64,000 nt of DNA from an uncultured Clostridia bacterium (GTDB lineage Bacteria; Bacillota; Clostridia; Christensenellales; Borkfalkiaceae): contig CANQXZ010000002.1 in NCBI GenBank assembly GCA_947627955.1, positions 1-64,000 on the forward strand, in the 5' to 3' direction. The notes below the pieces were generated by a model that was given only the letters and a program-made list of their open reading frames with translations, was not told the DNA's origin and searched no databases. The translations under genes were made by a program, and so were the position numbers. Positions 1 to 64,000 of the stretch are shown here, piece after piece (within the stretch, counting starts at the first letter, position 1; every line of letters begins with the position of its first letter).

Positions 1-990
1 GGGAAGCCCTATGTTTCTCCCGAAGCGCACGGCGCGCCTTATTATCCTGCGCAGTATATAGCCCTGATCGGTGTTGGAGGGGGTGACCCCGTGCACGTCG
101 CCGAGCATGAACGTAGCCGTGCGCACATGGTCGGCTATCACGCGGAAGGCGCGCGTGACTTCTCCGCCCTCGCCGTATTTTCTGCCCGTGAGCCTCTCCG
201 TTTCGGCTATCACCGTTTCGAAAACGTCCGTCTCGTACACGGAATCCTTGCCGCCGAGTATGCAGAGGGTGCGCTCCAAGCCCATGCCCGTGTCCACGTT
301 GCGCTGTTTCAGGGGTTCGTACGCCCCGTCCGCGTTCTTGTTGTACTGCATGAACACGTCGTTCCATATTTCGAGGAAGGTGCCCGCCGGCGCCTTGTCG
401 AAGTCATAGGGTCCGAGCTTGTCCGCCTCGGCATGGTTGCGGATTATGTGCATTTCGGTGTCGGGTCCGCAGGGTCCCGTTGTGCCCGCGGGTCCCCACC
501 AATTGCCCGATTTGGGCAGGAAAAATATGTGTTCCTTTTTTATGCCGCACTTTTCCCAGAGCGCCGCGCTCTCGCTGTCGCGGGGGCAGTCGCCGTCGCC
601 CGCGAAGCAGGTCACCGCTATGTCGTCTGCGGGAATGCCGAGATATTCGGGCGAGGTGAGAAATTCGTACGACCAAGGTATCATCTGTTCTTTGAAGTAA
701 TCGCCGAGCGACCAATTGCCGAGCATCTCGAAAAAGGTGCAGTGCGCGCTGTCGCCCACTTCGTCGATGTCGCCCGTCCTGACGCACTTCTGCACGTCGC
801 AGAGGCGGTTGCCCGCGGGGTGCTTTTCGCCCAGAAGATAGGGGACGAGGGGGTGCATGCCCGCCGTGGTGAACAGGACGGTCGGGTCGTTTTCGGGTAT
901 GAGCGACGCGGAGGGTATCACCGCGTGCCCCTTGTCTTTGAAGAAATCGAGGTAAGTTTGCCTCAGCGTTTCGCTTGTCAGAGTTTTCAT
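1..990 (-). CDS. alaS: Alanine--tRNA ligase, N-terminal part (cut by the window edge)
   Basis: Charges tRNA-Ala with alanine in the cytoplasm (class II synthetase). The visible 330 codons start at an ATG read from position 990 and run off the left edge, so any editing and C-terminal domains lie outside. The catalytic core is clear: IPENDPTVLFTTAGM near residue 31, the FFEMLGNWSLGDYFK block at 86-100, and a later NVDTGMGLERT (class II motif 3). A GGAAGG stretch lies about 10 nt before the start. It follows cysS by 18 nt on the same strand and is probably the third gene of a cysE-cysS-alaS transcript. Confidence 0.96.
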   Translation of the reverse strand, partial: MKTLTSETLRQTYLDFFKDKGHAVIPSASLIPENDPTVLFTTAGMHPLVPYLLGEKHPAGNRLCDVQKCVRTGDIDEVGDSAHCTFFEMLGNWSLGDYFKEQMIPWSYEFLTSPEYLGIPADDIAVTCFAGDGDCPRDSESAALWEKCGIKKEHIFFLPKSGNWWGPAGTTGPCGPDTEMHIIRNHAEADKLGPYDFDKAPAGTFLEIWNDVFMQYNKNADGAYEPLKQRNVDTGMGLERTLCILGGKDSVYETDVFETVIAETERLTGRKYGEGGEVTRAFRVIADHVRTATFMLGDVHGVTPSNTDQGYILRRIIRRAVRFGRNIGLP

Positions 991-1008
991 TTATCTATGC
1001 CTTCCGTA

Positions 1009-2409
1009 TTATTTTTTGGATATTGTGTAGCCCTCTTTGGAGTCCTTTACCTCGTAACCGAGTTCGTTTATGCGCGCGCGCAGCGCATCGGCTGCCGCCC
1101 AATTTCGCGCGAGCTTTGCCTGCCAGCGCTCTTCGGCGAGTTTTTGCACCTCCGCCGTAGCCCCGCCCGACGCGGGGTCCTTTGCCGCCGCCTCTTTTAA
1201 ATATTCGTCCGCGTCCCGCTTGAAGAGCCCGAGCAGGGAGTAGGTCTTCCTTATCTGCGCCACGTCCGCCGCGCAGGACGCGTCGCCCGCGGCGAGCTTT
1301 TTGGCTATGCCCTTGAAGAGGGGGAACAGTTCCGAGAGGGCGAGCGCGGTGTTGAAGTCCTCGGACATGTCCTTGTCGAACTTCCCGTCTATGAGCGGGT
1401 TCCCGCCCGACTTGCCGAACTTGTCCTCCACCGCCTTTATCGTAGTATAGAATTCGGTGAGGTGCCTTTCGGCTTCGGGGAAGAGGTCGTCGGTGATGTT
1501 TATATCGTTCCTGTAATTGTTTTGCAGGAGGGCGAATTTTATCGCCTCCGCGGTGTACTTTTTGAGCAGGTCTTCCAGAAGATAGGAGTTGCCGAGGCTC
1601 TTGGACATCTTCTGCCCGTTGACCTTTATCAACCCGTTGTGCGTCCAATACTTCGCGAACTGCTTGCCCGTTAAGCTCTCGGTCTGCGCTATCTCGTTTT
1701 CGTGGTGGGGGAATATGAGGTCCCTGCCGCCGCCGTGGATATCTATGCAGTCGCCGAACGCCGCCATGTTCATAGCCGAGCACTCTATGTGCCAGCCCGG
1801 TCTGCCCTTGCCCCAAGGCGAATCCCAGCTTATCTCCCCCTCCTTCGCCGCCTTCCACAGCGCGAAGTCGGCGGGATTTTCCTTTTCTTCGCCGTTTTCC
1901 ACGCGGACGCCGTCGAGCATATCCTCGACCGAGCGGTTGGAGAGCGCGCCGTAGCGCTTGAAGCTCGAAACGGAGAAGTACACGTCGCCGCAGGGCGTGG
2001 CGTAGGCGTGACCCTTTTCGATAAGTTTGGAGATGAACGTTATTATGTTCCCGATATTTTCCGTGGCTTTGAGCCATATCGTGGGGTCGTCTATCTCCAT
2101 CTCGCGCATTACGGCGTTGATTTTCTCTATCATCATAGCCGCGTATTCGTCGGCGGGAATGCCCGTCTCGCGGCTCTTGGCTATTATCTTGTCGTCCACG
2201 TCGGTGTAGTTGCGCGCGTACGTCACCTCATAGCCCTGCTTTTCGAGGAACTTGCGCATTATGTCGTAGATCAGAGCCTGATAGCCGTGACCTATGTGCG
2301 CTTCGCCCGACACCGTTATGCCGCACGCATACATCTTGACTTTTCCCTCTTCGAGGGGCACGAACTCCTCTTTTCTGCGGGTAAGACTGTTATATATCCT
2401 CATTGTCAT
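1009..2409 (-). CDS. cysS: Cysteine--tRNA ligase
   Basis: Class I synthetase that charges tRNA-Cys; 466 residues, normal length. The HIGH-type signature AHIGHG is at 37-42 and KMSKS at 267-271. The zinc ligands are all present: Cys29, Cys210, His235 and Glu239, matching the E. coli set (28, 209, 234, 238) with a one-residue shift. An in-frame ATG two codons downstream is an equally possible start. The gene overlaps the end of cysE by 20 nt, which indicates one transcript and translational coupling. The cysE-cysS pairing is a known Bacillota arrangement linking cysteine synthesis to its use. Confidence 0.97.
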   Translation of the reverse strand: MTMRIYNSLTRRKEEFVPLEEGKVKMYACGITVSGEAHIGHGYQALIYDIMRKFLEKQGYEVTYARNYTDVDDKIIAKSRETGIPADEYAAMMIEKINAVMREMEIDDPTIWLKATENIGNIITFISKLIEKGHAYATPCGDVYFSVSSFKRYGALSNRSVEDMLDGVRVENGEEKENPADFALWKAAKEGEISWDSPWGKGRPGWHIECSAMNMAAFGDCIDIHGGGRDLIFPHHENEIAQTESLTGKQFAKYWTHNGLIKVNGQKMSKSLGNSYLLEDLLKKYTAEAIKFALLQNNYRNDINITDDLFPEAERHLTEFYTTIKAVEDKFGKSGGNPLIDGKFDKDMSEDFNTALALSELFPLFKGIAKKLAAGDASCAADVAQIRKTYSLLGLFKRDADEYLKEAAAKDPASGGATAEVQKLAEERWQAKLARNWAAADALRARINELGYEVKDSKEGYTISKK

Positions 2410-3055
2410 CCTCTTTTTTTGTTTCAGACAGACGTTTGACTTCCGCTTCGAGGGCGAACATGCGCTCCCTCAGCGAACACAATTCCTTTACTACGGGGTC
2501 CTCTTTTTCGGGGAGAAGGTCCGCTCCCTCCGCCGAGCCGTTTATCCGCACCACCTTGGCGGGGACCCCCACTACCGTGGCGTGCGCGGGAACGTCCTTC
2601 AACACCACCGCGCCCGCGCCGACCTTGGCGTAATCGCCGACGGTTATCCCACCTAAAACGCGCGCGCCAGCGGAGATCACGCAGTGCTCGCCTATCGTGG
2701 GGTGGCGCTTGCCCGTCTCCTTGCCCGTGCCGCCGAGGGTACAGTTCTGGTAGATAACCGTGCCCGTGCCCACTTCCGCGGTCTCGCCTATCACCACGCC
2801 CTGACCGTGGTCGATAAATACCCCGGGCGCGATCTTCGCGGCGGGGTGTATCTCCACGCCCGTCAGAAATTTAGCCCATTGCGACGTGACGCGGGCAAGG
2901 AGCTTTAAATGCATTCTGTAAAGCCTGTTTGCCCAGCGGTGCCACGAAAGGGCGTGCACCCCCGAATACGTGAGCCATATTTCGAACTTGCTGCGGGCGG
3001 CGGGGTCGTTCTCCTTCGCCGCGCGTATGTCCATGCGCAACCTTTTGAAAAACAT
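2390..3055 (-). CDS. cysE: Serine O-acetyltransferase
   Basis: Acetylates serine with acetyl-CoA, the committed step to cysteine. 221 residues: a helical N-terminal domain beginning MFFKRLRMDIRAAKEND, then a left-handed beta-helix of hexapeptide repeats (about 65-175) with the family segment DHGQGVVIGETAEVG. A charged tail of about 35 residues (heptad-like leucines, ending KKEDDNEDI) may form a short coiled coil. The start matches the family, although no Shine-Dalgarno sequence precedes it. A consensus promoter (3066-3094) puts the transcript start only a few nt upstream. A second ATG at residue 8 has an AAAGG before it and could be used. Confidence 0.95.
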   Translation of the reverse strand: MFFKRLRMDIRAAKENDPAARSKFEIWLTYSGVHALSWHRWANRLYRMHLKLLARVTSQWAKFLTGVEIHPAAKIAPGVFIDHGQGVVIGETAEVGTGTVIYQNCTLGGTGKETGKRHPTIGEHCVISAGARVLGGITVGDYAKVGAGAVVLKDVPAHATVVGVPAKVVRINGSAEGADLLPEKEDPVVKELCSLRERMFALEAEVKRLSETKKEDDNEDI

Positions 3056-3065
3056 GATTTACACT

Positions 3066-3094
3066 ATTATATATATTTTATACGGCAAATGCAA
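3066..3094 (-). promoter_or_regulatory. Promoter of the cysE-cysS-alaS transcript
   Basis: Read on the minus strand: TTGCAT, 17 bp, TATAAT. The -10 box ends 10 nt before the cysE ATG, so the predicted transcript has a leader of only about 4 nt. This leaves no room for a T-box leader of the kind that controls cysE-cysS in Bacillus. Confidence 0.75.
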
Positions 3095-3196
3095 TTTATT
3101 TTAAGCGGTATTTTTGCCGCTGTTTATCCTAATTTTCGTCATTTGAAAAATTCTAACAGGATTTTGGATTTTTTGTGAAAACCGTCACGAGTTTTC

Positions 3197-3225
3197 TTGA
3201 CTTTTCCGTGTTAAAAGTTTACAAT
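3197..3225 (+). promoter_or_regulatory. Promoter of the DeoR-family gene
   Basis: TTGACT, 17 bp spacer, TACAAT. The -10 box covers the ATG at 3224, so translation must begin further down at 3275. Confidence 0.8.
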
Positions 3226-3274
3226 GTTGGCAGATAAAAAAGTTTATGTTAATTTTTCACACGGGAGACCGATT

Positions 3275-4033
3275 ATGAAACGGGAAAGAATAGAAGAGAT
3301 AGCCGACATACTCGACAAGCGCGGCAAAATGACGCTCGAACAGCTCGAAGAAGTGTTCCCCACCGTATCGCAGATGACCTTGCGGCGCGATCTGTTCCAG
3401 CTCGAAGAGGACGGCAGGATAATAAGGATCCGCGGCGGCGCCATGTCCGTGAAGGAAGTTCAGAAAGTTTCGGGCGAGGCGTACACCAAAAAGACCACCA
3501 TAAACACCGACGCCAAGATAGTCATAGCGCAGAAGGCGGCGGCGCTCATCGACGAGGGGACCTGCGTGTTCCTCGACGGCGGCACAACCGCGATGTATCT
3601 TTCCAAGGAGATGCCCGACCTCAAGTGCAACGTGTTTACTAACGGCATAGCCGTGGCAATGGAACTCGCGCAGAAGAAAAACGTGAACATAACGGTCGTG
3701 GGCGGACAGCTCATGAAGGATAACCTCTCCACCTCCTCCCCCGCCGCGAAGGAATATTTCGATCTGACGAACTTCGAGATAGCAATAGTTTCGGCGACGG
3801 CGTTCACCCCCGAACAGGGCTTTTCCTGCAACAGCCAGATAGAGAGCGACCTTCTGAAAAACGTGTTCAAGAAGGCGCGGCAGGTGTACATGATGCTCGA
3901 CAGCTCCAAGATAGGCAAGATAAATCCCTACACGTTCGCAAAGATCGAGGATATAGACGTGCTGATAACGGACGACCACTTCCCCAAGGAGTACAAACAG
4001 CTCTTCGAAAACAGAAACATTGTGGTAATGTAA
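3275..4033 (+). CDS. DeoR-family transcriptional regulator
   Basis: 252-residue sugar-responsive repressor type. An N-terminal DeoR winged helix (about 5-58, containing MTLEQLEEVFPTVSQMTLRRD) is followed by a DeoRC sensor domain of the sugar-phosphate isomerase fold (about 75-235; FLDGGTTAMYLSKEM, FTNGIAVAMELA). Start chosen at 3275: GGGAG lies 7 nt upstream, whereas the in-frame ATG at 3224 overlaps the -10 box. It stands alone and ends in a strong terminator. Members of this family control fructose, glycerol or deoxynucleoside genes. fruK is about 10 kb away, but no operator evidence links them. Confidence 0.9.
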   Translation: MKRERIEEIADILDKRGKMTLEQLEEVFPTVSQMTLRRDLFQLEEDGRIIRIRGGAMSVKEVQKVSGEAYTKKTTINTDAKIVIAQKAAALIDEGTCVFLDGGTTAMYLSKEMPDLKCNVFTNGIAVAMELAQKKNVNITVVGGQLMKDNLSTSSPAAKEYFDLTNFEIAIVSATAFTPEQGFSCNSQIESDLLKNVFKKARQVYMMLDSSKIGKINPYTFAKIEDIDVLITDDHFPKEYKQLFENRNIVVM

Positions 4034-4040
4034 AAAATTC

Positions 4041-4072
4041 AGCCCCGCGCAGCTGCGCGGGGCTGTTTTTTT
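4041..4072 (+). terminator. Intrinsic terminator after the DeoR-family gene
   Basis: Perfect 10 bp GC-rich stem (AGCCCCGCGC / GCGCGGGGCT) around AGCT, followed by a T run. Confidence 0.9.
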
Positions 4073-4078
4073 GTGCCT

Positions 4079-4921
4079 TTATGATTTGAGGGCGTTTTGC
4101 ACGGCGAGGAGGAGCCTGCCCGAGCCCATAGTCGCGCCCGCTATCACGAGCGAGCTGTCCGAAACGGTCTGGGGAGCCTTGTCCCCGTCCACGGTCACCG
4201 TCGCGGCGAGCACGTCCTCCGTCCTCTTTCCGCGGTAGGCGGCGAGCAAGCCCGAAAGCCCGTCGTTCCAGAGAGCCTTGTCTTTCCAGCTGTCGGTGAC
4301 TTCGATATATCCCGCCGAGGGGTCGTTTTTGACTGCGGCAATTACGCCGTCCTTTACCACGACTTTTACCCTTATCCCGTACTTTGTCGCGGGCGCGTAG
4401 GGGTTGGGATAGGAATATTCGCCCGTATGCACGGTGTATCCGAGCTCCGAAGCGGCGTCCGCAAGGGCGTCTTGCACGGCGAGAAGGAGCCTGCCCGAGC
4501 CCAAAGTCGCGCCCGTTATCATGAGCCCGCTGTCGGTAACCGATTGGGGAGCGGCGTTTTCGTCCACTGCCACCGTTTCGGCGAGCACGTCCGCGACGTA
4601 TCTCGCGCGGTAACTCAGCAGCAGGTTATTGAGCCCGTCGTCCCAGATGGAGCGGTCGCCCCAGCTCTCGGTCACTTCGGTATAGTCGCTTTCCACGACC
4701 TGAACGCTCTTGATCCTGTCGCCCTTTTTGTCGCTCTGCACGCTCACTTTCACCTTTATGCCGTAATAGGGAGCCTGAGGGGCGTATGTGTTCACATGGC
4801 TGTACTCCCCCTCGTATTCCCGCACCTTCACGCCCGCGCAGGCGGCGAGCCATGCGGAACCTGCCGCAACCGCGCCCGCGAGAGCCGCCGCGGCAATGAT
4901 TTTTATGCACTTTTTATTCAT
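4079..4921 (-). CDS. Lipoprotein with two tandem FMN-binding-like domains
   Basis: 280 residues. A hydrophobic signal ends in a lipobox, Leu25-Ala-Ala-Cys28, so the mature protein is probably anchored outside the membrane. The rest is an internal duplication of about 115-120 residues. Each unit contains a GEYS-Y--YG(I)(K/R)VKV strand region, a VT(E/D)SW motif, and a C-terminal SGLMITGATLGSGRLLLAV-type segment. The last segment resembles PF04205 FMN-binding domains (SGATxT), but the Thr that carries covalent FMN in NqrC/RnfG is Gly in both copies. ATG 4921 is preferred over the upstream GTG because GGGGTG lies 6 nt before it. Function is unknown; a redox or flavin-binding role is inference. 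Confidence 0.72.
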   Translation of the reverse strand: MNKKCIKIIAAAALAGAVAAGSAWLAACAGVKVREYEGEYSHVNTYAPQAPYYGIKVKVSVQSDKKGDRIKSVQVVESDYTEVTESWGDRSIWDDGLNNLLLSYRARYVADVLAETVAVDENAAPQSVTDSGLMITGATLGSGRLLLAVQDALADAASELGYTVHTGEYSYPNPYAPATKYGIRVKVVVKDGVIAAVKNDPSAGYIEVTDSWKDKALWNDGLSGLLAAYRGKRTEDVLAATVTVDGDKAPQTVSDSSLVIAGATMGSGRLLLAVQNALKS

Positions 4922-4950
4922 ATACTTCACCCCTTTTTATCTTCGCTTAA

Positions 4951-4980
4951 AATATAGCATAAGACGGGCAAGCGTGTCAA
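4951..4980 (-). promoter_or_regulatory. Promoter of the FMN-binding-like lipoprotein gene
   Basis: Minus strand: TTGACA, 18 bp, TATATT. The -35 box lies inside the terminator hairpin of the upstream ABC transporter gene. Confidence 0.75.
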
Positions 4981-4993
4981 CACGTTGCCCGTC
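4963..4993 (-). terminator. Terminator-like hairpin after the ABC transporter gene
   Basis: GACGGGCAA ... TTGCCCGTC arms with an inner GTGT/ACAC pairing; followed on the minus strand only by TTATGC, so it is weak. It overlaps the -35 box of the next gene. Confidence 0.6.
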
Positions 4994-5006
4994 TTTATTT
5001 GCGATT

Positions 5007-7874
<2,868 letters not shown>

Positions 7875-7905
7875 TTGATCTCTCTTTCCCGTGATTTGAT
7901 ATAGT

Positions 7906-7922
7906 ACCGAATATATATCGGT
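7906..7922. promoter_or_regulatory. Palindromic site in the ABC transporter promoter region
   Basis: ACCGA-N7-TCGGT, an A/T-rich-centred dyad between the likely -35 (TTCAAA) and -10 (TACTAT) of the ABC gene. The position suits a repressor operator; no regulator is identified. Confidence 0.4.
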
Positions 7923-7965
7923 TATTTGAACGTATTAAAACAGAATTGTGACAAAACGCCGAAAT

Positions 7966-8718
7966 TTAAGCCGTTTTGCCCTCTCCGCCGTCCTTTTTCG
8001 CCGCATTTTGCTCCTTTTCGGAGGCGTAGCTTTCAAGATGCTCCGATATGGAATGGGACGACTTGAAGGGGAACACGAAACTTGCGCGCTTTTTATCCGC
8101 CTTTTCGATCTTATCCTTAATGCTCTCCTTTAACTTTTCAAAGGAAACGACTATGCCGTGCTCGCCCGCAAACTTACGTATTTTAGCCGAAAGATTCAGC
8201 GAGTGCCCTAAGTCGACGAGGAACACGCCGAGGAACAGCCCCACTATGAACGAGAACTCTATGTATTCCACGAACCATATGACCGCGCCGAGCACATAGG
8301 GGCGGATGACGAAGTAGAATACCGCGCCCACGAGCGTCCACAAAAAGGAGAACAGCGGACAGATTATGCCCTGAATATTTCCCCACCTGTCGGAATAGTC
8401 CCAGAGCTTTATCTTCATGCCCTTTATGAACACGAGCCCGCCCAAATACTCAATGAGAGTCATGAATACGCCCATTATCAGAATTATCAAAATCGGGTCG
8501 AGCCACTTTATGCCCGTGTTTACGGGCAGATACGAGGCGGCGAAGAGCCCCACCACGCCGAAGCCGTAGATGGGCAGATAGGGTCCCGTCAGAAAGCCGG
8601 GGTTTATCCATTTTTTAGCCGTGAATATGCGTCTGAAAAAGACCTCCGTGACCCAGCCGAGCATACTGCCCGTTATAAAGAGGAACGCCGCCACCAGAAC
8701 CGCAGTGTAAACTCTCAT
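7966..8718 (-). CDS. Putative ABC-transporter type IV (CmpB-like) membrane protein
   Basis: 250 residues with about five membrane helices in the first 180. It shows the PF06541 hallmarks GSMLGWVTEVFFRR, NPGFLTGPYLPIYGFG, and the KLWDYSDRWGNIQGIICP loop. A cytoplasmic, charged C-terminal tail (about 190-250) follows. The molecular role of the family is not established. It lies 12 nt downstream of gltX on the same strand, so it is probably co-transcribed with it. Confidence 0.82.
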   Translation of the reverse strand: MRVYTAVLVAAFLFITGSMLGWVTEVFFRRIFTAKKWINPGFLTGPYLPIYGFGVVGLFAASYLPVNTGIKWLDPILIILIMGVFMTLIEYLGGLVFIKGMKIKLWDYSDRWGNIQGIICPLFSFLWTLVGAVFYFVIRPYVLGAVIWFVEYIEFSFIVGLFLGVFLVDLGHSLNLSAKIRKFAGEHGIVVSFEKLKESIKDKIEKADKKRASFVFPFKSSHSISEHLESYASEKEQNAAKKDGGEGKTA

Positions 8719-8730
8719 ACGAAGCCTCCC

Positions 8731-10380
8731 TTACACGGCGCCCATGGCGCTTTTCAGACGGGCTATGCTCCTCTCCTTGCCCAAAATGGACATTATGGTG
8801 CAAAGGTCGGGCGAATTTGCGCTGCCCGTCACGGCTATCCTCAATATCTCCGCCGCGTCGGCTACGCTGCCGATATACGCCGAGGGGTCCTTTCTGTATT
8901 CCGAGGTCTCCGCCGCAAATCCCTCCGCCGCGGCTACCTCCTTTACCTTGGCGAACCACGCGGAGTTGTCGTCGGCGGGGTCGTATATTTCGGCGAACCG
9001 CCCGAGCACGCCCTTTACCGTGTCCGCGCCGTAGCGGAAGGAATATACGGGCGAGAACGAGTCGTCGAAGAAGTAATCTATGAGCCGCACGCCCTGCTCG
9101 GCGCGCTCGATGTCCTTCCTGCGCTTTTTGCCGTCCGCGCCCATGACGAGTTCCAAAATCTTTACAATATATGCCTCGGAGGCGAAATGTTGTCTATCCT
9201 TTTCCGTGCCGAACTCCTCCGTCCAGCCCTTCAAAAACGCATAGCACTCCCCGGGGGAGAGCATGGAAATTTCCGTGCGGGAGATATCGGAGAGCTTATC
9301 GAGGTCGAACAGCGCGCCGCTCTTGCCCATCTTGCTTACCTTGAACTTGAAATCCCGCCAATCGGCGAGGGGATTTTTGAGCTCCCACTCTTCGAAGCCC
9401 GAGTTGAGGAGGGTCATGAGATATTTGACCACAGCCACGGGATAATAGCCCGCCCGCCTGTAATAGTCGAGGGAGAGCTCGGGGTCCTTTCTCTTTGAGA
9501 GTTTGCGCTTGTTGCCGCCGTCCGACTTCATGAGCGAACAGGTGTGCGCATAGCGGGGCATTCTGAACCCGAGCGCGGAAAAGAGTTCTATGTGCACGGG
9601 CAGGCTTGACAGCCACTCCTCGCCGCGGATGACGAGGGTCGTACGCATGAAATGGTCGTCTATCGCGTGCGCGAAGTGATAGGTGGGAATGCCGTCCGAC
9701 TTCAAAAGGACTATGTCCTGATCGTTTTCGGTGACGGAGATCTCCCCCTTTATCTCGTCGCGGAAGGTGAACCTGCGGGAGATATCGCCCGACGATCTGA
9801 GCCTTATGACGTACGGCTTGCCCGCGGCAAGATTTTCATATATCTGCTCCTCGGTGAGATTGCGGCACTTCGCAAAGGCGCCGTAATATCCCGTAGTGAG
9901 CTTCTTTTCAGACTGCGCCGCCCTTATCGCGGCGAGCTCTTCCTCCGTGCAAAAACAGGGATAAGCCTTGCCCTCTTCTATGAGCTTTTTGGCGAACGTG
10001 CGGTATATCTTGGCGCGCTGCCGCTGGTAATAGGGTCCGTAGTAGTTGAGCTTGGAGGAGATCTCCGCGCCCTCGTCGAACTTTATCCCGAAATATTTTA
10101 GGGAGCGGATGACGCTCTCCACCGCGCCATCCACCTTGCGCTTCAAGTCGGTGTCCTCTATCCTGAGATAGAACACCCCTCCCGTGGTGTGCGCGGCGCG
10201 CTCGTCCGCGAGCGCGGAATAGAGGTTGCCGAGGTGTATGAAGCCCGTGGGCGACGGCGCGAGGCGGGTGACCTCCGCGCCCTTTTCAAGCAGACGGGCA
10301 GGGTAGATCTCCTCATACTTTTCGGGGGAGATGAGGTCGTCGTCGGGAATGAGCGCGGCGGCAAGTTTTTTCAAGTCCAT
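8731..10380 (-). CDS. gltX: Glutamate--tRNA ligase
   Basis: Class I synthetase charging tRNA-Glu, 549 residues. The HIGH equivalent is HLGN (49-52) within APSPTGFIHLGNLYSAL, and the KMSKS equivalent is KLSKR (293-297). It carries about 35 extra residues before the catalytic fold compared with typical 480-residue enzymes. A separate glnS at 58,207 means Gln-tRNA is made directly here, so this GluRS may be discriminating. AAAAAGGA precedes the ATG. Confidence 0.95.
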   Translation of the reverse strand: MDLKKLAAALIPDDDLISPEKYEEIYPARLLEKGAEVTRLAPSPTGFIHLGNLYSALADERAAHTTGGVFYLRIEDTDLKRKVDGAVESVIRSLKYFGIKFDEGAEISSKLNYYGPYYQRQRAKIYRTFAKKLIEEGKAYPCFCTEEELAAIRAAQSEKKLTTGYYGAFAKCRNLTEEQIYENLAAGKPYVIRLRSSGDISRRFTFRDEIKGEISVTENDQDIVLLKSDGIPTYHFAHAIDDHFMRTTLVIRGEEWLSSLPVHIELFSALGFRMPRYAHTCSLMKSDGGNKRKLSKRKDPELSLDYYRRAGYYPVAVVKYLMTLLNSGFEEWELKNPLADWRDFKFKVSKMGKSGALFDLDKLSDISRTEISMLSPGECYAFLKGWTEEFGTEKDRQHFASEAYIVKILELVMGADGKKRRKDIERAEQGVRLIDYFFDDSFSPVYSFRYGADTVKGVLGRFAEIYDPADDNSAWFAKVKEVAAAEGFAAETSEYRKDPSAYIGSVADAAEILRIAVTGSANSPDLCTIMSILGKERSIARLKSAMGAV

Positions 10381-10435
10381 TTTATCAGTCCTTTTTCGAT
10401 TGTGTTATATTTTCCGCCCGTGCGGGCGGGATATT

Positions 10436-11047
10436 TCACTTTTTGCGGGCGACGTACCAGCGATATACGAACCACAGGATTATCAGCACTTCGAACACGG
10501 CGGCGACGATGTACAGTATGCTTATCTGCACAAAGGCGCTCGCAAAGGTTATGGTGAATATGTGGAAGATGAGCACGCACGACCACAGCACGAGGGAGCT
10601 CGCGAGGGCGGTAGTGACCCTGTTCCCCCACTTTGCCGAAAACACGGTGAGAACTATCCCCGTGGGAAGGGGCGCGGCGACGAATGCGAGATAGGCGTAC
10701 TTTGAGGTGGCGGGAATGAGGAAAAACGTGACGAAAACGCAGGTGGCGACAAACCAGACGAGTATGACGCTGAGCGCGGTCACGAAGGCGTGTTTGGAAA
10801 TTATCCTCTTCCTCGGCTTGACCTCTTCGGCGGCGCCCTTGCCCCTTACGAGCCTGTCGAGGGAAACCCCGTAAATTTCGGAGAGCCTCATGAGGACGCG
10901 TATATCGGGGATAGCCTCCCCCCGTTCCCATTTGGAAACGGCTTTATCGGAATAGTTCAAAAGTTCTGCGAGCTGCACCTGCGTGAGCTTGGCTTTCGTC
11001 CTCAGCTCCACAAGATTTTCCGCAATAATCTCTTTCAGATCGTCCAT
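10436..11047 (-). CDS. XRE-family HTH protein with C-terminal membrane domain
   Basis: 203 residues. An N-terminal helix-turn-helix (LTQVQLAELLNYSDKAVSKWERGEA, with a SKWERG recognition helix) is joined by a basic linker (KPRKR) to four predicted membrane helices (about 95-195). This HTH-plus-membrane-bundle form is common in Clostridia as membrane-tethered regulators of unknown signal. ATG 11047 is preferred over ATG 11053 because the latter abuts the -10 box. There is no Shine-Dalgarno sequence, and the predicted start point of transcription falls on the start codon itself. Confidence 0.85.
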   Translation of the reverse strand: MDDLKEIIAENLVELRTKAKLTQVQLAELLNYSDKAVSKWERGEAIPDIRVLMRLSEIYGVSLDRLVRGKGAAEEVKPRKRIISKHAFVTALSVILVWFVATCVFVTFFLIPATSKYAYLAFVAAPLPTGIVLTVFSAKWGNRVTTALASSLVLWSCVLIFHIFTITFASAFVQISILYIVAAVFEVLIILWFVYRWYVARKK

Positions 11048-11053
11048 AGGCAT

Positions 11054-11082
11054 ATTTTAACACGTTACGCCGAAAAAGACAA
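11054..11082 (-). promoter_or_regulatory. Promoter of the HTH membrane protein gene, apparently leaderless
   Basis: Minus strand: TTGTCT, 17 bp, TAAAAT, then six nt and ATG (11047). Confidence 0.65.
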
Positions 11083-11184
11083 GTAAAAATATGAATTCTA
11101 CGGATGGTAGAGTTGCTTTTTTTGCGGTAGAGTCGCCCGTTTTATAAATTTACCCGCGGAAGCGATAAGTGGAGAAAAAGCGCG

Positions 11185-11212
11185 TTGTTTTTCCGCGGAA
11201 ATAGTATATACT
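11185..11212 (+). promoter_or_regulatory. Promoter of the DegV-family gene
   Basis: TTGTTT, 16 bp, TATACT. It overlaps an in-frame ATG at 11185, which excludes that codon as the start. Confidence 0.65.
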
Positions 11213-11253
11213 GTAAACAGCGGCGGAAATCTGTGCGCCGCTACGGAGAAACA

Positions 11254-12201
11254 ATGATCAAATTCGACATTTACTGCGATTCGGGCGCGAATATCCCCTA
11301 CGACATCATAAAGGAGCGCGACATTAAGGTCATCCCCTATTACTTCACGGTGGACGGCGTTGAAAAGTGCTGCTATGAGGAGGGGCGCGGCTTCGAGAAC
11401 ATCGCAAAGGAATTTTACACAAAGGTGCGCGAGGGCGCGGAGGTCAAGACTTCCCTTCTCGGCGCGCAGAGATTCATAGAGGCGGTGATGCCCTCCCTCG
11501 ACAGCGGGCGCGACGTGCTGATAACTGTGATCTCCTCGGGGATAAGCGGGACGTACAATCAGGCTCTCGAAGCCAAGAGGCAGCTCGAAAAGGCGTATCC
11601 CGAGAGGAAGATAGCCGTGTGCGACAGCGCAAACGCCTCCATGGGCGAGGGCTTGCAGGTCTTGAAAGCGTGCGATCTGCGCGACATGGGTGAGGACGTT
11701 TCGGCTTGCGCCGAGTGGATAGAGAACAACCGCTATAAGATAAACAGCTTCCTCACGGTGGGCGATCTGAAATACCTCAAAAAGAGCGGCAGGATCTCCG
11801 CCACTCTTGCCATCGCGGGCACCATACTCAACATAAAACCCGTGCTCACCGCCGACGGCGGAGCAAACGCGAAGATAGTGTTCTTCTCCAAGGAGAGGGG
11901 CAGGAAGCGGGCGTTGCAGGCGCTGGCGGAGAACTTCTCCCTGAACGCCGTCGAGCCCGAAAACCAGACGGTAGCCATCTGTCATGCGGACTGCGCGGAG
12001 GACGCCGAAACGCTCGCCCAAATGATAAGGGAGCGGGGCGCGCGCGACGTGATAACGGAGTACTACGACCTCTGCACAGGCTCGCACGTGGGACCGGGGA
12101 CGGTTGCCCTCTTCTTCTACGGGAAGGACCGCCAGACGGGCGTAAAGCCCAAGACGGGCATCCTCGCCCATCTAAAAAAAACCGCAAAGCAGACGAACTG
12201 A
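11254..12201 (+). CDS. DegV family fatty-acid-binding protein
   Basis: 315 residues. It matches the DegV/FakB fold: an N-terminal DIYCDSGANIPYD strand-loop, SSGISGTYNQALEAK (fatty-acid carboxylate-binding loop) near 92-106, and a GDLKYLKKSGRIS motif near 170. FakB proteins present fatty acids to the kinase FakA for incorporation into phospholipid. No fakA is in the window, so the partner is inferred. The start has CGGAG 5-6 nt upstream. It is a single gene ending in a long shared hairpin. Confidence 0.92.
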   Translation: MIKFDIYCDSGANIPYDIIKERDIKVIPYYFTVDGVEKCCYEEGRGFENIAKEFYTKVREGAEVKTSLLGAQRFIEAVMPSLDSGRDVLITVISSGISGTYNQALEAKRQLEKAYPERKIAVCDSANASMGEGLQVLKACDLRDMGEDVSACAEWIENNRYKINSFLTVGDLKYLKKSGRISATLAIAGTILNIKPVLTADGGANAKIVFFSKERGRKRALQALAENFSLNAVEPENQTVAICHADCAEDAETLAQMIRERGARDVITEYYDLCTGSHVGPGTVALFFYGKDRQTGVKPKTGILAHLKKTAKQTN

Positions 12202-12222
12202 AAGGCAGAAAAAGATTTAAAT

Positions 12223-12267
12223 AGAGAGATAATCGGCAAACCTTACGGGTTTGCCGATTATCTCTCT
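12223..12267. terminator. Bidirectional terminator between convergent genes
   Basis: Nearly perfect 20 bp stem (AGAGAGATAATCGGCAAACC and its complement) with a 4-5 nt loop. It serves the DegV gene on + and the phosphatase gene on -. Confidence 0.75.
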
Positions 12268-12753
12268 TCAGTGGCGCGCGTCATAGCCGAGCGCCTCCTT
12301 TTTTTCTTTCAGGATATATTCCAGAAACGCCGCGCACCCCCGCTCTATGTCCGAATAGGCGCGTTCGAAGTCGCGGGTGTACCAAGGGTCGGAAACGTCG
12401 TTTGCCGAGGAGGCGAAAGAGAGCAATTTGAAGATCTTTTCGCCGAACCTGCCGCCAGTGAGCCGCAAAACGTCGAAGAGGTTAGAGGAGTCCATGACGA
12501 GAATATAGTCGCAATTTATCACGTCGGAGAGCGAGAGCTGTTTAGCCCTGTGCTCCCCCGCTATCCCGTGCGCCGCGAGCGTGCGCGCCGCGGGGGGATA
12601 TATCGGGTTGCCCTCCTCGCAGTCGGAAGTGCCGCGCGACGATACGCGGAAGCTGAGGGAAAGCCCCCTCTCCGCCAACATCTTTTCAAAGAGCAGTTCA
12701 GCCGTCGGGGAACGGCAGATATTCCCGAGGCATACAAAGCATACGGAGATCAT
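12268..12753 (-). CDS. Low-molecular-weight protein-tyrosine phosphatase
   Basis: 161 residues. The P-loop is Cys8-LGNIC-Arg14-Ser15 (CX5RS) at the N terminus, and the general-acid loop is Asp122-Pro-Trp-Tyr. These are complete LMW-PTP signatures, so the enzyme should be active on phosphotyrosine or phosphoarginine. An arsenate reductase role is less likely given the DPWY loop. It starts directly after the stop codon of the LOG-family gene, so the two are co-transcribed. Confidence 0.9.
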   Translation of the reverse strand: MISVCFVCLGNICRSPTAELLFEKMLAERGLSLSFRVSSRGTSDCEEGNPIYPPAARTLAAHGIAGEHRAKQLSLSDVINCDYILVMDSSNLFDVLRLTGGRFGEKIFKLLSFASSANDVSDPWYTRDFERAYSDIERGCAAFLEYILKEKKEALGYDARH

Positions 12754-13338
12754 TCAGTCGCCTATCTTCAACTTCTGCCAAGGCGTGCCGTCGGGCTTAT
12801 AGCTCTCGATATAGTCGAGTATCTCGTCCGCCGAGGAGAAATATGTGTACATTTCGTAGCACTTGAACGTTATGAACGCCCGCTCCGTGACCTCTTTCAT
12901 GAACTTTTCGAGGTTGTCGTAGTAGCCGTCTATGTTGTAGATGGCTATCGCCTTTGTGTGGCGCCCGAGCTGCTTTAAGGTGAGCACCTCGAAGAATTCC
13001 TCAAAGGTGCCTATGCCGCCCGGCACGATTATAAAGGCGTCGGCGGCGTCCTCCATCTGCCGCTTGCGCTCGGACATGGTGTCGGTATAAGTGACCTCGT
13101 CGCACCCGCCGTAGAGCTGTTCCACTCCCTCCTCCTCGAAAAAAGTGGGGATAACGCCGTGGATATATCCGCCTCCCCTCTTCACGCCGCGCGCGGCGGC
13201 GCCCATGAGCCCCGTCGCCCCGCACCCGAACACGAGCGAGTGCCCGCGGCGGGCGAGCTTTTCGCCCAGATCCTCAACTGCCGCGATATATTTATTGTCG
13301 ATATGTGCGCTCGAAGCGCCGAAAACGCAGATCTTCAT
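12754..13338 (-). CDS. LOG-family (TIGR00730) nucleotide phosphoribohydrolase
   Basis: 194 residues, Rossmann fold. It contains GCGATGLMGAAARG near 38-51 and the PGGIGTFEE motif at 106-114 typical of cytokinin riboside 5'-monophosphate phosphoribohydrolases. In bacteria such proteins cleave AMP-like nucleotides to the base and ribose 5-phosphate; the physiological substrate is unknown. It has its own promoter and CGGAG before the ATG, and is followed without a gap by the phosphatase gene. Confidence 0.9.
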   Translation of the reverse strand: MKICVFGASSAHIDNKYIAAVEDLGEKLARRGHSLVFGCGATGLMGAAARGVKRGGGYIHGVIPTFFEEEGVEQLYGGCDEVTYTDTMSERKRQMEDAADAFIIVPGGIGTFEEFFEVLTLKQLGRHTKAIAIYNIDGYYDNLEKFMKEVTERAFITFKCYEMYTYFSSADEILDYIESYKPDGTPWQKLKIGD

Positions 13339-13366
13339 GGTAACTCCGTCAATACATTCTTATATC

Positions 13367-13395
13367 ATTATATCCTTTCAGCGCGGGATTGTCAA
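13367..13395 (-). promoter_or_regulatory. Promoter of the LOG-family gene
   Basis: Minus strand: TTGACA, 17 bp, TATAAT, with a leader of about 20 nt. Confidence 0.85.
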
Positions 13396-13458
13396 TACGG
13401 CGCGGCAATCATTACCACCTTTCTGCCGCATAGACGTGGTAAAACCTCGTCCACCAGC

Positions 13459-13519
13459 AAGCCCTACGGGCTTCGGTACGACGGGACGCAAAGCCCCAAT
13501 CGTAAATTCCCGTCCACCA
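13459..13519 (+). repeat. 61 bp direct repeat, copy 1
   Basis: Begins with the hairpin AAGCCCTACGGGCTT and ends with CCCGTCCACCA. It is identical to the copy at 13596-13656 except for one G/A difference. Confidence 0.9.
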
Positions 13520-13595
13520 CAGAGCCCAGACTGCAACGCAGTCTGGGGAACCTAATAAAGTATTGCGCCGCATATGCTGCAAATAGTGGACGAGT

Positions 13596-13656
13596 AAGCC
13601 CTACGGGCTTCGGTACGACGGGACACAAAGCCCCAATCGTAAATTCCCGTCCACCA
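13596..13656 (+). repeat. 61 bp direct repeat, copy 2
   Basis: Second copy, 137 bp downstream of the first. Confidence 0.9.
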
Positions 13657-13691
13657 GCAAGCCCCCGACCGCGATGCGGTCGGGGGCTTGC

Positions 13692-14077
13692 TGGTGGACG
13701 AGTCGGGACTTGCACCCGAGTCTTACGGAAATAAAAAGAGCTTTCTACATACTTATTCCGCCTTTATGCTTGACCCGCGCCTCCCGACGGACGGGGATAC
13801 GCGGGGGCATGCCCCGAAAAATTTCGCACGGGCGCCGCGTGGCAATACGGCGCATGCGCTATCCGTTTAAACGACGCCCGATCCCGCCAACGGAGAACGG
13901 ATACGGACGGACCGCTTTAAGTTAAGCGGCGCAGGCGGCAAGGCTGACCCTCGAAGGGAAAGCCACTACCTTTTCAGATTTTTTATCTGCGTTTGAATTT
14001 AAGTTACGTTTTAACGAAGCCGTACCTTCGGTATGCTTTTCTCTCTCTCACGCCGCAATCGAATCTGAAACTCGCCC
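13692..14077 (-). ncRNA. ssrA: tmRNA (10Sa RNA)
   Basis: 386 nt ribosome-rescue RNA, partner of SmpB (47,763). The 5' end GGGCGAG pairs with 3' CTCGTCC (one G-U), followed by encoded ACCA. The D-arm equivalent contains GATTCGA. The 3' part has the conserved AAGTATGTAGAAAG block and a TCGGG/CCCGA T-stem. The T-loop is TGCAAGT, with G where U55 is normally found. The reading frame closes with a stop in a hairpin CCGCTTAACTTAAAGCGG, the usual helix 5 arrangement. Unlike many Bacillota, it is not next to smpB. Confidence 0.95.
13922..13990 (-). other. Predicted tmRNA tag reading frame
   Basis: Taking GCA at 13990-13988 as resume codon gives 22 codons before TAA. The peptide begins ADKKSEKVVA, continues FPSR, and ends VSLAACAA. 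It is long, and its end is unusual next to the common -ALAA. The resume codon is placed by analogy with clostridial tags that begin Ala-Asp, so the N-terminal end is less certain than the frame and stop. Confidence 0.65.
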
Positions 14078-14112
14078 GCGGGCAGAAAGCGCGGATACCT
14101 CCGCACTCTTAC

Positions 14113-14142
14113 ATTATATATTGCCGCAGACAAAAAAATCAA
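14113..14142 (-). promoter_or_regulatory. Promoter of ssrA
   Basis: Minus strand: TTGATT, 18 bp, TATAAT. It gives a 5' leader of roughly 30 nt to be removed by RNase P. Confidence 0.75.
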
Positions 14143-14162
14143 GCGGTTTAATTTGATTTTTA

Positions 14163-14190
14163 TTGACATTTTTTATCAAATGCTTACAAT
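14163..14190 (+). promoter_or_regulatory. Promoter of fruK, apparently leaderless
   Basis: TTGACA, 16 bp, TACAAT; nine nt separate the -10 box from the ATG at 14200, with no Shine-Dalgarno sequence between. Confidence 0.75.
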
Positions 14191-14199
14191 TGATTATAT

Positions 14200-15111
14200 A
14201 TGATCTACACTGTTACGTTTAATCCGTCATTGGATTATTATGTAAAAGTGAATAACATCAAGAGCGGCATCGTCAACCGCACCACAGCCGAAAGGCTTGC
14301 CGTGGGCGGCAAGGGGCTGAACGTTTCGCTCGCGCTAAAAGAACTGGGCGACGAGACGTACGCCCTCGGGTTCGTTGCGGGCTTTACGGGGAAGTATATC
14401 CGCGAAAAGGTGATACAGCTCGGGCTTGAGCACGACTTTATAGAGGTCTCGGGGCAGAGCCGCATAAACGTTAAGGTCAGAAGCAACACGGAAACGGACA
14501 TAAACGGCACGGGCGCCGAAATTTACCAGAACGACATAAACAAGCTCGTAAAAAAGCTGAAAGCCCTCCTGAAAGAGGGAGATTGGCTCGTGGTGTGCGG
14601 GAGCGTTCCCTCCACACTCGGCTGTACGACGTACGCCGATATGTTCAAAAAGCTGAAACAGATAAAGGGCGTGAACCTCGTTGTGGACGCCTCGGGGAGG
14701 CTCCTCACCGAAACGCTGAAATACAAGCCCTTTTTTATAAAGCCGAACATATACGAGATGTGCGAGATATTCGGGCTGAACACAGTGCCCGATATGGAGG
14801 GCATCTTCGCCTGCGCGCGCGAATTGCAGGATATGGGCGCGCGGAACGTGATAGTTTCCATGGGCAGTTCGGGAGCGGCGATGGTGACCGAGACGAAGCA
14901 GTCCATGTATGTCCGCGCGGCGCGCGGGCAGGTGGTGAACTCCGTGGGCGCGGGCGATTCCATGGTGGCGGGGTTCATACACGAATATCTGCGTTCGGGC
15001 AACTATTTTTCCGCGCTCAACTTCGCCGCCGCGGCGGGGAGCGCGTGCGCGTTCACCAAAAACCTCGCGACGAAGGAACAGATAGAATACGTTGAGAGCC
15101 TGATGCTATGA
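14200..15111 (+). CDS. fruK: 1-phosphofructokinase (PfkB family)
   Basis: 303 residues. Phosphorylates fructose 1-phosphate (or tagatose 6-phosphate, LacC-type) to the bisphosphate. It shows the PfkB signatures GGKGLN at 36-41 and GAGDSMVAGF at 250-259 with catalytic Asp253. TFNPSLDYYV at the N terminus is characteristic of the FruK/LacC branch. It stands at the head of a + strand run, overlapping the next gene by 4 nt. No fructose PTS gene is adjacent, so sugar specificity is inferred from the family. Confidence 0.88.
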   Translation: MIYTVTFNPSLDYYVKVNNIKSGIVNRTTAERLAVGGKGLNVSLALKELGDETYALGFVAGFTGKYIREKVIQLGLEHDFIEVSGQSRINVKVRSNTETDINGTGAEIYQNDINKLVKKLKALLKEGDWLVVCGSVPSTLGCTTYADMFKKLKQIKGVNLVVDASGRLLTETLKYKPFFIKPNIYEMCEIFGLNTVPDMEGIFACARELQDMGARNVIVSMGSSGAAMVTETKQSMYVRAARGQVVNSVGAGDSMVAGFIHEYLRSGNYFSALNFAAAAGSACAFTKNLATKEQIEYVESLML

Positions 15112-15581
15112 CGACGGTCTACATGCTCGCAGCGGACGGCGCGCACGAAGAACTTGAAAGACTGCTCTCGGAATATCTGCGCCGCCCCTTTTCCATCGAA
15201 AAAACCGCCGCGGGGAAGCCGTATATCGCCGGCGACCCCGTTTATTTTTCACTCGCGCACAGCGGCGGCAGGGCGGCGGCGGCGATCTCCGACAAGCCGT
15301 GCGGGATTGATCTCGAACTCTACGGGCGGGGGATATGCCGCGCCGTCATGGGGGCGTTCAGCGACAGAGAACGCGCGGAAATTTCGGGCGAAAGGGAATT
15401 TTTGAGGCACTGGACGGCGCGCGAGGCGTACGTCAAGATGCTCGGCGGAAACATATTCGGCGCGCTGAAACGCACCGAATTTTCAAAGGGAAAGCTCTAC
15501 GACGGCGGAAAAGCCGCCGATGCCGAAATAGTGTTTTACGAATTGGGATACGGCGTAGCCGCCCTCTGCAAGGAGAAATGA
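15108..15581 (+). CDS. 4'-phosphopantetheinyl transferase (Sfp/AcpT type)
   Basis: 157 residues, shorter than Sfp. It moves phosphopantetheine from CoA onto carrier proteins. The diagnostic motifs are present: FSLAHS (47-52), GIDLE (66-70, Mg-binding) and WTAREAYVK (102-110). It overlaps fruK by 4 nt (ATGA) and is followed closely by the nucleosidase gene. No polyketide or non-ribosomal peptide synthetase is nearby, so it may serve the fatty-acid carrier protein or a distant cluster. Confidence 0.88.
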   Translation: MTTVYMLAADGAHEELERLLSEYLRRPFSIEKTAAGKPYIAGDPVYFSLAHSGGRAAAAISDKPCGIDLELYGRGICRAVMGAFSDRERAEISGEREFLRHWTAREAYVKMLGGNIFGALKRTEFSKGKLYDGGKAADAEIVFYELGYGVAALCKEK

Positions 15582-15583
15582 TT

Positions 15584-16240
15584 ATGAAGTGCTTTGTCAT
15601 AGCCTTAAAAAACGAGGCTGAGCCCGTGCTCTCCGCAATGGAAAACGTGACGGAGACCTCGGCGTACGGCAAAAAGATATATACGGGCAGGCTCTACGGC
15701 ATGGAAACAGCCGTCGTGTTGTGCGGCGTGGGCAAGGCGAACGCGGCGAGCGCGGCGCAGCTTGCGATAGACCGCTTTTCGCCCGAAGCGATAATAAATG
15801 TAGGCAACGCGGGCGGGCTGTGCGGGGATATGCGTGCGGGAGATATCTACGCCGTATCCGCCGCCGTGCAGTACGACTTCGACCTGACCCAGCCGAACGG
15901 CGGCGCGCCCGGAACGCTCGACGAGTTCGAGGAGAACTATCTCCCCCTCTCCGTCGCCGCGGGCTTTATGACCGTGAAGTGCGGCACGGGGGACCGCTTC
16001 AACGACAGCCGCGAAGACTTTCTTCTGCTCACCGAAGTCCTCGGGGCGCAGGTGCGCGAGATGGAACTCGGGGCGATAGCGCAGGTTTGCGTCCACGCGG
16101 GCGTGAAGTGCTACGCCTTCAAGGCGGTTTCCGACGTGGCGGGGAGCGGCTCCACCACGGAACAGTACAGGGCAAACCTGCAAAAGTGCGCTTTGGCATT
16201 GAGCGGCGCGCTGGAAAAAATAGTAAAGGGCTCGGTGTGA
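15584..16240 (+). CDS. 5'-methylthioadenosine/S-adenosylhomocysteine nucleosidase family protein
   Basis: 218 residues, phosphorylase/nucleosidase superfamily. It would cleave MTA or SAH to adenine, recycling methyl-cycle by-products. Supporting motifs are a GVGKANAASAAQ loop, VREMELGAIAQVC (ribose-binding Glu region) and AVSDVAG (catalytic Asp). Start chosen at 15584, where AAGGAG has 8 nt spacing; the ATG at 15578 is too close to it. It is part of the fruK-PPTase-nucleosidase-ung run. Confidence 0.85.
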   Translation: MKCFVIALKNEAEPVLSAMENVTETSAYGKKIYTGRLYGMETAVVLCGVGKANAASAAQLAIDRFSPEAIINVGNAGGLCGDMRAGDIYAVSAAVQYDFDLTQPNGGAPGTLDEFEENYLPLSVAAGFMTVKCGTGDRFNDSREDFLLLTEVLGAQVREMELGAIAQVCVHAGVKCYAFKAVSDVAGSGSTTEQYRANLQKCALALSGALEKIVKGSV

Positions 16241-16241
16241 A

Positions 16242-16910
16242 ATGATACCTCTCGGCGGCGGATGGGACGAACTGCTCTCCCCTCTCTTTTCGGACGAAAA
16301 ATACTCAAAGATCCGCGAATTTTTAAAGTACGAATATTCCCACTATACCGTATATCCCGACATGTACGACCTGTATAACTGTTTCAGGTTCACGCCGCTC
16401 GGCGGACTGAAAGCGGTCATACTCGGGCAGGACCCCTATCACGAACCGGGGCAGGCGCACGGGCTGTGTTTTTCGGTGCGGGCGGGCGTGCCTCTCCCTC
16501 CCTCCCTGCAAAATATTTTCAGGGAGATCGGGAACGAACTCGGCATTGACGAACCCGCCTCGGGAGATCTGACAAAGTGGGCGAAGGAGGGCGTACTCCT
16601 CTTAAACACCACCCTCACCGTGCGCGAACACCTCGCCAACAGCCACTCCAAGTGCGGCTGGGCATGGTTCACGGACGGGGTGATAAGGCTGATAAGCGAA
16701 AACACGCGCAATACCGTATTTCTGCTGTGGGGCGGAAACGCGAGGAGCAAAGCCCCCCTTATAGACTGCTCCAAACATCTCGTGCTGCAATGCGCGCACC
16801 CATCGCCCCTCTCGGCGTACAACGGATTTTTCGGGTGCGGACACTTTATAAAGACAAACGAATACCTTACGGCGCACGGCAAAGGCGCCATAGACTGGAA
16901 TTTAAACTGA
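16242..16910 (+). CDS. ung: Uracil-DNA glycosylase
   Basis: 222 residues, family 1 UDG. Removes uracil from DNA to start base-excision repair. The water-activating loop GQDPYH is at 62-67 and the DNA-intercalation loop HPSPLSA at 186-192, both complete. It begins 2 nt after the previous stop. Confidence 0.96.
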   Translation: MIPLGGGWDELLSPLFSDEKYSKIREFLKYEYSHYTVYPDMYDLYNCFRFTPLGGLKAVILGQDPYHEPGQAHGLCFSVRAGVPLPPSLQNIFREIGNELGIDEPASGDLTKWAKEGVLLLNTTLTVREHLANSHSKCGWAWFTDGVIRLISENTRNTVFLLWGGNARSKAPLIDCSKHLVLQCAHPSPLSAYNGFFGCGHFIKTNEYLTAHGKGAIDWNLN

Positions 16911-16922
16911 AAAGGTGAAATC

Positions 16923-18134
16923 ATGAAATACCTCGTGGTACTCGGCGACGGAATGGCGGACAAAAAACTCAAAGAGCTGGGCGGAAAGACCTGCCTCGAA
17001 GCCGCCTCCACCCCCAATCTCGATAGACTTGCACCCCACTCGGAAGTGGGGCTGTGCAAGACCGTTCCCGACGGAATGAAACCCGGTTCGGACGTGGCTA
17101 ACATGTCCGTTTTGGGCTTCGACCCCAAGAAGTTCTACACGGGCCGCTCCCCCCTCGAAGCCGTTTCGATGGGCATAGAGCTCTCCCCCACGGACGTGAC
17201 GCTGAGGTGCAACCTCGTCACCCTCTCGGAGGACGAACCGTACGGGGAGAAGATAATGAAGGACTATTCCGCGGGGGAGATAACCACCGCGGAGGCGCGC
17301 GAGCTGATAGAATTTCTGAAAAAGAGCTTCGACGACGAAAAGTTCACCCTCTACCCCGGGATATCGTACAGACACTGCCTTGTGGTGAAAGACGGCGTCT
17401 GCGGGCACACGCTGACCCCTCCCCACGACATTTCGGACAGACCCGTGACGGGGCACCTTCCCAAGGGGGAATGCGGGGAGATATATCTTGACATGATGAA
17501 GAAAAGCTATGAGCTCTTAAAGGACCACCCCGTGAACATAAAGCGGATAAAAGAGGGCAAAAATCCCGCCAACTCCATATGGCTGTGGGGCGAGGGCACA
17601 AAGCCCGCGATAGACGGCTTTTACGAAACGCGCAGGCTGAAAGGCGGGATAATCTCCGCGGTCGACCTCGTGAGGGGCATAGGCATGCTCGCGGGAATGG
17701 AGCTCATCGACGTGCCCGGGGCGACGGGCGATTACAGGACGGATTTTGCGGCGAAAGCCAACGCCGCATGCGACAAGCTCCTTTCGGGCGGGCTCGACTA
17801 CGTGTATATCCACATGGAAGCCGCCGACGAATGCGGGCACCACGGCGATCACGTGCACAAGGTGTATTCGGTGGAGAAGATAGACAAAGACGTAGTGGGC
17901 ACGATATTGAAGCGCATGGAGGGCACCCCCTTCGCGATGCTCGTGTGCCCCGACCACCCCACTCCCTGCGCCTTAAAGACGCACACCTCCGACCCCATCC
18001 CCTATCTGATCTATACCAATACGGCGGACCTCAGCAACGGGGCGGCGCGCTACACCGAGGACGAGGCGGCGGCGACGGGCGAATATCTGCCCGAGGGCAG
18101 GCTGCTCACGGACAGACTTTTAAAAATATGCTGA
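16923..18134 (+). CDS. Archaeal-type cofactor-independent phosphoglycerate mutase homologue (possible homoserine kinase analogue)
   Basis: 403 residues, alkaline-phosphatase superfamily, COG3635 type. The N-terminal VVLGDGMADKKLKELGG and the GSDVANMSVLGFDP loop with the catalytic Ser are clear, as are metal ligands in HMEAADECGHHGD and CPDHPTPC. A standard gpmI lies at 42,708, so this copy may not be needed for glycolysis. Related proteins have been annotated in genome-context work as functional analogues of homoserine kinase. The choice between these roles is open. Confidence 0.85.
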   Translation: MKYLVVLGDGMADKKLKELGGKTCLEAASTPNLDRLAPHSEVGLCKTVPDGMKPGSDVANMSVLGFDPKKFYTGRSPLEAVSMGIELSPTDVTLRCNLVTLSEDEPYGEKIMKDYSAGEITTAEARELIEFLKKSFDDEKFTLYPGISYRHCLVVKDGVCGHTLTPPHDISDRPVTGHLPKGECGEIYLDMMKKSYELLKDHPVNIKRIKEGKNPANSIWLWGEGTKPAIDGFYETRRLKGGIISAVDLVRGIGMLAGMELIDVPGATGDYRTDFAAKANAACDKLLSGGLDYVYIHMEAADECGHHGDHVHKVYSVEKIDKDVVGTILKRMEGTPFAMLVCPDHPTPCALKTHTSDPIPYLIYTNTADLSNGAARYTEDEAAATGEYLPEGRLLTDRLLKIC

Positions 18135-18147
18135 AAGCGGCGCTGAC

Positions 18148-18885
18148 ATGATAAGAAATATCCCTCTCGGCGAAAGTTTTACCGCCCTCCCGATAGCGCA
18201 CCGCGGGCTGCATTCCGCCGGCGTTTTTGAAAATACGGCGGAGGCATACCGCCTCGCCGCCGAAAAGGGCTACGGGATAGAGCTCGACGTGCGGCTTTTA
18301 AAGGACGGTAAGCTCGCATGCGTGCACGACGGCTCTTTAAAAAGGCTGACGGGGCTGGACGTCGCCGCGGAGAGCCTCACGTCTGAAGAGATAGGCGCGC
18401 TGACCCTCCCCGACGGCAGCCATATCCCGCTGTTCGAGGACGTTTTGCGGCTCGTGGACGGGCGGGCTCCCATACTCGCGGAGCTGAAAACGGGCGAGAA
18501 GTTCGAAAGGGCTTCCGCCGACGCGCTGCTCTCGGCGCTTGAAAACTATCCCCGCAAGGACTTGATAGCCCTGCAATCCTTTCACCCGTTCGCGGTGAAA
18601 TATCTCAAAGAGCACACCGCGGACTTCCCGTGCGGCATACTCTCCTCCTGCGAGCTTGGCAAACGCCCCAAATGGGAGACATATCTCCTCAAAAGCCTGT
18701 CCCTCTACGGCTTTATCCACGCGGACTTCATCTCCTACGACGTAAACTTCCTGCCAAACCCGTATGTGCTGAAAAAGAGAAAAAAGGGCGCGGCGGTGCT
18801 CGCGTGGACGGTGGATTCGGGCGAAAAAATGCGCACGGCAAGAAGCTGTGCGGACAACATCATATTCGAAGGCGTTACGCCTTGA
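18148..18885 (+). CDS. Glycerophosphodiester phosphodiesterase family protein
   Basis: 245 residues, GDPD TIM barrel. Hydrolyses glycerophosphodiesters to glycerol 3-phosphate and an alcohol. Catalytic and metal residues are visible in IAHRGLHSAGVFENT, GIELDVRLLKDGKLACVHD and LAELKTG. It has no signal peptide, so it is cytoplasmic. It ends the + strand run and is followed by a bidirectional terminator. Confidence 0.93.
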   Translation: MIRNIPLGESFTALPIAHRGLHSAGVFENTAEAYRLAAEKGYGIELDVRLLKDGKLACVHDGSLKRLTGLDVAAESLTSEEIGALTLPDGSHIPLFEDVLRLVDGRAPILAELKTGEKFERASADALLSALENYPRKDLIALQSFHPFAVKYLKEHTADFPCGILSSCELGKRPKWETYLLKSLSLYGFIHADFISYDVNFLPNPYVLKKRKKGAAVLAWTVDSGEKMRTARSCADNIIFEGVTP

Positions 18886-18899
18886 AAAAACGCAAAAAA

Positions 18900-18942
18900 G
18901 GGGCGCGGCGGCAATTTTATTTGCCGCCGCGCCTTTAATTTT
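18900..18942. terminator. Bidirectional terminator
   Basis: GGCGCGGCGGCAA / TTGCCGCCGCGCC stem with a 5-6 nt loop, A run on the left and T run on the right; shared by the GDPD gene (+) and engB (-). Confidence 0.88.
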
Positions 18943-19540
18943 AAAGCCGTTCCCCGTTATGCAACTCTATCACCTTTCCGAAAAGGCTAAAAAGCTCTTC
19001 CCTGCCCATGCGCTTTTCCGACGATGTGACTATTACGTCGTCGCGCCCGCATTTGAGCGCCGCGGCGATCTTTACCACCGCCGCCCCCCTCTGCGCGCCC
19101 GAGAGCTTATCGCCCTTGGTGGCGGCTATCGTGAACGGGATCGTGCGCGAGGTGAGAAGATCGACCATCGCGACGTCGTCCGCGGTGGGCTCGCGGCGGA
19201 TATCCACGAGGATGAGCGCGTGGGAAACCGTTCCCTCCGTGCCGAAAAAATCCTCCATGAGGCGCGCCCAGCGCGCCTTTTCCGCATAGGACACCCTCGC
19301 AAAGCCGTAGCCCGGCAGATCCGCCAGCACAAACCCGCCCATGTCGAAATAGTTGACAAGGCGCGTTCTGCCCGGCTCCTTTGAGACCTTTGCGAGCTTT
19401 TTTACGCCCGCAAGCATATTTATGAGGCTCGATTTCCCCACATTGGACTTGCCGCACACGGCTATGACGGGCTTCTCCGTCTTTATGAATTGGGAAGCGG
19501 AGGCGGCGCTCGTCAGAAATTCTGCTTTTACCGTCAACAT
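18941..19540 (-). CDS. engB: Ribosome biogenesis GTPase EngB/YsxC
   Basis: 199 residues. GTPase needed for large-subunit assembly. G1 is GKSNVGKSS near residue 30, G2/G3 lies in GRTRLVNYF...LADLPGYGFA, and G4 in ATKGDK. It directly follows lon (one nt between stop and start), the common Bacillota arrangement. Confidence 0.95.
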   Translation of the reverse strand: MLTVKAEFLTSAASASQFIKTEKPVIAVCGKSNVGKSSLINMLAGVKKLAKVSKEPGRTRLVNYFDMGGFVLADLPGYGFARVSYAEKARWARLMEDFFGTEGTVSHALILVDIRREPTADDVAMVDLLTSRTIPFTIAATKGDKLSGAQRGAAVVKIAAALKCGRDDVIVTSSEKRMGREELFSLFGKVIELHNGERL

Positions 19541-19541
19541 A

Positions 19542-21854
19542 TCACATTCCGACGATGGCGTTCCTGAACACCGTATCCACGTCCGAGACGGGAATGAAGT
19601 TCAGTTTTCCGCGCACGTTTTCGGGTATTTCTTCGAGGTCTTTTTTGTTGTCTGCGGGGATTATCACATCCTTTACCCCCACGCGGTAGGCGGCGAGCGC
19701 CTTTTCCTTTAACCCGCCTATGGGCAGCACTTTGCCGCGGAGCGTAATCTCGCCCGTCATGGCGACGGAGCTCTTCACGGGCTTTTTGGTGAACGCGGAG
19801 AGTATCGCGCACGCCATGGTTATCCCCGCGCTCGGTCCGTCCTTGGGCGTCGCGCCCTCGGGCACGTGAATGTGTATGTCGGTCGTCTCGAACGCCGACT
19901 CGTCTATGCCGTACGCCTCCGAATTGGAGCGGATATAGCTTATCGCCGCGCGTGCGCTCTCTTTCATGACGTCGCCGAGCTTGCCTGTGAGGAGTATATC
20001 CCCCTTGCCGTGCATGGCTGAGACCTCTATCGTGAGGGTGGTGCCGCCGACCGCCGTCCACGCGAGCCCCGTTGCGGCGCCTATTTCGTCCGCCTGCATG
20101 CCCGCGTCCCGCTCGTAGCGGCGTGCGCCGAGATATTTGCACACGTTGCCCTGAGTTACGCGGAGTTTAGACGCCTTGCCCGAAGCCAGCTTCACGGCGG
20201 CTTTGCGGCAGATTGCGTCTATATTCCTTTCGAGGTTGCGCACGCCCGCCTCCATGGTGTAGCCCTCTATCACCTCGTCTATCGCGCCGTCTGTAATTTT
20301 GAGGCTTCCGCTCTCCACGCCGTTGGACTTCTTGTGCTTTTCCACGAGATAGCGCTTGGCTATCTCCCGCTTTTCATCCTGCGTGTAGCCGTTGAGCTCT
20401 ATCACCTCCATTCTGTCGAGAAGGGGGCGGGGGATAGTGTCGAGGGAGTTCGCCGTGGTTATGAAGAGCACCTTGCTCAGATCGTACGGCACTTCGAGAT
20501 ACCTGTCGCGGAACGTGGAGTTCTGCGCGGGGTCGAGCACTTCCAGAAGGGCGCTCGCGGGGTCGCCGCGCATATCGGAGGAGATCTTGTCTATCTCGTC
20601 GAGCAGGAACACGGGGTTGACCGTGCCCGCGTTCTTCATGGCGGCTATTATCCTGCCCGGGAGGGCGCCGACGTACGTCTTTCTGTGCCCGCGGATCTCA
20701 GACTCGTCCTTGACGCCGCCCAGCGACATCCTGACGAACTTTCTGCCGAGGGCGCGCGCGACGGAGCTTGCCACGGAGGTCTTGCCCACTCCCGGGGGAC
20801 CCACGAGGCAGAGTATGGGGGCGTTCATTCCCCCCGTAAGTTTGAGCACGGCGAGGTATTCGGTTATCCTCTCCTTTATCTTTTCCAGACCGTAGTGGTC
20901 GTCGTTTAATATTTTGACCGCGTCGGAGAGCTTTTCGGTGTCCTCCGTTTTCTCCGTCCACGGGATATCTATCAGCCAATCGAGATACATTCTCAGCACG
21001 TTGTAGTCGGGCGAGGACGTCTGCATCTTGTCCATGCGGGACAGCTCTTTTAGAGCCTTTTGGAGCACCTCTTCGGGCATTCCGCGGGAACGTATCTTGT
21101 TTTCGAGCTCGGTCTTTTCCTCCTCGTCGTCGCCGAGTTCGGAGTGTATCGCCCTCAGCTGCTCGCGGAGATAGAATTCCTTCTGGTTTTTGTCTATGTT
21201 CTGCCGCACTATGGCGTTTATCTTGCGTTCGAGGCGGATGACCTCTATCTCGTCGTTGAGCGCCTTGTCGAGGAGTTTGAGCCGCTCGACGAGCTTGTCC
21301 GATTCGAGTATCTCCTGCTTCTTTTCCACGGGCAGCTTTAAGTTGTACGCCGCGATATTCACGAATTCCTCGGGGTCGGTGCACGCTTCGAGATTTGACG
21401 CTGCCTCCTTGGGGATCCTGTTTTCCGTGCGGCATATCTCGCCCATTATGTCCTTCCCCGTGCGGAAATACGCCTCGGAGAGGTCGCTGTTCGGGTTGGC
21501 GGAGACTATCTCCGCGACGTCGGCGGAATATGCGCCCTCCGACTTGTCGCCGCGGACCATAACGGCGCGGAAGAGCCCCTCCACCGTTATGCGCACCGTA
21601 GCTCCCGGGAGGCGGGTTATCTGGCGCAGGCGGCACACGGTGCCCGCAGGATACAGCTCGTCGAGGGAATCCACCGTCTCCTTGTCGGCGTCCCTCTGCG
21701 CTATCAGCAGGATATAGGCGTCCCCGTCCGAGGCGCGCTTGACGGCGGCGAGGGATTCGAGCCTGCCCACGTCGAACGAAGCCGAGTTGTCGGGGAACAT
21801 AACTCTGCCGCGGAGGGGCAGAACGGGTATGTCGTTTATCGTCCTTTTTGCCAT
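19542..21854 (-). CDS. lon: ATP-dependent protease Lon
   Basis: 770-residue LonA. An N-terminal substrate-binding domain (about 8-200) is followed by an AAA+ module with Walker A GPPGVGKT (352-359) and Walker [10 protein letters not shown]. The C-terminal protease domain has the Ser675-Lys718 dyad, with the same 43-residue spacing as in E. coli. No membrane insertion, so LonA not LonB. A hairpin separates it from clpX. Degrades misfolded and regulatory proteins. Confidence 0.97.
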
Positions 21855-21873
21855 TTTGTCTCCTTTGAATAAA

Positions 21874-21902
21874 GCGCAATTTCCCCTGTGAAGAAATTGC
21901 GC
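21874..21902 (-). terminator. Attenuator-like hairpin between clpX and lon
   Basis: GCGCAATTTC / GAAATTGCGC stem followed on the minus strand by TTTATT. It could reduce read-through from clpX into lon. Confidence 0.6.
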
Positions 21903-21936
21903 GTTTAAAAGCCTGTCATGCGAAACCCAAAGTGGG

Positions 21937-23157
21937 TCAAGCCGACTTTTTGTATACGATTTTCGGCTCCGCTTTGTCGGTCACGCACTCCTTTGTGACG
22001 ATGACCTCCTCCACGTTCTCTTCCGAGGGTATTTTGTACATGACCGAGGTCATAAAGCTCTCGATTATGGTCCTCAGTCCCCGCGCGCCCGTCTTTAAAC
22101 GGATGGCGGTGTTGGCTATTTCGCGCACGGCGGAATCCTCCACCGTAAGTTTTACCCCGTCCATGGCTATGAGCTTCTGGTACTGCTTTATTATGGCGTT
22201 CTTGGGCTGGGTGAGAATGTTGACGAGGGCGTCCTCGTTTAAAGGATGCAGGCTCACGACAATGGGCATCCTGCCCACGAACTCGGGTATGAGCCCGAAT
22301 TGGGTGAGGTCCTGCGGCTTTACGTCCTCCAACATGGCGTATACGTTCTCCTCGGTATCCTTTACGGTGCCGCCGAAGCCCAGAGAGGTGTTGTCCTTGC
22401 GTTTTTGCACTATCTTGTCGAGCCCGACGAACGCGCCGCCGCAGATAAAGAGAATGTTGCTCGTATCTATCCTGAGGCACTCCTGCTGGGGGTGCTTTCT
22501 GCCGCCCTGAGGGGGAACGTTGGCTACGGTGCTCTCTATTATTTTGAGCAGCGCCTGCTGCACGCCCTCGCCCGAGACGTCGCGGGTTATGGATACGTTT
22601 TCGCCCTTGCGGGCTATCTTGTCTATCTCGTCGATATAGATTATGCCCCTTTCCGCGCGGGCTATGTCGTAGTCGGCGTTCTGGATGAGTTTGAGGAGGA
22701 TATTCTCCACGTCCTCGCCCACATACCCCGCCTCCGTGAGCGTGGTCGCGTCGGCTGAGGCAAAGGGCACGTCGAGTATCTTGGCGAGCGTGCGCGCGAG
22801 CAACGTCTTGCCGCAGCCCGTGGGTCCGAGGAGAAGGATATTGCTCTTTTCTATCTCCACGTCGCTGTCTGGGTCGCAGGAAAGATGGTTGATGCGCTTG
22901 TAGTGGTTGTACACCGCCACGGAGAGAACGCGTTTCGCCTCGTTCTGCCCGACGATGTATTTGTCCAATTCGGCTTTTATCTCCGCGGGCGCTTTAAGGG
23001 GAACGGGCGCAACGACATCCACGCCGAGGTCCTTGACCATGTCGCGGCAGATCTCTATGCACTCGTCGCATATGCACGCCCCGTTTCTTCCCGAGATGAG
23101 CTTTTGCACCAGATCTTCGGGTTTTCCGCAGAATGAACAGCTTTTTTGATCTTTCAT
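21937..23157 (-). CDS. clpX: ATP-dependent Clp protease ATP-binding subunit ClpX
   Basis: 406 residues. Unfoldase that feeds ClpP and recognises ssrA-tagged proteins. The zinc domain has Cys7, Cys10, Cys30 and Cys33. Walker A is GPTGCGKT and Walker [11 protein letters not shown]; the ClpP-docking loop is LGF in place of IGF. It lies downstream of tig and clpP on the same strand. Confidence 0.97.
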
Positions 23158-23240
23158 AATAAATTCCCGCGCGCGCCGCGTCCGCAGCGCGCATCTGTCA
23201 GACGGGCGGAACCTTTGCCCGCCCCCTTTTGCCGGCTTTG

Positions 23241-23834
23241 TTACCTCTTGTAGAATACCCTGTCTATAAGCCCGTATTCCAGCGCTTCCTGCGCGGAGAG
23301 GTAGTTGTCGCGGTCGGTGTCGCGCTCGATGACCTCGAGAGGTTTGCCCGAATTGCGGGCGAGTATGTCGTTGAGCTTCTGCCTCGTTTTAAGGATATGG
23401 TCGGCGGCGATCTTTATGTCGCTCGCCTGACCCTGAGCCCCGCCGAGAGGCTGGTGGATCATTATCTCGCTGTTGGGGAGGGCGTATCTCTTGCCCTTCT
23501 GCCCGCTCGAGAGCAAAAACGCACCCATGCTCGCCGCCATGCCTATGCAGATGGTGGATACGTCGCACTTGATATAGTTCATCGTGTCGTAGATGGCGAG
23601 CCCTGCGGACACCGAGCCGCCCGGGCTGTTGATGTAGAGAGAAATATCCTTGGAGGGGTCCTTTGCTTCGAGATATATGAGCTGGGCTACCACCGTATCG
23701 GCGACCGCGTCGTCTATCTCGCCCGTGAGGAATATTATCCTGTCTTCGAGGAGCCTCGAATAGATGTCGTAAGAGCGCTCGCCGCGCGAGGTCTGCTCTA
23801 CGATATAGGGAATAAGCGCGTTTGTCTCTTTCAT
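23241..23834 (-). CDS. clpP: ATP-dependent Clp protease proteolytic subunit ClpP
   Basis: 197 residues. Tetradecameric serine protease chamber. Ser102 (GMAASMGA), His127 (MIHQPLGG) and a later Asp complete the triad. An 82 nt spacer separates it from clpX, and its start lies 9 nt after the tig stop. Confidence 0.97.
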
Positions 23835-23843
23835 TTCAACTCC

Positions 23844-25151
23844 TTACTCCGCGGCGCCGACGTACATCTCGTTGTTCGCCTGCAAAAAGTCGAACAGCTT
23901 GGTCACGACTATGTCGTTGGCGATGTATTCGAGCTGCCTCGGGTCCATATTCTTTTTGTATTCTTCGGCGGACTTTTCCACCGACTTTGCCTGCTCTTCC
24001 ACCTTGGCGTCTATTTCGGCGGGTTCGGCTTTGATGTTTTCCGCCTTGACTATCTTTTCGACTATGAGCTGGCAGAGCACTCTCCTGTGGGCTTCCGTCG
24101 CGTATTGCTTGCGGAACTCCTCCATGGTGCTGCCGATGTATTTGAGGTAGTCGTCCATCTTGATGCCCTGATACATGAGCCTGTACGAGAAGTCGTTGAC
24201 TATGCGGTCCGTCTCGGAGGAGATCATCGCGTCGGGGATCTCCACGGTGGTGTACTTGGAGATCTCGGCGAGGATGCTGCCCTCCGTCTCGTCCCTGCCG
24301 CGGCTTGCGGCGTTGCGCTCCAGCCTCTCGCGGACGTTCTTTTTATACTGCTCTGCGGTCTCCACGCCCGCATGCGCCTTGACGTATTCGTCGGTGAGCT
24401 CGGGATACTGCCTTTCGGTGAGTTTGTTGAGCTTTACGGTGAACACCGCCGCCTTGCCGCGCAGATTGTCCGCCTGATAATTTTCGGGGAAAGTGACGTC
24501 TATGTCCTTGCTCTCGCCCGTCTTCATTCCCACTACGCCCTCTTCGAACCCGGGGATAAAGCTGCCGCTTCCGAGTTCGAGGTCGTAATCCTCGGCGGTG
24601 CCGCCCGCGAATTTTTCGCCGTCTGCCACGCCGCTGAAATCTATGTTGGCTATATCGCCGAGTTTTGCCGCCCTGTCGGTGACTTCCACCGTCTTCACGT
24701 CGGACGAGGCGAGCTTCAACGCTTCCTTTTCAACGTCCTCGTCGGATACATTATACTCAAACTTGCGGATTTTTAAACCCGTATATTTTTCGATTGTCAC
24801 TTCGGGCTTTACGGGCACTATCGCGGAGAGCACTACGCCCTTGCCCTCTTCCATGGATTCCACGCTGAGTTCGGGCTCGCCGACGGCGGTGAAATTCTCC
24901 TTTTCCTTTTCCAGCACGGCGAAATAGTGCTCGCTGTAAAGGGCGTTGAACGCCTCTTCATAGAAAACGCCCTTGCCGTAATAGTTTTCGAGTACGGGCT
25001 GGGGAGCCTTGCCCTTCCTGAACCCCGGAACGGTGTATTTGCCGCGGGTCTTTTTATATGCCTGCGCTATCGCGTTTTTCCACTCTTCTTCGGTGAAGCT
25101 CAGCGTGAGTTTTACCGTGCTCTTTTCATTTGCGGTCTGGGTGTATTCCAT
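23844..25151 (-). CDS. tig: Trigger factor (ribosome-associated chaperone and prolyl isomerase)
   Basis: 435 residues. The N-terminal ribosome-binding domain has GFRKGKAP at 43-50 (docks on L23). A central FKBP-type domain (about 150-240) and a helical C-terminal chaperone body follow. It is the first gene of a tig-clpP-clpX-lon-engB block that couples nascent-chain folding to proteolysis. CAGGAG precedes the ATG. Confidence 0.96.
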   Translation of the reverse strand: MEYTQTANEKSTVKLTLSFTEEEWKNAIAQAYKKTRGKYTVPGFRKGKAPQPVLENYYGKGVFYEEAFNALYSEHYFAVLEKEKENFTAVGEPELSVESMEEGKGVVLSAIVPVKPEVTIEKYTGLKIRKFEYNVSDEDVEKEALKLASSDVKTVEVTDRAAKLGDIANIDFSGVADGEKFAGGTAEDYDLELGSGSFIPGFEEGVVGMKTGESKDIDVTFPENYQADNLRGKAAVFTVKLNKLTERQYPELTDEYVKAHAGVETAEQYKKNVRERLERNAASRGRDETEGSILAEISKYTTVEIPDAMISSETDRIVNDFSYRLMYQGIKMDDYLKYIGSTMEEFRKQYATEAHRRVLCQLIVEKIVKAENIKAEPAEIDAKVEEQAKSVEKSAEEYKKNMDPRQLEYIANDIVVTKLFDFLQANNEMYVGAAE

Positions 25152-25193
25152 AAATAACTCCTGAAATTTATTAAATAATGTCGTGTAGAAAAT

Positions 25194-25222
25194 ATTCTAA
25201 CACAATACTTTTATTTTGAAAA
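25194..25222 (-). promoter_or_regulatory. Probable promoter of the tig operon
   Basis: Minus strand: TTTTCA, 17 bp, TAGAAT. No CtsR or CIRCE operator is recognisable. Confidence 0.5.
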
Positions 25223-25244
25223 GCGTTTTCGGGCGGGTAATCGA

Positions 25245-25273
25245 TTTACTTTTGATTTTTTTTGCGTTATAAT
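25245..25273 (+). promoter_or_regulatory. Promoter of rqcH
   Basis: TTTACT, 17 bp, TATAAT, about 23 nt before the ATG at 25297. Confidence 0.65.
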
Positions 25274-25296
25274 TGTCAAAAATACGGGTGGAAGCT

Positions 25297-26964
25297 ATGC
25301 CGCAGGACGCATTTACAATCAAATACGTGGTAAAAGAACTGTCCGGGCTGCTGACGGGCGGCAAAATTTCGAAGATAACCCAATACGGCAAAGACAGCCT
25401 TACGTTTATTATATACACCTCTTCGGGGACGGTTAAACTCGACATGTGCTTTTCCGCGCGGGACGCGAGGATAAGCCTCACCGATGCCGACCGCCCCGCG
25501 CCCGCGCAGGCTCCCGCCTTCTGCATGCTGCTGAGAAAGAGGCTGCAAAACGCGCAGATAACCTACGTGCGGCAGATACCCTCCGAGAGGATAGCCGTGT
25601 TCGGCTTTCTTTGCACCTCGGAATTCGAGCGGGAAGAGCTGACGCTCTACGCCGAGCTCATGGGCAAATACTCCAACGCCGTGCTCGTAAAAGACGGCGT
25701 TATAGCGGGCGCGCTGAAGACCACGGCGATAGGCGAGACCACCCGCCGCGTGCTCCTGACGGGGGCGCCGTACGTTCTGCCCGCCCCGCAGGAAAAGACC
25801 GACCCCGAGGATCTGCCCGCCCTTAAAAAGCTGTTCGAAACCGCCTGCGGCGACGCGGCGGACTTTATCGCCGCCAACGTGAAGGGGATAGCCTACGTCA
25901 CGGCGGCTGACATAGCGGAAACGTTCGGGGGCGAGGTCACGGCGGAGAGGCTGTACGGTTACGTCACGGACGGCAAAACCGACCCCTGCGTCGTCGCGGA
26001 AGGGGGCGTATATACCGATTTCAAGGCGAAATATTCGGGCGCGGGGAGGATAAGTTTTCCCACCCTCTTGGAGGCGCAGAAAGCCTATTACGACCGCATA
26101 CTCGCCGACCGCAGCTTTTCGGACGCGGTGAAAAAACTCGGCTCCGCCCTCCGCTCGGCTCTCAAAAAACAGGAAAAGCGGCTGCAACTCTCCCTCGACA
26201 AGCTGATAGAGTGCCGCGACGCGGAGAGCGCGAGGCTGAAAGGGGAACTTCTGACCGCCAACATATACGCCGTGCCGCGGGGCGCGGACAGCTTCGAGGC
26301 GGTAAACTACTACGACCCTGAGCAGGGAACCGTCAAAATAGCGCTGGATAAGACCTTATCCCCCTCGCAGAACGCCCAGAAGTATTTCAGGCGGTACGCC
26401 AAACTGAAAAGAACGCGGGAAACCGCCGAGGCGATGAAGGGCGAAACCGAGGGCAGGATAGCCTATCTGAACAGCATAGAGGCGCACCTCAACGCCGCGG
26501 AGAACTTTGCCGACCTCGAAGAGATAGCCGAAGAGCTGAAAGAGGCGCATCTGTTGCGCGACGAGGGCAAAAAGCGCGCCAAAAAGGCGCAGCCCGTGCC
26601 CTTCCGCACCTTCTCGGTGGACGGCTTCACCATTTATGCGGGGCGGAACAATATCCAGAACGACAGACTTTTGAAGAGCGTCTCCCCAAACGACATATGG
26701 CTGCACACGCAGGGCTACCACTCCTCCCACACCGTCATAGCGAGCGGTGGAAAGAGCGTGCCCGACAGAGTTTTGCAGGCGGCGGCGGAGATATGCGCAT
26801 ACTATTCGGACGGCAGGGGCGGCGCAAAGATACCCGTGGACTATACGGAAAGAAAGCACGTGAAAAAGCCGCCCGCTTCCCCCGCGGGGTTTGTGACGTA
26901 CACCGACTATAAGACGGCGCTCGTAGACCCGCACGACCACAAAGAGGAGAGAACGGATCGATGA
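25297..26964 (+). CDS. rqcH: Ribosome quality control protein RqcH (NFACT family, Rqc2 homologue)
   Basis: 555 residues. Binds obstructed 50S subunits carrying peptidyl-tRNA and adds C-terminal alanine tails that mark the chain for degradation. NFACT-N covers about 1-215 (FTIKYVVKELSGLL, FCMLLRKRL), a coiled-coil middle about 270-430, and NFACT-R about 440-555 (GFTIYAGRNNIQNDRL, DIWLHTQGYHSSHTV). ATG 25297 is chosen because GGGTGG lies upstream and the in-frame TTG at 25273 overlaps the -10 box. Its 3' end overlaps the next ORF by 4 nt. Confidence 0.93.
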   Translation: MPQDAFTIKYVVKELSGLLTGGKISKITQYGKDSLTFIIYTSSGTVKLDMCFSARDARISLTDADRPAPAQAPAFCMLLRKRLQNAQITYVRQIPSERIAVFGFLCTSEFEREELTLYAELMGKYSNAVLVKDGVIAGALKTTAIGETTRRVLLTGAPYVLPAPQEKTDPEDLPALKKLFETACGDAADFIAANVKGIAYVTAADIAETFGGEVTAERLYGYVTDGKTDPCVVAEGGVYTDFKAKYSGAGRISFPTLLEAQKAYYDRILADRSFSDAVKKLGSALRSALKKQEKRLQLSLDKLIECRDAESARLKGELLTANIYAVPRGADSFEAVNYYDPEQGTVKIALDKTLSPSQNAQKYFRRYAKLKRTRETAEAMKGETEGRIAYLNSIEAHLNAAENFADLEEIAEELKEAHLLRDEGKKRAKKAQPVPFRTFSVDGFTIYAGRNNIQNDRLLKSVSPNDIWLHTQGYHSSHTVIASGGKSVPDRVLQAAAEICAYYSDGRGGAKIPVDYTERKHVKKPPASPAGFVTYTDYKTALVDPHDHKEERTDR

Positions 26965-27239
26965 AAAACAGCGAAAACGGACGGACGTTCTTCATATTGG
27001 GCGTTGCGGCTGCGGCGGCGGGCGCATGCCTTTTGGGGCTCTCTTTTCTGAGGGGCGTGGGCGTGTATATGCTGATAAGCTCCGTGATCGCCTGTCTCGG
27101 CGCGCTCGCCTTCTTTTCGGCGCAGAAAAAGCGGGAAAATTTCAGGCTGCTCAAAGCGTTCACGGCAGTAACTTACGTCATAACGGCGGCGGCGCTGCTC
27201 CTCTTTTTGGGCGGGCTTATCTATTCCGCCGCGGGTTAA
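26961..27239 (+). CDS. Small membrane protein, function unknown
   Basis: 92 residues with three predicted membrane helices (about 10-30, 33-52 and 66-90) separated by a basic QKKRENF loop. The ATG overlaps the rqcH stop (ATGA), so it is translationally coupled to rqcH. I recognise no family; a link to RqcH function would be inference from position only. Confidence 0.7.
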   Translation: MKNSENGRTFFILGVAAAAAGACLLGLSFLRGVGVYMLISSVIACLGALAFFSAQKKRENFRLLKAFTAVTYVITAAALLLFLGGLIYSAAG

Positions 27240-27276
27240 AGGTATAAATAAGGCGCAAATCCGCAATATTCTATAT

Positions 27277-27642
27277 ATGGACGGAATTTGCAGCGCGGTT
27301 TTGAATAAGATCTATGCGCTCGGCGGGACCGGGCGCTATTTTATTGTGTCCGCGGACGAATTTTTCGAGACCTTCCCCGAGGACGGGGAAAGGAGCCCCG
27401 CAGAGCTGAACAGGGCGCTCAAATACTTAAAAGAAGCGGGATATCTCGACATAAAGTACTCGGGCGGGGACCTTTACTGCGTGGCGCTCTTAAAGGAATA
27501 CGCTCCCGCCGCCGAAACGCCCGCTCCACCTCCGCCGCCTCCCGCTCCGAAAACTCTGCCCACGTTCGCCGCCGCCCTCCTCGGCGGGGCGCTCGGGGGG
27601 ATAGTCACCTCCCTCTTTTCCCTGTTATTTTTGCTATGCTGA
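27277..27642 (+). CDS. Winged-helix-like protein with C-terminal membrane anchor (first of a tandem pair)
   Basis: 121 residues. An N-terminal alpha/beta region (about 1-75) with the pattern ADEFFETFP...SPAELNRALKYLKEAGYLDIKY looks like a winged helix. A Pro-rich linker (PAPPPPPPAP) leads to a single membrane helix at the end (LLGGALGGIVTSLFSLLFLL). It overlaps the next gene, which has the same layout, by 7 nt. No Shine-Dalgarno sequence precedes the ATG. Function unknown. Confidence 0.65.
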   Translation: MDGICSAVLNKIYALGGTGRYFIVSADEFFETFPEDGERSPAELNRALKYLKEAGYLDIKYSGGDLYCVALLKEYAPAAETPAPPPPPPAPKTLPTFAAALLGGALGGIVTSLFSLLFLLC

Positions 27643-27992
27643 ACAAGACCGAAACAAACGTAATGTCTGCCGTGTACAGCCTCTGCGACGGCACGGACAG
27701 CTGCCTCGTATCGCAGGCGGACATACTCTCCGTGCTGCCCGCGCGCAGGCGGATGACGCCCGACGAGCTCGACGCCGTACTGTACGGGCTGCACTGCGAC
27801 GGCTATTTCGACCTGATAAATTCCGAGCGCAAGGGCGAGAAGATGTACGTGATAAACCTGCGCGAGAACGGCTTTGCATGGAAGCGGGCTTCGAAACAGC
27901 GGCAGCGGGACATATCTTTCAGGATATTTCTCGCCTTTTTGGGCGCGCTCGCGACGTTCGTGTTCGGGCTCATTCTCAAAGCTCTGGCATAA
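27636..27992 (+). CDS. Winged-helix-like protein with C-terminal membrane anchor (second of a tandem pair)
   Basis: 118 residues. It has the same plan as its neighbour: QADILSVLP...TPDELDAVLYGLHCDGYFDLI resembles a winged helix with a small hairpin wing, then a basic stretch (KRASKQRQRD) and a C-terminal membrane helix (IFLAFLGALATFVFGLILKAL). The two may form a heteromeric membrane-tethered DNA-binding or scaffolding unit (inference). A strong terminator follows. Confidence 0.65.
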   Translation: MLNKTETNVMSAVYSLCDGTDSCLVSQADILSVLPARRRMTPDELDAVLYGLHCDGYFDLINSERKGEKMYVINLRENGFAWKRASKQRQRDISFRIFLAFLGALATFVFGLILKALA

Positions 27993-28027
27993 AAAGGCGC
28001 CCCGAAGACCTTTCGGGGCGCCTTTTT
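27991..28027 (+). terminator. Intrinsic terminator
   Basis: GGCGCCCCGAA / TTCGGGGCGCC stem with A run before and T run after. Confidence 0.9.
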
Positions 28028-28177
28028 ATGCCATTTTTTCGCGTTGAACACCCTAAATTCAAATAACCGCCCCGTAAAATTTGCTTTTTTTATCGGCTTT
28101 TGCTAAAATGAAAGGGCAAAGGGCGCAAGCCGCCCGCGTTCAATGCGCCCGAGGCGCGCGCGGGAACGGAGTTTTTT

Positions 28178-29479
28178 ATGAAACACAAGAAACTTTTGAT
28201 AACGTTCACTGTTATATTCAGCGTGATAGTCGTGCTCGCCACCTTCATTTTGATCTGGTTCTGGGGGGACGAATATCCCGACTTTAACGACTTCAAGCAG
28301 AGCGCGGTCATCCCCGGGCTCGATGAAAAAGCCGTGCCGCAGGGCGTAGCCAATTACAGGACCGCCGTCTACGGCGAGGACGGCGAGCCCACGACGGAAG
28401 AACAGGACTATCTGTTCATAAGCGCATACATGAAGTCGGGACCTTCGAGGATATACGTGACGGGGCTTAAGACGGGATACGTGGGTTACGTCTCCCTGAA
28501 AATACCCGCAGAGGGCGAAGGCGCGGACGCCGACGGATACGCCGACTACTTCGGTCATGCGGGCGGGATCGCGACCAACTGCAAGCGCAACGATAAAAAC
28601 GGCACGGTGTGGATGACCTCCGACTCGAAGGTCTACTGCATGAAGGGCGCCTCTTCGGGCTATAACAACGCCGCCGAGGAGATAGTGGCGCGCGCCGCAA
28701 AAAACAGCGACGGCACGGAGAGCGTGAAGTTCACCGCCTCTTTCGAGGCGAACTGCAACGCCTCGTTCTGTTTCTTCTACGACGACGGCACGACTTCCAC
28801 CATGAACGACAAGCTCTATGTGGGGGAATTCTACCTCAAAGACAACTCCGAGTACTCCACTGACCCCGACCACTGCGTGACCAGCCCCAAGACGGGTGCG
28901 ACCACCCACGCGTTCATGTACGAATACACCTCGAACATAGACGTCAACAACAAGTACGGGCTCGCCCTGCTCTCCTCTTCGAGCGGCGTTAAAGAAGCCG
29001 ACAGAGTGCCCAAAGTGGACGCCGTTTACGCCATTCCCGACAAGGTTCAGGGTGCGGCGCGCATTCTCAAAAGCGGGGCTTCCGCTTCCTCAGCAGAGGG
29101 CGATCTCGTGCTCTCTTCGAGCTGGGCGCTCTCCAATTCCGATATAAGATACTACGACTTTTCCGCCGTGCGGGCGACATCGAGCCGCAAATATTCGAAC
29201 TACGTGAAGTTCACCGATTCCAAGGGCGAGACCCACGGAAAGGAATTCTTCTATAAGGGCGTGAAGAAGTCGACGGGCGCGGATTACAGCGAAGATCCCA
29301 TCCTGTACTTTGCGGACGACAGCGCGCTGGCAAGGACATACTCCGTGCCCTCCATGGCGGAGGGGATGTGCGTGGTGAACAGAAGCGTCTACGTGCTGTT
29401 CGAATCGGGCTGCTACAAATACAGCCCCTTTGTGCGCCAGCAGCTGAGGAACCTCTACTACTTCATTCCGAGAAAATAA
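28178..29479 (+). CDS. Membrane-anchored extracytoplasmic protein, beta-propeller-like
   Basis: 433 residues. An N-terminal membrane anchor (about 6-28) is followed by an extracellular body. Motifs such as VPQGVANYRT, DYLFISAYMKSGPSRIYV, GHAGGIATN, GTVWMTSDSKVYCMK and AEGMCVVNRSVYVLFESG recur in exported bacterial proteins thought to form beta-propellers. I infer a propeller of repeated (F/V)xSxxxxxYxM blades but cannot name a ligand. CGGAG precedes the ATG. Monocistronic, ending in a terminator. Confidence 0.72.
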   Translation: MKHKKLLITFTVIFSVIVVLATFILIWFWGDEYPDFNDFKQSAVIPGLDEKAVPQGVANYRTAVYGEDGEPTTEEQDYLFISAYMKSGPSRIYVTGLKTGYVGYVSLKIPAEGEGADADGYADYFGHAGGIATNCKRNDKNGTVWMTSDSKVYCMKGASSGYNNAAEEIVARAAKNSDGTESVKFTASFEANCNASFCFFYDDGTTSTMNDKLYVGEFYLKDNSEYSTDPDHCVTSPKTGATTHAFMYEYTSNIDVNNKYGLALLSSSSGVKEADRVPKVDAVYAIPDKVQGAARILKSGASASSAEGDLVLSSSWALSNSDIRYYDFSAVRATSSRKYSNYVKFTDSKGETHGKEFFYKGVKKSTGADYSEDPILYFADDSALARTYSVPSMAEGMCVVNRSVYVLFESGCYKYSPFVRQQLRNLYYFIPRK

Positions 29480-29493
29480 CGTGAAAAATTCAA

Positions 29494-29535
29494 GGCGGGG
29501 CGGACTTTCGGGTCCGCCCCGCCTCTTATTATTTT
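29494..29535. terminator. Bidirectional terminator between convergent genes
   Basis: GGCGGGGCGGAC / GTCCGCCCCGCC stem with a TTTCGG loop and T-rich tail; shared with galE on the minus strand. Confidence 0.85.
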
Positions 29536-29540
29536 CCGAA

Positions 29541-30554
29541 TTATTTCCCGTAGCCGTCCGGGTTTTTACGCTGCCAATTCCATACGGACGCACACATCTC
29601 GTCCAACCCGAGTTGCGCTTTCCACCCGAGCTCCCTCTCCGCCTTGGAGGGGTCCGCATAGCACTCGGCTATATCCCCCTCCCGCCTCGGGACTATCCTG
29701 TACGGCAATTCCTTGCCGCACGCCCTGCCGAACGCCGCTATCACTTCGAGCACGCTGTAACCCCTGCCCGTGCCGAGGTTATACACGTATACGCCGCTCT
29801 TTTCTATCCTGCCGAGGGCGGCGGTATGCCCCTTTGCGAGGTCGGTGACGTGGATGTAGTCCCTCACGCCCGTGCCGTCCGCCGTGGGATAGTCGTTGCC
29901 GAAAACTCTTATCTCGCCGAGCCCGCCCGCCGCGACGCGCGCTATATAGGGCACGAGATTGTTAGGAACGCCGCGGGGGTCTTCCCCGAGAAGCCCGCTC
30001 TCATGCGCGCCGACGGGATTGAAATACCTCAACAGCACCACCGTCCAGCTTCCGTCCGCCGCGTATACGTCCTCAAGTATGCGCTCCTGAAAGAGCTTGC
30101 CCGTGCCGTAGGGGTTGGTGGTGCCGCCCGTGCGGCAGGTCTCGTCGAGGGGGAGCCGTTCGGGAACGCCGTAAACGGTAGCCGACGAGGAGAAAATTAT
30201 CCTCTTGCAGCCGTGCCTCTGCATCGCCCTGACGAGGGATATAGTGCCGCAGACGTTGTTGTCGTAGTACTCTATGGGCTTTTTGCACGACTCGCCCACG
30301 GCTTTAAGCCCCGCGAAGTGTATCACCCAATCTATCCTGTGCGAGGAAAAGATACTGTCGAGCGTTGCGCCGTCGCGCACGTCGCCCGCATAGGATACAG
30401 GCTCCTTGCCCGCTACGCGCGCTATGCGCCCGATACATGCGGGGGAAGAATTGCAGTAATTGTCGAGAATTATAACGTCGTGCCCCTCTTTCAGGAGCTC
30501 CACGCAGGTGTGCGAGCCTATATATCCCGCGCCGCCCGTAACGAGAATAGTCAT
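29541..30554 (-). CDS. galE: UDP-glucose 4-epimerase
   Basis: 337 residues, extended SDR. Interconverts UDP-glucose and UDP-galactose for the Leloir pathway and surface glycans. The NAD loop GGAGYIG is at 7-13, and SSSATVYG and YGTGK supply the Ser-Tyr-Lys centre. Start set at ATG 30554 because MTILVTGGAGYIG matches the family; an in-frame GTG two codons upstream is possible. It has its own promoter. Confidence 0.96.
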   Translation of the reverse strand: MTILVTGGAGYIGSHTCVELLKEGHDVIILDNYCNSSPACIGRIARVAGKEPVSYAGDVRDGATLDSIFSSHRIDWVIHFAGLKAVGESCKKPIEYYDNNVCGTISLVRAMQRHGCKRIIFSSSATVYGVPERLPLDETCRTGGTTNPYGTGKLFQERILEDVYAADGSWTVVLLRYFNPVGAHESGLLGEDPRGVPNNLVPYIARVAAGGLGEIRVFGNDYPTADGTGVRDYIHVTDLAKGHTAALGRIEKSGVYVYNLGTGRGYSVLEVIAAFGRACGKELPYRIVPRREGDIAECYADPSKAERELGWKAQLGLDEMCASVWNWQRKNPDGYGK

Positions 30555-30599
30555 ATCCACCAGACTTATGTATGAGATAGCCCTTACGGGCTTTTGAAA

Positions 30600-30628
30600 A
30601 TTGTAGCAGATTGCGGCGGCTCTGTCAA
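30600..30628 (-). promoter_or_regulatory. Promoter of galE
   Basis: Minus strand: TTGACA, 17 bp, TACAAT; the leader carries a small AGCCC/GGGCT hairpin. Confidence 0.85.
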
Positions 30629-30632
30629 GCGC

Positions 30633-30668
30633 AAAAACAGGGCGCGGGTCGCCCCGCGCCCTGTTTTT
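30633..30668. terminator. Terminator after the CotF-like genes
   Basis: CAGGGCGCGGG / CCCGCGCCCTG hairpin with A run on the left and T run on the right. On the minus strand it ends the CotF-like transcript just before the galE promoter. Confidence 0.85.
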
Positions 30669-30672
30669 GCAC

Positions 30673-30963
30673 TTACGCCTTTAAGCGGTTCTTTTCCTTT
30701 TTGTAGTTCTCGTTGGCGGTGTCTATCATGTTCTTGTTTGCGGGCTGGGGCTTGTAATATCCCCTCGCCGACATCTGCGAAAAGAGGCAGTATTGGTTTT
30801 CCGCCACGCCCAGAAGGTTGGCGGAAAAATTTTTCCTCATCGCCTTTGTGCTGCCCTCGAAGAGCGCGGTGGTGTAGATAGTCATCAGCTGTTTTTCCGA
30901 TTCGAGCATGTCCTGCAAAGCGTCCTTTTCGTTGAGCGTGACGTCGCTTTTTGTGAGTTTCAT
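30673..30963 (-). CDS. Spore coat protein F-like (CotF domain)
   Basis: 96 residues, mostly helical. The segment NEKDALQDMLESEKQLMTIY and later NLLGVAENQYCLFSQMSARGYY match the Coat_F (PF07875) ferritin-like domain. In Bacillus CotF is a spore coat component; homologues are spread through spore-forming Clostridia, often as small proteins in pairs. It follows a related 62-residue ORF by 4 nt. Confidence 0.85.
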   Translation of the reverse strand: MKLTKSDVTLNEKDALQDMLESEKQLMTIYTTALFEGSTKAMRKNFSANLLGVAENQYCLFSQMSARGYYKPQPANKNMIDTANENYKKEKNRLKA

Positions 30964-30967
30964 GGTT

Positions 30968-31156
30968 TCAGCCTCCTATGATGTTCAGCAGCGCGTTGAA
31001 GCGCTGTTCGTGTTCGTCCGCTATCCCCGCCATGCACGCGGCAAGGTCGGCGTCTGTGAGCGTTTTGGAATACGCGCGCGCCTTTTTGCAGATAAGTCCT
31101 TCCGCCGTGAGTGCGTCGGAAATGAGTTCGAGTTCCTTTGAAGTTATGTCTTGCAT
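30968..31156 (-). CDS. Small helical protein paired with the CotF-like gene
   Basis: 62 residues, two helices (ITSKELELISDALTAEGLIC and LAACMAGIADEHEQRFNALL), resembling half of a CotF-type helical bundle. GGAGGTAA stands upstream, and the gene is immediately followed by the CotF-like gene. A joint role in the spore coat is inferred from similarity and pairing. Confidence 0.72.
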   Translation of the reverse strand: MQDITSKELELISDALTAEGLICKKARAYSKTLTDADLAACMAGIADEHEQRFNALLNIIGG

Positions 31157-31220
31157 ACAAAATTACCTCCGCCCCGTTTATTGCCCTTTGCGCCCCGAAA
31201 AATACAGCCGCGGCATATTT

Positions 31221-31964
31221 TCAGGCAAGATTTTCATTCCCCGCCGCCGCGAGGATATAGCGCGCCACGGCAGGGGCGTTTTTACTGCCCACGGTGACCG
31301 CGCCCATGTTCACGGCGTTGGAGAGCTCGCTAACCGACGATACGCCCTCCGCCTTTATGGTGCACCTGTCCTTTACTGCGCCCCGTATTTTGGCGACAGC
31401 CCCGTCGCCGAACGACGAGGTCTTGACCGAATCTATCTTGCAGTCCGCCGCGAGGGAGCAGAGCTTTGTGACGTCGTGCGGGGTGAGGAGCGCGCACTCC
31501 GCCGAGATGCGTATCGCGCGGTTTTTTACGGCTTTGCGGAGCTTTTTGAACTCCCTTTTGACGTATTGGAAGTTGCCGTCGCGCACCTGCGCTATTGGCG
31601 CGGTGACCTCCACCTCGTCCGCGCCGTCCTTTATGGCTTGCTTCACGGCTTTCACCTTTATCTCCGTGGTGTCGCCGCCGTCGGGATAGCTTATGCAGGC
31701 TATCAGAAGGCTCTTCCGCTTGGGCGCGGGTCCCAAAAACGCCGAACACGGCTTGACGAAGCCGGGCGCAACGCACACGCCCCCGAGTTCAAGAACGGTG
31801 GCGTCGGTGCACCCCGCCTTGACCGCGGCGAGCCCGCACGTCACGTCCGAGAGGTTGTACTCTATCTTCCTTATCTGCGCGCGGGCGGCTTCGAGATTTA
31901 TCTTCCTCTTGAAGTCCTCGAACATCGCCTGTTCCGCCGCCTTGCGCTCCTTCAGCTCGTCCAT
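31221..31964 (-). CDS. DeoC-type aldolase family protein
   Basis: 247 residues, TIM barrel. Similar to deoxyribose-phosphate aldolase: DGADEVEVTAPIAQVRDGNF, RISAECALLTPHDVTKLCSLA, then a Schiff-base-type Lys in DSVKTSSFGDGA and a second Lys in TIKAEGVSS. The acidic pair reads DEVEV where DeoC has DEVDV, and the phosphate-binding end is altered (VGSKNA). DERA activity is therefore uncertain. An N-terminal charged helix of about 30 residues precedes the barrel. GGGAG and AAGGG lie upstream of the ATG. Confidence 0.75.
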   Translation of the reverse strand: MDELKERKAAEQAMFEDFKRKINLEAARAQIRKIEYNLSDVTCGLAAVKAGCTDATVLELGGVCVAPGFVKPCSAFLGPAPKRKSLLIACISYPDGGDTTEIKVKAVKQAIKDGADEVEVTAPIAQVRDGNFQYVKREFKKLRKAVKNRAIRISAECALLTPHDVTKLCSLAADCKIDSVKTSSFGDGAVAKIRGAVKDRCTIKAEGVSSVSELSNAVNMGAVTVGSKNAPAVARYILAAAGNENLA

Positions 31965-32040
31965 AATCCCTTATATCTCCCAAAAAATTACGTTATGTAT
32001 CAATATCCGCCCGCCCATTCACGGTAAAATACGGCTGCAT

Positions 32041-32253
32041 ATGGGATTTTTGTATTTGTTGTTGACTTTTTTAGCCTGTTTTATTCTCGTACATTTCGTA
32101 AAACTCGCCTTTTTGGGCTGGCAGTACATAAAAAAGCCCGCCGAGCCCGAAAAAAAGCCCGAGCCTAAGCCCGAGCCCGTATATTACATCGTGGAAAAAA
32201 AGCGCACGCGGAAAAGCTATACCGCGCCGAAGGAGATACAGTTCAAAAAATAG
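32041..32253 (+). CDS. Small single-pass membrane protein, function unknown
   Basis: 70 residues. One N-terminal helix (LYLLLTFLACFILVHFV) is followed by a Pro/Lys/Glu-rich stretch (KPAEPEKKPEPKPEP) and a basic tail YYIVEKKRTRKSYTAPKEIQF. Short proteins with this tail are seen beside conserved genes in Clostridia, but no function is known to me. TAAAAT lies 10 nt before the ATG, and there is no Shine-Dalgarno sequence. Confidence 0.6.
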   Translation: MGFLYLLLTFLACFILVHFVKLAFLGWQYIKKPAEPEKKPEPKPEPVYYIVEKKRTRKSYTAPKEIQFKK

Positions 32254-32256
32254 CCG

Positions 32257-32607
32257 TCAGTCCTCGTATCTGACAAGATTTTCGCCGTCTTCCCACAGCC
32301 TTTCGAGGTTGTAGAAGTCGCGCTCCTCGTCGCCGAACACGTGCACTATCACGTCGGCATAGTCGATGACCGCCCAGCGCCCTTCGCGGACGCCCTCGAA
32401 GCGGCGGGGCACTTCTCCGTGCTCCTTTTCGAGCTTTTCCGAGAGATGCTCCGCAAGCGCCTTGACCTGCGTCTTGGAAGAGCCGCCGCAGATGACGAAG
32501 TAGTCGCAGAGCGACGTCTTGTCGGTCACTTTGAGGTAAACTATCCCTTTCGCCTTGCGGGAAGAGAGTATCTTGCAGATGAGGAGCGTTTTTTCAAGAC
32601 TTGTCAT
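32257..32607 (-). CDS. rsfS: Ribosomal silencing factor RsfS
   Basis: 116 residues, Iojap/RsfS family. Binds L14 and blocks subunit joining under starvation. Key segments are CDYFVICGGSSKTQVKALAEHL, EGVREGRWAVIDYADVIVHVF and ERDFYNLERLW. It overlaps the end of nadD-yqeK by 14 nt, the usual nadD-yqeK-rsfS order in Bacillota. Confidence 0.95.
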   Translation of the reverse strand: MTSLEKTLLICKILSSRKAKGIVYLKVTDKTSLCDYFVICGGSSKTQVKALAEHLSEKLEKEHGEVPRRFEGVREGRWAVIDYADVIVHVFGDEERDFYNLERLWEDGENLVRYED

Positions 32608-33736
32608 TATCCAACCTTTCCTTTATGTATTCGTAAGCCCGCGCCGTCAGAGGATAGACGGGCTTTTTCGTGCTTCTGAGATATTCGAGCTGGCGGCGGA
32701 GCGCTTCCGCAAGGCACAGGTCTATGTCCTTTGCAAAGAGCGCGCGGAGGCTTTCCACCCCGTCGAAATCCCTGCCGTCCTCCAGCATGTCCGCCAAAAA
32801 TATCAGCTTGCCGAGAGGGCTCATGTTCTCCCTGCCGCTCGTGTGGTAGCGGATGGCGTCGAGCACGTTTTTGTCCTTCACGCCGAAGGTGTGCTCGGCG
32901 ACGTACGCCCCCGAGTATTGGTGCAAGACGGGCGGGGGAACGTTCGCGGGGGGCTTGAAGCCCCTGAGTTCGGGCGCGTCCTCCCCTAAATATTTGGCGC
33001 AGTCGTGCAGAGCCGCCGCGAGCAGGGCGTCGTATTCCGCAACCCCTGCGGCGGGCGCTCTCCGCGCCGCCGCGACGGCAACGCCGACGGTGTGAGCCCA
33101 CCGCTCGTCGGTGAGATACTTTTTCACGGCGCGCGCCTCGGGAATGGCGTACAGCTCCCGCGAGCGAATAGTCCTTTTCACCTCTTCCGGGACGTAAGGG
33201 GAGATATCGCAGCCGAGGGCGGCGAGCGCCCTGACCTTTGTGGAGCTGACGGCTTTGCCTACATAGCCGAACGCCCTTATATCCCCGCCGAACTCCTCCG
33301 AAAACCGCCTGACGAGCGGCATCAGGTCTTCGGCGTTTTCGCGCGCGCACACGGCGGGAGTTACGCATTTCAATATCTCGCGCGGCTCCTTCCAGCGGGA
33401 AAAGCCCGCGAGCATGTCCGCGCCCATGACGAAGTACAGCTCGTCATTGGGATACAGCTTTTTAAAGCGGCGGCAGGTGACGTATGAATAGCTCACCCCG
33501 CCCCTTGCGATCTCGCAGTCGGACACCTCGAAGCCCTCTAATCTCCCGAACGCGGCGCGGCACATTTCAAGGCGGACGCGCGGCGGAGCCGCGAGCCTGC
33601 CGCTCTTGTGCGGGGAGACGTTGGTGGGCACTATTATCACCTTGTCTGCGCCCAGCTCCCTCTGCGCGGCGAGCGCGCAGTTGATGTGTTCGTTGTGCAC
33701 GGGGTTGAAAGCCCCGCCCATTATCGCTATTTTCAT
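32594..33736 (-). CDS. Fusion of nicotinate-nucleotide adenylyltransferase (NadD) and YqeK-type HD hydrolase
   Basis: 380 residues. Residues 1-195 are NadD (NAD synthesis): the nucleotide-binding motif is GGAFNPVHNEH (7-17; His14 and His17 kept, normally GGxFDPxHxGH), with SSTK at 164-167. Residues 205-375 are a YqeK HD domain, which in related bacteria is a symmetrical Ap4A hydrolase: His215, His244-Asp245 and, later, YHTSGRENMS and IFLADMLED. In Bacillus these are two adjacent genes; here they form one chain. No Shine-Dalgarno sequence is evident. Confidence 0.92.
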   Translation of the reverse strand: MKIAIMGGAFNPVHNEHINCALAAQRELGADKVIIVPTNVSPHKSGRLAAPPRVRLEMCRAAFGRLEGFEVSDCEIARGGVSYSYVTCRRFKKLYPNDELYFVMGADMLAGFSRWKEPREILKCVTPAVCARENAEDLMPLVRRFSEEFGGDIRAFGYVGKAVSSTKVRALAALGCDISPYVPEEVKRTIRSRELYAIPEARAVKKYLTDERWAHTVGVAVAAARRAPAAGVAEYDALLAAALHDCAKYLGEDAPELRGFKPPANVPPPVLHQYSGAYVAEHTFGVKDKNVLDAIRYHTSGRENMSPLGKLIFLADMLEDGRDFDGVESLRALFAKDIDLCLAEALRRQLEYLRSTKKPVYPLTARAYEYIKERLDNDKS

Positions 33737-33774
33737 ACGTTATATTTTTACGGTTCCTGTCAATAACAAGTTAT

Positions 33775-34521
33775 ATGAAAAGATTGAATCTCCCGCTCGT
33801 GCTCGACACGCTTTTTGCGGGAACGTGTGCGTTTTTACTCTTCTTTACAGCCGTGCGGTTCTACACGAAAAGCGCGGCGTGGGGGCTGGTCTTCGGAATT
33901 GCCGCGCTCTTTTTGTTCGGCGCGCTCGCCTGCGTTTACATAAGCGGCAGGCAGAATAAAAAGCTGATACTCACGCGGGACGACAGGGACAGAAAACTGC
34001 TCGCCCTGCACCTCTCGCTCTCCTCCGACGGCTATATAAAGAGGCTCTTTTTAAAGCTCTTCGGCGAAAACGCCAAGCCGAGCGGGCAGAAGATAGTCTG
34101 CGGGAACGAGGCGCGCTTTTTCGCATTCAGGATGCAGCCCCTCACCGAGGACGACGTGGCGAGGGTGATAAAGTACCGCTTCGAGGGCGAAAAGCGCATT
34201 TACTGCGTGAAGTCCTCCCCCGAAGCCCGCGCCCTCGCGGACGGCTTTTCGGTGAAGATCGCCGAAATAGGCGAAATTTACGCCGCGTTGAAGGAAAAGG
34301 GGCTGCTGCCCGAAAAGTACAACTACTACGGCGAGGGGAAGAAGAGCTTTTTGCAGCTCATAAAATCGGGGTTCACGAGGAAGCTGTGCGCGCCGCTCTT
34401 CTGGTCGGGCGCGGGGCTGCTCGCCCTCAGCTATTTCACCTTTTTCCCCATATACTATATTGTGAGCGGCTCCCTTTTGCTTATACTCTCTGCGGTCGCG
34501 CTCGTGGCAAATCAGAAATAG
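33775..34521 (+). CDS. Membrane protein with cytoplasmic middle domain, function unknown
   Basis: 248 residues. Two membrane helices at the N terminus (about 8-55) and two at the C terminus (about 205-245) flank a soluble domain. That domain has a pattern (RIYCVKSSPEARALADGFSV followed by EIYAALKEKGLL) loosely like the end of Mrr/REase-type folds, but I see no catalytic motif. It diverges from nadD-yqeK, and its stop overlaps the end of yhbY by 10 nt in convergent orientation. The ATG has no Shine-Dalgarno sequence. Confidence 0.68.
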   Translation: MKRLNLPLVLDTLFAGTCAFLLFFTAVRFYTKSAAWGLVFGIAALFLFGALACVYISGRQNKKLILTRDDRDRKLLALHLSLSSDGYIKRLFLKLFGENAKPSGQKIVCGNEARFFAFRMQPLTEDDVARVIKYRFEGEKRIYCVKSSPEARALADGFSVKIAEIGEIYAALKEKGLLPEKYNYYGEGKKSFLQLIKSGFTRKLCAPLFWSGAGLLALSYFTFFPIYYIVSGSLLLILSAVALVANQK

Positions 34522-34805
34522 ATGTGCTCGACGTCCTTTCTCTGCGATCTGCGGTAGAGCACGGCTTTTCTGCCAATGACTATCACACATTCCGCGCCGA
34601 GGTGGGAGGCGAGTTCGCGCCCGAGCTCCTGCGGGTCTCCGTCGGCGTTTTCGAGAACGGCTACTTTTATGAGCTCCCGCTTTTCGAGACAGTCCGAAAA
34701 ACTTCTGAGCATATTTTCGCCTATGCCCTCTTTGCCTATCTGCCCTATCGGCGCCAGATTGGCGGCGAGGGCTTTTAACTTGCTTCTCTGCTTGGAAGTC
34801 AACAT
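34512..34805 (-). CDS. yhbY: CRS1/YhbY-type RNA-binding protein
   Basis: 97 residues. The KH-like CRM domain covers nearly the whole chain: KQRSKLKALAANLAPIGQIG, the GxxG-like IGRKAVLYRR near the C terminus. Associates with pre-50S ribosomes. Start chosen at MLTSKQRSKL with AAAGGAG upstream. It lies 20 nt after obgE, a typical pairing of ribosome-assembly genes. Confidence 0.92.
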   Translation of the reverse strand: MLTSKQRSKLKALAANLAPIGQIGKEGIGENMLRSFSDCLEKRELIKVAVLENADGDPQELGRELASHLGAECVIVIGRKAVLYRRSQRKDVEHIYF

Positions 34806-34825
34806 TTTTTCTCCTTTACGGCGGG

Positions 34826-36103
34826 TTACGGGACGAAATCGAATTCCACTTCGCCTATTTCCACCGTATCCCCCTCTTTTACGCCCATTGAGAGCAGTTT
34901 CGCTATGACGCCCTTTTCCCTGAGCACCTTCTGGAAGTACGCCATGGATTCGGGGTCTGAGAGCACCACGTTGCGGCAAAGCATGTCCACGAGAGTGCCC
35001 TCCACTACATATGTTCCGCCGTCCTCGAATATCTCGAAATCGAGGTCGCCGCTCTTTTTGTAGGTGAAAGTTTCGTCCGCCTCCGTCCTCTGCACGGGCG
35101 GCAGTTTTTCAAGCTCTTCGCATATCCCGCCGAGCAGCTCTTCAAGCCCCTTGCCCGTGAGCGCGCTGACCTCGAATATCCTGTACTTTCCGCCGTATTC
35201 CGCCTCGAATTTTGCGCAATTTTCCTCCGCGCCGTACATGTCGCACTTGTTGAGCGCGATCACCTGCGGGCGGGAGGCGAGCTCCGCGGAATAACTTTTG
35301 AGCTCGGCGCATATCTTGCGGAAATCGTCGGCGGGGTCCCTGCCCTCCACTCCCGAGATATCCACGACGTGCAAGAGCATGCGGGTGCGCTCTATGTGCC
35401 TCAGAAAGTCGTGCCCGAGCCCAGCGCCCTCAGCCGCGCCCTCGATGAGCCCCGGAATGTCCGCCGCCACAAAGGACGAGCCGTGATATTCCGCCACTCC
35501 GAGATTGGGCGAAAGGGTGGTGAAATGGTAGTCCGCTATCTTGGGTCTCGCCGCCGAAATGCGGGAGAGCACGGTGGACTTGCCCACGTTGGGGAAGCCT
35601 ATTATGCCCACGTCGGCTATGACTTTGAGTTCGAGAACGAGGGCGTGCGCCTCCGTCTTTTCCCCCTTTTGGGCGAAGTTGGGGGCGTGCCGCCGCGACG
35701 TGGTGAAGCGCACGTTGCCCTTGCCGCCCCGTCCGCCCTCCGCGACGAGCTTTTTTTCGCCGTCGGAGAACATGTCGGCTATGACGGCGCCCGTTTCGAA
35801 GTCGCGCACGAGCGTGCCCACGGGGACCTTTATTATAACGTCTGCGCCCGTTTTGCCCGAGCACCTGTTCGTCCCCCCTCTCTCGCCGTTCTCCGCAAAG
35901 TACTTTGAGACATATCGGAAAGAGAGCAGGTCGTTTACCGAGCCGTCCGCCTGCACGTACACGCTGCCGCCGTTCCCGCCGTCGCCGCCGTCGGGTCCGC
36001 ACGCGGGCTTGCCCTTGTACGACTTGAAGGAATTCATTCCGTCGCCGCCGTCGCCCGCCTTTATCGTTATCTTAACTATATCGCAAAACTGTCTGTCAGC
36101 CAT
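34826..36103 (-). CDS. obgE: GTPase Obg
   Basis: 425 residues. The Gly-rich Obg fold (about 1-160; GPDGGDGGNGG, GGRGGKGN) precedes a G domain with GFPNVGKST, DIPGLIEGAAEG and LNKCD, and a C-terminal OCT domain (about 345-425). Functions in 50S assembly and stress response. The ATG overlaps the stop of the upstream Rho-like gene by 8 nt. Confidence 0.97.
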   Translation of the reverse strand: MADRQFCDIVKITIKAGDGGDGMNSFKSYKGKPACGPDGGDGGNGGSVYVQADGSVNDLLSFRYVSKYFAENGERGGTNRCSGKTGADVIIKVPVGTLVRDFETGAVIADMFSDGEKKLVAEGGRGGKGNVRFTTSRRHAPNFAQKGEKTEAHALVLELKVIADVGIIGFPNVGKSTVLSRISAARPKIADYHFTTLSPNLGVAEYHGSSFVAADIPGLIEGAAEGAGLGHDFLRHIERTRMLLHVVDISGVEGRDPADDFRKICAELKSYSAELASRPQVIALNKCDMYGAEENCAKFEAEYGGKYRIFEVSALTGKGLEELLGGICEELEKLPPVQRTEADETFTYKKSGDLDFEIFEDGGTYVVEGTLVDMLCRNVVLSDPESMAYFQKVLREKGVIAKLLSMGVKEGDTVEIGEVEFDFVP

Positions 36104-37379
36104 TTTTCAAGGAATCCACGAGCCGCCGATTGTCGCCGCTCTCACAAAACATCTCTCTCACGTGTTCGCCGCCGTCCGCGGCAAGCCCCCTCAGATACGC
36201 CGCCGCGGAAAGCTCCGCGGGGGTCTGCAAAAGGGCGCATTCGTCCGTATACGAAGCCGCAATGTCTATACCGCCGCCCGCCGCGCCGCGCTCTTTGAGC
36301 CTCAGGCGCATATTCGCCGCCGCGGCAAATCCCGCCGCCTCCTCTTCGGGGCAGGTAGCCAGAACGGTCACCGAGCCGCCCTCCTCGGCGTTTATCGCCG
36401 CGGTGAACAGCTTTTTGAGATTTTCGCCCCGCGCGCCGTCCGCGAGCACGGCTATGTCCTTACCGCACTCCGCGCACGAACGGGCGTAGGCGGCTATCAT
36501 ATCCACAGTCGCGGCGTGGGCGCGCTCGTCCATTCCGAACGTGGTGTAGCACAGCCGCGCGGACGGAGCCCCGCGCTTTATCGCCGTGACGTCCTCGGGA
36601 CGTGCGGAGAGCAGAATCACCACCGTTTCGGGACCGCCTTCCGCCGATATCCCGCGGGCGAGCTCCTGCATATAGGGCAGCCCGCGCACGCCTGCGGGTG
36701 TGAGGACGAGCCCCCTCTGCCCCCTGCCTATCGGTGCGAAGAGGTCGGTCTCCCGCACGGCGACGGCGTTATCCGCGCCCCCCAACTCTATCTTCCTGTC
36801 GGGATACGCGGGGGTCAAGGAGGAAAAAGCCCGCCTTTTGAGCGCGTCGGGATTGGAGCCGTTTACGCTGAGAACGCGGCACAGCCCCGCTTCGCCGTCC
36901 GCGGAGATACAGTATTCCCCGACGACCCTGTCGCCCTCGGAGAGGTTGAACCGCTGCATGAACGAATCGTGCACGTTCACGACGCCCGCCGTTGCCACGC
37001 ACTCGCCGCAGAGGAGAAAATGCTTTTTGCCGTCCGCGCACACGAGCCCCGCGCAGCTGCTGTCGCCGTTCCCGTCCGAGACGAGCCACGGCATGCCGCG
37101 CGCGTCCTTTTTGCCCGCGCCGTAACACCTCATGCACTTCTCTATGTCGGCGACGAGGTTCCTGTCGTACTCCGAGGACTTGGGAGGCGCGCCCCGCGCC
37201 GAACGGGGCGACGGGGACGTTTTGCAGGTCGCTATGCTCAGTATATCGTTTATGAGGCGCTCTTTCTTGCCGTCCGCAGGGCGCACTACGCCCACCGCGC
37301 GCGCTATCTGCCGCAGTTCGTGAATGGTCTTCTTTTCAATGCGCCCCGTGATGTCGGAGAGTATGTCGCCGGCTTCCAA
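36096..37379 (-). CDS. Degenerate Rho-like protein without a P-loop, with Cys-rich insert
   Basis: 427 residues from a TTG start (AGGAGG 8 nt upstream; a GTG two codons earlier is too close to it). The layout follows transcription terminator Rho: a Rho_N helical domain (about 16-50), a cold-shock-like RNA-binding domain (about 132-195, ending SLTPAYPDRKIEL), then an ATPase-like region beginning IGRGQRG (217-223). The P-loop APPKAGKT is replaced by LTPAGVRG, the catalytic Glu (IDERPEE) by SARPED, and LLDS by LADG; the Q and R loops are shortened. A 60-residue insert carries Cys82, Cys85, Cys109, Cys114, Cys124 and Cys127, a possible zinc ribbon. Catalytic termination is unlikely; RNA binding remains plausible. 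Confidence 0.82.
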   Translation of the reverse strand: MEAGDILSDITGRIEKKTIHELRQIARAVGVVRPADGKKERLINDILSIATCKTSPSPRSARGAPPKSSEYDRNLVADIEKCMRCYGAGKKDARGMPWLVSDGNGDSSCAGLVCADGKKHFLLCGECVATAGVVNVHDSFMQRFNLSEGDRVVGEYCISADGEAGLCRVLSVNGSNPDALKRRAFSSLTPAYPDRKIELGGADNAVAVRETDLFAPIGRGQRGLVLTPAGVRGLPYMQELARGISAEGGPETVVILLSARPEDVTAIKRGAPSARLCYTTFGMDERAHAATVDMIAAYARSCAECGKDIAVLADGARGENLKKLFTAAINAEEGGSVTVLATCPEEEAAGFAAAANMRLRLKERGAAGGGIDIAASYTDECALLQTPAELSAAAYLRGLAADGGEHVREMFCESGDNRRLVDSLKNG

Positions 37380-37381
37380 TA

Positions 37382-38029
37382 TCACGCCCTCCTGAGCACT
37401 ATTACGCGCGTTCTCTCGCCCGTGAGGTCGCTGCGGGAGAGCTCTATTTCCGACGAATCGCTTATCTCCACCGAGTCGTCGTCGAATTCGTCCAAAAATT
37501 CGTCTACTTTTTCTATGTCTATCCTGCAATCCTTCGTGCGGTAATGCATGGGGATAACTATTTCGGGCATCAGCCTGTCCACATATTCCTTAGCCGTTTC
37601 GGCGTCTATCGTATAGTTGCCGCCGACGGGGATCAAAAGGACGTCCACGGGCAGGATGAGCTCTATCAGCTCCGCGCTGCACGCCTCGCCGAGGTCGCCC
37701 AGATGGCAGATATCGAGCCCGTCCATCCTGAACTTGAATATCACGTTTTCGCCCCGCTTTTTGCCGCGCGAACCGTCGTGGAAACTCTTCACGGCGTTTA
37801 TCTCCACGCCGGGCAAATCGTAGCTCGCCTCCTTGTCGATTATGCGGGGATTGCCGCCCACCGCTGCGACGTTGTCGTGGTCAAAATGGTGATGGGAAAC
37901 GGTGACCGCGTCCGCGCTCACCTTTTTCATGGCAAAGCCCACTTCGGGGGAATACGGGTCGCACACAACGGATGTGCCCGTGCTCTCCGTCAGTTTGAAT
38001 GACGAGTGACCGAGATATTGTATCTTCAT
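37382..38029 (-). CDS. Metallo-beta-lactamase-fold hydrolase (UPF0173 type)
   Basis: 215 residues. Metal site His46-x-His48-x-Asp50-His51 (HHHFDH), a later HLGDLG and a distal PMHYRTK. Related cytoplasmic hydrolases have unknown substrates. It overlaps the DUF1934 gene upstream by 4 nt (ATGA), and its stop overlaps the start region of the Rho-like gene. Confidence 0.88.
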   Translation of the reverse strand: MKIQYLGHSSFKLTESTGTSVVCDPYSPEVGFAMKKVSADAVTVSHHHFDHDNVAAVGGNPRIIDKEASYDLPGVEINAVKSFHDGSRGKKRGENVIFKFRMDGLDICHLGDLGEACSAELIELILPVDVLLIPVGGNYTIDAETAKEYVDRLMPEIVIPMHYRTKDCRIDIEKVDEFLDEFDDDSVEISDSSEIELSRSDLTGERTRVIVLRRA

Positions 38030-38397
38030 ATATTCTCCTTGCGTATGACGGCGGACAGCTTTAAATTTATCTTAGCCCCGCCCAGATAGTAGACTATGTC
38101 CGCGGACACTCCCTCTTCACCGCAAACTATATCGAGGGAAACCGTTTTGACGGGGATACTGCCCGTGAGCTCGCCCGTCAGAAGTATGCACGCCGTCTCC
38201 CTGTCGCGGCGGAAACTGAGTTCCGTGTTGACGTTGCCGCGGCGGCTCTGCGAGACGGAGTCGCCCCGCACCGAAAAGCGGCAGTTGTCGCCGCCCATAG
38301 TATAATCGAGGTCGAAACCCGAGGCTGTGTATACGAGCTCGCCGACGGAGCGGATATCGCCGCCGTCCGCGCCCCAAACAGTTACGTCGCAAACCAT
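38026..38397 (-). CDS. DUF1934 (YwiB-like) protein
   Basis: 123 residues, predicted beta-barrel of calycin type. The pattern DYTMGGDNCRFSVRGDSV, RRDRETACILL and a C-terminal Y-L-GAKINLKLSAVI strand fits DUF1934, though the protein is shorter than most members. Function is unknown. First gene of a DUF1934-MBL-Rho-like-obgE-yhbY run with overlapping ends. Confidence 0.65.
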   Translation of the reverse strand: MVCDVTVWGADGGDIRSVGELVYTASGFDLDYTMGGDNCRFSVRGDSVSQSRRGNVNTELSFRRDRETACILLTGELTGSIPVKTVSLDIVCGEEGVSADIVYYLGGAKINLKLSAVIRKENI

Positions 38398-38483
38398 AAT
38401 CCACCGTTATAATTTTATTGCGCGGGGCAGCGCACGGCTCCCCGCGTTTATATTATACCATACTCTTTTGCAAAATTCAAAAT

Positions 38484-39338
38484 TTATTTCAATTTTTTTA
38501 CAGAAATATCTTCCGAAGAAGCTCTTTCCGCGCGGCGCGCCTCGAAGAGCTCCCTCCCCGCCCTCAATATCCGCTGTAAAGCCAGCCCGTCGCCCGCGGC
38601 GAGCGCGTCGCGGATCTCGGCGAGAGAGCCTATAAGCGAATCTATCTCGGCGGTGAGGTTGGCGGCGTTTTTCAGATAGAGGGCGGTCCACACCCGCTCG
38701 TCTACGCCCGCTATCCTCGTCATGTCCTGAAAACTGCCGCCCGTGAAGCCGATGCAGCCGTCGAGCTGCGCGCCCTTGACATAGGCGTTGGAGACTACGT
38801 GCGCGAGCTGGGAGGTGTAGGCTATCTTCCTGTCGTGGACGGCGGCGGAGCACTCCACTATCGCCGCGAAGCCCATCATGCGCGTGAGATTGCGCACCGT
38901 TTCGAGCGCGTCCCCGTCCGTCCTGCCGTCCGAGGTTATTATCATGCTCGCGTTGTCGAAGAGGTCGGCGCAGGCGTTGTATATCGTGGAAACCTCCTTG
39001 CCCGCCATGGGATGGCAGCCGACATAGCGGAAATTGCGCTTTTTGGAGTAGATCTTCTTCTCCATCCACTCCTTAACGCCGCAGATATCGGCGACGACCG
39101 CGCCATCGCGGAAGTGGTGCGAGTTTATGAAGTCGACGCACGCCTGCGGCGGGAGCGCAACGAAAATCACGTCGAACTCCCCGAAGTCCTTTGCCGCGCC
39201 GTCGATAAGCCCGTTCAAAAGGGCGTAGTCGAGAGGCTTAGGCGAGCGGTTCCAGCCCCACACGTGGAGCCCAGCCCTCTTCAAAGCCATGCAGATGGAG
39301 CCGCCGATTATCCCCAATCCCGCAACGCAGATATTCAT
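38484..39338 (-). CDS. tyrA: Prephenate dehydrogenase (TyrA family)
   Basis: 284 residues. NAD-dependent oxidation of prephenate toward tyrosine. The Rossmann loop is AGLGIIGGS at the N terminus; GCHPMAGKE (catalytic His region) and [13 protein letters not shown] follow, with a helical dimerisation half. It ends with a short Lys-rich tail and has no ACT domain. It stands alone with GGGGGTG before the ATG. Confidence 0.94.
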
Positions 39339-39370
39339 AAAGACACCCCCGAGGATAGTATACGCGTTGA

Positions 39371-39399
39371 ATTATAGCACATACGCGGCGGCAGTTCAA
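39371..39399 (-). promoter_or_regulatory. Promoter of tyrA
   Basis: Minus strand: TTGAAC, 17 bp, TATAAT; leader about 27 nt. Confidence 0.75.
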
Positions 39400-39471
39400 C
39401 CGATTTTGCCCCGCGGGCAAAAATTAAACTTTATCCCGCCCCGCGGCGCAGCCTATTACCCCCTAATTTTA

Positions 39472-39500
39472 TTGACATTCGCCCCGCGTTTATCTATAAT
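39472..39500 (+). promoter_or_regulatory. Promoter of pgk
   Basis: TTGACA, 17 bp, TATAAT; AAGGAG follows 9 nt before the ATG. Confidence 0.9.
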
Positions 39501-39534
39501 GTTATCGAACAAATTTTTGAAGGAGTTTACTGTT

Positions 39535-40845
39535 ATGAACAAGATGTCCGTCAAGGATCTCAAAAACCTTAAAGGCAAAAACGTGCTGGTGCGCTGCGAT
39601 TTCAACGTACCCATGAAAGACGGCGTTATCACCGACGAAAACAGGATAATCGGAGCGCTTCCCACGATAAAGTACCTGCTCGACGCGGGCGCAAAGGTCA
39701 CCCTCTGCTCCCATATGGGCAAACCCCACTCCATCTTCTCCGCGGAAGTAAAGCTGAATAAAAAGGATAAACAGAAAGTAGAGGCGGGCGAGACCACCGC
39801 CGAAGCCGTGATAGAAAAAGCTAAAAAGGACGAGCCCAAAAAGCTCACCCTCGCACCCGTCGCAAAGCGGCTCAACGAGCTTTTGGGCGGCAAAGTGACA
39901 TTCGCAAAGGACGTAATAGGTCCCGACGCGACCGCAAAGCGCGACGCGCTCAAAGAGGGCGAAGCCGTGCTGCTTGAAAATCTCCGCTTCCATTGGGAAG
40001 AGGAAAAGCGCGACGAGGGCTTCTGCAAGGCGCTCGCGCACAACGCCGACATATACGTCAACGACGCTTTCGGCACGGCGCACCGCTCCCACGCCTCCAC
40101 CGCCGCGATAGTGGAATACGGCATAATCAAGACCGCCGTGTGCGGCTTCCTCATCGAAAAGGAGCTCACCGTCATGGCGGACACCCTCGAAAATCCCAAA
40201 CGCCCCTTTGTGGCTATACTCGGCGGCGCGAAAGTCGCGGATAAGCTGAACGTTATCTCCAACCTCCTCGAAAAGTGCGATACCCTCATAATCGGCGGCG
40301 GAATGGCGTATACCTTCCTCAAAGCAAAGGGCTATGAAGTCGGCTCATCCCTCCTCGACGAGGAAAAGATAAGCTATTGCAAGGACATGATGGAAAAAGC
40401 GGAAAAGCTCGGCAAGGAGCTTCTGCTCCCCATAGACACCGTGGTCACCTCCTCCTTCCCCGAGCCCATTGACGCTCCCATAGAAGTCGAGACGGTGGAC
40501 AGCGACAAGATCCCCGCCGACAAGATGGGCATGGATATCGGCGAAAAGACCCGCGCGCTGTACGCGAGCAGGGTAAAGAATGCAAAGTCGGTAATATGGA
40601 ACGGTCCCATGGGCGTATTTGAAAATCCCGTCCTCGCAAAGGGCACGATCGCCGTGGCGCAGGCGCTCGCCGACGTATACGGCAAGTGCACCACGATAAT
40701 CGGCGGAGGAGACTCCGCGGCGGCTGTACAGCAGCTCGGGTTCGCCGACAAGGTCACCCATATCTCCACGGGCGGCGGGGCTTCTCTCGAACTCTTCGAG
40801 GGCAAGGTGCTCCCCGGCATCGCCTGCCTGAATGAGAAAAAATAA
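39535..40845 (+). CDS. pgk: Phosphoglycerate kinase
   Basis: 436 residues, about 40 more than usual. Makes ATP from 1,3-bisphosphoglycerate. VRCDFNVPM (19-27) and the C-terminal nucleotide motif [13 protein letters not shown] are intact. The extra length is a Lys/Glu-rich insert (about 65-102) directly after the substrate loop, which reads SHMGKP where most PGKs have SHLGRP. The insert ends before [10 protein letters not shown]. Strong promoter and RBS; followed by structured module A and then tpiA. Confidence 0.96.
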
Positions 40846-40850
40846 AACAA

Positions 40851-40895
40851 GTTCACAAAAATACCAAGCAAGCCGTGCTTGGTATTTTTCGTGAT
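40851..40895 (+). terminator. pgk terminator, first copy
   Basis: ATACCAAGCA-AGCCG-TGCTTGGTAT stem inside AAAAA...TTTTT, with outer TTCAC/GTGA arms. Confidence 0.88.
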
Positions 40896-41039
40896 TTTAG
40901 CGGCTCTGCCGCTCTTGCCGCCATAATTAAGGGCGCACCATAATATAATGGCGCAAATTCCCTCTACTCAGGCGCAAGTATGCGCAAATGCTGTCTTGCG
41001 GCGCAGGGGAACCCTGCTTGCAACGTTATAATTTTATGT

Positions 41040-41085
41040 GTTCACAAAAATACCAAGCAAGCCGTGCTTGGTATTTTTTCGTGAT
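41040..41085 (+). terminator. pgk terminator, second copy
   Basis: Same sequence as the first copy with one extra T, 189 bp downstream. Confidence 0.85.
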
Positions 41086-41100
41086 CTGAGGGCTTCGTCT

Positions 41101-41136
41101 CGGCGGGCGCGGAATTCGCGCCCGCCGCAGTTTTTT
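41101..41136 (+). terminator. GC-rich terminator just before the tpiA promoter
   Basis: CGGCGGGCGC / GCGCCCGCCG stem followed closely by TTTTTT. It isolates tpiA from upstream transcription. Confidence 0.75.
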
Positions 41137-41161
41137 ATTGCAACTTATTTTAGCGGAGCGG

Positions 41162-41190
41162 TTGCATTCGGCGATTTGTTGTGATATAAT
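41162..41190 (+). promoter_or_regulatory. Promoter of tpiA
   Basis: TTGCAT, 17 bp, TATAAT. Confidence 0.85.
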
Positions 41191-41218
41191 ATTCGGGAAA
41201 AAACTTAAGGAGAGAACT

Positions 41219-41968
41219 ATGGGCAGGAGACCTTTTATTGCCGGCAACTGGAAAATGAATATGACGGCGGCGAGCGGCGCCAAACTCATAGGGGAACTTA
41301 AACCCCTCGTCAAGGACGCGAACTGCGACGTTGCGCTGTGCGTTCCCGCCATTCTGATACCCGAAATGGTGAAAGCTGCCGCTGGCAGCAACATCAAAAT
41401 AGGCGCGGAAAACGTGCACTGGGCGCCCTCGGGCGCATATACGGGCGAAATTTCCGCCGAAATGCTGAAAGAGTACGGCGTGGAATACGTCATAATAGGT
41501 CACAGCGAAAGGCGGCAATACTTCGGGGAGACGGACGAGAGCGTCAACATGAGGCTGCACGCCGCGCTGAAAGCGGGGCTCACCCCCATCGTGTGCGTGG
41601 GCGAAATGCTCGCCGAGCGCGAGGCGGGCAAGACCGACAAGGTGCTCGACAGACAGCTCACGGTAGGCTTGGGCGGCGTGGACGACATAACAAAGGTGGT
41701 TATCGCCTATGAACCCGTCTGGGCGATAGGCACGGGCAAGACGGCTACCGACGAACAGGCGCAGGAGACGATAGCCCATATAAGAAAGAAGATAGGCGAA
41801 CTTTTCTGCCCCATGTGCGCCCAAAAGGTGATAATCCAATACGGCGGCTCCATGAACGCGGGCAACTGCAAGGGGCTTATGGCTCAGCCCGATATAGACG
41901 GCGGGCTGATAGGCGGCGCCTCGCTCAAACTCGATTTCGCCACGATAGTAAATTACGACAAGGAGTAG
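41219..41968 (+). CDS. tpiA: Triosephosphate isomerase
   Basis: 249 residues, normal length. Interconverts dihydroxyacetone phosphate and glyceraldehyde 3-phosphate. GNWKMN (catalytic Lys), VIIGHSERR (His) and AYEPVWAIGTG (Glu) are all present. AAGGAG precedes the ATG. It has its own promoter and is flanked on both sides by the related intergenic modules. Confidence 0.97.
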   Translation: MGRRPFIAGNWKMNMTAASGAKLIGELKPLVKDANCDVALCVPAILIPEMVKAAAGSNIKIGAENVHWAPSGAYTGEISAEMLKEYGVEYVIIGHSERRQYFGETDESVNMRLHAALKAGLTPIVCVGEMLAEREAGKTDKVLDRQLTVGLGGVDDITKVVIAYEPVWAIGTGKTATDEQAQETIAHIRKKIGELFCPMCAQKVIIQYGGSMNAGNCKGLMAQPDIDGGLIGGASLKLDFATIVNYDKE

Positions 41969-41969
41969 T

Positions 41970-42014
41970 TTCACGAAAAAACAGACATTCGACGATGTCT
42001 GTTTTTTACGTGAT
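41970..42014 (+). terminator. tpiA terminator, first copy
   Basis: ACAGACAT-TCGACG-ATGTCTGT stem within A and T runs; outer TTCACG/CGTGA arms. Confidence 0.88.
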
Positions 42015-42162
42015 TTTGGAGGCGTTGCCTCCTTTTGCGCCATTTTTAGGGCGCACCATAATATAATGGCGCAAATTCCCTCTACTCAGGCGCAGGTATG
42101 CGCAAATGCTGTCTTGCTGCGCAAAAACGTGGTTTTGCTTGCAACGTCAATAATTTAAGAAC

Positions 42163-42207
42163 TTCACGAAAAAACAGACATTCGACGATGTCTGTTTTTT
42201 ACGTGAT
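42163..42207 (+). terminator. tpiA terminator, second copy
   Basis: Identical over 45 nt to the first copy, 193 bp downstream. Confidence 0.85.
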
Positions 42208-42310
42208 TTGAGCGGCTCTGTCTCGGCGGGCGCAAGGACAGTCGCCCGCCTCGGGCACCGTTCGCGCCTTGCGAATGCGCTCACTCCTCTCGCTCCCATA
42301 TCAAAGTATT

Positions 42311-42349
42311 GCGCCGCCGCGGATTTCCGCGGCGGCGCTGATTTTTTTT
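42311..42349 (+). terminator. Intrinsic terminator before the HTH gene
   Basis: GCGCCGCCGCGGA / TCCGCGGCGGCGC hairpin with an eight-T run. Between module B and this hairpin (42253-42310) I see nothing recognisable except a 15 bp match (AAAGTATTGCGCCGC) to position 13556. Confidence 0.85.
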
Positions 42350-42367
42350 ATCGGTTTAAGTTATTGT

Positions 42368-42416
42368 AAGGCACAGTGTGCCTAATGTCAAACAAATTAA
42401 GGCACAATGTGCTATT
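42368..42416. promoter_or_regulatory. Twin operator of the HTH gene
   Basis: Two near-palindromes, GGCACAGTGTGCC (42370-42382) and GGCACAATGTGCT (42401-42413), each preceded by AA. They are 31 bp apart (about three helical turns) and end 12 nt before the ATG. A weak TTATTG-16-TAATGT promoter overlaps the first site. Confidence 0.65.
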
Positions 42417-42424
42417 TGTTAGGT

Positions 42425-42634
42425 ATGATAGAATTGCAAGATATTCAAAAAAGATTGCGTGAAGCCATCACCGAAAGCAAGCTCTCCCAGACGGAGATTG
42501 CGCGCAGGTTGGGCGTCAGCCAATCTACGGTGAGCAAGTATATGCGCCTCGATAAATTCCCGTCGCTCGATACCTTTGCAAACCTATGCGAGATAATAGA
42601 CGTTTCGGCAGACGAAATTTTGGGATTGCGGTAA
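42425..42634 (+). CDS. Small HTH transcriptional regulator (XRE-like)
   Basis: 69 residues, essentially one helix-turn-helix: LSQTEIARRLGVSQSTVSKYM then FPSLDTFANLCEIIDVSADEIL. ATG 42425 is preferred because the in-frame ATG at 42407 lies within the second operator. Twin palindromes directly upstream suggest it represses itself. Its other targets are unknown; gpmI follows 73 nt downstream with its own promoter. Confidence 0.8.
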   Translation: MIELQDIQKRLREAITESKLSQTEIARRLGVSQSTVSKYMRLDKFPSLDTFANLCEIIDVSADEILGLR

Positions 42635-42652
42635 AAGAATCGATTCAATCGC

Positions 42653-42681
42653 TTGCTAAACATTGCGCTTACTGATATAAT
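42653..42681 (+). promoter_or_regulatory. Promoter of gpmI
   Basis: TTGCTA, 17 bp, TATAAT. Confidence 0.75.
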
Positions 42682-42707
42682 AAAACAAAAAAATAAAGGC
42701 GATAAAC

Positions 42708-44261
42708 ATGAAAAAGATCCCCTATGCGATAATCATTATGGACGGCTACGGGCTGGCGCCCGCGGGTCTGGGCAACGCGGTGTGCCTCAACGGCAGCAAA
42801 AACGTGTGCAGGCTCATGGAGGAATATCCCTCCTCCACGCTCGGCGCGAGCGGAATGAGCGTGGGGCTCCCCGATGGGCAGATGGGCAATTCCGAAGTGG
42901 GGCACCTGAACATGGGCGCGGGCAGGATAGTCTATCAGGATCTGACCAAGATAACAAAGGCGATAGCCGACGGCGATTTTTTTGAAAATCCCGTCCTGAT
43001 ACACGCGATGGATTCGGCTAAAAAGAATGGCAAAAAACTGCACCTCTACGGGCTGTTGGGTCCCGGCGGCGTGCACAGCCACTCCACCCACCTCTACGCC
43101 CTGCTGAAGATGGCGAAAGAGCGCGGGCTGGAAACGGCGTACGTTCACTGCTTTATGGACGGAAGGGACACCTCCCCCACCTCGGGCGCGGGATACATGC
43201 GGGAGCTGCAAGCCGAGATAGATAAGCTCGGCTTCGGCAAGATAGCTTCCGTAGTCGGCAGATACTACGCCATGGACCGCGACAACAATTGGGACAGGAT
43301 AGAAAAGGCTTACGATATGCTCACGCTCGGCACGGGCAACCGCGCGGACGACGCCGTAAAGGCTCTGGAAGAGAGCTATGCCGCGGGCGTGACGGACGAA
43401 TTCGTGCTGCCCACCAAGATATACGAAGACGGCAAGCCCGCGGGGCTGATAGAAAAGGGCGACAGCATAATCTGCTTCAACTTCCGCCCCGACCGCGCGC
43501 GGCAGATGACCCGCGCCATGTCCGAGAGGGAATTCGTCGTGCCCAAGGGCGTGGCGTTCGAGAGAAAGACGGGCTTTATCGACCCCGTGTACGTGTGCTT
43601 CACGGTCTATGACGCCGAATTCAAAAACGTCGGTGTGGCGTTCCCCAAGACGGTGCTCGCCAACACGCTCGGGGAATATCTTGCGAAAATGGGCAAGACC
43701 CAGCTGAGGATAGCCGAGACGGAAAAGTACGCGCACGTCACATTTTTCTTCAACGGCGGCGTGGAAGCGCCCAACGAGGGCGAACAGCGCGATCTTATCC
43801 CCTCGCCCAAGGTCGCCACATACGACCTGCAACCCGAAATGAGCGCATACGCCGTTACGGATAAGGTGATAGAAGAGCTCGACAGCGGCAAGTTCGACGT
43901 AATGATACTCAACTTCGCCAACTGCGACATGGTCGGACACACGGGAGTTATCCCCGCCGTCATAAAAGCCGTTGGAACGGTGGACGAGTGCGTAAAGCGC
44001 GTGACCGACAAGATACTCGAGCTGGGCGGCTCCGCCCTGCTGACCGCAGACCACGGCAACGCCGACAAGCTGCTCTCGGACGACGGTTCGCCCTTCACGG
44101 CGCACACCACCAATCCCGTGCCCGTTGTGCTCGTCTCGGAAAAGTACAAGGGCGCGAAGCTGCGCGACGACGGCATTCTGGCAGACCTCGCCCCCACTCT
44201 TCTGACGGTGATGGGGCTTCCCGTTCCCGCAGAGATGACGGGCAAGTGCCTCATAAAATAG
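42708..44261 (+). CDS. gpmI: 2,3-bisphosphoglycerate-independent phosphoglycerate mutase
   Basis: 517 residues, the standard bacterial iPGM. Interconverts 3- and 2-phosphoglycerate using two Mn ions. MDGYGL at the N terminus and GNSEVGHLNMG (phosphorylated Ser) are present, as is a C-terminal TADHGNAD metal site. Part of the pgk-tpiA-gpmI glycolytic group. Confidence 0.97.
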   Translation: MKKIPYAIIIMDGYGLAPAGLGNAVCLNGSKNVCRLMEEYPSSTLGASGMSVGLPDGQMGNSEVGHLNMGAGRIVYQDLTKITKAIADGDFFENPVLIHAMDSAKKNGKKLHLYGLLGPGGVHSHSTHLYALLKMAKERGLETAYVHCFMDGRDTSPTSGAGYMRELQAEIDKLGFGKIASVVGRYYAMDRDNNWDRIEKAYDMLTLGTGNRADDAVKALEESYAAGVTDEFVLPTKIYEDGKPAGLIEKGDSIICFNFRPDRARQMTRAMSEREFVVPKGVAFERKTGFIDPVYVCFTVYDAEFKNVGVAFPKTVLANTLGEYLAKMGKTQLRIAETEKYAHVTFFFNGGVEAPNEGEQRDLIPSPKVATYDLQPEMSAYAVTDKVIEELDSGKFDVMILNFANCDMVGHTGVIPAVIKAVGTVDECVKRVTDKILELGGSALLTADHGNADKLLSDDGSPFTAHTTNPVPVVLVSEKYKGAKLRDDGILADLAPTLLTVMGLPVPAEMTGKCLIK

Positions 44262-44276
44262 GACTCGAATTTCAGA

Positions 44277-44313
44277 GCCCGCGGCGCAAAATTTGCGCCG
44301 CGGGCCGTTTTTG
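44277..44313 (+). terminator. Terminator after gpmI
   Basis: GCCCGCGGCGCAAA / TTTGCGCCGCGGGC hairpin plus T run; it ends just before the next promoter. Confidence 0.88.
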
Positions 44314-44314
44314 T

Positions 44315-44343
44315 TTGCTTAAAACAGAATTTTCAAATATAAT
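44315..44343 (+). promoter_or_regulatory. Promoter of the EamA gene, apparently leaderless
   Basis: TTGCTT, 17 bp, TATAAT, then six nt and the GTG start at 44350. Confidence 0.7.
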
Positions 44344-44349
44344 GTCAGT

Positions 44350-45315
44350 GTGAAGCTGTTCAAAGAACCAGAAAAGACCTTCTCCAAGACGTGGGTCGTT
44401 TGCATATGCGCCATTATCTGCTGCCTTTTGTGGGGCAGCGCTTTCCCTTGCGTGAAGACGGGCTATAAACTTTTCCGCATAGACGCGCCCGACGACTGGG
44501 CGACGATAATCCTGTTCGCGGGCGTGCGCTTTACCCTTGCGGGCGTGCTCGTGATAGCGTTCGGGAGCGTTTCGAGGAGGAGGTTTCTTGTGCCAAAGGC
44601 GAAAAACCTGTGGCGCGTGGGGCTTGTGGCGCTCTTCCAGACCGCCCTGCAATACACCTTTTTCTATATAGGTCTCGCCAACTGCGCGGGGGTGAAGTCC
44701 TCCGTTCTGAACGGGCTGGGCGTGTTCTTCACCATTCTCGCCGCATGCTTTATCTTCCGCACGGAAAAATTCAACCTGATAAAGCTCCTCGGGTGCCTGC
44801 TCGGCTTCGGCGGGGTGATACTCATAAACCTCGGCGACGGCTTCAACTTCGACTTCTCCCTTTTGGGCGAGGGCTTCGTGATATTTTCGGGGCTCTCCTC
44901 CGCCGTCTCCGCTGGGCTCGTGAAGGTCTTTTCCAAACACGAGGACACCACCGCCATCTGCGGCTGGCAGTTCTTCACGGGAGGGATAGTCCTCATAGCC
45001 GTGGGGCTGTGCGCGGGCGGACGGCTGACCTATTTCGACGCCCCCGCCGCCTTCATGCTGTTGTACCTCGGCTTCCTCTCCGCCTGCGCCTTTACGCTGC
45101 AGAGCTTTCTCCTAAGGTATAACCCCGTCTCGAAAGTGGCTGTGTTCAAGAGCACCAACCCCCTCTTCGGCGCGCTGTTTTCGGCTATTATCCTCAACGA
45201 GCGGGAGGAACTTTTCAGCGTTTTTACCCTGCTGGCGCTCGTTTTGGTCTGCGCGGGCATATTCGTGATCAACAAATTCGGCGAAAAACGCCCCAAAACG
45301 GTAAAAACGGAATAA
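44350..45315 (+). CDS. EamA/DMT-family transporter
   Basis: 321 residues with about ten membrane helices in two EamA halves: LLWGSAFPCVKTGY near the N terminus, and STNPLFGALFSAIIL in the second half. Drug/metabolite exporters of this family move amino acids or nucleobase-like compounds; the substrate is unknown. The GTG start lies where transcription is predicted to begin. A charged C-terminal tail (EKRPKTVKTE) is cytoplasmic. Confidence 0.88.
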   Translation: MKLFKEPEKTFSKTWVVCICAIICCLLWGSAFPCVKTGYKLFRIDAPDDWATIILFAGVRFTLAGVLVIAFGSVSRRRFLVPKAKNLWRVGLVALFQTALQYTFFYIGLANCAGVKSSVLNGLGVFFTILAACFIFRTEKFNLIKLLGCLLGFGGVILINLGDGFNFDFSLLGEGFVIFSGLSSAVSAGLVKVFSKHEDTTAICGWQFFTGGIVLIAVGLCAGGRLTYFDAPAAFMLLYLGFLSACAFTLQSFLLRYNPVSKVAVFKSTNPLFGALFSAIILNEREELFSVFTLLALVLVCAGIFVINKFGEKRPKTVKTE

Positions 45316-45343
45316 AAATTTTTTCAAACACCGATATTTTTGA

Positions 45344-45372
45344 TTGTAAAATAGATTTTTTAATGTTATAAT
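45344..45372 (+). promoter_or_regulatory. Promoter of secG
   Basis: TTGTAA, 17 bp, TATAAT; the leader has a small GCGGT/ACCGC hairpin. Confidence 0.8.
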
Positions 45373-45423
45373 AGCTTATGCGGTGAAAGGAACCGCTTTA
45401 TTTACAGACAGAGGTTTTGTTCT

Positions 45424-45723
45424 ATGGTCATGTTACTTGCCAATACAATGGACCCCGAGATAGCCTACCCGCTCTATTGGGTGTTCAACATAGCTTGCAT
45501 ATCGCTGCTCTTTCTGACGGCGCTCATCTCTATCATAATGATCCTCTTCCAGAAGAGCAACTCGGACGGCATTCAGGGCATAACGGCTTCCAGCGAGACT
45601 TTCTTCGGCAAACACAAGGGCAACAGCATCGAAGCCAAACTGAAAAAGTGGACGTGGATCTGTCTCGCGGTGATGGCGGTGCTCGCCATCGCGGTGTACG
45701 TGGTACAGTTGCTCGTTGCCTGA
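45424..45723 (+). CDS. secG: Preprotein translocase subunit SecG
   Basis: 99 residues with two membrane helices. The family loop LFQKSNSDGIQGITASSETFFG joins them. Forms SecYEG. It heads the secG-rnr-smpB cluster typical of Bacillota. The start may also be ATG 45430. Confidence 0.93.
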   Translation: MVMLLANTMDPEIAYPLYWVFNIACISLLFLTALISIIMILFQKSNSDGIQGITASSETFFGKHKGNSIEAKLKKWTWICLAVMAVLAIAVYVVQLLVA

Positions 45724-45741
45724 AAATAAATGAGAACACGC

Positions 45742-45769
45742 AAGCGGCTTAAAGGTTAAGCCGCTTTTA
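45742..45769 (+). terminator. Terminator or attenuator between secG and rnr
   Basis: AAGCGGCTTAA / TTAAGCCGCTT hairpin with TTTTAT, ending 17 nt before the rnr ATG. Confidence 0.7.
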
Positions 45770-45786
45770 TTCACCTCACGATACAT

Positions 45787-47718
45787 ATGAAAGCGGAAAT
45801 AATACATCATAAAAACGCGCGCAAGGGCGCAAAGGGCGCGCCCCGCCGCCCGCTCGCGGCGCGGCGGGGCGTGCTCGAGGGGAACGAGCGGGGATTCGCC
45901 TTTATAAAGCCCGCAGACGGCGGAGAGGACTACTTCGTCCCCGCAAAGTACTTAAAGGGCGCATATCACGGCGACGAAGTGCTCTTTTCCCCCGTGCGCG
46001 GCACGGCGGACAGGGCTGAAATTTTAGGGATCGCCGCAAGGAACCCCTCCCCCGCCGTCGGCACGGTGGTATTCGAAAAGAGATACGCCCTTCTCTATCC
46101 CGACGACAGGCGCAGACCCGTTTTATATATCCCCCGCGACGGGCTCGGCGGGGCGCAGAACGGGCAAAAGGCGGTGTGCCGCATAACCTCCTATCCCAAG
46201 GGCAGACCGCCCGTCGCCGCGGTGGAAGAGATACTCGGCGAAGAGGGCGAGCTCGCCGCGGAAGAGCTCTCCATAGTCAGAGCGTACGGGCTCCGCGAAG
46301 AGTTCCCCGGGGACGTTTTAAAGGAAGCCGCGGAGCTCAGCCGCGAAAAGACGGATACGGCGGGGCGGCGCGATCTGAGGGACAGGACAATATTTACCAT
46401 CGACGGTGAGGACACGCGGGACATGGACGACGCCGTAAGCCTTGAAAGGCGGGACGGCAAGTTCATTCTCGGCGTGCACATAGCCGACGTAACGCACTAC
46501 GTAGAGCCCCACTCCCCCACGGACAGGGAGGCGTACAGCCGCGGCACCTCTGTATACTTCCCCGACCGCGCGATACCGATGCTCCCCGAAGCCCTCTCCA
46601 ACGGGATATGTTCCTTAAACGAGGGCGAGGACAGATATTGCCTCACCTGCGAGCTGACTTTCGGCGGCGGGGGCGAACGCCTCGGCTGCGAGTTCTACGG
46701 AAGCGTGATAAGAAGCCGCCGCAAGACCTCTTATAAGGACGTAGCCGCCGTGCTCGCGGGCGATGTGCGGGCGCGGGAAAAATACGCCGACATAGCGGGC
46801 GTTTTAGACGATATGCACGAGCTCTGCCGCCTCCTCAAAAAGAGGCGGAGCGAGGCTGGCAGCATTGACTTCGACGTGCGCGAGCCCGAAATACTGTTCA
46901 AAGACGGAAAAGTGGATATCCCCGTGCGGGAGCGGCTGTGCTCGGAAGAGCTGATAGAGCAGTTTATGATAGCCGCCAATGAAGCCGCCGCCCTCTTCCT
47001 CATAAAGCGCGGGGCGCGCTGCCTCTACCGCGTGCACGAGAGACCGACGGCGGAAAAATGCGCGGCGTTCGCGGCGTTCATGCGCGATCTGGGCATAGAA
47101 GTAAAATCAGACTGCGACGACCCTCAGCCCGCTGATTTTAAAAGGGCGCTTGAAAGGGCTAAGGACAAGCCCTGCGCCGCCGTAGCCAACAGATTTACCC
47201 TGCGCAGCATGCAAAAGGCGAGGTATTCCCCCGCGTGCGAGGGGCACTTCGGGCTGGCTCTTTCGCACTACTGCCACTTCACCTCCCCCATCCGCAGATA
47301 TCCCGACATTACGGTGCACCGCGCCATAAAGGACATACTTTCGGGGAAGGGCTGCGGGCAGGACAAGGACTTTATAAAGGAAGCCGCGGAACGGTGTTCG
47401 GCGGCGGAACGGAACGCGGAAGCCGCGGAGAGGGCTGTGGACGACCTGTACGTCCTCGCCTACATGAACGACAGGATAGGCGAAGAAGCCTGCGGCACTG
47501 TCTCGGGCGTGACGGCGCACGGGATATACGTGGAGCTCGACAACGCTGCCGAGGGGCTGGTGCCCGCCGAGGATCTGCCCGACGGCGAATACACCTTTTA
47601 CGAGGACAAAATGCTGCTCTCGGGCAAGAGGCGCTCCTTCCGCCCCGGGCAGAGGGTGAAAGTCATGATCGCCTCATGCGACCTCGGGAGGATGAAAGCG
47701 CTGTTAAAGTTGCTTTAA
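45787..47718 (+). CDS. rnr: Ribonuclease R
   Basis: 643 residues, 3'-5' exoribonuclease that degrades structured and tmRNA-rescued messages. OB-like segments (GVLEGNERGFAFI near 29) lead to the RNB catalytic domain with the Asp cluster FTIDGEDTRDMDDAV near 210, then a C-terminal S1 domain (about 565-643). The usual N-terminal winged helix and the basic C-terminal tail are missing, so it is shorter than most. No Shine-Dalgarno sequence precedes the ATG, which follows a terminator-like hairpin. An internal start is possible. Confidence 0.92.
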   Translation: MKAEIIHHKNARKGAKGAPRRPLAARRGVLEGNERGFAFIKPADGGEDYFVPAKYLKGAYHGDEVLFSPVRGTADRAEILGIAARNPSPAVGTVVFEKRYALLYPDDRRRPVLYIPRDGLGGAQNGQKAVCRITSYPKGRPPVAAVEEILGEEGELAAEELSIVRAYGLREEFPGDVLKEAAELSREKTDTAGRRDLRDRTIFTIDGEDTRDMDDAVSLERRDGKFILGVHIADVTHYVEPHSPTDREAYSRGTSVYFPDRAIPMLPEALSNGICSLNEGEDRYCLTCELTFGGGGERLGCEFYGSVIRSRRKTSYKDVAAVLAGDVRAREKYADIAGVLDDMHELCRLLKKRRSEAGSIDFDVREPEILFKDGKVDIPVRERLCSEELIEQFMIAANEAAALFLIKRGARCLYRVHERPTAEKCAAFAAFMRDLGIEVKSDCDDPQPADFKRALERAKDKPCAAVANRFTLRSMQKARYSPACEGHFGLALSHYCHFTSPIRRYPDITVHRAIKDILSGKGCGQDKDFIKEAAERCSAAERNAEAAERAVDDLYVLAYMNDRIGEEACGTVSGVTAHGIYVELDNAAEGLVPAEDLPDGEYTFYEDKMLLSGKRRSFRPGQRVKVMIASCDLGRMKALLKLL

Positions 47719-47723
47719 ACGTT

Positions 47724-47751
47724 TTGCACGCCGCAAAATATGTGATATAAT
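47724..47751 (+). promoter_or_regulatory. Promoter of smpB, nearly leaderless
   Basis: TTGCAC, 16 bp, TATAAT; 11 nt to the ATG with no Shine-Dalgarno sequence. Confidence 0.7.
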
Positions 47752-47762
47752 TACCGTATACG

Positions 47763-48212
47763 ATGAGACAGATAGCATATAACAGATACGCCGGTTTCGA
47801 ATATTTCATACTCGAAAAGTACGAGGCGGGAATAGTGCTCGAAGGAGCGGAGGTCAAATCCCTGCGCGCGGGAAACTGCAATCTCAGGGACAGCTTTTGC
47901 ATACTCCGCGGCGGGGAGCTCATTCTCAAAAATATGCACATACCCGTATACGACAAGTCGGGGGCGTTCTCCACAAAGGACTCCAAGCGCGACAGAAAAC
48001 TTCTGATGCACCGCGCCGAGATCTCGCGGCTTGCGGGCAAGATGAACGAAAAGGGTTATACCCTCCTGCCCATCTCCCTCTACTTTTCGGGGAGCCTTGT
48101 AAAGGCGGAGATAGCTCTCTGCAAGGGCAAAAAGACTTACGATAAAAAGCGGACGATAGCCGAGCGCGACAAAAAGCGCGAGCTCGACCGCGAAATAAAA
48201 AGATATATCTGA
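47763..48212 (+). CDS. smpB: SsrA-binding protein SmpB
   Basis: 149 residues. Carries tmRNA to stalled ribosomes. The fold-defining GIVLEGAEVKSLRAG and the C-terminal tail (KKTYDKKRTIAERDKKRELDR, helical in the ribosome) are intact. It follows rnr, with its own promoter in the 44 nt gap. Its RNA partner ssrA is 34 kb away. Confidence 0.97.
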   Translation: MRQIAYNRYAGFEYFILEKYEAGIVLEGAEVKSLRAGNCNLRDSFCILRGGELILKNMHIPVYDKSGAFSTKDSKRDRKLLMHRAEISRLAGKMNEKGYTLLPISLYFSGSLVKAEIALCKGKKTYDKKRTIAERDKKRELDREIKRYI

Positions 48213-48240
48213 CCCGCATAGCGGGCAGCGGAGGCAACCC

Positions 48241-49512
48241 ATGAAAAAATACAAACCCGATACTCTGTGCGTGCAGGCGGGCTATTCGCCCGAGAGCGGA
48301 GAAGCGCGCATTCCGCCCATAGTGCAGTCCACTACCTTCTACTACGAAAAGACCCGCGACATGGCGGATCTGTTCGATTTGAAGAGCGACGGATACTTCT
48401 ATTCCCGCCTCGCGAACCCCACGGTGGCGGCGTTCGAGGGGAAAGTAGCCGCCCTCGAAGGGGGCGTGTGCGGCATAGGCTGTTCCTCGGGAATGGCGGC
48501 GACGGCGCTCACCGTGATGACGGTGGCGGGCGCGGGCGACAACATACTCTCCTCCTCCGCGGTGTACGGCGGCACATACAACCTCTTTGCGGTGACGCTG
48601 CCCAAGCTCGGGATAGAATGCAGGTTTTTCGACCCCGACGCGCCCGAAGAAGAGATAGAAAAGCTGATAGACGGCAAGACCCGCCTCATATTCACGGAAA
48701 CTATCGCCAACCCCGCGATAGTGGTGCTCGACTTTGAAAAGATAGCGCGCGTCGCCAAAAAGTACGGCGTTCTGTTCGCGGTGGACAACACCCTCGCCAC
48801 GCCCGTTCTGTGCAGACCCGCCGAATGGGGGGCGAACATAATCGTCCACTCCTCCTCAAAATATCTCGACGGGCACGCTGCGGCGCTCGGCGGAATGATA
48901 GTGGACGCGGGCAACTTCGCCTTTAAGGGCAACGAAAGATATCCCTATTTCAACATTCCCGACGAGAGCTATCACGGGCTCGTGTACGCGGAGCAGCCCG
49001 TAGCCTTCGGCACCAAGTGCCGCGCGCAGATGATGCGCGATCTCGGCGCGATAATGAGCCCGCAGAACGGCTTTTTGTCCTACATAGGCTGCGATACGCT
49101 CGCGCTCAGAATGGAGAGGCATAGCCGCAACGCCGAGCGCGCGGCGGCATATCTTGCGGCGCACCCCAAGATAGAGTGGGTCAAACACCCCTCCCTCAAA
49201 GGGGACAAATATCACGCGCTCGCCCGCAAATATCTCCCCGCGGGACAGGGCGGAATGCTCAGCTTCGGCATTAAGGGCAGCGTGGAAAAGTGCGCGCAGT
49301 TCATGGAGTCGCTCTCCCTCATAACGCAGGAGACGCACGTCGCCGACGTGCGCAGCTGCGTGCTCCACCCCGCCTCCACCACGCACCGCCAGCTCTCGGA
49401 AGAGGATCTGAAAGCCGCGGGCGTGCCGCACAACCTCATAAGGCTCTCCGTCGGCATAGAGGACCCCGACGACATCATCGCCGACCTCGAAGCGGCGCTT
49501 GAAAAAGTATAA
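48241..49512 (+). CDS. metY: O-acetylhomoserine sulfhydrylase (Cys/Met PLP-enzyme family)
   Basis: 423 residues. Makes homocysteine from O-acetylhomoserine and sulfide. The PLP Lys is Lys207 in HSSSKYLDGH; YSRLANPT and GCSSGMAA line the cofactor pocket. The length fits MetY better than the roughly 390-residue MetB/MetC. GGAGG precedes the ATG, and metA follows 20 nt later, which supports the assignment. Confidence 0.9.
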   Translation: MKKYKPDTLCVQAGYSPESGEARIPPIVQSTTFYYEKTRDMADLFDLKSDGYFYSRLANPTVAAFEGKVAALEGGVCGIGCSSGMAATALTVMTVAGAGDNILSSSAVYGGTYNLFAVTLPKLGIECRFFDPDAPEEEIEKLIDGKTRLIFTETIANPAIVVLDFEKIARVAKKYGVLFAVDNTLATPVLCRPAEWGANIIVHSSSKYLDGHAAALGGMIVDAGNFAFKGNERYPYFNIPDESYHGLVYAEQPVAFGTKCRAQMMRDLGAIMSPQNGFLSYIGCDTLALRMERHSRNAERAAAYLAAHPKIEWVKHPSLKGDKYHALARKYLPAGQGGMLSFGIKGSVEKCAQFMESLSLITQETHVADVRSCVLHPASTTHRQLSEEDLKAAGVPHNLIRLSVGIEDPDDIIADLEAALEKV

Positions 49513-49532
49513 CTGAAAGGTAACGCAGAAAT

Positions 49533-50462
49533 ATGCCCATAGTCATCGACAAAGACCTGCCTGCATACAAAATACTGACGGGCGAGAGGCTGTTCGTCAT
49601 GGACAGCGAACGGGCGGTGAACCAGCAGATCCGCCCCATCGAGATCGCAATTTTAAACCTCATGCCCACGAAGGAGACGACGGAGACGCAGTTCATGCGC
49701 CTGCTTTCGAACTCCCCTTTGCAGGTGAACATAACGCTCGTTAAGACGAGCTCTTACAGCGCGACGCACACGGACGCGCAGTATCTCGGCAAGTTTTACA
49801 AGAGTTTCAGGGAAATAGTCTCCAAAAAGTTCGACGGCATGATAATCACGGGCGCGCCCGTGGAGAACATGCCGTTCGAAAAGGTGGCGTATTGGCATGA
49901 GCTCGAGGAGATAATGGACTGGACGCGCTCAAACGTCACCTCCACCATATTCATATGCTGGGGCGCGCAGGCGGCGCTGTACCACTTCTACGGCATAAAA
50001 AAGCACCCCTTGAAGGACAAGTGCTTCGGCATATTCGCCCACCAGAGGATATTGGACGGGGTAGCCGAGCCGCTCATGAGGGGCATTTCCGACGAGTTCC
50101 ACATGCCGCACTCCCGCCACACCATAATCTACGCGAAGGACATAATGCACGTGCCCGGGTTGAAGATATTGGCGTACTCGAAAAGGGCGGGCGCGTCCAT
50201 AATAAAGAGCATGGACAACAGACAGGTGTTCGTCACGGGGCACATGGAATACGACCGCTACACCCTCAAAAACGAGTACGAGCGCGATCTTGAAAAGGGA
50301 CTGCCCGTAAAGCCGCCCGTAAACTACTTTACGGACGGGAGCATGGAAGCGGTGAAGATGAATTGGACTTCCACCGCCAACCTCTTCTACATAAATTGGC
50401 TGAACTACTACGTATATCAGGTCACGCCTTACGACATAAACAGCATAGACCATACTACCTGA
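49533..50462 (+). CDS. metA: Homoserine O-acetyltransferase (MetA fold)
   Basis: 309 residues. Catalytic Cys142 (ICWGAQAALYH) and a later YAKD/HMEYDR region complete the MetA centre. Residue 111 is Glu (TGAPVE), the residue that gives acetyl-CoA rather than succinyl-CoA specificity in this family. Despite the MetA fold, the product is therefore probably O-acetylhomoserine, the substrate of the adjacent MetY. Confidence 0.93.
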   Translation: MPIVIDKDLPAYKILTGERLFVMDSERAVNQQIRPIEIAILNLMPTKETTETQFMRLLSNSPLQVNITLVKTSSYSATHTDAQYLGKFYKSFREIVSKKFDGMIITGAPVENMPFEKVAYWHELEEIMDWTRSNVTSTIFICWGAQAALYHFYGIKKHPLKDKCFGIFAHQRILDGVAEPLMRGISDEFHMPHSRHTIIYAKDIMHVPGLKILAYSKRAGASIIKSMDNRQVFVTGHMEYDRYTLKNEYERDLEKGLPVKPPVNYFTDGSMEAVKMNWTSTANLFYINWLNYYVYQVTPYDINSIDHTT

Positions 50463-50484
50463 CGGCTTAAAATGAAAGGATATT

Positions 50485-50527
50485 AAGGGCGCGCCGCCGC
50501 GGAGATCCGCGGCGGCGCGCCCTTATC
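50485..50527. terminator. Bidirectional terminator
   Basis: AAGGGCGCGCCGCCGCGGA and its complement around GA; shared by metA (+) and the protease gene (-). Confidence 0.8.
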
Positions 50528-50541
50528 TTATAGCCGTCGTT

Positions 50542-51843
50542 TTATTTGCATTGTTCCATCTCGGGAGACGTGCGCACCGTGATGCTGTTGCCACTCCTTT
50601 TTACGGTATATTCCACGAAATATCCCTCCCTCGCGGAGAGGAGCACGTCGTCAATATTGAAGCTGCGGAGTATCTCCATGTCCTCGACCGTGCCGCCCGA
50701 GGCGTCGGTTATCTTTATCCGCTCTATCACGTCGCCCGCCATAAAGCCGCCGTACGTCATGCTGACTGTGACGGTGTCCGTTATCTTAGTCACGCTGAGA
50801 GCGGTATCGTAGCGCGTATCGGACGAGACTGTGACGGGAACGTTGAACACCGCGCGCGTGACGCCCGGTTCACCCGCCGCTCCGCAGCCGTCGGCAAACA
50901 GCTTCCACAGCCGCTTGCAGTACGAGCCCGCGAGCACGTAGCCCATGTTGTCCACCTCTTCTCCCGTCATCTTGGAGTTGACTATGCCGAGGAGCCTGCC
51001 CGAAGCGTCGAAGAGCCCGCCGCCCGAATTTCCGCCGTTGATAGCCGCGTCCGTGCGGATAACGCGGTAACTTATATCCTGCCCGCCGCTTAAAGGGGAG
51101 AGCTCTATTACCTCGCTCTCGCGGCTTATTATGCCCTCCGTTACGGAAAAGCCGTCCCCCTCGGGGTTGCCTACGGCGTATACCCTTTCGCCCACGTACA
51201 CCTCTTCCCTTTCGCAGAACTCCGCGGCGCGGAAGTCGCCCGAAACTATGAGCGGGGAGGTTATTTTGAGGAGCGCGAGGTCGTACGTCTCGGAGGAGGC
51301 GACTATCTCCGCGGGAAAGTCGTTTTGCGTATTCAGATCGTCGTCGCCGTAAAAGGAAACGTATACCGACTTGGCGTAGGCGGCGTTGTCTATCCTGTCG
51401 TCCGCGGCGGTAGTCCCGTCGGTGACGTCGCAGTAAACGACGTGGCAGTTGGTGAGGATATACGCCTCTCCCGTGGTCTTATCCGCCTCGACCATAACGC
51501 CCGAGCCCGCGAACCACGCCGTGTCGCTGTACAGCCCGCGGCGGTAGCTGAACCCGCTCAGAACAGCCACGCAGGATAAAAGGGAGCGGTTCACGGACGC
51601 CCTTATGTTCACGTCGTCCGACGTGCTGACGTCTATGCCCGCGAGATATTCCTTTAAAAATTCCGAAAAGCTGAGGGAGGGCAGTCCCTCCTTTCCCCTT
51701 TCCGTATTCGCGGCTTCGTATATCTCATAGATATCGAGATCGCGCCCGTCCCTCCCCGCTTTGGAGTTTGCAAACGAGCAGCCGCACATCACGGTCGCCG
51801 CCGCCGTGACGGCGGCAAGAAACGCGCATAAAAATTTTTTCAT
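50542..51843 (-). CDS. Exported HtrA-like serine protease, probable lipoprotein
   Basis: 433 residues. A signal segment ends MCGC (Cys20/Cys22), so membrane attachment by lipid is likely. A trypsin-like domain follows with His134 (TNCHVV), Asp188 (YDLALL) and Ser273 (GGNSGG). The C-terminal 130 residues resemble a divergent PDZ-like module (GGFMAGDVIERIKITDASG). Degrades or senses misfolded extracytoplasmic proteins. The ATG overlaps the stop of the pyrophosphorylase gene by 4 nt. Confidence 0.88.
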   Translation of the reverse strand: MKKFLCAFLAAVTAAATVMCGCSFANSKAGRDGRDLDIYEIYEAANTERGKEGLPSLSFSEFLKEYLAGIDVSTSDDVNIRASVNRSLLSCVAVLSGFSYRRGLYSDTAWFAGSGVMVEADKTTGEAYILTNCHVVYCDVTDGTTAADDRIDNAAYAKSVYVSFYGDDDLNTQNDFPAEIVASSETYDLALLKITSPLIVSGDFRAAEFCEREEVYVGERVYAVGNPEGDGFSVTEGIISRESEVIELSPLSGGQDISYRVIRTDAAINGGNSGGGLFDASGRLLGIVNSKMTGEEVDNMGYVLAGSYCKRLWKLFADGCGAAGEPGVTRAVFNVPVTVSSDTRYDTALSVTKITDTVTVSMTYGGFMAGDVIERIKITDASGGTVEDMEILRSFNIDDVLLSAREGYFVEYTVKRSGNSITVRTSPEMEQCK

Positions 51844-53057
51844 AGATTCACACCGTTCAATTTCAGAAGTTCCCTCGCCGACTCCACGCTGTCGCAGCCC
51901 GTGGCGTTTTTGACGGGGGCGAATTCGCGCTGCCTGTCCACCTCGAAGGCGAGGCAACTGCCCATCATCTTGACCATGTCCACGACGAGAGTCTCGAATT
52001 TGTAGCCGCACGGCTCCTCGGGGCAGACCCGCACGCCGTTTTCCATGTGGGGGATCTTCTTCTCCGCGAGGTGATAGGGGAGCTTGCCCGAGAGGGTGGC
52101 GTTGAGGTCGTGCACGTTGAAAAGATAGTTGAGGGTCACACCGTAGCAGTACACGAGCTCGCCCTTCTTCTTTTTGTTTTTCAGCTTTTCGGGCATCTCG
52201 TAGTACTCCACGATGGCGGGCTTGCCGCCCTCGTTGCAAAGAACGCCCACCTTTTCGTCGGGAGACACCTTTTTTACGACTTTCGCCCCGCACCTGCACC
52301 TTTTAAGCACGGTCGCGCCTATGAAGACGGGGTCGCAGATGCGTTGGAGAACGTTGTCCACGCTGTAAACGTTGAGCCACTCTATATTCTCCCTCTCGAT
52401 GATCTTGTTAAGACCGCTGTTTATGAGGGAGGAATACCAGCCGCCGTTGCCGTTGGGGGCGAGGGACAGACGGCTCTTAGTATCCAGAAACACCTTGCCG
52501 TTGAAATCGCACGTGGGCGCGAGGTCCTGCACATAGAAGTGTATCCTGTCCCTCGGATAGCCGAAGAAGTCGTGCGATTCGAAGAATTCCACCGTTTCGG
52601 ATTTGTTTATGTAGCTCGTCATTATGAAGAGGGGGAAATGCCTGCCCGTGGACGAGGTGACCTCCTCTATGTTGCGCATCTGCTGTTCGAAGATGGACAG
52701 CTCGCGCGTGACGCCTATATTGAACATTCCCTTCGGCTTGTCCGACCCAAGACGGGAGCCCTGTCCGCCAGCGAGCAGTACGGCGCCCACCTTGCCCTCG
52801 TTGAGAAGGGTCTCGCCCACCGCCTTGAACTGCGGCTTGCGGCGGGCTATCTCCTGCAAGCTCACCGCGCCTATCGGGGTTATCTTGCCCGCCTTTTTCT
52901 GCGTGTTTTTGCCTATGTTTTTAAGTATGTTGAAATTGGTATTTTCTATATCGTTCAAAAGGGCGGACTGCTCTTCCTTGTCCAGCTCGTCGAAATAGTC
53001 CAAAAGCTGTTCCTGCCCGCGCAATTTAAGATATGCTTTCGCCCGTGCGTAATTCAT
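51840..53057 (-). CDS. UDP-sugar pyrophosphorylase (UDPGP/UAP1 family)
   Basis: 405 residues. Family A nucleotidyltransferase of the eukaryote-like type: LAGGQGSRLG at 95-104 followed by SDKPKGMF, and an NGNGGWYSSL loop. Related bacterial enzymes make UDP-GlcNAc, UDP-GalNAc or UDP-glucose; the sugar is not resolved. Start at ATG 53057 with GAAGGA upstream; an in-frame TTG at 53114 has no ribosome-binding site. Co-transcribed with the protease gene. Confidence 0.85.
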   Translation of the reverse strand: MNYARAKAYLKLRGQEQLLDYFDELDKEEQSALLNDIENTNFNILKNIGKNTQKKAGKITPIGAVSLQEIARRKPQFKAVGETLLNEGKVGAVLLAGGQGSRLGSDKPKGMFNIGVTRELSIFEQQMRNIEEVTSSTGRHFPLFIMTSYINKSETVEFFESHDFFGYPRDRIHFYVQDLAPTCDFNGKVFLDTKSRLSLAPNGNGGWYSSLINSGLNKIIERENIEWLNVYSVDNVLQRICDPVFIGATVLKRCRCGAKVVKKVSPDEKVGVLCNEGGKPAIVEYYEMPEKLKNKKKKGELVYCYGVTLNYLFNVHDLNATLSGKLPYHLAEKKIPHMENGVRVCPEEPCGYKFETLVVDMVKMMGSCLAFEVDRQREFAPVKNATGCDSVESARELLKLNGVNL

Positions 53058-53116
53058 AAATATATCCTTCGATGGAATGTCATCCCGCCCGCAGACGGGA
53101 CAATATATTAACAAGC

Positions 53117-53145
53117 ATTATACTATATTGTAAAAAATATGTCAA
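53117..53145 (-). promoter_or_regulatory. Promoter of the pyrophosphorylase-protease pair
   Basis: Minus strand: TTGACA, 17 bp, TATAAT. The leader of about 55 nt carries a TCCCG/CGGGA hairpin. Confidence 0.85.
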
Positions 53146-53172
53146 CAAATATGCCAAAATCGAAAAATGGTA

Positions 53173-53201
53173 TTGAAAAATTTATCCGAACGTTATATAA
53201 T
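53173..53201 (+). promoter_or_regulatory. Promoter of the Nudix gene
   Basis: TTGAAA, 17 bp, TATAAT; AAGGAG precedes the ATG. Confidence 0.8.
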
Positions 53202-53261
53202 AGAGTTATAGGTTTCGGGAATGCGTTCCAAACGCATAAAAAACCGTAAGGAGAAGAAATT

Positions 53262-53756
53262 ATGTTTTGCATAGAATGCGGCAACGAGCTCAGCCTCATG
53301 TACGCCAAGGGCGAGGGGCTGGTGCCTTTCTGCAAGAACTGCGGCGAATTCCGCTTTCCGCAGTTCGCCACGGCGGTGAGCATGGTGGTGTTCAACAGGG
53401 CAAAGGATAAAATTCTGCTCGCAAAACACGTCGGGCAGGAGGACTTTATACTCTTCGCGGGCTATGTGAAAAAGGGCGAGACGGCTGAAAAAGCCGTTAC
53501 CCGCGAATTCAAGGAAGAGACGGGGCTGAACACGGTAAAATCGAAGTTCATGTCCTCGCGCTATCACGAGCCGAAAAACGTGCTCATGCTCAACTTCCTC
53601 ATGATTGCGGAGGACGGCGAGCCCAAGCTCGACGCCGACGAAATTTCGGAAGTGCGCTGGTTTACGCCCGAAGAGGCGCTTTCCAACATCAAAAAGGATT
53701 CCACCGCGGAGGCGTTTTTGAAAAACGCCGTTACGGAGATAAAAAAATTCAACTGA
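53262..53756 (+). CDS. Nudix hydrolase with N-terminal zinc ribbon (NudC-like)
   Basis: 164 residues. Zinc ribbon Cys3, Cys6, Cys24 and Cys27, then a complete Nudix box from Gly67 to Gly88 (GX5EX7REX2EEXG). The arrangement resembles a shortened NADH pyrophosphatase; the substrate may be NAD(H), capped RNA or another nucleoside diphosphate derivative. LemA follows by 14 nt. Confidence 0.88.
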   Translation: MFCIECGNELSLMYAKGEGLVPFCKNCGEFRFPQFATAVSMVVFNRAKDKILLAKHVGQEDFILFAGYVKKGETAEKAVTREFKEETGLNTVKSKFMSSRYHEPKNVLMLNFLMIAEDGEPKLDADEISEVRWFTPEEALSNIKKDSTAEAFLKNAVTEIKKFN

Positions 53757-53770
53757 GAGGACTTTAAATT

Positions 53771-54364
53771 ATGGATCTGTTGGCACTCGGAACAGGGGCT
53801 ATCGTCGGCATCGCGATAGCCGGGGTAGTCGTATTTTTGTTGCTCGTTGCGCTTATCTGGGGAATAGTCTCCTACAACTCCTTTGTAAAGCTCGATTCGC
53901 AGTGCGACGAGGCGTTTTCCACCATGGACGTATATCTCAAAAAGAGATACGACCTTATCCCCAACATAGTGAACACCGTGAAGGGCTACGCCGCGCACGA
54001 GAGCGAAGTGCTCGAAAAGGTCGTGCAGGCGCGCTCCAACGCGCAGGCGGCAAAGACGGCGGCAGAAAAGCTGGACGCTAACGTGCAGCTTTCGGGCGCG
54101 CTCCGCTCCCTCAATATGGTAGCCGAAAACTATCCCGACCTGAAAGCGAACACGAACTTCATGAACCTGCAAAACCAGCTCTCCTCCATAGAGGGCGAGA
54201 TAGCAAATTCGCGCAAGTACTACAACGCGGTGGTAAAGACCTTCAACACCAAGATAAGGTCCATCCCCGCGAACATAGTCGCGAACATGATGAAGCTCGA
54301 AAAGAAGCCCTATTTCGAGATAGACGACGAAGCCGAAAGGCAGAACGTGAAAGTGGAATTCTGA
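53771..54364 (+). CDS. LemA family membrane protein
   Basis: 197 residues. An N-terminal helix (about 12-35) is followed by the family core SYNSFVKLDSQCDEAFSTMD, YLKKRYDLIPNIVNTVKGYAAHE and a long coiled helical bundle. Function is unknown. It is paired with the DUF2207 protein, a common arrangement that implies joint action at the membrane. Confidence 0.93.
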   Translation: MDLLALGTGAIVGIAIAGVVVFLLLVALIWGIVSYNSFVKLDSQCDEAFSTMDVYLKKRYDLIPNIVNTVKGYAAHESEVLEKVVQARSNAQAAKTAAEKLDANVQLSGALRSLNMVAENYPDLKANTNFMNLQNQLSSIEGEIANSRKYYNAVVKTFNTKIRSIPANIVANMMKLEKKPYFEIDDEAERQNVKVEF

Positions 54365-54398
54365 TCTCAGCTTTTTATACGCATTCAAGAGGGAAAAT

Positions 54399-56309
54399 AT
54401 GAAGAGAACGAAAGTAACTCCCCTCCTCTGCCTCGCGGCGCTCGCCGCCGCGGTTCTGGTCGTGTGCGCGGGCGCGGCGTTTTCCGCCTCCGCGGATACG
54501 GCTCTCGCGGAGAGCTCCTTTTCAGCCACGTCTTTCGAGTTCACGGACTACGGAGTGGAGTACGACATAGAGGCGGACAGGGTCCTCCACGTGACGGAGG
54601 ACATGACGGTCAAATACACGGGTTACCGCTCCACGGGCTTTATAAAGGACATTCCCGTGAACGGCGGGGAACTCGTGCGGAACGTGAACGTCACCGAGAC
54701 GGTGGACGGCAACGTTATCCCCGCATATTTCAAGGTGGAGATAGAGGACAGAGACTTTATCAGCGTCGTCATAGGGGACGACTCCATAAAGCGCGGCAGC
54801 GAGTGTATCTACACGCTGACGTACGACTACTGCCTCACCCGCGCGCAAGAGGGCGCGGACAGGCTCAACCTGAACGCGATAGGCGTGGCGAGACCTTCCG
54901 CCATACACGGCGCCAAGGTGACTGTGACCGCGCCCGCGGGATTTATAAGGGCGACATATACCGCGGGAGAGCGCGGCTCGGGGGAGGAAACTCCCGTGAC
55001 GGGCGTGACGACCGAAACGGACGGCAGAAAGAAGTTCGTCCTGTCCGGGCTCGAACTCGGCGAATACGAGGGCGTGAGCCTCTTTATGGAGTTCGAACCG
55101 GGCACGCTTAAAACCTATTTCGAGTTTACGCCCTATATATACGTCATAGCGGCGGCGGCGCTCATCCTCGCGACGCTGGCGGTGAAAGCGGCGTTTTTCA
55201 ACCGCCACAGGCTCATCCCCGTGGTCAACTTCGAGGCGCCCGACGGCATGGACCCCCTTATCATGGGCAAACTCATAGACAATAAGGTGAACGCCGAGGA
55301 CGTGACCTCCCTTATATACTATTGGGCGGACAAGGGATATCTTGCGATAGACTTGAACGACAAGGATGACCCCGTACTCATAAAGCTGAAAAATCTGCCC
55401 GCAACCGCGCAGAACTACGAACAGGCGGTGTTCGCGGGGCTGTTCAGAACGGGCGAGGGCAAGCGCGTTAAGACGAGCGAGCTGCGCTATGCCTTTTACC
55501 GCACTTTCGAGAACGCGACAGCCATGGTAAACGACAAGGCGAAAGGGCTTTACAGCAGCGGGAGCATAGGAGTATCGGTTATCTTCGCCCTGCTCGGCGG
55601 GGCGCTCGCGGGGCTGGCTCCCCTCCTTTCCGCGCTCACCGCAATACACTCCTCGCTGCTCTATTTCTACGGCTTTATCGCCCTGCTCCCCGCCCTGATA
55701 CTCTACGGGCTGACCGAGACGGTCATGTACAACAAATTCAAGAACGCGGGCAAGAAAAACGTGCTCTTCTGCGCCCTGATTGCGCTCGGGATCGCGCTGT
55801 GCACCCTGATATTCGCATTCGTCATCCCCGATTCGGTGATACCCATGCTGCCCAAAGTTCTGCTCCTCGCGCTCTGCTTTACCGGCGTCGCGCTGTCCGT
55901 TCTGATAGTCAGCCGCACGCAGAGCTACACTGAAAAGCTGAACGGCATCATAGGGTTCAGAAACTTTATTCTGTACGCCGAAAAGGACAGGCTCGAACGG
56001 CTGCTCGAAGAGGATCCGCAGTACTACTACCACGTGCTGCCGTACGCGCAGGTTCTGAACGTTTCGGACAAGTGGGAGGAAAAATTCAAGGACATAACTA
56101 TGGCTCCTCCCGTGTGGGCTACGTGCTCCGACACGGAGGTGTTGCTCAACTTTACGATACTGAACGGCGCGATACGCCGCTCTACCACCACGATAGCGAG
56201 CGGAATGATCTCCCGCCCCTCCTCCTCCGGCGCAGGCGGCGCGGGCGGAGGGTTCAGCTTCCATATTTCCGGCGGCGGACACGGCGGCGGCGGTTTCCGC
56301 GGCAAATGA
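54399..56309 (+). CDS. DUF2207 domain membrane protein
   Basis: 636 residues. Signal peptide (about 1-35), extracytoplasmic beta-domain (about 40-240, with VTEDMTVKYTGYRSTGFIKDIP), a first membrane helix near 250, a cytoplasmic region, and two to four further helices (about 385-510). The C terminus is a Gly/Ser-rich low-complexity tail (GGGHGGGGF). A standard partner of LemA; role unknown. Confidence 0.9.
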   Translation: MKRTKVTPLLCLAALAAAVLVVCAGAAFSASADTALAESSFSATSFEFTDYGVEYDIEADRVLHVTEDMTVKYTGYRSTGFIKDIPVNGGELVRNVNVTETVDGNVIPAYFKVEIEDRDFISVVIGDDSIKRGSECIYTLTYDYCLTRAQEGADRLNLNAIGVARPSAIHGAKVTVTAPAGFIRATYTAGERGSGEETPVTGVTTETDGRKKFVLSGLELGEYEGVSLFMEFEPGTLKTYFEFTPYIYVIAAAALILATLAVKAAFFNRHRLIPVVNFEAPDGMDPLIMGKLIDNKVNAEDVTSLIYYWADKGYLAIDLNDKDDPVLIKLKNLPATAQNYEQAVFAGLFRTGEGKRVKTSELRYAFYRTFENATAMVNDKAKGLYSSGSIGVSVIFALLGGALAGLAPLLSALTAIHSSLLYFYGFIALLPALILYGLTETVMYNKFKNAGKKNVLFCALIALGIALCTLIFAFVIPDSVIPMLPKVLLLALCFTGVALSVLIVSRTQSYTEKLNGIIGFRNFILYAEKDRLERLLEEDPQYYYHVLPYAQVLNVSDKWEEKFKDITMAPPVWATCSDTEVLLNFTILNGAIRRSTTTIASGMISRPSSSGAGGAGGGFSFHISGGGHGGGGFRGK

Positions 56310-56322
56310 CGGACATACAAAA

Positions 56323-56355
56323 ACGGCGGGCGCATGCGCCCGCCGTGATTTTTTT
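56323..56355. terminator. Bidirectional terminator
   Basis: ACGGCGGGCG-CATG-CGCCCGCCGT plus T run; between the convergent DUF2207 and rplI genes. Confidence 0.88.
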
Positions 56356-56361
56356 AAGGCG

Positions 56362-56805
56362 TTATTCGGCTTCCACCGAAACGGTTATCTTCGAGACGAC
56401 CCCCTCCATCAGCCTGAGCTCCGTCTCGTATGAGCCGAGGGTCTTTATGGGCGCGGCGAGCGCGATCTTGCGCTTGTCCACCGTGTATCCCGCCGCGGCG
56501 AGCGCCTCGGATATGTCCGCCGAGGTCACAGAGCCGAACACTTTTCCGTTCTGCCCCGCCTTTATGCGGACGGTGAACTGCTTGCCGTTGAGCGTTTTGG
56601 CGAGCTCACGCGTGGCTTTTTCCTCCTCCGCCCTGTGGAAATCGGCGGCGGACTTCTTCATGGAAATATCGTTGAGCTTTGCCGCCGTAGCGACTTCGGC
56701 AAAGCCCTTTTTTATGAGAAAGTTCCTCGCGTAGCCCTCGTTGACGTCCACGACGTCGCCCTTTTTGCCCTGACCTTTCACATCCTGCAACAGTATGACT
56801 TTCAT
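56362..56805 (-). CDS. rplI: 50S ribosomal protein L9
   Basis: 147 residues. The N-terminal rRNA-binding domain MKVILLQDVKGQGKKGDVVDV, a long connecting helix (about 45-75), and the C-terminal domain are all present. Monocistronic with a strong promoter; rpsR and dnaB, its usual neighbours, are absent. Confidence 0.97.
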   Translation of the reverse strand: MKVILLQDVKGQGKKGDVVDVNEGYARNFLIKKGFAEVATAAKLNDISMKKSAADFHRAEEEKATRELAKTLNGKQFTVRIKAGQNGKVFGSVTSADISEALAAAGYTVDKRKIALAAPIKTLGSYETELRLMEGVVSKITVSVEAE

Positions 56806-56823
56806 AGTTTTCTCCTTTACAGT

Positions 56824-56852
56824 ATTTTATTGCATCGGCAGCCGTTTGTCAA
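56824..56852 (-). promoter_or_regulatory. Promoter of rplI
   Basis: Minus strand: TTGACA, 17 bp, TAAAAT. Confidence 0.85.
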
Positions 56853-56906
56853 TACCCGCCGTATATTTTGCCGCCCGCCGCGCAGAATATTAAAGGAGGT
56901 ATTCAT

Positions 56907-57062
56907 ATGGAAAACAGCGTAAACACCGATATAGCCTGCGACGTTTCTACGTGCAGACACAACTATAAGAGCTGCAACTGCACTCTTCCCAAGATAAAAG
57001 TGGGGTGCACCTGCAACGCGGACGCCTGCACTTGCTGCCAGAGCTATTCCGAAAAGATATAA
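56907..57062 (+). CDS. Small Cys-rich protein (DUF1540-like)
   Basis: 51 residues with nine Cys in the pattern ACDVSTCRHNYKSCNCTLPK then KVGCTCNADACTCC. It fits DUF1540, small putative metal-binding proteins found mainly in spore-forming Bacillota. AAAGGAGG has ideal spacing. Monocistronic with its own terminator (57071-57096). Confidence 0.82.
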   Translation: MENSVNTDIACDVSTCRHNYKSCNCTLPKIKVGCTCNADACTCCQSYSEKI

Positions 57063-57070
57063 AAAAAATC

Positions 57071-57100
57071 GGCGCGCGGCTTTTATAAGCCGCGCGCATT
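57071..57100. terminator. Terminator after the DUF1540 gene
   Basis: GCGCGCGGCTT / AAGCCGCGCGC hairpin with flanking A and T-rich ends; also downstream of the CvpA-like gene on the minus strand. Confidence 0.8.
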
Positions 57101-57109
57101 CTTTACATT

Positions 57110-58192
57110 TTAAGTGAGCCAGCTCCTCAGAGGTATCAGCTCTTTCATTCCGAACGCTATCAAAAGGTTGTCGGAATAGAAGAACTTCGCGACGGAGGAA
57201 TACTCGAAAAAGGACGTGAACGTCTCCATAAACGGCAGATCGGAGATGGGCTGGAACACCGCGCCCAAAAAGAGCATCAGTGCGACGGCTATGATAAATC
57301 CCACGGTGCCGCCGAGAATGCCGTCCGCGAAGTAGAACGCGGAGCCGAACCTCGCGAAGTCTATCACGCGCGAGATGAGCGCGGAGAGCACCGCCACGAT
57401 TATTATCAGCACGAGGGACAAGCCCACGGTTATTATCCATCTCGCCACGTTTTCGGCAAGCTCTGCGGTGAATTGGGGGATATTGCTCGCCGAGATCTTT
57501 TCAAACAGCTTTGCGCCGAGCGCGGCAGAGGCGGAATCGAACATTCCCGATTTGAACACGAGCGCGTACGAGAGCGCGCAGCCGCCCACGGCGAGACCGA
57601 GCACCAACAGCCCCCACAGCGAGGTGAATATGCCCTTTGCAAAGCCCTGCCGTATGGCAAGGTTTATTATGCCTATCACAAGGAGGTCGGCAGCCACTTT
57701 TTTCACGTTCTGCCAGAGCCCGCCGCCCAGCACCGAGGTGTACAATCTGGAAGCGCCCTCCCATATGCGCTGGAGCTGCGCGACGTCCAGAATGAAGAAG
57801 CATGTAATGAGTATCGCGGCGCAGATGACGAAGCCCTTTATGGCGAGCGTGAGCCCGCCCCATATCCTGTTGAACACGCCCAAACCGCCGTAAGAGCGGA
57901 GGTCGTCCTCCCTCTTTTGCATGCCGCGGTCTATCGCCTTCTGCATTATGCGGGAGAGGCAGACAAAGAGAATGAGCGTCACCGCGGAGAGCAGCAGGGT
58001 GATTATGCCCGCCGTTTTCGCCGCGACGCCGTTGATCTTGAGTATAGCGGCTACGCCTATCGTTATGGTGGCGGAAATCGCGTAATCGCTCGCCCACGTG
58101 GAGACCTTATTGAAGCCCTTTACAAGCCCTATAATGAGCCCGATAAGCGCAAATACTCCGAGCGCCGCCCATATAATTATATCGAAAACCAA
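57110..58192 (-). CDS. CvpA-like polytopic membrane protein
   Basis: 360 residues and about eight membrane helices arranged as two CvpA-like halves, each with a Gly-rich helix (GVFNRIWGGLTLAIKGF and FADGILGGTVGFIIAVALML). CvpA-type proteins affect colicin V export and biofilm or envelope functions; the mechanism is unknown. The start is TTG with GGAGG 8 nt upstream. It follows glnS by 14 nt. Confidence 0.78.
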   Translation of the reverse strand: MVFDIIIWAALGVFALIGLIIGLVKGFNKVSTWASDYAISATITIGVAAILKINGVAAKTAGIITLLLSAVTLILFVCLSRIMQKAIDRGMQKREDDLRSYGGLGVFNRIWGGLTLAIKGFVICAAILITCFFILDVAQLQRIWEGASRLYTSVLGGGLWQNVKKVAADLLVIGIINLAIRQGFAKGIFTSLWGLLVLGLAVGGCALSYALVFKSGMFDSASAALGAKLFEKISASNIPQFTAELAENVARWIITVGLSLVLIIIVAVLSALISRVIDFARFGSAFYFADGILGGTVGFIIAVALMLFLGAVFQPISDLPFMETFTSFFEYSSVAKFFYSDNLLIAFGMKELIPLRSWLT

Positions 58193-58206
58193 TCCAACGA
58201 CCTCCG

Positions 58207-59853
58207 TTATTTATTGAAATTGTCTTTAAGGGAAACTATCTCGGAAAGCACGAGCTTCCCGTCCTCGGTGAATTTTTTGTAATAACCCGTGCGGATGAGC
58301 TGGAAGGGCGTATTTTCGTCACACTCCCAAAGGCGGGGTTCCGCCTTGCCGAAGAGTATCTTTTCGCTCGCGGCGTTCAGCCTCTCGGCGTAGTCCTGAT
58401 CGGGATATTCCTCGTCTTTAAGGAGGGGTTCGTACCGCCTTATCTCGGCGTCGTGCCCGTATTTGGCGTCTACCCACTGTATAACGCCCTTTGCCTTTAT
58501 GTCGGAATGCTCCGAACTCCCGCTGCGCGTCTCGGGGAAATAGGTGCAGAGCAGTTCCTCCACCTTTCCGTCTTTGCCCAGCTTCACCTCGTCGCAGCGC
58601 ACGATGTACGCCGATTTGAGGCGGACCGTGCCGCCCTTTTGCAGCCTCTTATACTTGGGGGGCGGGTCGAGCGAAAAATCGTCGCCGTCGATGTACACGC
58701 TGCCCGTGAACTTTATTTTGCGCGCGCCAACGCCCTTGACGGGGTTGGTCTCGAAATCGACCTCCTCCTCGCCCGAATAGTTGGTCACGGTGAGTTTTAT
58801 GGGGTTCAGCACCGCCATAGCCCTCTCGGCGTTCTCGTTTAGGTCGTCCCTTATGCAGCTGTCGAGCTGGGCGGAGCTGACGACGGAATACGCCTTTGCA
58901 ACGCCCACGTCGGCGCAGAATTTTTTGAGAGCCTCGGGGGGCACGCCGCGGTTTTTCAAGCCCATTATTGTGGGCATTCTCGGGTCGTCCCAGCCGCGCA
59001 CAAAGCCCTCGTCCACGAGCTTTTTGAGATAGCGCTTGGACATGAGGGTGTTGGTTATATTCAGCCGCGCAAACTCTATCTGGCGGGGCAGGGGAGCCTT
59101 AAAGCCCGCCTTTTCCACGAACCAATTGTAGAGGGGACGGTGATTTTCGAATTCGAGGGAACAGAGCGAGTGCGTTATGCCCTCTATCGCGTCCGAAACG
59201 GGATGCGCGAAGTCGTACATGGGATATATGCACCACTTGTCCTTGGTGCGGTAGTGCGAGACGTGCGCTATGCGGTAGATCACGGGGTCGCGCATGTTGA
59301 CGTTGGGCGAGGACATATCTATCTTCGCCCTGAGCGTGCGCGCGCCGTCGGGATATTTGCCCGCCTTCATCTCGCGGAAGAGCTTCAGATTCTCCTCTAT
59401 GCTCCTGCCGCGGTAGGGCGAGGGCGTGCCCGGCTCCGTCAGGGTGCCGCGCGTTGCCGTTATCTCCTCCGCCGAGAGGTCGCACACATACGCGTTGCCG
59501 TCGAGAATGTATTTTTCGGCTATCTCGTACAGCCTGTCGTAGTAGTCGGAGGCGAACACGAGCTTGTCGTACTCGAACCCCAGCCACTTCACCGCCTCCA
59601 CTATGGAGTCGACGTATTCATAGTCCTCTTTTGCGGGATTTGTGTCGTCCATTCTCAGGTTGAGGGTGCCGTGATAGCGCTCCTTCACCCCGAAATTTAT
59701 GCACATCGCCTTTATGTGACCTATGTGCAGATAGCCGTTGGGCTCGGGCGGGAACCGCACCTTTATATTATTGCCCACCGACTCGAATTTACCCGCTTCG
59801 AGTTCCTCGTTTATTATCTGCTCTATAAAATTTGTAGCTTCGGGAAGTTGCAT
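58207..59853 (-). CDS. glnS: Glutamine--tRNA ligase
   Basis: 548 residues, class I. HIGH at 43-46 in PEPNGYLHIGHIKA, and LMSKRYL as the KMSKS equivalent. A two-domain C-terminal beta-barrel anticodon-binding region follows, as in GlnRS rather than GluRS. Many Bacillota lack GlnRS and use the GatCAB route, so its presence beside a separate gltX is notable. Confidence 0.95.
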   Translation of the reverse strand: MQLPEATNFIEQIINEELEAGKFESVGNNIKVRFPPEPNGYLHIGHIKAMCINFGVKERYHGTLNLRMDDTNPAKEDYEYVDSIVEAVKWLGFEYDKLVFASDYYDRLYEIAEKYILDGNAYVCDLSAEEITATRGTLTEPGTPSPYRGRSIEENLKLFREMKAGKYPDGARTLRAKIDMSSPNVNMRDPVIYRIAHVSHYRTKDKWCIYPMYDFAHPVSDAIEGITHSLCSLEFENHRPLYNWFVEKAGFKAPLPRQIEFARLNITNTLMSKRYLKKLVDEGFVRGWDDPRMPTIMGLKNRGVPPEALKKFCADVGVAKAYSVVSSAQLDSCIRDDLNENAERAMAVLNPIKLTVTNYSGEEEVDFETNPVKGVGARKIKFTGSVYIDGDDFSLDPPPKYKRLQKGGTVRLKSAYIVRCDEVKLGKDGKVEELLCTYFPETRSGSSEHSDIKAKGVIQWVDAKYGHDAEIRRYEPLLKDEEYPDQDYAERLNAASEKILFGKAEPRLWECDENTPFQLIRTGYYKKFTEDGKLVLSEIVSLKDNFNK

Positions 59854-59880
59854 TTTACCGTCTTCTTCTATCGATTATTG

Positions 59881-61542
59881 TCAGGAAAGTCCGCTTATAA
59901 CGCCGTTGTCGTCGATATCTATGTGCTCCGCGCAGGGAACTTTCGAGAGCCCGGGCATGAGCATTATCTCGCCAGCCACGGCGACTATGAAGTTCGCGCC
60001 GCCCTTGTACACTACGTCGCGCACATATATTCTGAACCCCTCGGGACGGGCGAGTTTTTTCGGGTCGTCGGAGAGTGAATACTGCGTTTTGGCGATGATA
60101 ACGGGCAGGTCCTTTATGCCCTTGCTCTCTATCTCGGCTATCTTGGAGAGGGCGAGCTCGGAAAAGTCCGCGCCCTCGCCGCCGTATATGTTTTTGACTA
60201 TATCGTTGACTTTTTTAACGACGGGATCGGACAAATTATAGGAATAGTGCAGTTCGGAGGGGATATCGCACGCCTTTATGACGGCTTTCGCGAGCTCGAC
60301 GCCCCCTTCTCCGCCCTTCAAAAACACGTCGGTGAACACGGCTTTCGCCCCCGCCTTTTCGCACGCGGAGAGCACTTCGTCTATCTCTGCCTGCGTGTCG
60401 GTGGCAAAGCGGTTCATTGCCACTACGACGGGCTTTTTGTACACGTTCACCACGTTTTCCACGTGCTTCAAGAGGTTGGGAAGCCCCGCCCTCAGCGCCG
60501 CGAGGTTCTCCTCCGCAAGCCCCGCCTTATCCGCGCCGCCGTGGAGTTTCAACGCCTTTACGGTGGCGACTATCACCACGCAGTCGGGCTGGATACCCGC
60601 CACGCGGCACTTCGTATCGAGGAATTTTTCCGCGCCGAGGTCTGCGCCGAAGCCCGCCTCCGTGACGGTGTAATCGGCGAGGGTCATCGCCGTGTATGTG
60701 GCGCGCACCGAGTTGCAGCCGTGGGCGATGTTGGCGAAGGGCCCGCCGTGGACTATCGCGGGAGTGCCCTCGAGGGTCTGCACGAGATTGGGCTTTATGG
60801 CGTCCTTCAAAAGGGTGGTCATAGCGCCGTCCGCTTTTAAGTCGCGGGCGCGCACATAGCCGCCCTCCGCGTTCACGCCGACGACTATGTCGCCTATCCT
60901 CTTTTTGAGGTCTTTGAGGTCGCGGGCGAGGCACAGTATAGCCATCACCTCGGAAGCCGCGGTTATCTCGAAGCCCTCCTCCCTTTCATAGCTGACGCAG
61001 CCCTTCATGTTGCCGGCTGCGTTGTGCAGGGTTATGTTGCGGAGCGCGCGGTCGTTCATGTCCATGCAGCGCTTGAAATATACGTGCTTTATCCCCAGCT
61101 CGTTGCCGCGGAAAATGTGGTTGTCTATCATGGCGCAGAGCAGGTTGTTAGCCGCCGTGATAGCGTGAAGGTCGCCCGTGAAGTGCAGATTTATGTCCGC
61201 CATGGGCACGACCTGCGCGTATCCGCCGCCCGCGGCGCCGCCCTTGATGCCGAAAACGGGACCCAGCGAGGGCTCCCTGAGCGCAAGGCACACCTTTTTG
61301 CCTATCCCCGACATTCCGTCCGCAAGACCTATGGATACGGTGGTTTTGCCCTCGCCGCTCGCCGTGGGGTTTATCGCCGTGACCAGCACGAGTTTGGAAC
61401 GGGGCTCCACTTTTTTGACGTTTATCTTCGCCTTGTACTTGCCGTACAGTTCGAGGTCGTCCTCCGCCAGCCCGAGTTTTGCGGCTATTTCGCGGATGTC
61501 TTTCATTTTACAGCTTTCGGCTATTTCGATATCAGAGAGCAT
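59881..61542 (-). CDS. fhs: Formate--tetrahydrofolate ligase
   Basis: 553 residues. ATP-dependent activation of formate to 10-formyl-THF for purines and one-carbon (acetogenic or reverse) metabolism. P-loop NPTASGEGKTT near residue 65, and the family segment FGIKGGAAGGGYAQVVPM. ATG 61542 is preferred over an in-frame GTG at 61551, which lies inside the AAAGGTGG ribosome-binding site. Confidence 0.97.
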   Translation of the reverse strand: MLSDIEIAESCKMKDIREIAAKLGLAEDDLELYGKYKAKINVKKVEPRSKLVLVTAINPTASGEGKTTVSIGLADGMSGIGKKVCLALREPSLGPVFGIKGGAAGGGYAQVVPMADINLHFTGDLHAITAANNLLCAMIDNHIFRGNELGIKHVYFKRCMDMNDRALRNITLHNAAGNMKGCVSYEREEGFEITAASEVMAILCLARDLKDLKKRIGDIVVGVNAEGGYVRARDLKADGAMTTLLKDAIKPNLVQTLEGTPAIVHGGPFANIAHGCNSVRATYTAMTLADYTVTEAGFGADLGAEKFLDTKCRVAGIQPDCVVIVATVKALKLHGGADKAGLAEENLAALRAGLPNLLKHVENVVNVYKKPVVVAMNRFATDTQAEIDEVLSACEKAGAKAVFTDVFLKGGEGGVELAKAVIKACDIPSELHYSYNLSDPVVKKVNDIVKNIYGGEGADFSELALSKIAEIESKGIKDLPVIIAKTQYSLSDDPKKLARPEGFRIYVRDVVYKGGANFIVAVAGEIMLMPGLSKVPCAEHIDIDDNGVISGLS

Positions 61543-61658
61543 TTGTACCACCTTTAATAAATCTTTTGATTTATTATATCATATATCGCCGTCAATGTAC
61601 AACATTTCGCAAGCCTTTTGAAATTTTATTTTTTTATGTGTTTTTTTTACTTTTTTCC

Positions 61659-61687
61659 GTTTAGATGCTCCCCGAAAACGGTATAAT
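61659..61687 (+). promoter_or_regulatory. Promoter of hsp20, sigma-B-like or sigma-A
   Basis: GTTTAG, 14 bp, CGGTAT fits a sigma-B-type promoter. TATAAT at 61682 could serve sigma-A, but no good -35 is present. An inverted CCGTTT/AAACGG pair surrounds the spacer. Confidence 0.5.
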
Positions 61688-61693
61688 TAAAGT

Positions 61694-61783
61694 GAACAAA
61701 GGAAGACGGTAGGCAGCGGGTAACCCGCGCACCGCAGCCTCCCCAAGTTATATCAAAAAATATAATTTTAAGGAGATTTTGTT
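61694..61783 (+). promoter_or_regulatory. Structured 5' leader of hsp20
   Basis: About 90 nt with a GCGGG-TAA-CCCGC hairpin inside an AGGC/GCCT pairing, then TTATAT-CAAAAA-ATATAA just before TTTTAAGGAG. A CTCC stretch could pair with the GGAG of the ribosome-binding site. A thermosensor role is a guess. The rest of the gap from 61543 is AT-rich and otherwise empty. Confidence 0.4.
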
Positions 61784-62194
61784 ATGAAACACTATTTACA
61801 GACCAGACATGGCGACGACTATGACTCTTTCGACGTATTCGACGACTTCTTCAAGCCCATGTTCTTCGACGAGAACAGGGAAATGAGGACGAACATCAAG
61901 GAGAACGAAAAGGACTACGAGCTCGACCTCGAACTGCCCGGCTTCGAAAAGGACGACATAAAGATAAGCCTCGACGACGGCTATCTCACCGTAAGCGCGG
62001 CGAGGAAAAAAGAGGAAGGCAAAAAGTATCTGAGAAGGGAGATCTCCGAGAGCGTTTCGAGGAGCTACTACGTGGGCTCCAACACCGAGAGGGAACAGAT
62101 AAAGGCGAGATACAACAACGGCATTCTCACCCTCACCGTCCCCAAGGACGCCCCCGAAAAGCCCAAGACGGATAAATTGATTCCCATCGACTGA
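61784..62194 (+). CDS. Small heat-shock protein, Hsp20/alpha-crystallin family
   Basis: 136 residues. An acidic, Phe/Asp-rich N-terminal arm leads to the alpha-crystallin domain (about 37-125): YELDLELPGFEKDDIKISL, an EISESVSRSYYV loop and ARYNNGILTLTVPK, then a short tail ending KLIPID with the IxI-like motif. ATP-independent holdase. AAGGAG precedes the ATG; a terminator follows. Confidence 0.95.
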   Translation: MKHYLQTRHGDDYDSFDVFDDFFKPMFFDENREMRTNIKENEKDYELDLELPGFEKDDIKISLDDGYLTVSAARKKEEGKKYLRREISESVSRSYYVGSNTEREQIKARYNNGILTLTVPKDAPEKPKTDKLIPID

Positions 62195-62233
62195 CGGATA
62201 AACTCAGGCAACACAAAAAAATCCAAAACGCTC

Positions 62234-62273
62234 AGCCGCGCGGGCTTTTCAAAAGCCCGCGCGGCTGTATTTT
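62234..62273 (+). terminator. Terminator after hsp20
   Basis: AGCCGCGCGGGCTTTT / AAAAGCCCGCGCGGCT hairpin with TGTATTTT. Confidence 0.85.
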
Positions 62274-62313
62274 GCACGGCGGCGGAATTTCGCGGCGAGA
62301 CGGGGATATTTGC

Positions 62314-62342
62314 TTGACTTGAAGGGCGTTTTGGGATATATT
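62314..62342 (+). promoter_or_regulatory. Promoter of glyS
   Basis: TTGACT, 17 bp, TATATT. No T-box leader is visible in the roughly 50 nt before the ATG. Confidence 0.75.
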
Positions 62343-62396
62343 GATTTTATCATTTTTTGGCTGTCCGCCCCCTCGGGCGCGGATAAGGGAGTATAT

Positions 62397-63779
62397 ATGT
62401 CGGATAAAAAGAGAGCCGTGACAATGGACAAGCTCGTAAATTTATGCAAGGCGAGGGGCATTATCTTCCCCGGCAGCGAGATATACGGCGGAATGGGCAA
62501 CACGTGGGACTACGGGCCCGTCGGCGTGGAGATGAAGAACAACATAAAGCGCGCATGGTGGAAACGCTTCGTGCAGGAGAGCGAAAACAGCTACGGCGTA
62601 GACGCGGCGATACTCATGAACTCCCGCGTGTGGGAGGCGAGCGGGCACACCACCTCCTTTTCCGACCCCAAGATGGATTGCAGGGAGTGCAAGAGCCGCC
62701 ACCGCGCGGATAACCTCATAGAGAACCACTCCAAGGGCAAGGTGAACCCCGACCTCATGACTAACGCCGAGATGGAAGCATACATAGACGAGCACCGCGT
62801 CTGCTGCCCCGTCTGCGGAAAATTCAACTGGACGCCCATACGCACCTTCAACCTCATGTTCGAGACATCGCGCGGGGTGACCGACGAGAGCCAGAACAAA
62901 ATATATCTCCGCCCCGAGACCGCGCAGGGCGAATTCGTCAACTTCATGAACGTACAGCGTACCACGCGCGCAAAGGTGCCCTTCGGCATCGCGCAGGTGG
63001 GCAAGGCGTTCAGAAACGAGATAACCCCCGGCAACTTCATATTCCGCACGATAGAGTTCGAGCAGATGGAACACCAATGGTTCTGCAAAGAGGGCACCGA
63101 TCTGGAATACTATGAGGAGTTCAAGAAAAAGGCGTGGAAATTTTTGACCGATTTGGGCTTTTCGGAGGAGCGTTTGCGCTTTAAAGACCACGACAAGCTC
63201 GCCCACTACGCAAAGTGCGCCTGCGACATACAGTACGACTTCCCGATGGGCTGGTCGGAGCTGAACGGCATACACAACCGCACCGACTACGACCTCTCCC
63301 GCCATCAGGAATATTCGGGCAAGACGATGCAGTACATCGACCCCGTCACGGGAGAAAAGTACATTCCCTACGTCATAGAGTACTCCATAGGCGCGGACAG
63401 GCTGATGCTCGCGGTGCTCTCCGAGGCTTACGACGAGGAGACACTGCCCGACGGCGAAGTGCGCAACGTGCTGCACCTCCACCCCGTGCTCGCGGCATAC
63501 AAAGCCGCCGTGCTGCCCCTGCAAAAAAACCTTTCTGACAAGGCGCAGGAGATATACAAAAAACTGCAGAAGCGCTTTTCCGTCACTTACGACGCCGCGG
63601 GCTCCATCGGCAAGCGTTACCGCAGGCAGGACGAGATAGGAACGCCTTTTTGCATTACCATCGACTTCGACACGCTTGAAAACGGCACGGTGACCGTGCG
63701 CGACCGCGACACCATGGAACAGGTGCGCGTCGCCGCGGACGATCTGACCGCATATATAGAAAAATCGCTCGAATTCTGA
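62397..63779 (+). CDS. glyS: Glycine--tRNA ligase (homodimeric alpha2 type)
   Basis: 460 residues, the single-chain eukaryote/archaea-like GlyRS rather than the two-subunit form. Class II motif 2 lies in VGKAFRNEITPGNFIFRTIEFEQ (read as two blocks) and motif 3 in IGADRLMLAVL. Two Cys pairs (CRECKSRH and CCPVCGK) suggest a zinc-binding insert. Start set at ATG 62397 with AAGGGAG 5 nt upstream. Confidence 0.95.
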   Translation: MSDKKRAVTMDKLVNLCKARGIIFPGSEIYGGMGNTWDYGPVGVEMKNNIKRAWWKRFVQESENSYGVDAAILMNSRVWEASGHTTSFSDPKMDCRECKSRHRADNLIENHSKGKVNPDLMTNAEMEAYIDEHRVCCPVCGKFNWTPIRTFNLMFETSRGVTDESQNKIYLRPETAQGEFVNFMNVQRTTRAKVPFGIAQVGKAFRNEITPGNFIFRTIEFEQMEHQWFCKEGTDLEYYEEFKKKAWKFLTDLGFSEERLRFKDHDKLAHYAKCACDIQYDFPMGWSELNGIHNRTDYDLSRHQEYSGKTMQYIDPVTGEKYIPYVIEYSIGADRLMLAVLSEAYDEETLPDGEVRNVLHLHPVLAAYKAAVLPLQKNLSDKAQEIYKKLQKRFSVTYDAAGSIGKRYRRQDEIGTPFCITIDFDTLENGTVTVRDRDTMEQVRVAADDLTAYIEKSLEF

Positions 63780-63790
63780 AAACGGGCGCA

Positions 63791-63827
63791 AAAAAACGCC
63801 GCAGGCTGACAGCCTGCGGCGTTTTTT
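63791..63827. terminator. Bidirectional terminator between glyS and the permease gene
   Basis: AAAAAACGCCGCAGGCT-GAC-AGCCTGCGGCGTTTTTT, perfectly symmetrical. Confidence 0.95.
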
Positions 63828-63836
63828 ATGTCCACG

Positions 63837-64000
63837 TCATGTGAACAGGAACATCAGCAAAAAGAGCGCGGAAATGATCCACATCACGGCGGAGATCTCC
63901 TTTACCTTGCCCGTGAACAGCCTGCACAGCACGGAGGAGATTATCCCCACTCCTATGCCCTTGGAGATGCTGTATCCGAACGCCATCACCGCCACGGTAA
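63837..64000 (-). CDS. NCS2-family purine permease, C-terminal end (cut by the window edge)
   Basis: The last 53 complete codons of a minus-strand gene running off the right edge. The visible part reads FGYSISKGIGVGIISSVL, then LFTGKVKEISAVMWIISALFLLM, matching the last helices of AzgA/PbuG-type guanine-hypoxanthine permeases. Substrate and full architecture cannot be judged. Confidence 0.75.
   Translation of the reverse strand, partial: TVAVMAFGYSISKGIGVGIISSVLCRLFTGKVKEISAVMWIISALFLLMFLFT

Follow-up and report, generated by a model that had tools for sequence, protein, structure and literature searches.

A palindromic repeat array behind the tmRNA gene of a Clostridia bacterium and related structured repeats behind stable-RNA genes

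The ssrA gene and the array behind it

The stretch of DNA analyzed here (the window) comprises 64,000 nucleotides from an uncultured Clostridia bacterium of the gut and carries an ssrA gene (encoding tmRNA), which ARAGORN missed. The next gene, a member of the LOG family, lies 354 bp behind it, and the intervening DNA contains an array of repeats (table 1) that, read in descending coordinates from the end of ssrA, consists of a perfect hairpin, a first unit, a spacer with a second hairpin, and a second unit. No integrase gene, by which an integrative island at a tmRNA gene would be recognized, is present between ssrA and the LOG gene, and an Rfam search of the array yielded, besides tmRNA, only hairpin matches at chance level.

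Table 1. Features of ssrA and the array behind it (positions in the window)
Feature	Position	Strand	Basis or remark
ssrA (tmRNA gene)	13692-14077	-	Rfam RF00023, 130.6 bits
tmRNA 3' end, ..GTCCCGACTCGTCCACCA; template that the units copy	end of 13692-14077	-	sequence
Perfect hairpin, GCAAGCCCCCGACCGC-ATC-reverse complement, directly behind CCA	13657-13691	-	25-bp perfect inverted repeat
Unit 1, made up of the inverted tmRNA end as left arm (TGGTGGACGGG), a T-arm-like hairpin, and a split tmRNA-end copy	13584-13656	-	
M1 (TCGTACCGAAGCCCGTAGGGCTT), hairpin micro-insertion of 23 nt placed at G^AC within the tmRNA-end copy	13596-13618	-	
Direct tmRNA-end copy ACTCGTCCACTA, 1 mismatch; right arm of unit 1	13584-13595	-	
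Fragment of a dispersed MITE-like repeat (..GCATATGCGGCGCAATAC..)	13551-13583	-	also at ssrA of several congeners
Second hairpin, CCCAGACTGC-GTT-GCAGTCTGGG, preceding unit 2	13523-13549	-	
Unit 2: left arm and T-arm-like hairpin as in unit 1; ends within M2	13459-13519	-	
M2, second 23-nt hairpin copy, letters identical to M1	13459-13481	-	
Inverted tmRNA-end copy plus first 8 nt of the hairpin	13446-13464	+	fused to M2 via shared AAGCCC

The sequence CGTCCACCA, which is inverted with respect to the tmRNA, occurs on the plus strand at 13448, 13511, and 13648, confirming the three inverted copies of the tmRNA end reported near ssrA in the first-pass annotation; that annotation saw inverted copies only and overlooked the direct copy that forms the right arm of unit 1. 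It had called the inverted orientation unusual for attachment-site remnants; the inverted copies are the left arms of palindromic units and not att remnants facing the wrong way. The near-perfect direct repeat that it gave as 61 bp is real and measures 67–75 bp (13453–13519 and 13590–13656 are 96% identical, and 75 nt match at 92%), and the array is bounded, as it had stated, by an exact 19-bp inverted repeat (13446–13464 and 13684–13702), which exists because the tmRNA end and the first 8 nt of the hairpin are present in inverted form at the outer end. Chance is a poor explanation of the pattern: the 17-mer has seven matches against 0.18 expected, and the folding of the stretch has a z score of −11.3, none of 200 shuffles being equally stable.

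Units 1 and 2 are 92–96% identical, and both open with the tmRNA 3' end in inverted orientation. The copy of the tmRNA end in unit 1, GTCCCG/ACTCGTCCACTA, is interrupted by M1, and unit 2 is without a normal right arm. The hairpin directly behind CCA is extended by CGTCCACCA/TGGTGGACG to a 25-bp stem, forming a perfect hairpin at 13648–13700; it is probably the terminator-like first part of the unit and has no T run, and comparable perfect hairpins of different sequence occur in congeners. The first-pass annotation had proposed looking for the unit elsewhere in the same genome, and a search found it at ssrA as its sole site, on which ground a dispersed ssrA-specific hairpin was rejected.

The site behind ssrA in related genomes

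We compared the ssrA regions of 79 species of the window's genus, all represented by draft genomes (MAGs where named), in which many contigs end at the spot downstream of ssrA. The LOG family gene is the ancestral next gene; among these congeners its smallest distance from ssrA is 140 bp and its largest exceeds 3.6 kb, and the classes of array found there require at least 23 changes on the tree. Direct copies of each genome's own tmRNA 3' 12-mer number 18 within 1.5 kb behind ssrA versus none in the 71 kb beyond, and inverted copies number five just behind ssrA versus one further out. Several kinds of unit occur in tandem at congener ssrA loci, each starting exactly after CCACCA, and the close pair G097 and G099, whose tmRNAs are identical at 388 of 393 positions, differ by a 57-bp unit ending AAGTCCACCA. 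The first-pass annotation had suggested looking for islands at the ssrA of relatives, and large serine recombinases (with Resolvase, Recombinase, and zinc-ribbon domains) do abut the tmRNA gene at CCACCA in several of them. Because the gap varies, serine recombinases are found there, and the array classes change at least 23 times, the spot behind ssrA is an insertion hot spot in this genus. For the same reasons the site does not show the unchanged array, free of mobile elements across the clade, that the first-pass annotation had named as evidence against its own reading.

The serine recombinase elements were seen at L153:790-2442, L085, L092, L099, L102, L103, L118, L138, and L156, and their left end, ..GTATACGCACAC.., lies about 8 nt past the tmRNA CCA in many congeners. 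Gene-less units of 57–60 bp that carry the hairpin of these elements were seen in G021 and G097. The class-B (serine recombinase) elements that we checked have no distal 12-nt copy of the tmRNA end within the DNA examined; a distal att copy of such length is not expected of a serine recombinase. Four congeners (L113, L116, L135, and L133) have a tRNA-Ala(GGC) gene ending CTCCACCA at 6–40 bp past the tmRNA CCA, in the position that a unit of the array would take. A distinct array stands behind ssrA in G068 and G107 (L097 and L112), with units of about 60–75 bp that contain a GCACTCC..GGAGTGC hairpin and end in GCAGGTCCACCA, matching the variant of their own tmRNA.

The hairpin M and the structured element F

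Set against the tmRNA end, the window units read ..GTCCCG [TCGTACCGAAGCCCGnAGGGCTT] ACTCGTCCACCA, so that a 23-nt hairpin interrupts their copy of the tmRNA end at CCCG^ACTCG. This micro-insertion, which we call M, is a hairpin of 22–23 nt with a covarying stem that stands exactly at G^AC. Its outer stem pairs are formed in 153 of 155 cases across 31 distinct sequences, and the pattern has 117 matches, in 35 of 93 congeners, versus eight for a reversed control pattern. An empty counterpart was found for 25 of 72 contexts of M versus none of 71 control joins. The sequences that host it include MITE-like repeats, GTCATTCCGAG repeats, partial copies of tRNA-Ser, and partial copies of tRNA-Arg that are arrayed in tandem next to intact genes. 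M was found only in the window's genus, being absent from 336 other genomes of the order (0/336), and all named matches to the pattern are Clostridia MAG records. From these observations M would appear to insert as a micro-element resembling the CGTC-tagged REPs.

Some contexts of M deserve separate description. At L247 (G063:C357:2400-3300, positions 170–600) five tandem 84-bp partial copies of tRNA-Arg(CCG) immediately precede the intact tRNA gene, and the anticodon loop of every copy contains M or a close variant (CCG^ACG), the same theme on the 5' side of a gene. Among the contexts L178–L246 are dispersed MITE-like repeats made of chained small hairpins, with M always at one point and with stems that covary between copies (TTTAC/GTAAA, CGTAC/GTACG, and CTTAC/GTAAG). 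In the window's own genome, L170 (G000:C51, positions 1490–1700) has a copy of a tRNA-Pro 3' end with a diverged M (TCGTACCGAATGCGAAGCATT) beside a full copy of the structured element F.

F was found with a search seeded by the long structured core of another ssrA unit (G070, G082, G007, and G105), which gave matches in 50 of 93 congeners, most of them away from ssrA; the core is present at eight of the 79 ssrA loci. The element is about 145 nt long, within a unit of about 180 bp that includes a terminator-like hairpin, and 24 of its 34 consensus pairs show compensatory changes. Across 52 loci it lies behind a tRNA gene, typically by 52–65 bp and with at least 13 isoacceptors involved, or behind tmRNA. 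Its right arm is a copy of the last ~20 nt of the adjacent RNA (T-loop to CCA). For the arm counts, which were taken from F matches and thus describe copies of F rather than the share of tRNA genes without it, 29 of 39 right arms match the adjacent tRNA at 18 or more of 20 positions, versus 11 of 861 comparisons with other tRNA types, and the left arm is a perfect complement of the T-stem strand (9/9) in 23 of 39 copies against a background of 0.35%. Of 396 genomes of the order, the covariance model of F detects it in 23, and these belong without exception to one family, that of the window. Two full copies are present in the genome from which the window comes: the first follows tRNA-Leu(AAG), and the second is the one beside the M-bearing tRNA-Pro end.

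When each of 45 F cores is paired with its nearest relative among the cores, the two follow different RNAs in 29 cases and the same RNA in 16, the latter against a permutation mean of 4.4 and a maximum of 12. F cores are partly resident and partly switched; since a part of them keep to one RNA from species to species, some copies must be long established and not recent jumps. No transposase or integrase linked to F or M was found. Viral contigs contain neither the M nor the F pattern, and a phage origin was rejected for that reason; RAYT/IS200 mobilization of M in cis was likewise rejected, as a Y1 transposase was not found in the M-rich genomes, the set examined being G098, G013, G096, G089, G006, G016, and G000.

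Origin of the array and comparison with known systems

The window units share the place and the arms of F but not its core: the best score of the F model (R1) against the array is 4.8 bits, which is not a significant match. Because the core gives no match, descent of the units from F would have to rest on the arms, the place, and co-occurrence, the last of these seen in G091, where an F core and a window-type unit stand within one array. The window units are probably F-type scaffolds that have lost the core between the T-stem arms. At a probability of about 0.6, we read the array as a short palindromic repeat present in two decayed copies, of a type that follows genes for stable RNAs and whose own end duplicates the 3' end of the neighboring RNA.

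A different origin, in which each copy of the tmRNA end is the attR left when an island integrated at ssrA and was later lost, would fit the standing of tmRNA genes as the most enriched targets of genomic islands (PMC4383910), the serine recombinase elements sitting exactly at CCACCA in several congeners, and the occurrence of differing units in tandem at one boundary. It is nevertheless unlikely, because intact F is gene-less and has a conserved fold and target-complementary left arms, unlike an att scar, because at least 13 tRNAs are followed by units of this architecture, and because the class-B elements checked have no 12-nt copy of the tmRNA end in the DNA examined. What stands of the first-pass annotation's idea of an attachment-site scar is the insertion hot spot with its serine recombinases; the units themselves are not simple integrase scars, since the repeat type has its own conserved fold and the related F lies behind many tRNA genes. 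Its other suggestion, a mobile hairpin that borrowed the end of ssrA, is closer to the evidence. Alternatively, the units might be kept as transcribed RNAs or as terminator or 3'-processing structures. Strong covariation within F, the very stable hairpin behind the tmRNA gene, and a layout equal to that of RtT, described as an sRNA released during tRNA processing (PMC4986893), argue for such a function. Against it, conservation of the array classes is lacking, as window-type units, F, and the recombinase are all absent from ssrA in 38 of 72 congeners, and the core of F is missing from the window units; we consider it improbable that such a function explains the array. Hairpin-driven template switching and slippage at the tmRNA terminator, with no mobile element involved, would account for perfect palindromes whose sequence is unrelated from species to species, for the outer inverted end fused to M2 through AAGCCC, and for the tandem duplicates behind ssrA in G013, G064, and G023. 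Such errors cannot, however, yield one F core behind many different tRNAs or place M at the exact G^AC of unrelated repeats, so that as a full explanation they are very improbable and are disfavored for F and M, while the tandem and inverted arrangement may possibly be due to them.

If the array does consist of decayed palindromic repeats, its tandem copies would have arisen by unequal exchange between copies of the tmRNA end (slippage could suffice for the tandem copies alone), and its inverted outer end, whose junction with M2 suggests as much, by template switching through AAGCCC. For the spread of F we offer only a tentative and rather doubtful account, by which F would move as a folded single strand to a point behind an RNA gene, its placement would duplicate about 20 nt of the target, and the left arm would afterward be kept complementary via selection or hairpin correction. 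An integron-attC-like or a retro-type nature of F was also considered.

Among known systems, the islands at tmRNA and tRNA genes (Islander) resemble the array in having tandem copies of the target 3' end behind the gene, with serine recombinase elements at the same point, but the present units are 60–180 bp long and have palindromic arms and no integrase. M is, like the GTAG REPs and REPINs with RAYT, a tiny mobile-looking hairpin, but it has no GTAG foot and the M-rich genomes lack the Y1 transposase. It is closer to the CGTC-tagged REPs of Di Nocera et al. (PMC3733652), short palindromes with a CGTC or TGTC tag at one end for which a dedicated transposase is not known, in being a short hairpin with a CGTC or TGTC tag and no transposase of its own. 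Those REPs are defined by a CCA tail and a continuous stem of 8–9 bp whose first two positions are AT, and the text describing them names neither Firmicutes nor Clostridia (PMC3733652), whereas the stem of M is bulged and has 5–8 bp (5–6 bp plus GT/AC across the bulge), and M is an exact insertion at G^AC, with empty sites, in MITE-like repeats and in pseudo-tRNA and tmRNA ends. The exact empty and filled sites of this 22-bp insertion are evidence bearing on the movement of REP-like hairpins that have no known transposase.

The usual view of RtT repeats is that they are a small RNA of enterobacteria. The Escherichia coli K-12 units that we checked lie behind tyrV (three), tyrT, proK, and lysine/valine tRNA genes, thus at tRNAs Tyr, Pro-CGG, and Lys/Val; they are about 178 bp long, are in tandem at tyrT/V, and match the 3' end of the adjacent tRNA at 18–19 of 19 positions in their own terminal part, and the Tyr and Pro units start with the complement of the T-stem strand. 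Copies of tRNA ends are also present behind argQ and argZ. F shares both the location behind tRNA genes and the terminal copy of the neighboring tRNA's 3' end, and unit 1 of the window holds a tmRNA-end copy, but F differs from RtT (rttR, RF00391) in its core, in its host, which is a Clostridia family, and in occurring behind tmRNA as well. The RF00391 model has no match at E ≤ 1 in ten F loci, L090 and the window array give none even at E ≤ 10, and the covariance model of F does not detect E. coli RtT. F thus appears to work like RtT but, as neither model detects the other, is at most a candidate member of that family. There is a small chance that a single mobile kind of element, structured, without genes, and copying the 3' end of whichever tRNA or tmRNA it settles behind, is represented by F and RtT as two families that are either independent or very ancient. 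The copying might then proceed by a novel route, such as tRNA-primed reverse transcription with a template switch or a single-strand recombinase; if this two-family mobile reading is true, few bacterial insertion elements for which empty sites have been mapped would be as small as M. F raises the question of the route by which a gene-less repeat gains the 3' end of its neighbor, for which a genus of more than 90 species provides many natural replicates, and the layout of RtT, found in Clostridia behind many tRNAs and tmRNA in sequences unrelated to it by model, points to a recurring kind of sequence.
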